A DNA stretch of 34,906 bases from Flavobacteriaceae bacterium. GTDB taxonomy: Bacteria > Bacteroidota > Bacteroidia > Flavobacteriales > Flavobacteriaceae. Position 1 is the first letter of the stretch; each line of letters begins with the position of its first letter. Where the stretch lies: positions 61,769 through 96,674 of the forward strand of contig PBNJ01000007.1 in NCBI GenBank assembly GCA_002723075.1. Direction: 5' to 3'. A model generated the notes under the pieces. That model was not told the DNA's origin, ran no database searches, and was given only the letters and a program-made list of their open reading frames with translations. The position numbers were made by a program, and so were the translations under genes. Below, piece after piece: positions 1-34,906 of this stretch.

Positions 1-1121
1 CAATCCTTGTCGTATTAACTGCAATGGTTGTCTTTATCCTTTGGAATCTTTTTCAGCTTGTCAAGCAAACCGAAATCGACGAACGTCATCGGATGGAAGT
101 TTGGGCACTGGCTCAAAAACAGTTTGTGAAAGACATTGACCTCAACGATGATGTTGACCCACTCATATTTGAAGTCCTGACAAGCGAAAACAGTATACCA
201 ATGATTGTTGTTGATGAGTATGACAACATCGTTTCTTTTAATAATATCGACCCGCAACGCGCATTACTCAAAGATTCTTTACTGCTCAAAAACACACTCA
301 AAGATCTAATAAAACAAAACGATCCAATAGAAATTGTCTTTGAAAATGCGGTCAATCAACGCATGTATTATGGACAATCATCTGTGCTTGAAAAGCTAAA
401 GCTTTATCCCGGTGCATTGTTTTTGCTCTTACTTACAATAGGCGCACTTGTCTTTTTTTATTTACGAACTTTCCAAATTGCCGTTCAAAACAAACTTTGG
501 ACGGGGATGGCTAAAGAGACTGCCCATCAACTTGGCACACCCATATCATCGTTAATGGGATGGGTTTCCATGTTAAAAACAAAAGGGGTAGAAGACACCA
601 TCATAATGCCCATGGAAGATGACCTCAATCGATTAGAAACCATCACAAACCGATTTTCAAAAATCGGTTCCCTTCCCGTAATGAAGAATACCGACATAGT
701 CGAAGCATCCCGTGATGTCTTTGACTATCTGGCCGTTAAAGCAAGTCAAGGGATTTCGTTTACATTTCATTCGAACAGTGATGAAATTCATTTGAAAATC
801 AATAAAGAACTCTATAGTTGGGTTATCGAAAACCTACTCAACAATGCCATTGATGCGGTGATTGGTAAAGGTAAAATTAAACTTTCCATTTTAGAAGATA
901 AGGATCAAGTGTTTATCAATGTTATTGATAATGGAAAAGGGATTCCCAAGCGATTGGTAAAGCGCATCTTCCAGCCAGGATTTACCACAAAAAAAAGAGG
1001 TTGGGGACTCGGACTGTCTCTATGTCGAAGAATTATTGAGGATTATCACCAAGGTAGTATTCAAATTCATTATACCTCAAAAAATGAAGGGACCCATTTT
1101 GAAATTGTCTTACACAAATAG
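1..1121 (+). CDS. Sensor histidine kinase, 5' end cut by window edge
   Basis: This is a membrane sensor kinase that would autophosphorylate and pass phosphate to a response regulator; neither ligand nor partner is visible. The frame is open from base 3, and the first visible residues are a hydrophobic helix, so the true start lies left of the window. A second hydrophobic segment lies near 405-470. The phosphoacceptor box ETAHQLGTP has its His codon at 525-527. The ATPase domain follows with an N box (NLLNNAIDA), a DNGKGIP motif and a PGFTTKKRGWGLGLSL ATP lid. The region between the two membrane helices is probably the periplasmic or HAMP-less sensor. It converges on the HIT gene with one base between the stops. 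The kinase call is secure; the signal is unknown. Confidence 0.93.
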   Translation, partial: ILVVLTAMVVFILWNLFQLVKQTEIDERHRMEVWALAQKQFVKDIDLNDDVDPLIFEVLTSENSIPMIVVDEYDNIVSFNNIDPQRALLKDSLLLKNTLKDLIKQNDPIEIVFENAVNQRMYYGQSSVLEKLKLYPGALFLLLLTIGALVFFYLRTFQIAVQNKLWTGMAKETAHQLGTPISSLMGWVSMLKTKGVEDTIIMPMEDDLNRLETITNRFSKIGSLPVMKNTDIVEASRDVFDYLAVKASQGISFTFHSNSDEIHLKINKELYSWVIENLLNNAIDAVIGKGKIKLSILEDKDQVFINVIDNGKGIPKRLVKRIFQPGFTTKKRGWGLGLSLCRRIIEDYHQGSIQIHYTSKNEGTHFEIVLHK

Positions 1122-1122
1122 A

Positions 1123-1512
1123 CTATAATTTCGATTTGATTTTTTCCACTAAAGAAATCATCTCATCTTCTTTCATTTTTATTTTGGTTTGAAAACTCAT
1201 CTCATGCATTTCATTGATCGGAATCAGATGAACGTGAGCATGAGGCACTTCCAAGCCAACAATAGCCATTCCCACTCTTTTACATGGGACGGCTTGCTCT
1301 AGTGCAACAGCGATTCGCTTCGCAAATTCCATAAGTTGGCTGTAGGCCTCTGTATCGAGGTCAAACAGCTTGTCAACCTCTTTTTTAGGAACGCAGAGCG
1401 TATGACCTATCGCATTGGGATTGATGTCCAAAAAGGCATAACTATACGCATCTTCAGCGATTGTATAAGAAGGGATTTCGCCATTGATGATTCGCGTAAA
1501 AATTGAAGGCAT
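1123..1512 (-). CDS. HIT family (histidine triad) hydrolase
   Basis: A 129-residue histidine triad protein of the HINT branch, a family that hydrolyses nucleoside phosphoramidates or related adenylated compounds in the cytoplasm. The triad HAHVHLIP spans residues 91-98, and by family analogy the middle histidine (H93) is the nucleophile. The N-terminal FTRIINGEIPS stretch is typical of bacterial HINT proteins. It lies two bases downstream of greA on the same strand and is almost certainly co-transcribed with it, an arrangement common in flavobacteria. The physiological substrate cannot be deduced. Confidence 0.95.
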   Translation of the reverse strand: MPSIFTRIINGEIPSYTIAEDAYSYAFLDINPNAIGHTLCVPKKEVDKLFDLDTEAYSQLMEFAKRIAVALEQAVPCKRVGMAIVGLEVPHAHVHLIPINEMHEMSFQTKIKMKEDEMISLVEKIKSKL

Positions 1513-1514
1513 AT

Positions 1515-1988
1515 CTAGCGATTGATCGATAGAATTTCAAACTTCAATACCCCGTTTGGCACATTGACTTCGGCAATATCGCCAACACTCGTTCCCAAAA
1601 GGCCTTTGCCAATCGGAGAATTTACTGATATTTTTCCTGACTTGAGATCTGCTTCACTCTCTGCAACCAATGTATAGGTCATTTCCATTTTATTGGCCAC
1701 ATTTCGGATTTTTACCGTCGACAGAACATGAACTTTAGAATCGTCGAGTTGAGATTCATCAATTACTCTGGCGCTTGCCAGTGTTGCCTCTAGTTTTGAA
1801 ATTTTTAGCTCCAAAAGTCCTTGTGCTTCTTTGGCTGCATCGTACTCAGCATTTTCGCTCAAGTCACCCTTATCACGAGCTTCAGCAATAGCTTGTGATG
1901 CCTTTGGTCTCTCCACATCCTTAAGATGGTTGAGTTCATCGCGAAGTTTTTTAAGCCCTTCGGGCGTATAATAAGAAACCGCACTCAT
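1515..1988 (-). CDS. greA: Transcription elongation factor GreA
   Basis: GreA (157 residues, normal length) enters the RNA polymerase secondary channel and stimulates cleavage of backtracked transcripts. The N-terminal coiled coil carries the acidic tip GDLSENAEYDAAKE, with D42 and E45 matching the two catalytic acidic residues of E. coli GreA. The C-terminal FKBP-like domain ends with the IGKGLLG and VPNGVLKFEILSI segments. It is the first gene of a two-gene unit with the HIT hydrolase. A TATATTTG box and a terminator-like hairpin lie in the 92-base gap upstream of it. Confidence 0.97.
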   Translation of the reverse strand: MSAVSYYTPEGLKKLRDELNHLKDVERPKASQAIAEARDKGDLSENAEYDAAKEAQGLLELKISKLEATLASARVIDESQLDDSKVHVLSTVKIRNVANKMEMTYTLVAESEADLKSGKISVNSPIGKGLLGTSVGDIAEVNVPNGVLKFEILSINR

Positions 1989-2010
1989 AGTTTTGATTTT
2001 TAGAAAGAAA

Positions 2011-2031
2011 AAATCCCAACACGTGGGATTT
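2011..2031 (-). promoter_or_regulatory. Terminator-like hairpin in the greA leader
   Basis: An 8-bp perfect stem (AAATCCCA at 2011-2018 with TGGGATTT at 2024-2031) has a 5-base loop. Read on the minus strand it is followed by a T-rich run (TTTTTTCTTT), so it has the form of an intrinsic terminator. It lies between the greA -7 box and the greA start. No minus-strand gene lies immediately upstream, so it is best explained as a 5' leader element of greA. Confidence 0.55.
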
Positions 2032-2035
2032 AAAA

Positions 2036-2043
2036 CAAATATA
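2036..2043 (-). promoter_or_regulatory. Bacteroidota -7 promoter box for greA-HIT
   Basis: TATATTTG on the minus strand matches the Bacteroidota TAnnTTTG -7 consensus exactly and lies 47 bases upstream of the greA start. A clear TTG -33 element at the usual 19-21 base distance is not visible. Transcription would be expected to begin a few bases downstream, close to the 5' arm of the leader hairpin. Confidence 0.5.
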
Positions 2044-2079
2044 CAAAAATCTAATTTTTAGCGTAATTTGTCACGAAAA

Positions 2080-2499
2080 ATGAAACGGTTATTCCCAGTT
2101 ATTGTTTGTGTTATATTTGGTTGTCAGGGTGATATCGTAGAGCAAAATCCCTACCTCAATAATTTACCCTCCTTTGAATTTGAACTCAATCTCGATTTAC
2201 CACTATACGATAACCTTCGCTTTGCTGGCGGAACGCTTACCCTTAGCCAGTTAGGGTTTAAGGGTGTTCATCTGTACAACCTGGATGGCTCCCAAATCCT
2301 GGCATGGGAAGCAAGCTGCCCCAACCAAAGACCTAGTGACTGCTCCAAAACCATTGTGAATGGCATTGAAGCCGTATGTAGTTGTGATGATTCCATTTAC
2401 AGTTTAGTCACTGGACAACCACTAAGCAAGGACGTCGAATATGGTTTGGTCAACTACGGCGTTCGTCGTACCGGGAATCTCGTGCTTGTCTACAACTAA
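2080..2499 (+). CDS. Lipoprotein with degenerate Rieske-like fold
   Basis: A 139-residue protein of unknown function. The start is taken as the ATG at 2080, which gives a compact lipoprotein signal peptide; a TTG four codons earlier is in frame but less likely. The lipobox is VIFGC with C15. The C-terminal half resembles the two cluster-binding loops of Rieske proteins: loop 1 is CPNQRPSDC (C80, N82, C88) and loop 2 is CSCDD (C100, C102, D103), followed by YSLVTG. The two Fe-ligand histidines are thus replaced by N82 and D103, while all four cysteines of a classical Rieske protein remain. It probably binds no standard Rieske cluster. It ends convergently, overlapping the TonB receptor by four bases. 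Confidence 0.75.
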   Translation: MKRLFPVIVCVIFGCQGDIVEQNPYLNNLPSFEFELNLDLPLYDNLRFAGGTLTLSQLGFKGVHLYNLDGSQILAWEASCPNQRPSDCSKTIVNGIEAVCSCDDSIYSLVTGQPLSKDVEYGLVNYGVRRTGNLVLVYN

Positions 2500-4682
2500 A
2501 AGCGTATTGTCATCCCAGCTAGAAAATGAAATCCTGCTTGCGGATAATATCCAACGCCCTCGATTGTGGTAATCGATCCTGGGTTACTCCAGTCATCGTC
2601 ATAAGTATAAAAATAACCGTTGGATGTATATTCTTTATCCAATACATTATTTAACAACAACTGCAGCTGTAAAGACTCACACCAAGATGGTGCAATCGTA
2701 TACTCTATATTGATATCTTGTGTGCTGTATGCCGCAAGCTTTGATAAAGTAGAGTCGATATTGCCTAAGTACTGCTCTCCAACATATTTGCTGAATAGAC
2801 CTACCGTCAAGTCTTTTGTAGGGCTATAGCTCAACTGACTCCCGCCGATGACACCTGGCGAAAAGGACAGGCTGGTATCTCCAAGAGCTTGCAACTCGCC
2901 ATCACGTTTAAAGAAAAAATCTCGATTCTTGTTTTCACTCAATGATAGATTAGATTGCCATTGCCACTGTTCGGTCATCATCCAGCTGAGTTCCAACTCC
3001 ACTCCCAGGCGATAACTACTTCCGCTATTGGTTCGTATAGGTGCTCCCACCTCATCGATCGCCCCTGTCAGGACAAGCTGATTGGTGTAATCCATAAAAT
3101 ACGCATTGACAATAAATTGCAGATTTGATTTTTGATGACGCCACCCCAATTCAAAATCGGTTAACTCTTCAGGTAATGGATTTCCATTTTCAAAATCCGT
3201 CCGATTGGGCTCTTTGTGCGCTCGTGCAACAGAAAAATAAAGTTGATGATTGGGATTCATACTAAAGGTAACCCCAGCTTTGGGGTTAAAAAACCCATAA
3301 TTTAGATTGACATCAATCGGCACTTGCCCTGCCTGCATGCCGTTGGCTTTGTAATCAATCCAACGGTACTGTATATCGGTATAAACCGTCCATTGACTAC
3401 CAACTGCATGGGTGAGTTTAGCAAATACATTGGTGTCTGTTTTCTCTCCTTTGTTTTCGTAAAACCGATGGTTTGGCAGTGCCCCGCCAGCGTTTTGCGC
3501 CCAAATCAACGTACCAAAATGATCTCCAAGGTAATTGCTGTAGGAGAATCCGAGATTGAGTTTCTGAGTACCTTTTTCAAATGCTGCCATCAAATTGGCG
3601 ACATAAAAATCATTGTCCAACCATTTTTGGGTGATGTTTTCCGTATCCACTGCATCGGTTTGAGGCAATTGCAAATAATTGGCTGACGTATTTCCTGAAA
3701 ATCCAATATTTTGATCATACCATATATCATTGAGTTCTTGATAGTATCCTCTTCCGTAGGTATAATTCAAACCAAGGGCTAAGGACCAATAGGCGTTGAT
3801 CCCTTGCTCCCAATGCAAATGATAATGATCTTGATTGTAATTGTCTACTTGATCCTCATAAAACCCGATAACATTTCCGTCACTGTCGTAATTTTCACCT
3901 GCTGGATTATAGCTTCGATTTGTTTTCAGGGTCGTTTCATCAATTCCAAACCAAGACTGATAGGTGCGTTCAAACCCACCAAATGCCAATGCTTTAATTT
4001 GCGTATTTTCGTCTATAAATATCCCTTGTAAGAAATAAGACTTCAAGTCGGAACTCGCTCGCTCAATATAGCCATCAGAATCAATTTTGGATAGGCGGCC
4101 CGAGAGCTCAAATTGATCAGAGATCGGTCCAGTTGAAAACATTACCGTATGTTTCCGCGTGGTAAAACTCCCAAAACTGTTGCTCAACTCCACATAAGCG
4201 GCATCTGACATGCGATCGGTTGACAGGTTGATACTAGCCCCAAAAGCTCCTGCACCATTGGTCGAAGTCCCCACACCACGTTGAAGTTGTAAAGTTCCTA
4301 CAGACGAGCCAAAATCAGGGAGATTTACCCAGAATGTACCCTGTGATTCGGCATCGTTGTATGGGATGCCGTTGATGTTGACATTGATGCGAGTGGCATC
4401 GCTCCCACGCACACGAATTCCTGTATAGCCAATCCCTGCCCCAGCATCACTGGTCGAAACCACACTAGGGAGAAATTGAAGGAGAATCGGCATATCCACT
4501 CCCAAATTGCGATGACCCAAATCTTCTTTTGTTAGATTGGTGTAGGCAACTGGCGTTTCACTTGTCGCCTGTAAAGCAGAAATGGTAACTTCTTTTAAGT
4601 CAATTGTTGATTGTATGGTGTCTTGTACTTGTTGTGCATATCCCCATGTCAGGCATGAGAAAATCAATAAAGCATATTTCAT
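2496..4682 (-). CDS. TonB-dependent outer-membrane receptor, probably for thiamine
   Basis: A 728-residue TonB-dependent receptor. A signal peptide of about 16 residues ends near GYAQQ. A possible TonB box (TIDLKEVTISAL) comes next, then a plug domain with GIRVRGSDATRINVNINGIP and a 22-strand-type barrel ending in an aromatic terminal strand (MTIRF). There is no N-terminal carboxypeptidase-like domain. A TPP riboswitch sits directly upstream. Receptors under TPP riboswitch control are known in Bacteroidetes as the predicted thiamine receptor OMR1, so thiamine or a phosphorylated form is the likely substrate. The upstream genes on the same strand (permease, kinase, thiamine-binding protein) support this. 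The family is certain; the substrate is inferred from regulation and context. Confidence 0.9.
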   Translation of the reverse strand: MKYALLIFSCLTWGYAQQVQDTIQSTIDLKEVTISALQATSETPVAYTNLTKEDLGHRNLGVDMPILLQFLPSVVSTSDAGAGIGYTGIRVRGSDATRINVNINGIPYNDAESQGTFWVNLPDFGSSVGTLQLQRGVGTSTNGAGAFGASINLSTDRMSDAAYVELSNSFGSFTTRKHTVMFSTGPISDQFELSGRLSKIDSDGYIERASSDLKSYFLQGIFIDENTQIKALAFGGFERTYQSWFGIDETTLKTNRSYNPAGENYDSDGNVIGFYEDQVDNYNQDHYHLHWEQGINAYWSLALGLNYTYGRGYYQELNDIWYDQNIGFSGNTSANYLQLPQTDAVDTENITQKWLDNDFYVANLMAAFEKGTQKLNLGFSYSNYLGDHFGTLIWAQNAGGALPNHRFYENKGEKTDTNVFAKLTHAVGSQWTVYTDIQYRWIDYKANGMQAGQVPIDVNLNYGFFNPKAGVTFSMNPNHQLYFSVARAHKEPNRTDFENGNPLPEELTDFELGWRHQKSNLQFIVNAYFMDYTNQLVLTGAIDEVGAPIRTNSGSSYRLGVELELSWMMTEQWQWQSNLSLSENKNRDFFFKRDGELQALGDTSLSFSPGVIGGSQLSYSPTKDLTVGLFSKYVGEQYLGNIDSTLSKLAAYSTQDINIEYTIAPSWCESLQLQLLLNNVLDKEYTSNGYFYTYDDDWSNPGSITTIEGVGYYPQAGFHFLAGMTIRF

Positions 4683-4703
4683 TCGTAATCATTTTATACG
4701 AAT
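4680..4703 (-). promoter_or_regulatory. Start-codon hairpin, probable riboswitch expression platform
   Basis: A 7-bp perfect inverted repeat (plus-strand ATTCGTA at 4681-4687 and TACGAAT at 4697-4703) with a 9-base loop contains two bases of the receptor's ATG (4680-4682). It could hide the initiation codon. It lies about 32 bases downstream of the TPP aptamer, so it is a good candidate for the part that converts ligand binding into a translational effect. This is an inference from complementarity only. Confidence 0.5.
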
Positions 4704-4733
4704 AAAAGGGGGAATTATTCTGATGGTTTAAAA

Positions 4734-4803
4734 ATTATCCCTTGGCAGCATGACCTGCCCAGGTTCAATGGGTGTAATCTCAGCCCGATTGGGCACCCCT
4801 TTG
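4734..4803 (-). promoter_or_regulatory. TPP riboswitch (THI element)
   Basis: The minus strand carries the conserved blocks of a TPP riboswitch in order. They are GGGGTGCC (4792-4799), the P2 arms TGCCC and GGGCTGAGA with the CTGAGA block at 4778-4783, an ACACCC segment, GAACCTG (4760-4766), an ATGCTGCC segment and AGGGA (4738-4742). Spacing and order match the known THI box. It lies between the DUF4301 gene and the TonB receptor, with 51 bases from aptamer to start codon. A CCCCCTTTT stretch downstream (4704-4712) is complementary to the 5' AAAGGGG of the aptamer and could form a competing helix. Confidence 0.93.
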
Positions 4804-4811
4804 AGATGGCT

Positions 4812-4819
4812 CAAAGATA
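4812..4819 (-). promoter_or_regulatory. Possible -7 promoter box before the TPP riboswitch
   Basis: TATCTTTG on the minus strand fits the TAnnTTTG consensus. It would start a transcript just before the aptamer, giving the TonB receptor its own riboswitch-controlled mRNA. No TTG is seen at the expected -33 distance, so read-through from the upstream genes is an alternative. Confidence 0.4.
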
Positions 4820-4825
4820 ACAGAA

Positions 4826-6328
4826 TTAATTTTGATTCTGATGCGTTTTGCGCAACAAATCATTGACCTCTTTAACAGGATTAAACATGGTCGGTGGTAT
4901 CGATACAAAAAGGGTATTCCAAAAGGCCATTGCCCCGTTCCATAGCCCAGGGTGCTCCATCGCTTTTATTGGCTTACCATTCATGGTTTTAGAGACAACA
5001 AAATAAGTCGATGGGTCAACGTATTTATTCAAATCATACTTTTCTCCCTTATAGTCGATCAAGCTACAGACTAACTCGACAGGGTTAAAGTGTGTCCCTT
5101 GAAAAAAATGTGCAGCTTGTGAAGGGTTGCTTAGATCTACTTGGGCTTTTTCAACAATCTGTAGATGTACACCCATCTCATCTTCTACCCAAAACGGCCC
5201 TCCGCCAGTTTCACCAGTATTGGGAACCATTCCGCAAACTCGTAATGGTCGGTCGAGTAGCGCGATAACCCTCTGTTTTCTCAATTCCTGATCCTCGCCG
5301 TGAATATGAAAATGAAACTGTTGATCTAAAAAATGAACAGCTTCGTCCAACACCCCATCATCATCAATGGTACGAAGAAGTCGGAAAATCTGTTGTTGAA
5401 TCTCCAACAGATAACCCGCCAATGCACGCTTATACATCCCAGATTCTTGATGCTGAGCTTGTGGCGCAACATTGTCAATATTATTGATAAAAACAATATC
5501 CGCTTCAATACGATTGAGGTTTTGGATTAGTGCCCCATGACCTGCTGCACGAAATACCAATTGCCCACCATCATCTGTTACCAATTGACCTTCTGAATCC
5601 ATGACCAAGGAATCTGTCGATACCTCTTGCACCGAATAACCTACATCGACCCTGCAAGAATGAGAGTCCTCAAGTAGCAAGCGAGCATCTTGAATGTGTT
5701 GATCAAAATCGTTTTCATAGCCCGGTGTGACCGTAAAGTGGTGAGCAAGACGGTCGTTGGCAAGTGAGAATTGAGTCGAATAGATCAACTGCTCTTCAAT
5801 AGCGGTTTTTAAGGTTTTATTGTATTTGTGGAAGGGTACAAATGCTTTGGGCTTGTTGGCGTAATGTTTTACCACATATACGATAAAGGCTTGTAAAAAA
5901 TCTGTTTCGTCAATCGGATGAGTGTTTTCGATTTGTTCTTTGACCATTTCGTAAAACGGAAAATGCTGAACGCCGTCGATAAAACGTTTCACCTTGGGAT
6001 TGTTTAGATGGGCTTGTAGGGCAACTTTAAAATCTTGCTGATCCTCCACGACAAGTGGAAACAAAAAATCAAACATCCGCGTAGCCATACCTGAAGCTGG
6101 GATAAATCGAATCACACGGTAGTCATCGACAGACTCCTCATAAAACTTTGCATGTTGTTTTAGATCGCTATCGCTAAGCTCAGCAATGCCATCTCCCAAG
6201 GTTGCTGGTCGATGGATCTGGCTGTATGTCGATTGTTGATTGATTTTGGTAATCATCGCCCTAGCATCAGAGATCGAAATCCCACGCGCTTTGAGTTGGT
6301 TGATCTGGTTTTCTGAAAATTCAAACAT
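4826..6328 (-). CDS. DUF4301 family protein, candidate nucleotidyltransferase-like enzyme
   Basis: A 501-residue protein that I recognise as DUF4301, a Bacteroidota family without an established function. The ATG at 6328 is chosen because it overlaps the preceding gene's stop by only eight bases. An upstream in-frame ATG at 6400 would overlap by 80. Two conserved-looking glycine-rich motifs are visible: FIPASGMATRMF (residues 75-86) and NTGETGGGPF (about 370-379). The first resembles the nucleotide-binding loop of sugar-phosphate nucleotidyltransferases, but this resemblance is weak. No signal peptide or membrane helix is evident, so it is cytoplasmic. It sits between a NadR-like kinase and the TPP riboswitch, so a part in thiamine salvage is plausible but unproven. 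Confidence 0.8.
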   Translation of the reverse strand: MFEFSENQINQLKARGISISDARAMITKINQQSTYSQIHRPATLGDGIAELSDSDLKQHAKFYEESVDDYRVIRFIPASGMATRMFDFLFPLVVEDQQDFKVALQAHLNNPKVKRFIDGVQHFPFYEMVKEQIENTHPIDETDFLQAFIVYVVKHYANKPKAFVPFHKYNKTLKTAIEEQLIYSTQFSLANDRLAHHFTVTPGYENDFDQHIQDARLLLEDSHSCRVDVGYSVQEVSTDSLVMDSEGQLVTDDGGQLVFRAAGHGALIQNLNRIEADIVFINNIDNVAPQAQHQESGMYKRALAGYLLEIQQQIFRLLRTIDDDGVLDEAVHFLDQQFHFHIHGEDQELRKQRVIALLDRPLRVCGMVPNTGETGGGPFWVEDEMGVHLQIVEKAQVDLSNPSQAAHFFQGTHFNPVELVCSLIDYKGEKYDLNKYVDPSTYFVVSKTMNGKPIKAMEHPGLWNGAMAFWNTLFVSIPPTMFNPVKEVNDLLRKTHQNQN

Positions 6329-6887
6329 GGGCAAACTGGGATTGAATCGCGTGAATAGCAGATTGAAAACGATCTTGCCCATGGCCTTGTATGAGCACAT
6401 AAGGTCGATGGAGTGATTGGAGGGCTTTTTTGAATTCCGCTAGCATTTGGTCTCTTTCTTCAGGTTTGTCGCGTAAGTCATCCGCTACCCATGGAATATC
6501 AATATCCAATAATAAATAGAGATCATAGTGGTTGTTGACTGCAAAATAATGTAAATCGGGATCGCAATAGCCCTCAAAGTAAACCTCCGAATAAATTTTG
6601 GTGACAAGCAAATCGGTATCACAAAACAAGATCGAATCGGTGTTGCTCGCTTTTTGATTTTCAAGAGCCATTTGCCCAGCTGCTATGATTGGCAAATCTT
6701 CTTTGGAACAAATTTTTTTTTTCTGATCCCATTTTTTTTGGAGATATGTACGAGCATACTCCGGCACCCAATCTGAGTTGTAATAGGAAGCCAACTTCTT
6801 TGCAAGTGTCGTTTTTCCGGTCGATTCTGGACCGAACAAAACTACTTTCTTACAGTTGCAGGATGTTTGTCCAAAATCTTTTTCCAT
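6321..6887 (-). CDS. NadR-like P-loop kinase (thiamine or ribosylnicotinamide kinase candidate)
   Basis: A 188-residue cytoplasmic ATPase similar to the ribosylnicotinamide kinase domain of NadR. Walker A is GPESTGKT (residues 19-26). The family motifs VPEYARTYL (41-49) and FCDTDLLVTKIYS (88-100), and an Arg-rich lid (DDLRDKPEERDQ), follow. No nucleotidyltransferase or helix-turn-helix domain of full NadR is present. The gene overlaps the permease stop by 46 bases and the DUF4301 start by eight bases, which indicates tight coupling. In other bacteria such kinases trap nicotinamide riboside imported by PnuC. Here the TPP riboswitch and thiamine-binding neighbour suggest the trapped substrate may be thiamine. 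Both options remain open. Confidence 0.85.
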   Translation of the reverse strand: MEKDFGQTSCNCKKVVLFGPESTGKTTLAKKLASYYNSDWVPEYARTYLQKKWDQKKKICSKEDLPIIAAGQMALENQKASNTDSILFCDTDLLVTKIYSEVYFEGYCDPDLHYFAVNNHYDLYLLLDIDIPWVADDLRDKPEERDQMLAEFKKALQSLHRPYVLIQGHGQDRFQSAIHAIQSQFAHV

Positions 6888-7480
6888 TCGAGATAGCCAT
6901 AGATGGCAATAAAAGTGAAAATCAAGTATTGTAAGCTTGTAAAACTAAAGCCTTTAATCAGATACAAAGGTACAGAAATGATATCGCCGACAATCCAAAA
7001 AATCCAGTTTTCTAACTTGCGTCGAGCCATCAACCACATCCCCGAAAAAAAGATTGCAGTCGTCAGCGTATCAATCGCCGCCGTAGATGAATTCCATAGT
7101 CCAAACCATTGATAAATGCCATAGACAAACCCCAAACTCCCAACAAAAAGCAGAAGAAGATATCGCCATTCTTGTTGGTTCATTCTCGAGATTGGCGTCG
7201 CTTGTTCCTGATCATTGACGCGCGTCCAAATCACCCAACCATAGACTGACATTCCAAAATAGTATGCATTAATCAGCATATCTCCGACTAAGGCCCACTT
7301 AAGCAAGAGATAAACATAAATTGAAGTAGAAATCATCCCCGTTGGAAAGACTCCAATATGATTTTTTTTGGCAAGCCAGACACTTAGCAATCCAAAAACA
7401 ACACCCGTAATCTCTAGGGTGACATCAAGAGGCTCGTAGGTGGCGTATTGCGCAAAAAGAGATTCAAAAATCGGAGACAT
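6842..7480 (-). CDS. PnuC/PnuT family vitamin permease
   Basis: An inner-membrane facilitator of about 212 residues with roughly seven hydrophobic segments. The family signature NAYYFGMSVYGWVIWTR is present, as is the N-terminal EITGVVFGLLSVWLAKK helix. The start at 7480 gives 17 bases of overlap with the upstream gene; the ATG at 7498 is also possible. PnuC carries nicotinamide riboside and PnuT carries thiamine; the two are close relatives. The thiamine-binding protein immediately upstream and the TPP riboswitch downstream favour PnuT. The NadR-like kinase immediately downstream would keep a nicotinamide riboside function possible. The family is secure, the substrate is not. Confidence 0.9.
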   Translation of the reverse strand: MSPIFESLFAQYATYEPLDVTLEITGVVFGLLSVWLAKKNHIGVFPTGMISTSIYVYLLLKWALVGDMLINAYYFGMSVYGWVIWTRVNDQEQATPISRMNQQEWRYLLLLFVGSLGFVYGIYQWFGLWNSSTAAIDTLTTAIFFSGMWLMARRKLENWIFWIVGDIISVPLYLIKGFSFTSLQYLIFTFIAIYGYLEWKKILDKHPATVRK

Positions 7481-7724
7481 AGTTACTACGGTCAGCATTA
7501 TAAATTTTGAGGTGCATGATTCCTTTTTCTTTTTCGTTTAGCGCTGTTTTGATGGTTTTCATCAAAAAAGGCATCAACTTATCATAAGTGCCATACAATT
7601 GGGTACCTAGCGGGGTTTCTGAAATCGTAAATCCACCACTGCGTAAATCCAAAATAAAGTTCTTGATCCGGTCTTTGTACTGATCATGTAATGGCGTAAA
7701 TGTAAGCTCTACTGAGATATTCAT
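7464..7724 (-). CDS. YkoF/MTH1187-type thiamine-binding protein
   Basis: An 86-residue single-domain protein with the pattern of the MTH1187/YkoF thiamine-binding family. It has an N-terminal beta strand (ISVELTFTPL), a helix with DRIKNFILDL, then the GTQLYGTYDKLMPFL segment. Members bind thiamine or its pyrimidine part (HMP). No signal peptide is present, so it is cytoplasmic. Its ATG overlaps the stop of the phosphopantetheinyl transferase by four bases, and its stop overlaps the permease start, so it is in the same transcription unit. Its presence is an independent clue that the cluster handles thiamine. Confidence 0.78.
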   Translation of the reverse strand: MNISVELTFTPLHDQYKDRIKNFILDLRSGGFTISETPLGTQLYGTYDKLMPFLMKTIKTALNEKEKGIMHLKIYNADRSNYVSDF

Positions 7725-8326
7725 AGTTGGTTTTTTATGGTTACTGCACAGCTATGGCCTTGCCATGCGTAACGGAAAAGATCATAGGTTTCGTCTTTGT
7801 AGATTGCTACACCCTTTTTGGAGATTGTCAGGTTGACAGAGATATCCTTACTAAATCGAATACCAGGAATTGAAATGGCTTTATACATGGACTCTTTTGC
7901 GCACCACAAGTCGGTTAGCTCAGCAATGGTTTGTTGAGGAGCTTCGTCAGCAGGGTTGACAAACTTTTTTGCGACACGCACAACCTTGGCTCGGTGGCGT
8001 TCTACGTCTACTCCTATCGGGGCTTGGCCAATGGCTAAAGCTGCAAAATCATTGGTATGACTAAACGATATGTGTGGGCCATGCAGTAGGTACGGCTTTC
8101 CCTCTGAAGTATAGCGAAGCTCATCCAGAGAAAGACCAGCAGCGATAAGTAATAAACGCACTGCCAAAAACCCTTTCCGGTGAGTGCATGAAGACATCGA
8201 TTTGAGACGGTCAATACAATGCGTTGTTAAGGATAGGTTGTTGGTCAAACCCTGCTCATCCTCAGTAATATGCCACACCCATAGCTTTGCTATAGAATTC
8301 ACTTGCTGATGTTTGTATATGGGCAT
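7721..8326 (-). CDS. 4'-phosphopantetheinyl transferase superfamily protein
   Basis: This enzyme transfers 4'-phosphopantetheine from CoA to a carrier protein serine. The 201-residue form starting at ATG 8326 is chosen; a longer frame to 8446 would run deep into the divergent adenosylhomocysteinase gene. Motifs are ISFSHTNDFAALAIG, GVDVERHRAKV (Mg-binding acidic residues) and WCAKESMYKA, all typical of the Sfp/AcpT group. It is the first gene of the minus-strand cluster that leads into the thiamine genes and overlaps the next gene by four bases. Whether it acts on fatty-acid ACP or a secondary-metabolite carrier cannot be told; no carrier or synthase gene is nearby. Confidence 0.93.
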   Translation of the reverse strand: MPIYKHQQVNSIAKLWVWHITEDEQGLTNNLSLTTHCIDRLKSMSSCTHRKGFLAVRLLLIAAGLSLDELRYTSEGKPYLLHGPHISFSHTNDFAALAIGQAPIGVDVERHRAKVVRVAKKFVNPADEAPQQTIAELTDLWCAKESMYKAISIPGIRFSKDISVNLTISKKGVAIYKDETYDLFRYAWQGHSCAVTIKNQL

Positions 8327-8343
8327 TGGTATTTGTAATTTTG
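8313..8343 (+). promoter_or_regulatory. Promoter of adenosylhomocysteinase gene
   Basis: TTG at 8313-8315, a 20-base spacer and TAATTTTG at 8336-8343 match the Bacteroidota TTG/TAnnTTTG promoter with ideal spacing. The -7 box is 31 bases before the ahcY start. The promoter overlaps the start codon of the divergent phosphopantetheinyl transferase gene. Confidence 0.6.
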
Positions 8344-8361
8344 GCAAAAATTGTAGAAAAA

Positions 8362-8390
8362 CAAATATACGACTATGGCAACAAAAACAA
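8362..8390 (-). promoter_or_regulatory. Promoter of the acpT-like/thiamine gene cluster
   Basis: On the minus strand, TATATTTG (8362-8369) lies 36 bases upstream of the ATG at 8326. A TTG (8388-8390) sits 18 bases further upstream, slightly shorter than the usual 19-21. The -33 end lies inside the first codons of the adenosylhomocysteinase gene. Confidence 0.5.
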
Positions 8391-9682
8391 TCCCTTTTAA
8401 GGTTAAAGACATCAGTTTGGCAGACTGGGGTCGCAAAGAAATTCAACTTGCTGAAGCAGAGATGCCTGGGTTAATGGCACTTCGTGAACAATACATAGAG
8501 GAAAAGCCCCTAGCTGGCGCTCGAATTGCTGGATGTTTACATATGACCATTCAAACCGCAGTTCTTATCGAAACCCTAGTTGAATTGGGTGCAGATGTGA
8601 CTTGGAGTTCATGTAATATTTTTTCTACACAAGACCATGCTGCTGCTGCCATTGCTGCTGCTGGCATCCCTGTTTATGCTTGGAAAGGCATGAACGAAAA
8701 AGAATTTGATTGGTGTATTGAGCAAACCCTATTTTTTGGAGAGGATCAAAAACCATTGAATATGATTCTCGACGATGGTGGTGATTTGACCAATATGGTG
8801 CTGGACAGGTATCCTGAGCTTGTATCAAAAATTAAGGGATTGTCTGAAGAAACAACTACTGGTGTTCATCGTCTGTATGAGCGCATGAAAAATGGAACAC
8901 TCACGTTGCCAGCAATAAACGTAAACGATTCAGTTACCAAGTCAAAATTTGATAACAAATACGGTTGTAAAGAGAGTGCCGTTGATGCAGTACGTCGCTC
9001 AACTGACATCATGCTTGCTGGAAAGCGTGTAGTCGTTGCTGGTTATGGAGATGTCGGAAAAGGAACTGTTGCTTCATTCCAGGGCGCTGGTGCGATTGTC
9101 ACGGTAACTGAAATCGATCCGATTTGTGCGCTTCAGGCATCTATGGACGGATACGAAGTAAAAAAGCTTGAAACGGTGATTGGTAATGCCGATATCATTG
9201 TTACTGCCACTGGCAACAAAGATATTGTGACTGAACGCCACTTTCGCGCGATGAAAGACAAAGCCATTGTTTGTAATATCGGACATTTTGACAATGAGAT
9301 CGATATGGCGTGGTTGAACGAAAATTATGGTCACACCAAAGATGAAATCAAGCCGCAAGTTGATTTATACAATGTTGACGGAAACGATATTATTGTACTC
9401 GCAGAAGGTCGTCTTGTCAACTTGGGTTGTGCGACTGGTCACCCGAGTTTTGTCATGAGTAATTCCTTTACCAACCAAACTCTCGCACAGATTGAGTTGT
9501 GGAAGCACAGTGACCGTTACGAAAACAAAGTCTATATGCTGCCTAAGCATTTGGATGAGCAAGTCGCGCGTTTACACCTCGACAAATTGGGTGTTGAGCT
9601 CGAAGAGCTCGACTCAGATCAGGCCAGCTATATCGGCGTGAAAGTTCAGGGACCATATAAGCCAGAATACTACCGCTACTAG
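8375..9682 (+). CDS. ahcY: Adenosylhomocysteinase (SAH hydrolase)
   Basis: Cytoplasmic NAD-dependent enzyme that splits S-adenosylhomocysteine into adenosine and homocysteine, clearing the inhibitor left by methyltransferases. It is 435 residues long, normal for the family. Visible signatures are [16 protein letters not shown] near the N-terminus, the NAD-binding [18 protein letters not shown] and the C-terminal YKPEYYRY. It is a single-gene unit: its own promoter lies upstream and a strong terminator follows 24 bases after the stop. An alanine run near 8635-8665 makes a local GCTGCT-like stretch, which is ordinary coding sequence. Confidence 0.98.
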
Positions 9683-9706
9683 GCAGTTGACTAGATATAG
9701 AAATTC

Positions 9707-9735
9707 AAAACCGAGGCAATTGTCTCGGTTTTTTT
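9707..9735 (+). terminator. Rho-independent terminator of ahcY
   Basis: Stem AAAACCGAG pairs with CTCGGTTTT around a CAATTG-containing loop, followed by a T run. It lies 24 bases after the adenosylhomocysteinase stop. Confidence 0.88.
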
Positions 9736-9753
9736 GTGAAATAGTTCCAAACA

Positions 9754-9781
9754 AAAACCCTTTGAGAATGCAAAGGGTTTT
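9754..9781 (-). terminator. Rho-independent terminator of rplU-rpmA
   Basis: An 11-bp perfect stem (9754-9764 with 9771-9781) and a 6-base loop. On the minus strand the stem ends in GGGTTTTTGTTT. It is 21 bases beyond the rpmA stop. Confidence 0.82.
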
Positions 9782-9802
9782 GAAATTGATCAACGCAATG
9801 AT

Positions 9803-10060
9803 TTACGCATTGGGTTCAATCGACACATACGACCGATTGTTTTTCTTTTTGGTAAAAACAACTGTACCATCTACTCGTGCATGAAGGGTGTGGTCTTTTC
9901 CAAGATATACATTTTCACCAGGGTGATGCTGTGTGCCGCGTTGACGAACAATGATGTTACCAGCGATGGCGGGCTGGCCACCAAAAATTTTTACGCCCAA
10001 TCGTTTCGATTCGGATTCTCTTCCGTTTTTCGAGCTACCTACTCCTTTTTTGTGTGCCAT
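9803..10060 (-). CDS. rpmA: 50S ribosomal protein L27 (bL27)
   Basis: An 85-residue ribosomal protein whose N-terminal tail reaches the peptidyl transferase centre. The sequence begins [20 protein letters not shown], which is the standard L27 start with no Firmicutes-type cleavable leader. It continues with the GVKIFGGQ and [10 protein letters not shown] motifs. It follows rplU by eight bases on the same strand in the usual rplU-rpmA order. Confidence 0.98.
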
Positions 10061-10068
10061 GGTATATT

Positions 10069-10614
10069 TTATTTAGCGGATAACGCCGCAATTAATTCTG
10101 CTTTTTTCAAACTCGTATATCCAGAAACGCTAGCTTCTTTGGCCATTGCTTTGAGTTCAGTAACTGTCTTGCTGCTCAAATCTGTGCTTGGCTTTGCAAC
10201 TGCTTTCTTAGGCGCTGCTTTAGCAGTTTCCTTTTTTGCAGCGGGCTTGGCCTTTACGGCCTCTTTTTCAGCTTTGGCAGTAGGTGCTGCTTTCTTTTTT
10301 ACTGAAGTCTCGATGGATTCGATTACAATTTCGGTAAGGGACTGACGATGTCCATTCTTGACACGGTAACCCTTACGTCGTTTTTTTTTGAATACGATGA
10401 CCTTGTCATCTTTCAGGTGCTTGACCACTTTTGCTTCTACGGAAGCATTGGCAATAGCAGGGGCGCCAACAGTAATCTTACCACCATCATCCAACAACAA
10501 AATCTGATCAAAAGAAACTTTTGAGCCAGTTTTGGCGTCCAAACGGTGCACGTATACTTTTTGGTCTTTCGCAACTTTAAATTGCTGCCCAGCTATATCT
10601 ACGATTGCATACAT
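10069..10614 (-). CDS. rplU: 50S ribosomal protein L21 (bL21) with C-terminal extension
   Basis: The first 105 or so residues are a complete bL21 ([16 protein letters not shown] at the start, [17 protein letters not shown] near 77-93), which binds 23S rRNA. The protein is 181 residues, about 75 longer than a standard bL21. The extension has an Ala/Lys-rich linker (roughly 107-140) and then a compact helical segment ([18 protein letters not shown] onward, residues 145-181). That segment resembles the Rho N-terminal/SAP-like helix-extension-helix fold. Extended L21 proteins occur in Bacteroidota, so this is probably lineage-typical. Its promoter box lies just upstream. Confidence 0.96.
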
Positions 10615-10642
10615 TCTATTATTTTTTGCTTTTTAGCGGCTG

Positions 10643-10674
10643 CAAATATACAATCTTGTCTGTTTATATCACAA
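10643..10674 (-). promoter_or_regulatory. Promoter of rplU-rpmA
   Basis: Minus-strand TTG (10672-10674), a 21-base spacer and TATATTTG (10643-10650) fit the Bacteroidota promoter consensus fully. It is 29 bases upstream of the rplU start. Confidence 0.7.
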
Positions 10675-10697
10675 TTTTTATCTCTGCAATATATTTA

Positions 10698-10728
10698 TTG
10701 TAATATACCCCTCTTTTTATTAAATTTA
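10698..10728 (+). promoter_or_regulatory. Probable promoter of the M16 peptidase pair
   Basis: TTG (10698-10700), a 20-base spacer and TAAATTTA (10721-10728, one mismatch to TAnnTTTG) precede the first M16 gene by 28 bases. Confidence 0.5.
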
Positions 10729-10756
10729 TAAATTAACTATTAATCATTCATATCCA

Positions 10757-12076
10757 ATGACAAAAAAAATAATTTTATTGCTGTTTTGTCCATTGTTTTT
10801 GTGTGTTGCACAATCGATTTCTTTTGAAGAATACGATTTAGACAATGGATTACACGTCATTTTACACCAAGATAATAATGCCCCTGTGGTAACAACCTCT
10901 GTCATGTATCACGTGGGAGCGAAAGACGAACAACCAGATCGAACTGGTTTTGCGCATTTTTTTGAACACCTACTTTTCGAAGGCACTGAAAATATTGAAC
11001 GTGGACAATGGTTTTCCATTGTTACCGAAAATGGGGGAACAAATAATGCGAATACAACGGATGACCGTACATATTATTACGAAGTTTTCCCTTCAAACAA
11101 CCTCGAGCTTGGCCTTTGGATGGAATCCGAACGGATGCTCCACCCGATCATAAATCAGATTGGAGTCGAGACCCAAAACGAAGTCGTGAAAGAAGAAAAG
11201 CGACTCCGAGTAGACAACCAACCATATGGAAAATTCCTTGAAAACGTAAAGAAAAATCTGTTTCGTAAACATCCCTACCGTTGGACGACCATAGGTGAAA
11301 TGGAGCATCTTGATGCAGCAACCCTTGATGAGTTTTTGGCTTTTAATAAAAAGTTTTATGTACCTAACAATGCCGTTTTAGTAGTGGCTGGTGATATTGA
11401 TATTACATCTACAAAAAAGATGGTTCAGGATTATTTTGGCGATATTCCAAGAGGTGCCGATATCGAACGTAATTACGAGAAGGATGAACCCATAACGGAA
11501 ACCATTTCTGCTACGGCTTATGACTCAAACATTCAAATTCCTGCTGTAATCAACGCATACCGTACGCCTGGTTTCTCGGAAAGAGACTCCAGAGTATTGG
11601 ACATGATTTCAACTTATCTCAGCGATGGACCTAGTTCGAAATTGTACAAAAAACTTGTTGATGAGAAAAAAATGGCTTTACAGACAGGGGCATTCAATAT
11701 TTCTCAAGAGGATTACAGTATGTACGTCATTTTCGGGTTGCCTCTAGGAGATAACACCCTTGACGACTTGGTGAGCGAAATGGATGAAGAAATTGTCAAA
11801 ATTCAAGGTCAATTGATATCGGAGCGTGACTATCAAAAATTGCAAAATAAAATTGAAAATGGCTTTGTCAATTCCAATGCTTCCATTGAAGGGATTGCCA
11901 ATTCCCTTGCTCGATATTATATGCTCTATGATGACACGAATTTAATCAATACCGAAATTGATATCTATCGATCGATTACAAGAGAAGAAATTAAAGATGT
12001 TGCTAACAAGTACCTAAATCCTAATCAGCGTTTGGTACTCGAATATTTACCTGAAACCAAAGAAAACGAATTATGA
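10757..12076 (+). CDS. M16 zinc peptidase, zinc-site subunit
   Basis: A 439-residue exported M16 (pitrilysin-type) metallopeptidase with a signal peptide ending near LCVAQS. The inverted zinc motif HFFEH spans residues 67-71, and the third ligand is probably E147 in EVVKEEKR. The C-terminal half aligns with the usual LFxxLREKxGxxY segment, but the conserved Arg and Tyr are replaced (V301 and L308 in LYKKLVDEKKMAL). Those residues are instead found in the downstream protein. Its stop overlaps the next start by four bases (ATGA). By analogy with heterodimeric M16B enzymes, it should work as the zinc-bearing half of a two-subunit periplasmic peptidase. Its substrate is unknown. Confidence 0.93.
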   Translation: MTKKIILLLFCPLFLCVAQSISFEEYDLDNGLHVILHQDNNAPVVTTSVMYHVGAKDEQPDRTGFAHFFEHLLFEGTENIERGQWFSIVTENGGTNNANTTDDRTYYYEVFPSNNLELGLWMESERMLHPIINQIGVETQNEVVKEEKRLRVDNQPYGKFLENVKKNLFRKHPYRWTTIGEMEHLDAATLDEFLAFNKKFYVPNNAVLVVAGDIDITSTKKMVQDYFGDIPRGADIERNYEKDEPITETISATAYDSNIQIPAVINAYRTPGFSERDSRVLDMISTYLSDGPSSKLYKKLVDEKKMALQTGAFNISQEDYSMYVIFGLPLGDNTLDDLVSEMDEEIVKIQGQLISERDYQKLQNKIENGFVNSNASIEGIANSLARYYMLYDDTNLINTEIDIYRSITREEIKDVANKYLNPNQRLVLEYLPETKENEL

Positions 12077-14139
12077 AAAAAACCTTCTCTATCCTTTTAT
12101 TCTTGTTGACGTTTACCGTATTTGCACAAATAGATCGTAGTCAGCAGCCACAACCTGGACCTGCCCCAGTTATACAGTTGGGAGAACCTGAACGCTTTAC
12201 ATTAAATAATGGATTGACGGTTCTTATTGTTGAAAACAACAAGCTACCTCGTGCCGCAGTGAGTTTGTCATTGGATAATTCTCCAATCGCTGAGGGTGAA
12301 TTGGCTGGGGTATCCGCTATGACAGCTACTCTTCTTGGAAAGGGGTCGGCCACAATCGACAAGGACAGCTTTAACGAAGAAGTTGACTTTATGGGGGCAA
12401 CCATCAATTTTGGGTCACAAAGCGCTAGTGCGAGTTCACTATCTCGATACTTTGGTCGTGTGTTGGAGCTCATGGCTGAGGCTGCACTTCATCCAAACTT
12501 TACACAGGAAGAGTTTGACAAAGAAAAAGATATTCTTCTTGATGGTATCAAATCAGGAGAAAAAAGTGTAACAACCGCTGCTCGACGTGTCGAAAACCTG
12601 CTTGCCTACGGAAAAGATCATCCTTATGGCGAGTATGTTTCCAAAGAAAGTGTTGAGAGAGTCAAATTGGCAGATGTCGATGCGTTTTACAAGCGCTATT
12701 TTTTACCAAACAATGCGTACTTGGTCATTGTTGGGGATGTTGATGCTGGAGATTTGAAAAAACAAGTGAAAAAACTTTTTGGAAAATGGAAAAAGAAAAA
12801 CTTATCGACTGATCCTATTCCAGATGTAACCAATGTAAGCACTACACAAATTGACTTTGTCAATATGCCAAATGCGGTTCAGACAGAGGTGACTGTTCAA
12901 AATACAGTAAGCTTACGTAAAAAAGATGCAGATTATTTCCCCTTGTTAATTGCCAATGGTATTTTGGGAGGTGGTGGTGAAGCCCGCTTATTTCTAAATC
13001 TCAGAGAAGACAAAGGGTACACCTATGGTTCTTATTCGAGTATAGGAAACAACAAGTATACTGCTAGCCGCTTTCGAGCAAGTGCAAGTGTGAGAAATGC
13101 TGTTGTCGATAGTGCAGTCGTTGAGTTATTGTATGAAATCGATCGAATGAAAAAGGAAGTAGTAAGTGATGAAGAGTTGAATCGGGCAAAGGCAAAATAC
13201 GTGGGTAGTTTTGTTCGTGCGGTTGAACAACCAAGCACCGTTGCCGCTTATGCTTTGGAAATCGAAACCGAGGGTCTTCCTGATGACTTTTACACAACCT
13301 ATTTAGAAAGTGTCAACAGTGTTACCAAAGAAGATATTCAGCGTGTAGCTCAAAAATATTTTCTCGTAGATCAAGCCCGTGTCGTTGTGACTGGAAAAGC
13401 GTCTGAAGTTTTAGACAATTTGGAAAAAGTACAATTTAATGAAAGTGATATTTTTGTAAGCTATTACGACAAATATGGAAATGTTATTGATCGCCCAGCA
13501 TCTTTTGAGTTACCAGATGGGGTCAGTGCTCAATCCATTTTGGCAGACTACATCGATGCAATCGGAGGTCAAGACGCAATTAATGCAATTCGCTCCCTTG
13601 AAGTGAGCTATAACGCAAACTTTATGGGTAATGAGCTTGAAGCTATCTCAATCAATACCGCTGAAGAGCAAAAGCAAATTGTAAAAATGGGTGGGAATGT
13701 ACTCGCAACAGTAATTGTGAATGCCTCTGGTGCAAAAGTTGAACAAATGGGCAATAGCATGGATCTTCCGCCAGAAATGGCAGCGGATATGCAAGCTGTT
13801 ATTGGAATTATTCCTGAACTCAAAATGATGGAAAATGAGAGCATCACTGTTTCTGGTATAGAAGAGATTGATGGCCAAAGTGCTTATGCGCTTGAAATTA
13901 AAGGACAAAGTACAACGACAACGACCTATTACGCCGTGGAGTCTGGGCTCAAGCTCAAGCAAACCACCGTTACTGAATTGATGGGGCAAACGCAAACACA
14001 AGATTCGAATTATAATGATTACAAACGATTTGGAAGCTTACTGATCCCATCTTCGACTAGCGTGCCACTAGGTCCACAATCTGTTGATGCTACTCTTGGA
14101 TATGTTAAGATCAATGGCGAAGCTGTTGATACAGAATAA
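12073..14139 (+). CDS. M16 peptidase partner, R/Y-motif subunit with C-terminal extra domain
   Basis: A 688-residue exported protein (signal peptide ends near VFAQ) with two M16 domains in about residues 35-455. At the place of the zinc motif it has AMTATLLGKG, so no HxxEH is present. It keeps the substrate-binding motif GGEARLFLNLREDKGYTYG with R311 and Y318. Residues from about 478 form an additional domain of some 200 residues (starting DYIDAIGGQDAINAI), rich in beta strands. This resembles a LolA-like or outer-membrane-lipoprotein-sorting fold and is seen in other Bacteroidota M16 proteins. It is translationally coupled to the upstream zinc subunit and ends before a strong terminator. Confidence 0.92.
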   Translation: MKKTFSILLFLLTFTVFAQIDRSQQPQPGPAPVIQLGEPERFTLNNGLTVLIVENNKLPRAAVSLSLDNSPIAEGELAGVSAMTATLLGKGSATIDKDSFNEEVDFMGATINFGSQSASASSLSRYFGRVLELMAEAALHPNFTQEEFDKEKDILLDGIKSGEKSVTTAARRVENLLAYGKDHPYGEYVSKESVERVKLADVDAFYKRYFLPNNAYLVIVGDVDAGDLKKQVKKLFGKWKKKNLSTDPIPDVTNVSTTQIDFVNMPNAVQTEVTVQNTVSLRKKDADYFPLLIANGILGGGGEARLFLNLREDKGYTYGSYSSIGNNKYTASRFRASASVRNAVVDSAVVELLYEIDRMKKEVVSDEELNRAKAKYVGSFVRAVEQPSTVAAYALEIETEGLPDDFYTTYLESVNSVTKEDIQRVAQKYFLVDQARVVVTGKASEVLDNLEKVQFNESDIFVSYYDKYGNVIDRPASFELPDGVSAQSILADYIDAIGGQDAINAIRSLEVSYNANFMGNELEAISINTAEEQKQIVKMGGNVLATVIVNASGAKVEQMGNSMDLPPEMAADMQAVIGIIPELKMMENESITVSGIEEIDGQSAYALEIKGQSTTTTTYYAVESGLKLKQTTVTELMGQTQTQDSNYNDYKRFGSLLIPSSTSVPLGPQSVDATLGYVKINGEAVDTE

Positions 14140-14158
14140 CCTTTCGATTTTAAATCAT

Positions 14159-14185
14159 AAAAGCGGCTTAGGCCGCTTTTTTTTT
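14159..14185 (+). terminator. Rho-independent terminator after the M16 operon, inside the tail of the EamA gene
   Basis: Stem AAAAGCGGC/GCCGCTTTT with a TTAG loop and a nine-T run on the plus strand. The loop holds the stop codon of the convergent EamA transporter gene, so the same bases encode that protein's last residues. Confidence 0.87.
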
Positions 14186-15049
14186 GTGTGACAGATAAAC
14201 TCCAAATAAGATAACTACTGCCGACAACAACTGAAAAGCGCTTATCGATTCTCCGTCATTTACCCCCCAAAACAGAGCAACAACTGGAAGCGTGTATGTA
14301 ACCGAAGAGGCAAAAACCGCTGAAGTGATTTTTACAAAGTTGTTAAAGAGATATTTGGCAAAGGCACTGCCTGCCAATGCGAGGATTGTAATATAGCCAA
14401 TAGCAGGGTAAATTTCTGGATGCGAAAAGGTTTGTGTTGAGAAAAAGTCAGAATAGATAAGCACGACGAATGCTGCAGGCGCCATAAATACAAAATTCCC
14501 CAATGTAATGGCCATTACCCCAACTTGTGCCAAGTGGATCTTGATAAAGTGAATATTCATCGCATAACAACAAGAAGCGGCCAAAATTAAAAGGGTGTAA
14601 ATTGGATTTATGTTTGATGCTGTATGAAGGCCTCCCCAAACCAGCCCGATAGAGCCGATAAGCCCAATACCAACTCCGAAATACTGTTTCCTTAAAATAT
14701 CAATCCGAAAAAACAACAATCCAAAAATGATGGTCAGCAAAGGCGTGAGCGCATTGAGAATGGCAGCTATTGCCGAGTCAATGTGTTGCTGTGCAAAAGC
14801 AAATAAAAATGCAGGGAAAAAAGTACCCACATAGCCCGTTATAGCAAGCCACTTCCAATGATATCTTGAAAGTCCTCGTAAAGACGGATAGCCCACGAGA
14901 AGTAAAGCGATCGTAGTGATGAATAGGCGAAGACTCCCCAACTGAAGAGGACTGAGCGCAACCAATCCCCACTTGATCAGAATATACGAACTTCCCCATA
15001 CCAAAGAGAGAATTATCAGATATACCCATTTGATGTATTGAGTCTTCAT
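14168..15049 (-). CDS. EamA/DMT family transporter
   Basis: A 293-residue inner-membrane protein with about ten hydrophobic helices arranged as two EamA repeats. The first begins at LVWGSSYILIKWGL and the second around YTLLILAASCCYAMNIHF. Members export metabolites such as amino acids; the substrate cannot be assigned. The ATG at 15049 is preferred, as it leaves a normal short N-terminus (MKTQYIKW); an ATG five codons upstream is possible. The C-terminus (HKKKAA) is encoded by the shared terminator. It is divergent from the heavy-metal lipoprotein gene. Confidence 0.93.
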   Translation of the reverse strand: MKTQYIKWVYLIILSLVWGSSYILIKWGLVALSPLQLGSLRLFITTIALLLVGYPSLRGLSRYHWKWLAITGYVGTFFPAFLFAFAQQHIDSAIAAILNALTPLLTIIFGLLFFRIDILRKQYFGVGIGLIGSIGLVWGGLHTASNINPIYTLLILAASCCYAMNIHFIKIHLAQVGVMAITLGNFVFMAPAAFVVLIYSDFFSTQTFSHPEIYPAIGYITILALAGSAFAKYLFNNFVKITSAVFASSVTYTLPVVALFWGVNDGESISAFQLLSAVVILFGVYLSHKKKAA

Positions 15050-15118
15050 AATTAGAGTGAGCAAAGGTGCGGAATTGTTTGTGATAAATTAGTACTTTTA
15101 CAATCTAAAAATCTTATT

Positions 15119-15544
15119 ATGAGACCATTTATTTTATCGCTGACTTCCCTGTTTATTTTTTTTGGATGCACTCAACAGCCAAAACCTGCAATAAAAGAAG
15201 TCAACACGCATGTTGAAATTACAAAAGACTCAATAGCCAGTAATCTGTCAGAAGCTTCTTTTTCCATTTCAGGAATGACATGTAAAATGGGGTGTGCCAA
15301 GACCATTGAAAAGAATCTAATCAAGATGGAAGGTGTGCAGCAAGCTTCGGTTGACTTCGAAACGTCTATTGCTACTGTACTTTATAACTCATCCGTTGTG
15401 CAAACTGATGATTTTATACAAACGGTAACCAATACAAGTGATGCTTACAAAATCTCTGAAATGAAAAATTCCTCGGGCAAGAAATCATCGTGCTGCGCTA
15501 AAGAGGGATGTACAAAAGACCAATGCTCAAAGAAAAAAAGCTAA
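15119..15544 (+). CDS. Heavy-metal-associated (HMA) domain lipoprotein
   Basis: A 141-residue predicted lipoprotein: the signal peptide ends in FIFFGC with C17 as the lipidated residue. Residues about 46-113 form an HMA-like ferredoxin fold with the motif GMTCKMGCAKTIEKNL. The two metal-binding cysteines, C55 and C59, are separated by three residues rather than the usual two. A Cys/Lys-rich tail follows (SSCCAKEGCTKDQC), giving four further cysteines. It may bind copper or another soft metal on the periplasmic side. No metal transporter or regulator is adjacent. It converges on gldD, and the stop codons overlap. Confidence 0.88.
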   Translation: MRPFILSLTSLFIFFGCTQQPKPAIKEVNTHVEITKDSIASNLSEASFSISGMTCKMGCAKTIEKNLIKMEGVQQASVDFETSIATVLYNSSVVQTDDFIQTVTNTSDAYKISEMKNSSGKKSSCCAKEGCTKDQCSKKKS

Positions 15545-16080
15545 CGCCAAACAAGACTTTCTGTAAGTTGTCGTAGGTCATTCTTGATATACTGAATCGC
15601 AGGGTAAAGAGAATCGTAATTGGGTGTCGCAGAAAAGAATAAAACCCCCGACATAAAGTGATTTTTTTGATCTGTAACTAGGTAGTGCAGGTTAGATGGT
15701 GCATCTGAGGTAATCTCAAAAAATCTCCCATACTTCTGTTGATTGGTATTTTCATAACTACTTTCTTGAATCCGTGCTTCTTGTTTGGTATGCTCCATTA
15801 GACGGACATTAAAGTCACGGTAAAGATCTTGGATTTGGTGCTCATTCAAATTGAAATAACTCATATATACTTTAGCTTTCATCGACGGGTAGGACATGGA
15901 GAAAAAGCAATTTGATTGCACTTCAATTGAAGAAAGGGAATTAAAATCAAAAGTAAATGGGCAGTCTACAGGGGCTTGTTCATACGTTGGTGGTGGATAA
16001 TCCATCGCCAACATCCCGTTTGGTTTTGGCATGGGTGTGTTGCAACCGAAAATAAGGAATAAAACAAATAATTTTTTCAC
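15541..16080 (-). CDS. gldD: Gliding motility lipoprotein GldD
   Basis: A 179-residue lipoprotein with a signal peptide ending LFLIFGC (C13). The segment NGMLAMDYPPPTYEQAPVDCPFTF... followed by aromatic-rich beta strands is characteristic of GldD. In Flavobacterium johnsoniae, GldD is needed for gliding and for the type IX secretion machinery. It sits three bases after gldE in the conserved mutY-ssb-gldE-gldD order, which strengthens the call. Its presence suggests that the organism glides or at least has a type IX secretion system. Confidence 0.93.
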   Translation of the reverse strand: MKKLFVLFLIFGCNTPMPKPNGMLAMDYPPPTYEQAPVDCPFTFDFNSLSSIEVQSNCFFSMSYPSMKAKVYMSYFNLNEHQIQDLYRDFNVRLMEHTKQEARIQESSYENTNQQKYGRFFEITSDAPSNLHYLVTDQKNHFMSGVLFFSATPNYDSLYPAIQYIKNDLRQLTESLVWR

Positions 16081-16083
16081 CCG

Positions 16084-17391
16084 TCAATTCTTTTTATCGT
16101 TTGACACCTTGAGCTGCTTAATGCGCTTGCGATCGGTTGCTTCAACCACAAAAGAGCATCCATTAAATGAAAAAGAAGTTTGTGTTTTTGGAAAATATCC
16201 GAGATATTCCAAGACAAAGCCCGCCAGTGTTTCGGACTCTCCTTTTTTATCTTCAAAGGGTTCTGGGTCTTTAATAGATAAAATTCGGTAAAAATCTTTT
16301 AGATAAGTTTTGCCTTCCAAAACATAGGTGTTCTCATCGATTTTGGAATACATCAGGTCATCATCATCAAACTCATCGCTGATTTCGCCAACGATTTCTT
16401 CAATCACATCCTCTAGTGAAACTACTCCCGAAGTCCCGCCATATTCATCAACAACCACTGCCAAATGAATACGTTTGGATTGAAACTCTGTGAGTAAATC
16501 GTCTAATTTTTTATTTTCAGGAACAAAATAAGGTTGACGAAGAAGGGATACCCAATTAAATTTTTTCTTATGAATATGAGGAAGTAAATCTTTGATATAC
16601 AACACTCCCGCTATCGTATCGATCTGTTCATTAAAAACTGGTATTCTCGAATATCCCTTTTCTACCACTTTCTCTAAGACGTCCTCAAAAGGTTCTTCTT
16701 GGTTGAGCGCAAAAACATCAATTCGCGGCCTCATTACTTGCTTGACATCAAAGTTTCCAAAATTGATGATTCCTTCCAAAAGCTTTTGTTCTTCGGTTGA
16801 GGTTGCAGAATCCTCGGTCATTTCAAGTGCTTTTGACAATTGGTCTACTGAAAAATCCGTCGTTCGTTTTTGTAGTCGCTTTTGAAAGAAATACGTGAAT
16901 TTGCTCAAAGGTACAGCCAGGAAAAATAAGAGATAGCGGTCAATCACATATATAGGAAGGGTCATCAACAGCGCAAAAGATTCAGCGTTTCTATTGGCGT
17001 AAACTTTGGGGATAATATCTCCAAAAATCAAAATAAATGCAGCGACAAAACCAACCTCAATGACTAGGGTTAGCCAAGGGTATGGAATACTGGAAAACAA
17101 GGCGTGATTCATACTCGCAAAGAGCATGACAATCGAGATATTTATAAGATTATTTAGGATTAATATGGTCGCAAGCAATCTTTGTGGATTTTGACGTAAT
17201 TTGGCCATCAATCGGTTTTTCCGATTAGAGTGACTGGCTGCTACTTTTAAAGTTGCTGGAGAAAGTGCAAAGAAAGCAACTTCAGACCCAGATGTCAATC
17301 CCGAACTGATCAGCAATAAAAAAAGGAGTGAAAATCGAAGAATTAAGTCTACATCAATTCCGTTAGCAATAAAGACAAGTGTTGTCAACAA
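16084..17391 (-). CDS. gldE: Gliding motility-associated protein GldE (CNNM/CBS/CorC domains)
   Basis: A 435-residue inner-membrane protein. The N-terminal CNNM (DUF21) region has about four hydrophobic segments in residues 10-160. A CBS pair follows (VMRPRIDVFALNQEEP to VSLEDVIEEIVGEI), and a C-terminal CorC/HlyC domain completes it. This architecture is shared with Mg/Co efflux-type proteins, but the position between ssb and gldD identifies GldE. GldE is reported to act with GldD in gliding of Flavobacterium johnsoniae. The start at 17391 leaves ten bases to the ssb stop. Confidence 0.94.
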   Translation of the reverse strand: MLTTLVFIANGIDVDLILRFSLLFLLLISSGLTSGSEVAFFALSPATLKVAASHSNRKNRLMAKLRQNPQRLLATILILNNLINISIVMLFASMNHALFSSIPYPWLTLVIEVGFVAAFILIFGDIIPKVYANRNAESFALLMTLPIYVIDRYLLFFLAVPLSKFTYFFQKRLQKRTTDFSVDQLSKALEMTEDSATSTEEQKLLEGIINFGNFDVKQVMRPRIDVFALNQEEPFEDVLEKVVEKGYSRIPVFNEQIDTIAGVLYIKDLLPHIHKKKFNWVSLLRQPYFVPENKKLDDLLTEFQSKRIHLAVVVDEYGGTSGVVSLEDVIEEIVGEISDEFDDDDLMYSKIDENTYVLEGKTYLKDFYRILSIKDPEPFEDKKGESETLAGFVLEYLGYFPKTQTSFSFNGCSFVVEATDRKRIKQLKVSNDKKN

Positions 17392-17401
17392 TTGGGTTCA
17401 G

Positions 17402-17803
17402 TTAAAAGGGAAGATCTTCTTCAACATTTGCAGATGGCATTGAATCCTGAGGAGATGAGTCTTTTTGACGATTACTCAAGAATGTAAACTCGTCAACATG
17501 AATTTCAGTACTATACCTAGAGTTGCCATCTTCTCCTTGCCACTTCCGTGTTTTAATACGGCCTTCTACAAAAAGTTTATCGCCTTTTTTCAAATATTTT
17601 TCACATGTTTCGGCAGCTTTATTTTTCAAAACTAAATTGTGCCACTCCGTATTTGTGACTTGTTCTCCTGTCTGTTTGTTGGTGTAACTTTCATTGGTAG
17701 CCAACGGAAAACGACCAATACAGCCCCCATTGTCAAAGTATCGCAATTTGACTTCATCCCCTAAATGACCAATTAACATGACTTTATTTAGCGTACCACT
17801 CAT
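17402..17803 (-). CDS. ssb: Single-stranded DNA-binding protein
   Basis: A 133-residue SSB that coats single-stranded DNA during replication and repair. The OB fold starts MSGTLNKVMLIGHLGDEVKLRY and includes NTEWHNLVL and KKGDKLFVEGRIKTRKW. The acidic C-terminal tip ends EEDLPF, the usual docking peptide for partner proteins. The linker between fold and tip is short. It lies 24 bases after mutY and ten before gldE on the same strand. Confidence 0.97.
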   Translation of the reverse strand: MSGTLNKVMLIGHLGDEVKLRYFDNGGCIGRFPLATNESYTNKQTGEQVTNTEWHNLVLKNKAAETCEKYLKKGDKLFVEGRIKTRKWQGEDGNSRYSTEIHVDEFTFLSNRQKDSSPQDSMPSANVEEDLPF

Positions 17804-17827
17804 AACGTTCTTTCTATCAAAAGTAAG

Positions 17828-18874
17828 CTAATCGAAAAACTTGTGCAAGAATCGTTCGATTAGTCTGGATACAGGGTAGTCTGCTAGTTTAGAAATTGAA
17901 ATGGGAGTCGAGACGATAGAATCAGTTGGTACAATCCAAAAACTTGCATAAATACGCTGGTGAGTTAGTTGATGTACCCAGGGTTCAGAATTAAAAAGAG
18001 AAACATCATCTGCAAAAACCCATTCGGGTAAATTAGATTCTTTGCTGATATTTTCTAGGGTCAAAGGGCGATTTGACTCCAGCAGAGGGAATTCATACAG
18101 ATGTTGCCAAATGTCTTTCTCTTTTCTTAGGATTAGGGCAGTGTGTTTGTTTGGTAGCAAAGGAACGAGGTAGTTAAAGTATCTCTTTTTGACTGGCTTA
18201 CTTGCTTGTTTAGTAGGGTAATTATTGACTTTGTTTTTCTCATGAGCTACACAGGAATCTTTGAAAATACACTGATGACAGGATGGGCTCTTGGGCTTGC
18301 ACTGCAATGCTCCAAATTCCATTATTGCTTGATTGTAATTTCCAGGCTGTTTGGTGTCTAGCAATTCATTGGCAAGTATTTCATATCGTCTTTTGGCTTG
18401 TCCTGTATCAATCGGGTCTTCCATACCGAAGTATCTTGCTAAAACCCGATAAACATTGCCGTCAACCACGGCATGAGGAAGATCAAAACAGATGGAAGAG
18501 ATCGCAGCGGCTGTGTATGGACCAACTCCAGGCAAGGCAAGCAGTTCCGCATAAGTCTTTGGAAACAATCCATTAAAATCATTCGCAATCAGCTTGGCAG
18601 TTTTGTGCAAATTACGCGCACGGCTGTAGTACCCCAGCCCTTGCCACATTTTGAGCACTTGATCTTCAGGAGCATTCGCGAGTTCATGTATTGTTGGAAA
18701 GGTAGATACAAAGAGCATAAAATAAGACTCACCATAGACTACACGAGTCTGCTGGAGAATAATTTCTGAAAGCCATATACGGTAGGGATCATTGTTCTGA
18801 CGCCATGGCAAATCGCGTTTGTGTATGGCGTACCAACGCTGGATTTCGACTGAAAAATGGTGGTTTGTTGACAT
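17828..18874 (-). CDS. mutY: A/G-specific adenine glycosylase MutY
   Basis: This glycosylase removes adenine mispaired with 8-oxoguanine. From the ATG at 18874 the protein has 348 residues; an ATG nine codons upstream is less likely. The catalytic Glu lies in SEIILQQTRV (E37). The helix-hairpin-helix LPGVGPYTA is followed by the catalytic Asp in VVDGNVYRVLAR. The 4Fe-4S loop CKPKSPSCHQCIFKDSC has the standard spacing of 6, 2 and 5. A C-terminal NUDIX-like domain for 8-oxoG recognition follows. It is the first gene of the mutY-ssb-gldE-gldD unit. Confidence 0.97.
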   Translation of the reverse strand: MSTNHHFSVEIQRWYAIHKRDLPWRQNNDPYRIWLSEIILQQTRVVYGESYFMLFVSTFPTIHELANAPEDQVLKMWQGLGYYSRARNLHKTAKLIANDFNGLFPKTYAELLALPGVGPYTAAAISSICFDLPHAVVDGNVYRVLARYFGMEDPIDTGQAKRRYEILANELLDTKQPGNYNQAIMEFGALQCKPKSPSCHQCIFKDSCVAHEKNKVNNYPTKQASKPVKKRYFNYLVPLLPNKHTALILRKEKDIWQHLYEFPLLESNRPLTLENISKESNLPEWVFADDVSLFNSEPWVHQLTHQRIYASFWIVPTDSIVSTPISISKLADYPVSRLIERFLHKFFD

Positions 18875-18934
18875 TGGCCACAAGATATTTAATTTATACA
18901 CTGATAACCAAGGGATTTACTCAATTATAATTTA

Positions 18935-18942
18935 TATATTTG
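18935..18942 (+). promoter_or_regulatory. -7 promoter box of the HU gene
   Basis: TATATTTG fits TAnnTTTG and lies 36 bases before the HU start. No convincing TTG at the -33 distance is seen. Confidence 0.45.
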
Positions 18943-18978
18943 CTCACCAAAAAAATTAAAAAACCAAAACGAATAAGC

Positions 18979-19269
18979 ATGACAAAAGCAGATATTGTCA
19001 CCAAAATTTCTGATCGTCTCGGAGTTGAGAAAATTGAAACCCAAGCTGTAGTTGAACAATTTATGAAAGAAGTTAAAAATGCTCTTGAATCAGGTGAAAA
19101 TGTTTACCTACGGGGATTTGGAAGCTTTATTGTAAAGACACGTGCCGAAAAAAAAGGTAGGAACATTTCAAAAAACACAACCATTTCGATTCCAGCGCAA
19201 AACATACCAGCATTCAAACCCGCTAAAGTGTTTTTGGATAGCGTAAAAGATAAGGTGAAAGTATCTTAA
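18979..19269 (+). CDS. HU/IHF family DNA-binding protein
   Basis: A 96-residue nucleoid protein that bends DNA as a dimer. The ATG at 18979 gives the normal N-terminus MTKADIVTKISDRLG; the frame continues upstream only through a TTG. Family motifs are GENVYLRGFGSFIVKTRAEKKGRN and, after the beta arm, IPAFKPAKVFLDSVK. It is followed 28 bases later by a gene for a 30-residue basic protein and then RNase G, and may be co-transcribed with them. In this family HU and IHF subunits cannot be distinguished from sequence alone here. Confidence 0.96.
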   Translation: MTKADIVTKISDRLGVEKIETQAVVEQFMKEVKNALESGENVYLRGFGSFIVKTRAEKKGRNISKNTTISIPAQNIPAFKPAKVFLDSVKDKVKVS

Positions 19270-19297
19270 AGAAGCTAATAATATTTAAACACATACT

Positions 19298-19390
19298 ATG
19301 CCAAGTGGTAAAAAAAGAAAAAGACACAAGGTAGCCACGCACAAGCGTAAGAAAAGAAGCCGCGCAAATCGACATAAGAAAAAAGCGTAG
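19298..19390 (+). CDS. Conserved-looking 30-residue highly basic small protein
   Basis: ATG at 19298 opens a 30-codon frame closed by TAG at 19388-19390. It begins MPSGKKRKRHKVATHKRKK and continues with Arg, Lys and His; about two thirds of the residues are basic. Such a composition is typical of proteins embedded in rRNA or other RNA. I recall closely similar peptides at this position in Bacteroidota genomes, mostly unannotated, but cannot check it here. It lies between the HU gene (28 bases upstream) and RNase G. A role as a small ribosomal or RNA-binding protein is an inference. Confidence 0.7.
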   Translation: MPSGKKRKRHKVATHKRKKRSRANRHKKKA

Positions 19391-19469
19391 GTTTTAACCG
19401 TATTGCCCAACACGATCTTTGACATGAGATGATTTTCTGCCTTTGTCTGCTAAAAATCATTTCCCCGAC

Positions 19470-19531
19470 GCACACAAATCCTGTGCAAATTTATTGTTTA
19501 ATCCCTCCCTCGAATGCACAATTCGGAGGAA
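19470..19531 (+). promoter_or_regulatory. Leader of RNase G gene with small hairpin and strong Shine-Dalgarno
   Basis: The 154-base gap upstream of the RNase G gene holds a small hairpin (GCACA 19470-19474 with TGTGC 19482-19486). A purine-rich GGAGGA lies at 19526-19531, 13 bases before the ATG. Extended Shine-Dalgarno sequences are uncommon in Bacteroidota, whose ribosomes largely ignore them. No TAnnTTTG box was found in the gap, so transcription may come from the HU side. Confidence 0.35.
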
Positions 19532-19544
19532 CTAAATCATCATT

Positions 19545-21095
19545 ATGAGTAAAGAACTAATCATTCGTTCAAGATCCTCATCTGTAGATTTTGCCTTGCT
19601 TAAGGACGGGAAATTGATCGAATATCAAAAGGAAGTTGGCACGAATAAGTTTCACGTTGGTGATATTTTTCTGGCAAAAATTAAAAAAACACTTCCTGGA
19701 CTGAATGCTGCATTTGTCAATGTAGGTTATGAAAAAGATGCGTTTTTGCATTATCATGATCTGGGACCAAGAGTACGCAGCTTTCTAAAATTCATCAAAG
19801 GTGTAAGCACAGGTAAAGTGAAAGATTTTTCTCTAAAGAAGTTTCCTTTAGAACCCGAAATTCACAAAGACGGAGCCATTGCAGACGCCGTTCAATCAAA
19901 TCAGTCTGTATTGGTTCAAATCATCAAAGAGCCAATCTCAACCAAAGGGCCCAGAATTAGTTCTGAGTTATCTTTAGCTGGACGGTATTTGGTTTTGGTA
20001 CCCTTTTCAGATCGCGTTTCCATCTCTCAAAAAATTCCAACGAGAGAAGAAAAAACTCGTCTCAAGAAACTGGTACTCAGTATTAAACCCAAGGGGTTTG
20101 GTGTGATTGTTCGAACAGTTGCTCACGATAAAAAAGTAGCTGAACTCGACCGTGACATGCAGCAACTCCACAAACGATGGATAGATCTTTGTAAGTCGAT
20201 TCGTAAAGCCGATTATCCCTCTCGCGTGTTGAGTGAACTCAATCGCGCTTCGAGTATATTACGAGATGTTTTTGATGACAGCTTCACAGGAATTCATGTT
20301 GACGACACTAACATGGCAGGTGAAGTGAATGACTATTTAGATCAAATAGCACCTGATAAGAAGGCAATCGTCAAGTTATTCAATTCTGAAACTCCCATTT
20401 TTGAGCGTTTTGGTATTGAAAGACAAATTAAGACTTCATTTGGACGTACGGTGTCGATGAGCCGAGGAGCTTATCTGATCATTGAGCATACAGAAGCACT
20501 TCATGTGATTGATGTAAATAGTGGAAACCGATCCAATAAAGCAAAAAATCAAGAAGATACTGCACTTGAAGTCAACCTGATTGCTGCAACCGAAATTGCG
20601 CGGCAACTGCGTTTACGAGATATGGGTGGTATTATCGTGATTGATTTTATAGATATGATCCGGTCAGAAAATCGGAGAAAACTCTTTGATCACTTTCGAG
20701 AAGAAATGAATGCTGACAGAGCCAAACATAAAATTCTTCCACCGAGTAAAATTGGTCTAATTCAAATGACACGTCAACGTGTGAGACCTGAAATGGAGAT
20801 TAAAACCATGGAACCCAATCCCAATAAGGACGGGGAAGTGGAAGCTCCTATTGTACTCCTCGATCGTATCGAGGCAGATGTGGAACGAATTGTCAACCAT
20901 GCAAAGCACAGCAAAAAGAAGATTCGCCTTCATGCGCATCCTTTTGTGGCTGCCTATTTGGTACAAGGCCTAAAGTCTGTTCGGTTTCAATGGTATCTCA
21001 AGCATAAGAAGTGGATCACTGTGATTCCACGCGACGCTTACACCTATCTACACTACCGTTTTTTTGATAAAAATGGTAAAGTAATTCATTTATAA
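19545..21095 (+). CDS. rng: Ribonuclease E/G family endoribonuclease
   Basis: A 516-residue endoribonuclease that matures rRNA and starts mRNA decay. An S1 RNA-binding domain with an insertion spans about residues 38-130. The 5' sensor and RNase H-like regions follow. The catalytic Mg-binding aspartates are D323 (VIDVNSGNR) and D367 (VIDFIDM). The length and the absence of a long C-terminal scaffold fit RNase G rather than E. The CPxC zinc-link motif that joins protomers in the E. coli enzymes is absent: the region after TRQRVRPEM runs into MEPNPNKDGEVEAPIV, and the whole protein has a single cysteine. It is followed by a terminator. Confidence 0.95.
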   Translation: MSKELIIRSRSSSVDFALLKDGKLIEYQKEVGTNKFHVGDIFLAKIKKTLPGLNAAFVNVGYEKDAFLHYHDLGPRVRSFLKFIKGVSTGKVKDFSLKKFPLEPEIHKDGAIADAVQSNQSVLVQIIKEPISTKGPRISSELSLAGRYLVLVPFSDRVSISQKIPTREEKTRLKKLVLSIKPKGFGVIVRTVAHDKKVAELDRDMQQLHKRWIDLCKSIRKADYPSRVLSELNRASSILRDVFDDSFTGIHVDDTNMAGEVNDYLDQIAPDKKAIVKLFNSETPIFERFGIERQIKTSFGRTVSMSRGAYLIIEHTEALHVIDVNSGNRSNKAKNQEDTALEVNLIAATEIARQLRLRDMGGIIVIDFIDMIRSENRRKLFDHFREEMNADRAKHKILPPSKIGLIQMTRQRVRPEMEIKTMEPNPNKDGEVEAPIVLLDRIEADVERIVNHAKHSKKKIRLHAHPFVAAYLVQGLKSVRFQWYLKHKKWITVIPRDAYTYLHYRFFDKNGKVIHL

Positions 21096-21098
21096 TAC

Positions 21099-21133
21099 AA
21101 AAGCGGCTCAATATTTTGGGTCGCTTTTTTTTT
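21099..21133 (+). terminator. Rho-independent terminator of rng
   Basis: Stem AAAAGCGGCTC pairs with GGGTCGCTTTT (with G-U pairs) around a loop AATATTTT, followed by a nine-T run, directly after the RNase G stop. Confidence 0.82.
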
Positions 21134-21144
21134 ATTTTAGAGCA

Positions 21145-21615
21145 ATGCGAAATACCCAAACCCTTAACGAGCTAAAAATCCGACTGGAGCGATACTGCGC
21201 TTACCAAGAACGTTGTCATCAGGAAGTCCAAACGAAACTCCGTCAGCTCGGTGCATTTCGCGATGATTCCGATACTGTGATTTCCCACTTGATTCAAAAC
21301 GACTACCTCAACGAAACTCGCTTTACGATGCTCTATGTCCGCAGCAAGTTTTCTAATAAAAAATGGGGCAAAAAACGGATTGTCAACGAACTGAAGCAAA
21401 GAAAAATTACGAGCTATAACATCGACAAAGCACTGGCACAAATCTCAGAAGAAAACTATCGGATGACATTCGAGACTCTCGCTGAAAAACGTTGGAATCA
21501 ACTGAAAAGAAACAAAGAACCCCTACAGCAACGAAAGAAAAAATGGATCAGCTACCTGCAATACCGCGGATGGGAAAATGACTTGATTTTTGATGCCCTA
21601 AACAAGCTCACTTGA
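21145..21615 (+). CDS. recX: Regulatory protein RecX
   Basis: A 156-residue RecX-type protein, a family that inhibits RecA filament growth and ATPase activity. It is all-helical and basic. Family signatures include CHQEVQTKLRQLG, LIQNDYLNETRFTMLYVRSKF and the WGKKRIVNELKQRKI segment. It starts 12 bases after the rng terminator, so it probably has its own weak promoter or depends on read-through. It ends two bases before the stop of the convergent TonB receptor gene. recA is not in the window. Confidence 0.93.
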   Translation: MRNTQTLNELKIRLERYCAYQERCHQEVQTKLRQLGAFRDDSDTVISHLIQNDYLNETRFTMLYVRSKFSNKKWGKKRIVNELKQRKITSYNIDKALAQISEENYRMTFETLAEKRWNQLKRNKEPLQQRKKKWISYLQYRGWENDLIFDALNKLT

Positions 21616-21617
21616 AA

Positions 21618-23444
21618 TTAGTAGAACTGATACTGAAGGGAAAGCAGTGCATGCCCCTTCGGCATAGGCACCAAATTCTGTTCCGTGTAATCAGCATTTA
21701 AAATATTATGAGCGGAAAGTGAGAGTTTTACACGACCTTTAACAACCGCCATATTCGCATCTACCACATTGTAATGATAGCCTGAGTCCTGCTCGGCATA
21801 ACGATAAGATATTGAGGATGTGATAAGTGAATTCCACCTCAACGTCCAACGAGTGGAAAGGTGGTGTTTACGTGAATTGATGGCATAGCGAGACAATGCA
21901 GAACTGACCCCATCTACATCGTCTTTGAGATAGGCATAACCAACAGAGAACTTGTGTGAGTTGCTGTTCAAAACAACATCAAGCTCTCCCCCTTGGGATA
22001 AAATTTGATCGATATTCGTGGCTTGCCATCGTTCTTCTCCTGCCAGTACAACATAGTCGATATAGTTCTTTGCATCACGTTGAAAAAGGGATATGGATAG
22101 TTTCCAATTGTTTTGACGATGTCGAAATCCGAGCTCTGTTGACAATGCCTTTTCAGGGAGTAAGGATTCATTTCCTAATGTTGTAGGGTCATTATAATAC
22201 AAATCGGTGTAGGTTGGAATCCGATAAGTATATCCTGAATTGAAAAACAATCTCGAGTCACCATTAATCTGGAAACCAATATCAATCCCAGGGTAGAAAA
22301 AGGTGTCCTGATCGGTGTAATGGCTCACAGAAAACCCTGGTGTGACATCCCAACGATTGCTTACAAAACGATGCTCTAGATAGCCATGAGCTAGGGTGCG
22401 AGCATGCTCTCCTAAGTTATTACTTCGGATGCTGACATGAGCCAATTCAAAACCGATCCCGGTCGTACCCAATGCGTGCTTTTTGGTAGCATTTACTTCG
22501 GCTCCGAGTTTGTTCGTAATATGCATATTTCGATATATACTGGGGTCATTTTTGAAAAGGATAAACTCGTCTTGTCCTCTTTTCCAATATAGTTTTGGCT
22601 TGATATGCCAATTCCCATTTATGGAAGTCGTTAGGCCAAGCAAACTGCTCTGCGTGGCTTCAAATTGATCAGTAAATGTTGGGGATGCATAAAACCCATT
22701 TGCTCCAAAACGTCTATTGTTAAAGCTGGCTAATAGTTCAATTGGTTCTTGATCAGTCTTCCAACTCGACTTCCATAAATAATTTTGATTGTAATAATCC
22801 GTATTGTAGCGGTATCCATCGGAGGATATGGTTTCAGCGTAAAGCGTATGGCTTGATGACTCACGCTGGTCTGTCGCAAACAAAGCTGCCTTTTGATAGT
22901 CAAATGAGCCGCCACTGAGAGTAACCTTTAGGTCTTCAGTAGAGGGTGTCTTGGTTACGATATTAATCGCTCCACTAAATGCATTTTGACCATATACACG
23001 ACCCGCTGCACCCTTTAGAATTTCAACACGTTCAATCATCTCAATTGGTAGAATTGCATTGAGCGTATGATGCCCCGTTTGGGGGTTATCTACTTTAATG
23101 CCATCAATTAAAAGAAGAACTTGATCAAATCCACCTCCTCGGATGTAAATATCAGACTGCACGTCTTGCGCTCCGCGACTGCGGAGTTCAATCCCAGCGA
23201 CATCACTCAGCACATCAATCAAAGTGTTTGCACCACTTTCCGCAATCTCCTTTGCCGTTATGGTTGTTACTGATCGAGATTGTTGACCCATCGAAAGTTC
23301 AATCCTAGGTGATGAGACAATCACTTCATCGAGGACTGTTTCTTGTGCAGTTAATGGAGTTTGAAATACGATCAGAAAGATGAAAACGCAAACAGATAGA
23401 GGCTTGTCAACAACTTGTTTGCTGAAATCAAAAGCAACTTTCAT
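21618..23444 (-). CDS. BtuB-like TonB-dependent receptor
   Basis: A 608-residue outer-membrane receptor with an unusually long signal sequence (cleavage probably near PLTAQE). A TonB-box-like segment (ETVLDEVIVSSPRI) is followed by a plug (SDIYIRGGGFDQVLLLIDGI, GRVYGQNAFSGAINIVTK). A short barrel ends in SLQYQFY. Length and plug resemble BtuB and related cobalamin or small siderophore receptors. No cobalamin or other riboswitch lies in the 49-base gap upstream. It follows atpC on the same strand without a visible terminator, so it may be co-transcribed with atpDC. The substrate is not determined. Confidence 0.92.
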   Translation of the reverse strand: MKVAFDFSKQVVDKPLSVCVFIFLIVFQTPLTAQETVLDEVIVSSPRIELSMGQQSRSVTTITAKEIAESGANTLIDVLSDVAGIELRSRGAQDVQSDIYIRGGGFDQVLLLIDGIKVDNPQTGHHTLNAILPIEMIERVEILKGAAGRVYGQNAFSGAINIVTKTPSTEDLKVTLSGGSFDYQKAALFATDQRESSSHTLYAETISSDGYRYNTDYYNQNYLWKSSWKTDQEPIELLASFNNRRFGANGFYASPTFTDQFEATQSSLLGLTTSINGNWHIKPKLYWKRGQDEFILFKNDPSIYRNMHITNKLGAEVNATKKHALGTTGIGFELAHVSIRSNNLGEHARTLAHGYLEHRFVSNRWDVTPGFSVSHYTDQDTFFYPGIDIGFQINGDSRLFFNSGYTYRIPTYTDLYYNDPTTLGNESLLPEKALSTELGFRHRQNNWKLSISLFQRDAKNYIDYVVLAGEERWQATNIDQILSQGGELDVVLNSNSHKFSVGYAYLKDDVDGVSSALSRYAINSRKHHLSTRWTLRWNSLITSSISYRYAEQDSGYHYNVVDANMAVVKGRVKLSLSAHNILNADYTEQNLVPMPKGHALLSLQYQFY

Positions 23445-23493
23445 ATCATTCCGTTTATTAAAGCTTAAGGGGATTTGTTTCAGAAATAAAATC

Positions 23494-23772
23494 TTAATCG
23501 GCTAAAAGCACAACTTTATTTTGCTGCATTTCGAGGGTTCCGCCGTTTGGCAATTCCAAAAAAGTATCTTCTCCTTGCTGGTTAAAATGATTCGCCGTTT
23601 CTTCTGGAAGAGAAATTTTTCCGCCGATTTTTACGGTCCCTGGGTTTAAAATAGAAACAATCGGTGCATGATTGTCGAGAACCTGAAAAGCACCATTCGC
23701 TCCAGGAACAGCAACTGAGTTGACTTCACCACTAAATAATGTTGCTTCTGGGCTAACGACTTCTAAACGCAT
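23494..23772 (-). CDS. atpC: F1 ATP synthase epsilon subunit, short form
   Basis: A 92-residue epsilon subunit of the F1 rotor. It contains only the N-terminal beta-sandwich (MRLEVVSPEATLFSGEVNSVAVPG, GAFQVLDNHAPIVSIL). The C-terminal two-helix domain that inhibits ATPase activity in other bacteria is missing. Short epsilon subunits are usual in Bacteroidota. It follows atpD by three bases. The other F-type ATPase genes are not in this window, so atpDC form a separate unit. Confidence 0.95.
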   Translation of the reverse strand: MRLEVVSPEATLFSGEVNSVAVPGANGAFQVLDNHAPIVSILNPGTVKIGGKISLPEETANHFNQQGEDTFLELPNGGTLEMQQNKVVLLAD

Positions 23773-23775
23773 AAA

Positions 23776-25365
<1,590 letters not shown>

Positions 25366-25385
25366 TTAGTCGATTGATTTATAAA

Positions 25386-25414
25386 CAAAAAAAGGGCGCT
25401 ATAATAGCGCCCTT
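25386..25414 (-). terminator. Rho-independent terminator of the large TonB receptor gene
   Basis: A 10-bp perfect stem (25392-25401 with 25405-25414) and a 3-base loop, followed on the minus strand by seven T. It lies 25 bases after the receptor stop. Confidence 0.88.
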
Positions 25415-25438
25415 ATTGTAGAAATGTATAAACTTCTT

Positions 25439-28348
25439 TTAGGGGTTAAAGGTAAGTGATGTGTAGAACATCTGACCAATCATACCAGACCCTACCAAGC
25501 TTACATAGTCATCACCACCGATATTTGTACCTCCAACTTTAAGTACAGTGCTTAAGCTATCCAGACGAAAAGAAACCTGAGCGTCGATGACCGTATTGGC
25601 TTGAATTGTTTCGTCAATAAAGCTCGCTTGGTATTCGTATTCACTGTTTGAACGTAAAGAAACATTAAATCCAATGTTGTTATTGATATTCCGTCCAACA
25701 ACCGAGACTTTGAATCTGTGCTTAGGTGTATTAAAAGCAGGCTCAAATAAAGAAGTTGCGGAACTTGGCGTATAATCAAGTTCATTAAATTCATAGGACA
25801 TGTTCATGCCTATTTTTTGTGTAAGTGCCTGGTTGACTGCAACACTTACTCCGTATGAACTCACTTCCTCGTCGATATTGCCATCAACCGAGAATGGGAA
25901 AACATCTAAATTTGCCAATGCTTCTGGAACACTTTGACCATTGTACAGCAATGGTATCCATACATCTTGTGTGGCAATAAAATTGTCATATTGACTTAGA
26001 TAAGCCGCTATATCGAATGAAGTTGTGGGAGTATTAAATCGGTACCCAACATCATATGAAACGATATATTCTGGCTCAACATTTTTCATCTCTTGTGGCT
26101 GATAAGTCATCGGATTGAGTGCTGTAGCAAAAACAATATCACCAGTCACATTATAAACGGCTCCGTCTGTTGCTCTTTGAAATGGCATTTTGAATCGATC
26201 AACACTATCAGGTGAAGAACCCATCAATACCGTACGTGAACCTCGAAGGCCTATGTACTGGTCTTGGTTGGTTGGGTTTCTAAACCCTGTCTGGTATGAA
26301 ACGCGTAGATTTTGGTTGTCGGAGATATTGTAAAGCGCTCCTAAACGAGGCGTGAATACCGCATCGAAAAACTCACTTTTATCATAACGAACCGATCCTG
26401 TTAATGTCAATTTACCAAAATCCTTTTTGGCTTGCGTATACATGCCATATTGGTAGTAAGAAATTGGTCCATCATAGTCTGTCAAAACAGTCCCTTGCGT
26501 ATTTAGATCCGTGTTTCGATACGAACCTCCAATTAAAATATCAGCAAAGTCAATACGATCCGTCAAATCATAATTCAGTTCAAATGATTGCGTTTTGGTG
26601 TTGTCTGTTAATTTTGCAGTCGTTGAAGTAATGGCATCTAAAGTTGCGTCAAATTCAGAAGTACCCGGCTGAATCATATTTTGGTTAGCAGCTGTTCTAC
26701 CCAATCTGTGATGGGGTGCTAAACTTGAAACATAATCCAAGATACTCAACTGCCCATCTCCGTTGGTGTCAACTGCAGCTAATGGCACTAAACCCTGTGC
26801 GACACCACCCATATGTTGTGCCATGGTATTTAATGCCCCCAATGGGTCTGTTGGGTTTACTTCGCTCAATGCACCTAAGAAAAACCCCCCAAAATAATTA
26901 TTATACCAACCACCTGGACCACCTGGCTGTGCTGCAAACATCAACAAACCTGCAGCGTTGGTGTCATAGCTATCACCTGCATCTTCTTCAGTGGTATAAG
27001 CTTTTACATTCAATTTACCCCAATTGACCTCTACTTTATTTTGAGTCATCTTAAAATTGTCAATCGTGTAACGACTAAGTCCTTGCAAAATAATTTTTCC
27101 ACCGCCTTGGCGGGAACCGAGTATAATTTCAAGATTATCAGAAGGTCGATAAGCTGCTTCAATATTGTATTTGTAGTTTGATGTTGAGCCATCTGTTAGT
27201 GCACCCTCATCATATCCAGTAAAGTTAATCTGCTGAAGACCCTCTCCAAAAAAGTTAGGATATAATCCGAAAATGCCTTGCAACTGAGCAAGAGTTGCTG
27301 GGTCAGCTTGTGCCAAAGTAACACCAGGTGCAACCTCGTAAGCTGGAAGAACAGCATTAGCAAAAGTATCAGTGAGGTCAAATGCCAAACCAAGTTCATC
27401 TCCATAAACATTCACCCCATTGTATGTTGGGTCGAGGGGATTTACTCCATCAACGATACGGCCATTGGCATCTTGCGAGCGCGTATCAGCAGCCTCCCAA
27501 TCTGTTCCTTCAATGTTGCTGTAAGTTGCCTTAATTGCAAACTTATCGCTAAACGCATGTGCTAAACGAACACCCCAGTCTGTAAATTCGTTTTGCCCAG
27601 AGACATCTTGGCTAGTTACACCTGACTTCACATATGCACTTATTCCTGTATCGTCAAATGCAGACTTACTGTTCATAAACATAATCCCTTTGTAAGCGTC
27701 TGCTCCATACAGTGCAGATGCTGCACCCGGAAGCACTTCAACACTCTGTACGTCAAGCTCGTTGAGCCCAATTAAGTTTCCAATCGCAAACCCAAAGATT
27801 GGCGCTTGATTGTCCATTCCATCAACCAAGGTTACAAAGCCTTCATTGTATAAGGTTCCAAATCCACGTGTATTGACCTGGTTAAAAACCAAACCACCAC
27901 GATTGACTTGAATTCCTCTAATCTCTTCTAATCCACTGAAAAAATCCGCAGCTGGTGTTTCCGCAATTTGCTGAAGATTAAATTTTTCAACGGTCACAGG
28001 GGATTCAAAAATTCGCTGTGCAAATCGGGATGCAGAAACCACAATTTCGTCAAGCTGGGTGTTGCCTTCGGAGAGTTGGATTGTCAAAGACCCACTTGCA
28101 GAAGTAACCTCAACAGTAGCCGATTCAAAGCCCACACTAGAAACCGTGAGCGAGAATGGGGGCTGTTGATCTGTTGACAAAGAAAAATTTCCATCAAAAT
28201 CGGATACAGCACCTGTGCTCCCATCTAATACAATATTTGCTCCAGGAAGTGGCTGCCCATCAGCATCCGTAACTGTTCCCGAGACCTGTGTCTGTGCCCA
28301 CATCATCATCGATGCAAACACAGTAATGAGTGTTAGTAGTTTTTTCAT
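25439..28348 (-). CDS. TonB-dependent receptor with carboxypeptidase-like N-terminal domain
   Basis: A 969-residue outer-membrane receptor. After a signal peptide (cleavage near MMMWAQ) comes a carboxypeptidase D regulatory-like domain (VSGTVTDADGQPLPGANIVL to TIQLSEG, about 21-94). The plug follows (QLDEIVVSASRF as TonB-box region, QVNTRGFGTLYNEGFVTLVDGM, ASALYGADAYKGIMFM), then the barrel ending in SLTFNP. No SusD-like partner lies beside it, so it is not a typical SusCD glycan pair. Residues 527-538 form an EF-hand-like loop (DTNGDGQLSILD). Substrate unknown. A strong terminator follows. Confidence 0.93.
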   Translation of the reverse strand: MKKLLTLITVFASMMMWAQTQVSGTVTDADGQPLPGANIVLDGSTGAVSDFDGNFSLSTDQQPPFSLTVSSVGFESATVEVTSASGSLTIQLSEGNTQLDEIVVSASRFAQRIFESPVTVEKFNLQQIAETPAADFFSGLEEIRGIQVNRGGLVFNQVNTRGFGTLYNEGFVTLVDGMDNQAPIFGFAIGNLIGLNELDVQSVEVLPGAASALYGADAYKGIMFMNSKSAFDDTGISAYVKSGVTSQDVSGQNEFTDWGVRLAHAFSDKFAIKATYSNIEGTDWEAADTRSQDANGRIVDGVNPLDPTYNGVNVYGDELGLAFDLTDTFANAVLPAYEVAPGVTLAQADPATLAQLQGIFGLYPNFFGEGLQQINFTGYDEGALTDGSTSNYKYNIEAAYRPSDNLEIILGSRQGGGKIILQGLSRYTIDNFKMTQNKVEVNWGKLNVKAYTTEEDAGDSYDTNAAGLLMFAAQPGGPGGWYNNYFGGFFLGALSEVNPTDPLGALNTMAQHMGGVAQGLVPLAAVDTNGDGQLSILDYVSSLAPHHRLGRTAANQNMIQPGTSEFDATLDAITSTTAKLTDNTKTQSFELNYDLTDRIDFADILIGGSYRNTDLNTQGTVLTDYDGPISYYQYGMYTQAKKDFGKLTLTGSVRYDKSEFFDAVFTPRLGALYNISDNQNLRVSYQTGFRNPTNQDQYIGLRGSRTVLMGSSPDSVDRFKMPFQRATDGAVYNVTGDIVFATALNPMTYQPQEMKNVEPEYIVSYDVGYRFNTPTTSFDIAAYLSQYDNFIATQDVWIPLLYNGQSVPEALANLDVFPFSVDGNIDEEVSSYGVSVAVNQALTQKIGMNMSYEFNELDYTPSSATSLFEPAFNTPKHRFKVSVVGRNINNNIGFNVSLRSNSEYEYQASFIDETIQANTVIDAQVSFRLDSLSTVLKVGGTNIGGDDYVSLVGSGMIGQMFYTSLTFNP

Positions 28349-28438
28349 TTTCTAATTAGATTTTAATAAAACTTTATCTTGTAAAGATACGATTTAATTT
28401 TTTTCTTACGAATTTGATCAAATTTCAATTGATTTTTT

Positions 28439-29092
28439 TTAAAAAATATAAAAAATCAAACCTAATTTTGCGGTTTTTAATTCCCTAAGTGATTTATTGT
28501 GAGTGGATTTGTGAAAATCAAAAAATGAGTCAATCGGGTGTGTATAGGTCAAATTCCAGGTGTTGTTTCCAACATTTAACCGCAATGCCAATCTAAATTT
28601 TTGAACAGAAAGAGAAGTATTACTTTCTATAATTGCTGTTCTTGTGCGCTGTTTAGCTAATAGAGAATAATATCCAACCACCCCAGCATATACTCTCCAA
28701 AATTGATAATTTGTAGGCGTAGAGGTCCGCCATCTGAATTCCAAAGGGATCTCTGCATTTACAGAATTCCACTGGTTCTTCACATCACCAGATACGAAAG
28801 TCGTTGCTTCCATATCGTCAGTAAACTGCAGGTTGGTATATACCACATTATAGTTGAGTCCAAGACCAAGTCCGAATGCGAGATTGCGTGCTGAGTTGAT
28901 AGGCATATCTCGAATAAATCCAAGTGAAAATGTATGTGAGAGCTTATTTTGAGTTAGACCCTCAGGGGTTTCGACCAATAATGGATAGCCGATTAGCGCA
29001 TAAATCTGGTCCTCCCTGTAGAATGAGTCTGCTGGGGATTGTGCAAGTGTAAAACCCGCAATAAGCAAAAGAAGAAAACACTGTTTTTGCAT
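28439..29092 (-). CDS. Small outer-membrane beta-barrel protein (PorT-like)
   Basis: A 217-residue exported protein: a signal peptide ends near AGFTLAQ, then come alternating hydrophobic/aromatic strands (HTFSLGFIRDM, LAFGLGLGLNYNVVYTNL, IPLEFRWRT, YAGVVGYYSLL, FRLALRLNVG, AKLGLIFYIF). The pattern suggests an eight- or ten-stranded outer-membrane barrel of the PorT/outer-membrane-protein superfamily. No specific function can be given. It lies downstream of the ExbD genes on the same strand but is separated from them by a terminator. Confidence 0.75.
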   Translation of the reverse strand: MQKQCFLLLLIAGFTLAQSPADSFYREDQIYALIGYPLLVETPEGLTQNKLSHTFSLGFIRDMPINSARNLAFGLGLGLNYNVVYTNLQFTDDMEATTFVSGDVKNQWNSVNAEIPLEFRWRTSTPTNYQFWRVYAGVVGYYSLLAKQRTRTAIIESNTSLSVQKFRLALRLNVGNNTWNLTYTHPIDSFFDFHKSTHNKSLRELKTAKLGLIFYIF

Positions 29093-29102
29093 AACTCAAA
29101 AA

Positions 29103-29128
29103 TAAAAAAAGCGCCGATTCTGGCGCTT
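29103..29128 (-). terminator. Rho-independent terminator of the exbB-exbD cluster
   Basis: Stem AAGCGCC/GGCGCTT (29109-29115 with 29122-29128), 6-base loop, followed on the minus strand by a T-rich run. It lies 27 bases after the last ExbD stop and before the barrel gene. Confidence 0.82.
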
Positions 29129-29154
29129 GGTTTTGTCATAAACACAGTCATCCA

Positions 29155-29637
29155 CTAGTTTAGGTTTTGTGAATAATCCCCAATTCGTGTGGTATAATTG
29201 ATTTTAAGTGCGTTGACTTTACGCAATTCTTGTTTGATATCAGAAATGAGACCCATTTTAGTGTCTCCATCAACTTTGAGTGCGGTTGTCAAAACGTTTT
29301 GTAGTTCTTGGCGTTTGGATGCTTTTTCAGCCAACACAAAAGCTGCAACATCTTGAACAGTGGCAAACTTATCATTGAGCTGGATCCTGGCTTCAGTACC
29401 AAATTTGTCTTGGTAGCGCATACTTGGCTTTCCTGCATAAATATACATTACGCGGTCTTTTTTATCGAGCTTCTGAACCTGATCTGCTGCAGGTAAGGTA
29501 TTTGTTACCATCAAGGTATTGTCTCTCATAACCGTGGCTACCATAAAAAAGAACAACAACATAAAAACAATATCTGGCAACGAAGCGGTTGATATTGCTG
29601 GAAGCTCTCCTCCTTTTTTCTTTTTAAACTTAGACAT
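29155..29637 (-). CDS. exbD: ExbD/TolR family biopolymer transport protein (second copy)
   Basis: A 160-residue inner-membrane protein of the TonB energising complex. A short cytoplasmic basic N-terminus (MSKFKKKKGGELPAISTASL) leads into one transmembrane helix, PDIVFMLLFFFMVATVM. The Asp near its start (D22) is the expected proton-pathway residue. A periplasmic domain follows. It is the last gene of a four-gene unit, five bases after the other ExbD. Energised by proton flow through ExbB, such a complex would drive TonB receptors, including the three in this window. Confidence 0.94.
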   Translation of the reverse strand: MSKFKKKKGGELPAISTASLPDIVFMLLFFFMVATVMRDNTLMVTNTLPAADQVQKLDKKDRVMYIYAGKPSMRYQDKFGTEARIQLNDKFATVQDVAAFVLAEKASKRQELQNVLTTALKVDGDTKMGLISDIKQELRKVNALKINYTTRIGDYSQNLN

Positions 29638-29642
29638 CGTTA

Positions 29643-30266
29643 TTAATTTGTTTTGCTTGGTTCTGCCTCAGAGAGTTTTTGTGGAAACAACAGCTTCACC
29701 TCGCTCAGAAGTGGCTTAAGCCGTTCCTTTTCTACAATGCTCGTTCTTGGATCGTTATAAATTTTGTCTGCTTGCACAAAATCAAGTCCCAAGTTGGGGT
29801 TTAAACGCTTAAACTCACGGTTACGCAATACATTATATGCAGCGACCAATTCGTTTTGGACAGCGATATAGACTTTATAGTCGGTTTCTCTGTCATTCTT
29901 AAGCGAAATCACCGCTTTTTCTGGGTTATCTGAAGAGTCCGGGTTTCGGTCACCCAAACAATAGGAACATGCTTCTTCTCCTTTACCGCCTCCATTGTCT
30001 AAAAACTTGACTGCTTCATTGCGCAGCTCAGTAAGTTCGAGTGGCTTTTCCTCAACCAGAAGTTGGTTGAATTTATTCACCACAACCGTAAAAATATTAC
30101 GCTCCTTGATGATCGGTGGGTCAACCACATCTTCCATCGGGGGCAACTTCCGATTGAGACCTGAATCCGTCTCAATAGTTGTGGTTACCAAAAAGAAAAT
30201 GAGGAGTAGGAAGGCAATATCTGCCATGGATCCTGCATTGACTTCGGGTGCTTTTCTTCTTGCCAT
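29643..30266 (-). CDS. exbD: ExbD/TolR family biopolymer transport protein (first copy)
   Basis: A 207-residue ExbD homologue with the N-terminus MARRKAPEVNAGSMADIAFL, a transmembrane helix with the key Asp (D16) and a longer periplasmic domain than its neighbour. The periplasmic part carries an insertion with two cysteines (EEACSYCLGDRN) that could form a disulfide or bind a ligand. Tandem non-identical ExbD genes behind ExbB are typical of flavobacteria. It lies four bases after the preceding membrane protein gene. Confidence 0.94.
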   Translation of the reverse strand: MARRKAPEVNAGSMADIAFLLLIFFLVTTTIETDSGLNRKLPPMEDVVDPPIIKERNIFTVVVNKFNQLLVEEKPLELTELRNEAVKFLDNGGGKGEEACSYCLGDRNPDSSDNPEKAVISLKNDRETDYKVYIAVQNELVAAYNVLRNREFKRLNPNLGLDFVQADKIYNDPRTSIVEKERLKPLLSEVKLLFPQKLSEAEPSKTN

Positions 30267-30270
30267 GCTG

Positions 30271-30717
30271 TTATTTTTTCAATCGAGCAATACCGGTGTA
30301 CAACATCGCACCGACTGCAATGAATACGAGGAAGTAAAATGTGCGAAGTCCCGTTTCTATCCATCTGGAACCTGCTGCGGACAGCTTGTTACCATCTTTA
30401 AGCGGCGTTTCCGATCCTGAGGAAAATAAAAATGCAATAAGAACAACAGCTGCAAATGCACCAATTGAAATCAATGCTTTTTTGAGTTTCTTCCCATCAG
30501 ATGCCAAATTGCCAAATGAGAAAACAAGTGTGAGTATAACCGTGATCGCCAAAACCAGCAATGCCAAAGTTACCATGGTTGAGACTACCCCATAGTCACC
30601 CGATAGTGCATTCAGTTTAATCACATCATCTCCCTGGTTGAGGATAATGACTTGTAAAATCAAACCGACTATACCAAGTGCAAGAGCGATATACGTAAAA
30701 GTCTTTTGCGTATTCAT
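30271..30717 (-). CDS. Conserved membrane protein of the ExbB-ExbD cluster
   Basis: A 148-residue protein of unknown function with four likely transmembrane helices (around residues 9-27, 45-68, 84-103 and 124-145). No known domain or catalytic motif is recognised. It sits between exbB and the two exbD genes with short gaps (24 and 4 bases), an arrangement I recall from other flavobacteria. It could be an accessory subunit or assembly factor of the ExbB/ExbD motor. That role is inferred from position only. Confidence 0.8.
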   Translation of the reverse strand: MNTQKTFTYIALALGIVGLILQVIILNQGDDVIKLNALSGDYGVVSTMVTLALLVLAITVILTLVFSFGNLASDGKKLKKALISIGAFAAVVLIAFLFSSGSETPLKDGNKLSAAGSRWIETGLRTFYFLVFIAVGAMLYTGIARLKK

Positions 30718-30741
30718 AAGGATACTTTTTTCAGTGAGATC

Positions 30742-31572
30742 TTACTTTGAGTTGGCAGCCAACATATCCATCAATGTGATCGATGCGTCTTCCATATCGT
30801 TAACAATGCTATCAATTTTAGCAACAATATAGTTGTAAAAAATCTGTAAAATAATTGCAACAATCAGACCAAATACGGTGGTTAGAAGAGCGACCTTAAT
30901 CCCTCCTGCAACAAGTGAAGGTTGCATGTCACCAGCAGCTTCAATCTTATCGAATGCTTGAATCATACCGATTACTGTACCCATAAATCCAAGCATGGGA
31001 GCAAGTGCGATAAATAAAGAAATCCAAGAAACGTTTTTCTCGAGCTGTCCCATTTGAACACCTCCATAAGCAACTACTGCTTTTTCAGCGTTTTCCAAAC
31101 CTTCAGATGAGCGATCTAGTCCTTGATAAAAAATGGAAGCAACAGGTCCACTTGTATTTCGGCAAACCTCTTTCGCAGCTTCAACACCACCACTTTTAAG
31201 TGCGTCTTCAACAGATGAAGTGAGTTTGGCTGTATTGGTTGTTGACAGGTTGAGGAAAATAATTCGCTCAATCGCAATGGCTAATCCGAGTATGAGACAG
31301 AGTAGTACAATGCCCATGAATCCAGGGCCTCCTTCAATAAATCGTTTTTTAAGCTCTTGTGTGAACCCTGCAGGCGCAGCCTCTTCAATTTCCGTTTCAG
31401 GCATGGGCTCCATGACGACCTCTTCCGCAACTGCAAGAGAGTCAACAGCAACAGAATCAACTTGTTCAACAGCAGCTTCTTCAGTGGGGTCTTGTGTGGT
31501 ATTTGTATTGGCCCACAACATTGGTTGTGCCATAAAGGCACATAAAAATAGTAAGGATATAAATCGTTTCAT
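30742..31572 (-). CDS. exbB: ExbB/TolQ/MotA family proton channel protein
   Basis: A 276-residue inner-membrane protein. A cleavable-type signal sequence (ends near MLWANTNTT) precedes a long acidic, Glu/Ala/Val-rich periplasmic stretch (about 25-68), which E. coli ExbB lacks. Next come the first membrane helix (GPGFMGIVLLCLILGLAIAI), a cytoplasmic domain, and the conserved MotA/TolQ core (LAPMLGFMGTVIGMIQAF and VALLTTVFGLIVAIILQIF). It heads the four-gene TonB-energising cluster. TolQ is an alternative label, but ExbB fits better with the adjacent ExbD pair and the many TonB receptors. Confidence 0.94.
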   Translation of the reverse strand: MKRFISLLFLCAFMAQPMLWANTNTTQDPTEEAAVEQVDSVAVDSLAVAEEVVMEPMPETEIEEAAPAGFTQELKKRFIEGGPGFMGIVLLCLILGLAIAIERIIFLNLSTTNTAKLTSSVEDALKSGGVEAAKEVCRNTSGPVASIFYQGLDRSSEGLENAEKAVVAYGGVQMGQLEKNVSWISLFIALAPMLGFMGTVIGMIQAFDKIEAAGDMQPSLVAGGIKVALLTTVFGLIVAIILQIFYNYIVAKIDSIVNDMEDASITLMDMLAANSK

Positions 31573-31640
31573 GATTGAATAATAGAGTTATAATTATTTA
31601 TTCGGACGCTAAAGATAAAAAAATATGTTAATAAAACTAG

Positions 31641-31728
31641 CAGAGAGGAAGGGATTCGAACCCTCGATACGCTTTTGGCGTATACACACTTTCCAGGCGT
31701 GCGCCTTCGACCACTCGGCCACCTCTCT
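31641..31728 (-). tRNA. tRNA-Ser (anticodon GGA)
   Basis: An 88-base tRNA on the minus strand. The acceptor stem AGAGAGG pairs with CCTCTCT in all seven positions. The D arm contains GGCCGAGTGG. The anticodon loop CTGGAAA has GGA at 31692-31694. A long variable arm, as expected for tRNA-Ser, and a T loop GGGTTCGAATCCC follow. The discriminator base is G (31641), and the 3' CCA is not encoded, so it must be added after transcription. Confidence 0.97.
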
Positions 31729-31780
31729 AAAATTTAATTTCGACCGTCCAAATATGCCACTTATTTGTCAAAATAAAAAC

Positions 31781-32548
31781 TTATGATAAATCAAATAATT
31801 GCTGAGCGTTTTTTGATGTGATCTTTGCCATTTCAACAGGTGTAATCTCAAACAATTCCGCCATTTTGTTGGCGACAATCGGCAAATAGGCACTTTCGTT
31901 TCGTTTACCACGATGTGGGGTGGGCGCCAAATATGGAGAGTCCGTTTCCAATAGCATTTTTTCGATGGGAAAGTCTGCTAAAAATCGATCTATTTTTCCA
32001 TTTTTAAAGGTCACGACTCCACCAATCCCCAAGTAAAAATTAAGGTCCAACGCGCGTCGAGCGTCTTCAATAGTACCCGTAAAACAATGGAAAACCCCTC
32101 GCAATCGGTTATCACGAACTCCTTCCAATACCTCAAAAATAGGGGCAAATGCATCTCGGCAATGAATTACAATGGGCAGGTCTGCCGCCAATGCCCAATC
32201 GATTTGTCGGGCAAAAGCGTATTGCTGCTGACTTTGATAGGTTTTGTCCCAATATAGATCCATTCCGATTTCGCCGACAGCCACAAACGAATGCGCATCG
32301 AGTTGTTCTCTGACATGTGCCAACTCCTCCTCGACGTTAAGACCCACATGAGTTGGGTGCAAACCCATCATGAGGTGAATGTGATCAGGATAATTGCGTT
32401 TTACTTCATGCATGATCGCAGTGGTTTTGGAGTCAATCGCAGGAAGAATTAGATGTGAAACCCCAGCTGCCAATGCACGGCCAATGGCTTCATCACGATC
32501 CTCATCAAAGGCATCTGCATAAATATGGGTATGAGTGTCTATCAACAT
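31781..32548 (-). CDS. tatD: TatD family hydrolase (metal-dependent DNase)
   Basis: A 255-residue cytoplasmic TIM-barrel metal hydrolase. Metal ligands are visible in THTHIYADAF (H6, H8), VGEIGMDLYW (Glu), VIHCRD (His), GVFHCFTG (His) and LLETDSPYLAP (Asp). TatD enzymes act as 3'-5' exonucleases in DNA repair or degradation, though substrates vary in this family. It is divergent from the retropepsin-like gene, with 35 bases between the start codons. Confidence 0.95.
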   Translation of the reverse strand: MLIDTHTHIYADAFDEDRDEAIGRALAAGVSHLILPAIDSKTTAIMHEVKRNYPDHIHLMMGLHPTHVGLNVEEELAHVREQLDAHSFVAVGEIGMDLYWDKTYQSQQQYAFARQIDWALAADLPIVIHCRDAFAPIFEVLEGVRDNRLRGVFHCFTGTIEDARRALDLNFYLGIGGVVTFKNGKIDRFLADFPIEKMLLETDSPYLAPTPHRGKRNESAYLPIVANKMAELFEITPVEMAKITSKNAQQLFDLS

Positions 32549-32583
32549 CTGCGCAAAAGTAATAGATTTGGGGGCAATATATT

Positions 32584-33027
32584 ATGAGTATGCGTACACT
32601 TTATCAATTGTTACGGTCAAAGGGTTACACAAGAGTTCGATTACAAACCCTCCCGACCAATCATTATGTGGTAGTCGCAACTTTGAATGGGGTCAATGGC
32701 AGATTTATTTTGGATACTGGCGCTTCAAGCACTTGTGTGTCAACTGAACTCGCAGTGCATTTCCATCTCAATGCCAAACCGAGTGAAGAAAAGGCCTCGA
32801 GTGCAAGTGCCAATGAATTGGACACGGAGGTGGCGCATCACAATACCTTAAAAATCGGTTCGTGGTCCTCCAAGCGCAGGTCCGTGGTTTTGTTTGATAT
32901 GCAGGCAGTCAACCTGGCGCTTCAAAAAATCGATATCGAATCGGTGGATGGGATTATCGGCGCAGATATACTACAGTCAACCAAAGCCGTGATTGATTAT
33001 CAAAATGATTGGTTGTATTTGAAGTAG
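32584..33027 (+). CDS. Retropepsin-like aspartic protease
   Basis: A 147-residue clan AA aspartic protease of the single-domain, dimeric retroviral type. The catalytic motif is FILDTGASSTCV with D44. The second conserved segment, DGIIGADILQS, corresponds to the hydrophobic-hydrophobic-Gly motif near the C-terminus. No signal peptide is seen. A second ATG two codons later is an equally good start. It converges on odhB with three bases between. Its target protein is unknown. Confidence 0.87.
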   Translation: MSMRTLYQLLRSKGYTRVRLQTLPTNHYVVVATLNGVNGRFILDTGASSTCVSTELAVHFHLNAKPSEEKASSASANELDTEVAHHNTLKIGSWSSKRRSVVLFDMQAVNLALQKIDIESVDGIIGADILQSTKAVIDYQNDWLYLK

Positions 33028-33030
33028 TGA

Positions 33031-34224
33031 TTAAAGTCCCAACGCCTTTTTGGCATTCCCATCCATCAACAAGCTGATCGGGTCTTCCAGTGCTTCTTTT
33101 ACTGCCACCAAAAAGCCAACCGATTCTTTGCCGTCTATAATCCGGTGGTCATAAGACAAGGCGATATACATCATTGGTCGGATTTCGACCTTACCATCTA
33201 CAGCTACAGGACGTTGTAAAATGTTATGCATTCCCAAAATACCTGATTGCGGTGGATTGATAATCGGCGTGGACAGCATGGAGCCAAACACCCCACCGTT
33301 CGAGATGGTAAAGGTACCGCCGGTCATCTCGTCTACAGTGATCTTGCCGTCTCTTGCGCGAACGGCCAATCGTTTGATTTCGTTTTCGACATCGCTAAAG
33401 CTCATGCCCTCGGCATTGCGAACTACGGGCACCATTAGTCCTTTTGGGCCAGACACCGCTACACTGATATCGCAATAGTCAAACAGAACCTGTTCATTGC
33501 CATCAATCATGGAGTTTACATCCGGAAATTGCTGTAAAGCACGAACCACGGCTTTGGTAAAAAAGCTCATAAAGCCCAAACTCACGCCATGCTTGTCTTG
33601 AAAGCTTTCTTTGTATTCCTTTCTCAAATCAAATATGGCTGACATATCGGCCTCGTTAAAGGTCGTGAGCATTGCTGTTTCATTTTTTGCAGCCACCAAT
33701 CGCTCGGCAACTTTACGCCTAAGCAAAGACATCTTTTTACGTGTTACAGGACGCTCTCCTGTTGGCGTACCCATAGAGGGAACCGCATGAATCGCATCTT
33801 CTTTGGTAATGCGCCCATTTCGTCCAGTGCCCTGAACAGAAGCCACATCCATTCCTTTTTCGTCTAGGATTTTTTTAGCAGCTGGGGATGGGCTACCAGC
33901 AGCATAATTTTTAACCTCTTCTTTGGGAGCTGAAAAGACTTCCTTTTTCTCAACCGGAGCAGGGGCAGCGTCACCCGCTGGTCGTTCTGCTGCTGTATCG
34001 ATCAAACAGACCACTGCACCTACAGCCACAGCATCACCGACCTCAGCTTGTAGAGTAATGATCCCACTAGCTTCAGCGGGAAGCTCCAAGGTGGCTTTGT
34101 CAGAATCGACCTCCGCAATGGTTTGGTCTTTTTCGACATAGTCTCCATCATGAACAAGCCAGTCTGCAATTTCAACATCGGTGATCGACTCCCCTGGTGA
34201 GGGGACTTTCATTTCAAGAATCAT
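33031..34224 (-). CDS. odhB: Dihydrolipoyllysine-residue succinyltransferase (2-oxoglutarate dehydrogenase E2)
   Basis: A 397-residue E2 core that transfers succinyl from lipoyl to CoA in the TCA cycle. The lipoyl domain has its lipoylated lysine at K43 ([10 protein letters not shown]). An Ala/Pro-rich linker leads to the peripheral-subunit-binding domain ([26 protein letters not shown]). The catalytic domain carries SYDHRIIDG with H360 and D364. A single lipoyl domain is normal for the succinyl enzyme. It lies 24 bases after odhA (sucA) on the same strand. Confidence 0.97.
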
Positions 34225-34248
34225 GTTTTTATAATTGTCTTTGTAAAG

Positions 34249-34906
34249 TTAACGCATATTATTTTTAGAACGATCAAACACATAGTCCAAGACTTGTTGG
34301 TGTCGTCTCTTAAATCGTGTTGCACTACCCGCCGCTGGTGTCCCATAGAACCGTCTGGAAGCCACGCGAAACTGCTGGGCAGCTGGTAAATGCAATAGCA
34401 AATGACTCCAAGCTCCCATATTGCGGGGTTCTTCTTGCGCCCAGACCACATCAGAAACGTGGGCATAATCTGCCAAAATATTTTCAATTTCGTTTTTTGG
34501 TAAAGGAAACAATTGTTCTAAACGGATGATGGCAACATCATCACGACCTTGTTTTTCACGCTCATCGATCAAGTCATAATAAAATTTACCTGTACAGAAC
34601 ACGAGAGTTTTGGTGTTTTTGACAGGGATCTCGTTTTCAAGAATGACCGGTTGAAAAGACCCTGTAGTAAATTCATCAACGGTGGAAACCACTTTGGGAT
34701 GGCGCAGCAAACTTTTGGGTGTAAACACAACCAATGGTTTGCGGAAGTTGGGCTTGACTTGTCGGCGTAAAACGTGGAATAAGTTGGCTGGCGTGGTCAC
34801 ATCAACCACATACATATTGTCTTTGGCGCAGAGTTGTAAATAGCGTTCCATACGCGCAGAAGAGTGTTCGGCTCCCTGTCCTTCATAGCCATGCGGAAGT
34901 AAAAGG
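34249..34906 (-). CDS. odhA: 2-oxoglutarate dehydrogenase E1 component, C-terminal part only
   Basis: The frame is open to the right edge, so only about the last 219 codons are seen. The edge reads LLPHGYEGQGAEHSSAR, a signature of the E1 pyrimidine-binding domain. KPLVVFTPKSLLRHP and QEEPRNMGAWSH follow, matching the E1 C-terminus. The enzyme uses TPP to decarboxylate 2-oxoglutarate. It precedes odhB directly, the usual sucA-sucB order. Confidence 0.96.
   Translation of the reverse strand, partial: LLLPHGYEGQGAEHSSARMERYLQLCAKDNMYVVDVTTPANLFHVLRRQVKPNFRKPLVVFTPKSLLRHPKVVSTVDEFTTGSFQPVILENEIPVKNTKTLVFCTGKFYYDLIDEREKQGRDDVAIIRLEQLFPLPKNEIENILADYAHVSDVVWAQEEPRNMGAWSHLLLHLPAAQQFRVASRRFYGTPAAGSATRFKRRHQQVLDYVFDRSKNNMR

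Follow-up and report, generated by a model that had tools for sequence, protein, structure and literature searches.

We analyzed a window of 34,906 nucleotides from a Flavobacteriaceae bacterium (contig PBNJ01000007.1), in which positions 8326 to 2496 of the minus strand form one block with genes for a phosphopantetheinyl transferase (PPTase), a protein of the thiamine-binding family, a transporter of the Pnu type, a NadR-type kinase, and a DUF4301 protein; behind these come a TPP aptamer and the gene of a TonB receptor (Table 1). Profile matches bear out this gene set and order, which the initial annotation had read from the sequence. The arrangement is kept across named Flavobacteriaceae and thus is not due to chance. 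Family-conserved starts place the beginning of DUF4301 near 6328 and that of PnuT near 7480, and give a kinase/DUF4301 overlap of 8 bases rather than 80. A PPTase gene lies upstream in most Flavobacteriaceae copies of the locus; no role in thiamine salvage is suggested for it.

Table 1. Genes and RNA elements of the minus-strand block (positions in the window)
Feature	Coordinates	Strand	Evidence
Sfp-type phosphopantetheinyl transferase	7721..8326	-	PF01648 7.5e-8; ATG at 8326; leads block
Thiamine-binding-family protein, 86 aa (Thiamine_BP / YkoF-like)	7464..7724	-	PF01910 in relatives; fold
PnuC-family permease, predicted PnuT (thiamine facilitator)	6842..7498 (family start probably 7480)	-	PF04973 7.9e-52
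NadR-type P-loop kinase, predicted thiamine kinase (thiamine to TMP)	6321..6887	-	AAA_28 5.8e-39
DUF4301, UDP-sugar-pyrophosphorylase-like nucleotidyltransferase	4826..6328	-	PF14134 1.9e-157
TPP riboswitch aptamer before receptor gene	4721..4810	-	RF00059 43.7 bits, E 2.3e-7
Conserved expression-platform element, GAATAATTCCCCCTTTTATTCG then hairpin	4680..4720	-	67 distinct copies
TonB-dependent receptor, predicted thiamine receptor (OMR1/OMthi type)	2496..4682	-	PF00593 3.8e-27, PF07715 9.4e-8

The aptamer scores below the Rfam gathering score of 54.3 bits and was therefore missed by a default scan and found by an E-value scan. It has the RF00059 sequence and the paired helices P2 to P5, while the closing helix P1 is not formed. 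Across 21 sequences, 98.4% of cells are paired, 6 of the 15 pairs have changed on both sides, and none of 500 shuffles was equally good, a covariation pattern that supports the aptamer despite its score. It is the only TPP aptamer in the source genome and is predicted to bind TPP and to control the downstream gene; because it lies after DUF4301, directly ahead of the TonB receptor gene, only the receptor can be under its control. The expression-platform element is found in 67 distinct copies, each 3' of a TPP aptamer as recognized by a loose pattern. Its hairpin (4703 to 4681) includes the A and U of the receptor start codon and has a median z of -3.8 over 54 distinct leaders. In the energy-minimum fold of the leader, AGGGG is paired with CCCCU, both arms being near-invariant and free of covariation support. 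The receptor is probably controlled at translation through this start-codon hairpin, and the direction of regulation is likewise a prediction.

Besides PF04973, the transporter matches TIGR01528 over its cut-off, and at related loci it is linked to a TPP aptamer or OMR1. A comparison of PnuT with NadR-linked PnuC revealed no clear specificity marker in the conserved columns; from its context, the transporter is predicted to be a thiamine-specific PnuT. The 86-aa protein alone falls under the Pfam cut-off (0.046), and all 22 aligned members of its family match Thiamine_BP PF01910 (best 1e-8). It also matches PDB entry 2ibo (3.4e-6), and its model resembles TM0486/MTH1187-type structures (Z 12.7 to 1vk8).

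NadR is an NMN adenylyltransferase/ribosylnicotinamide kinase. PDB NadR kinase domains match the kinase of the locus at 5e-27 to 1e-14, yet the resemblance to NadR as a whole is partial: the 188-aa protein covers just positions 162 to 321 of the 325 of TIGR01526 (112.9 bits versus a cut-off of 341), and the N-terminal NMN adenylyltransferase domain of this profile is absent. Walker A, D90, W133, D136, and R139 are retained. Between the short kinase and the NadR kinase, we found no residue marking thiamine over nicotinamide riboside as the substrate.

Thiamine enzymes were surveyed in 277 genomes of the Bacteroidota phylum. No thiamine pyrophosphokinase (TPK; TPK_catalytic PF04263) was found in the source genome, a metagenome-assembled genome of 85% completeness, or in 12 genus-mates, and ThiE and ThiC are absent from all 13 of these genomes, 11 of which carry the short kinase. 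ThiL is present in the source genome (314.6 bits), while the known thiamine kinase ThiK (TIGR02721) has no match there and is over the cut-off in 0 of the 277 genomes, the E. coli control being positive. The source genome thus contains no known enzyme that makes TMP, the substrate of ThiL. Over the whole survey, the kinase and TPK exclude each other almost completely (shared ancestry uncorrected). In raw counts uncorrected for ancestry, outside Flavobacterium (genus g10) none of the 50 short-kinase genomes has TPK and 122 genomes have TPK only; similarly raw, the 46 genomes without TPK and ThiE comprise 39 with the short kinase, 6 with a longer NadR-like match, and 1 with neither. Among genomes with ThiE and without TPK, the short kinase occurs in just 11 of 94. 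Switches are recurrent: in family f11, G036 carries TPK without the kinase, and G103 and G173 lack the kinase in a genus having TPK. Thirteen Flavobacterium genomes contain both, and in this genus the kinase is not a simple TPK replacement.

The AF2 model of DUF4301 (pLDDT 92.3, pTM 0.92) is a confident one and assigns to the protein a GT-A UDP-sugar-pyrophosphorylase fold (Ugp1p, Z 22.5, rmsd 3.6 A over 325 residues; human UGPase, Foldseek 1.4e-10). The DUF4301 alignment carries SGxATRM, PKG, GHGA, NIDN, and PVKTxNDLL motifs, of which we take the N-loop, NxDN, and C-terminal PVK motifs to correspond to those of UGPase. Like the UDP-glucose and UDP-GlcNAc pyrophosphorylases of the UDPGP superfamily, DUF4301 shows this fold across nearly its whole model, together with the motifs; unlike them, it is only about 16% identical in sequence, has no significant match in a profile search of PDB sequences (UTP-glucose-1-phosphate uridylyltransferase being among two weak ones), and in Flavobacterium forms a fusion with the kinase. 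Elsewhere it stands alone, and 51 stand-alone loci revealed no widely recurring neighbor beyond lineage-specific ones. DUF4301 is a putative accessory nucleotidyltransferase. The fold speaks against DUF4301 being itself a kinase or taking the place of TPK directly, and kinase-bearing genomes without DUF4301 (G048, G107, G126) speak against its being the key enzyme.

Taken together, the locus very probably serves thiamine salvage in a thiamine-auxotrophic marine flavobacterium, as judged from sequence and gene context. Thiamine would cross the outer membrane via the TonB receptor (OMR1) and the inner membrane via the PnuT-type facilitator, substrates that, like that of the kinase, we infer. The kinase would phosphorylate the hydroxyethyl group of thiamine, trapping it in the cell as TMP, and ThiL, encoded elsewhere, would convert TMP to TPP, with aptamer control confined to the receptor. 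Most likely, the kinase is a thiamine kinase performing the first activation step in many Bacteroidota without TPK, and it would thus be a non-orthologous replacement of TPK in a large part of the phylum. The initial annotation had noted the lack of a recognizable TPK and proposed that kinase and DUF4301 may activate thiamine. The genome search that it called for and the lone TPP aptamer agree with the kinase half of this proposal, as does the linkage of the kinase to PnuT, TPP aptamers, and OMR1, and the distribution pattern supports this half strongly. The DUF4301 half is not borne out, in view of the pyrophosphorylase fold, the kinase-bearing genomes without DUF4301, and the stand-alone occurrence outside this family. 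One correction follows from the presence of ThiL, since the kinase need make TMP only.

A PnuC-NadR-type pair for ordinary nicotinamide riboside salvage could by chance have come to lie beside a thiamine receptor, TMP being made by an unknown enzyme. The sequence families fit such a pair (a PnuC equivalog over its cut-off and a NadR kinase domain), and no substrate-specific residue tells them apart. This is nevertheless very unlikely, given that several families show the kinase linked to a TPP aptamer and to OMR1, and that it is complementary with TPK and ThiE and lacks the adenylyltransferase domain. Moreover, the tree (98/78) places NadR enzymes of full length outside the short kinases, and some genomes contain both, which also makes the merged NAD and thiamine salvage cluster considered in the initial annotation unlikely. 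Kinase-pyrophosphorylase fusions are known for sugars, and the fold of DUF4301 and its fusion in Flavobacterium could suggest a sugar-salvage pair (cf. FKP-type fusions) located incidentally in a thiamine cluster. We regard this as highly improbable, as the kinase tracks the lack of TPK and ThiE and adjoins PnuT and/or TPP-OMR1 at loci where DUF4301 is absent (L169, L174, L175, L187, L189).

The specificity of PnuT is predicted, and PF04263 could miss a TPK that has diverged very far, so that the kinase might be dispensable for thiamine, with TMP or TPP taken up or an unrecognized TPK used and ThiL finishing activation. We give this little credence: it leaves the complementarity unexplained, and PF04263 matched 137 of the 277 genomes and the Bacteroides control. 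Also weighing against the thiamine kinase assignment are the six genomes mentioned above, which carry just the longer NadR-like protein, and the chance that imported TMP or TPP would feed ThiL as well. Kinase and DUF4301 might, in addition, act as one bifunctional thiamine enzyme, in which the kinase makes TMP and DUF4301 joins it to a nucleotide, giving nucleotidylated thiamine, or splits such a compound. This is an unlikely extension that, if true, would open a new branch in thiamine metabolism and give the pyrophosphorylase fold a class of substrates new to it.

The Bacteroides OMthi (OMR1)-pnuT-tnr3 operon is a thiamine uptake operon, and as in our locus, it clusters a TPP riboswitch, TonB receptor, PnuT, and thiamine-activating enzyme (PMC5613172). 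Unlike that operon, the flavobacterial locus has as its predicted activating enzyme a NadR-type, TMP-making kinase that requires ThiL next, rather than TPK; it adds DUF4301 and the Thiamine_BP protein, and its aptamer precedes the receptor only. Like NadR and PnuC, it pairs a homologous kinase domain with a transporter of the same family in neighboring genes and would trap the substrate by phosphorylation; it differs in the missing adenylyltransferase domain, the separate tree branch, and the thiamine regulatory context. Thiamine would be converted to TMP and then to TPP, as by enterobacterial ThiK (YcfN) and ThiL, although the kinase is from a family unrelated to ThiK, which is APH-like. In the mostly open-access literature searched, no link of this kinase or DUF4301 to thiamine was found.

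Many Bacteroidota appear unable to activate thiamine, being without TPK and ThiK. If the kinase performs this step, their vitamin B1 need could be read from genomes as whole thiamine, imported and phosphorylated, rather than precursors, and the NAD-related annotation of a widespread kinase gene family would be corrected. DUF4301 gains a named fold. The window also contains a gene for the E1 component of 2-oxoglutarate dehydrogenase, which represents a demand for TPP.

A thiamine salvage block had been claimed in the initial annotation, and all of its named genes, together with the TPP aptamer and the TonB-dependent receptor (OMR1, the predicted thiamine receptor), were located on the minus strand. 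All 22 aligned members of the 86-aa protein family match PF01910, and a model of the protein resembles the TM0486, SP2199, and MTH1187 structures; its assignment to the thiamine-binding family holds, with the window's own copy, taken singly, scoring under the Pfam cut-off.

Features of the thiamine locus and other features of the window
Feature	Position	Strand	Remark
Phosphopantetheinyl transferase (PPTase)	7721-8326	minus	First in transcription order
86-aa Thiamine_BP-family protein	7464-7724	minus	Second
PnuC-family permease (predicted PnuT)	6842-7498	minus	Third
NadR-type kinase	6321-6887	minus	Fourth
DUF4301	4826-6328	minus	Start is the family-conserved one
TPP aptamer	4721-4810	minus	After DUF4301
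Expression platform	4680-4720	minus	Between aptamer and receptor
TonB receptor	2496-4682	minus	Last in transcription order
143-aa lipoprotein-like ORF	2068-2499	plus	Overlaps the receptor gene's end by 4 bases
2-Oxoglutarate dehydrogenase E1, C-terminal part	34249-34906	minus	Truncated at window edge

The window's genome is a 1.69-Mb metagenome-assembled genome (MAG), 85% complete. Thiamine pyrophosphokinase (TPK), ThiE, and ThiC were not found in it or in 12 further genomes of its genus, which bears out the earlier claim that a TPK is lacking. No second TPP aptamer turned up in the window's genome. ThiL, which phosphorylates TMP to TPP, is present there (314.6 bits versus a cut-off of 184); with ThiE absent, another source of TMP is needed. 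The kinase occurs in 11 of the 13 genus genomes. One genus-mate MAG, G003, has the kinase-DUF4301 pair twice (C19 and C36), perhaps through contamination.

Across the phylum, 277 genomes were searched family by family, using the identical set each time and counting the short kinase (lacking the adenylyltransferase domain) as standalone or fused to DUF4301. TPK was found in 137 genomes and the short kinase in 63; the 13 genomes with both all belong to genus g10, recognized as Flavobacterium because named genomes of that genus have the fused gene too. Outside Flavobacterium, none of 50 short-kinase genomes has TPK, while 122 genomes are TPK-only. The 140 genomes without TPK comprise 46 that also lack ThiE, 39 of them with the short kinase, and 94 with ThiE, only 11 of which carry it. 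Of the seven genomes without TPK, ThiE, or the short kinase, six carry a longer NadR-like match; the seventh (G267, a MAG of 94% completeness) comes from a genus in which most other sampled members have ThiE. P values for the overall pattern are 3e-16 and 1e-17, ignoring shared ancestry. The kinase is present and TPK absent in 36 genera; reversals are G036 (family f11) and two kinase-less genomes of a TPK-bearing genus (G103 and G173). Known ThiK did not exceed its cut-off in any of the 277 genomes. These distributions make it quite probable that the kinase acts as a thiamine kinase in place of TPK, its predicted substrate being the least-shown step of this reading. In Flavobacterium, TPK lacked a TPP aptamer in four of four loci tested; at L196 and L198 the gene lies 3' of a DUF4249 gene, and at L198 a TonB receptor is also adjacent, with ApbE following.

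The Flavobacteriaceae gene order (PPTase, Thiamine_BP, PnuT, kinase, DUF4301, and usually TPP aptamer and OMR1) is shared by Algibacter, Winogradskyella, Olleya, Dokdonia, Aequorivita, Gramella, Nonlabens, Aquimarina, and Flavobacterium, Thiamine_BP being missing from the Flavobacterium version. In distant families, the kinase adjoins PnuT and/or lies immediately 5' of TPP-OMR1 with no DUF4301 at the locus (L169, L174, L175, L187, and L189). At three Aquimarina loci (L088, L113, and L114), PPTase adjoins DUF4301, but PnuT, the kinase, and the receptor are all missing from the neighborhood, as would be seen if the thiamine genes had been lost or not yet gained. Catalytic residues are common to the short forms, which should therefore be active kinases. 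Two of four scanned long forms have an N-terminal cytidylyltransferase-like match, as NadR would have. A merged NAD and thiamine cluster had also been suggested. In a tree of 67 kinases, a branch (98/78) has the short forms to one side, except for a small group (L191 and L192), and full-length NadR outside; TPP/OMR1 contexts are scattered among the short forms. The NAD reading is thus unlikely. A Bacteroides OMthi-pnuT-tnr3 operon is already known, with genetics (PMC5613172); the searched literature held nothing tying a NadR-type kinase to thiamine and mentioned DUF4301 once, in a metaproteome.

DUF4301 had been proposed as a second activator. Its AlphaFold model (pLDDT 92.3, pTM 0.92) is that of a nucleotidyltransferase-fold protein, with the predicted fold of UDP-glucose/UDP-GlcNAc pyrophosphorylases (Foldseek, 1.4e-10 versus human UGPase; Z of 22.5 and 3.6 A over 325 residues versus yeast Ugp1p). 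Its invariant stretches (PASGxATRM, PKG, GHGAL, NIDN, GxGGGPF, and PVK..DL) agree with nucleotide- and metal-binding motifs of the pyrophosphorylase superfamily. Kinase and DUF4301 are fused into one protein of ~704 residues in Flavobacterium (L065-L074, L076-L078, L080, and other loci). Three genomes (G048, G107, and G126) have the kinase without DUF4301, five clusters (L034, L075, L087, L100, and L148) retain DUF4301 without the kinase, and many further genomes have DUF4301 by itself, with no recurring partner; this argues against an essential role in thiamine activation. In a few distant genomes (L035-L039 and L079), stand-alone DUF4301 lies near STAS-type anti-sigma-factor-antagonist-like, RsbW-like, or response-regulator genes.

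The window aptamer is well supported, though sub-threshold (43.7 bits, E of 2.3e-7 in a scan of 501 bases; Rfam gathering score, 54.3): across 21 sequences, 98.4% of cells are paired, with 28 double-changed cells versus 5.5 in shuffles. Flavobacteriaceae aptamers (the window, L062, L067, and L094) score 36 to 47 bits, all under the gathering score, and default Rfam annotation would overlook them. Because the aptamer sits behind DUF4301, the receptor is the sole gene it can control. The platform holds a conserved element, GAATAATnnCCCCTTTTATTCG, accompanied by a start-codon hairpin, ATTCGTAA...TTACGAATG; 67 distinct copies were found in Flavobacteriaceae, each 3' of a TPP aptamer as judged by a loose pattern. 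Algibacter-type leaders have the stem sequence swapped and complementarity kept, and the hairpin is more stable than shuffles (median z of -3.8 over 54 leaders), which suggests translational control through masking of the start codon. CCCCUUU of the platform could also base-pair with the aptamer's AAAGGGG.

The 143-aa ORF, which converges on the receptor gene, has a Rieske-like CSCDDSIY stretch and no match in a Pfam scan. The dehydrogenase E1 at the window's edge is a TPP-dependent enzyme.
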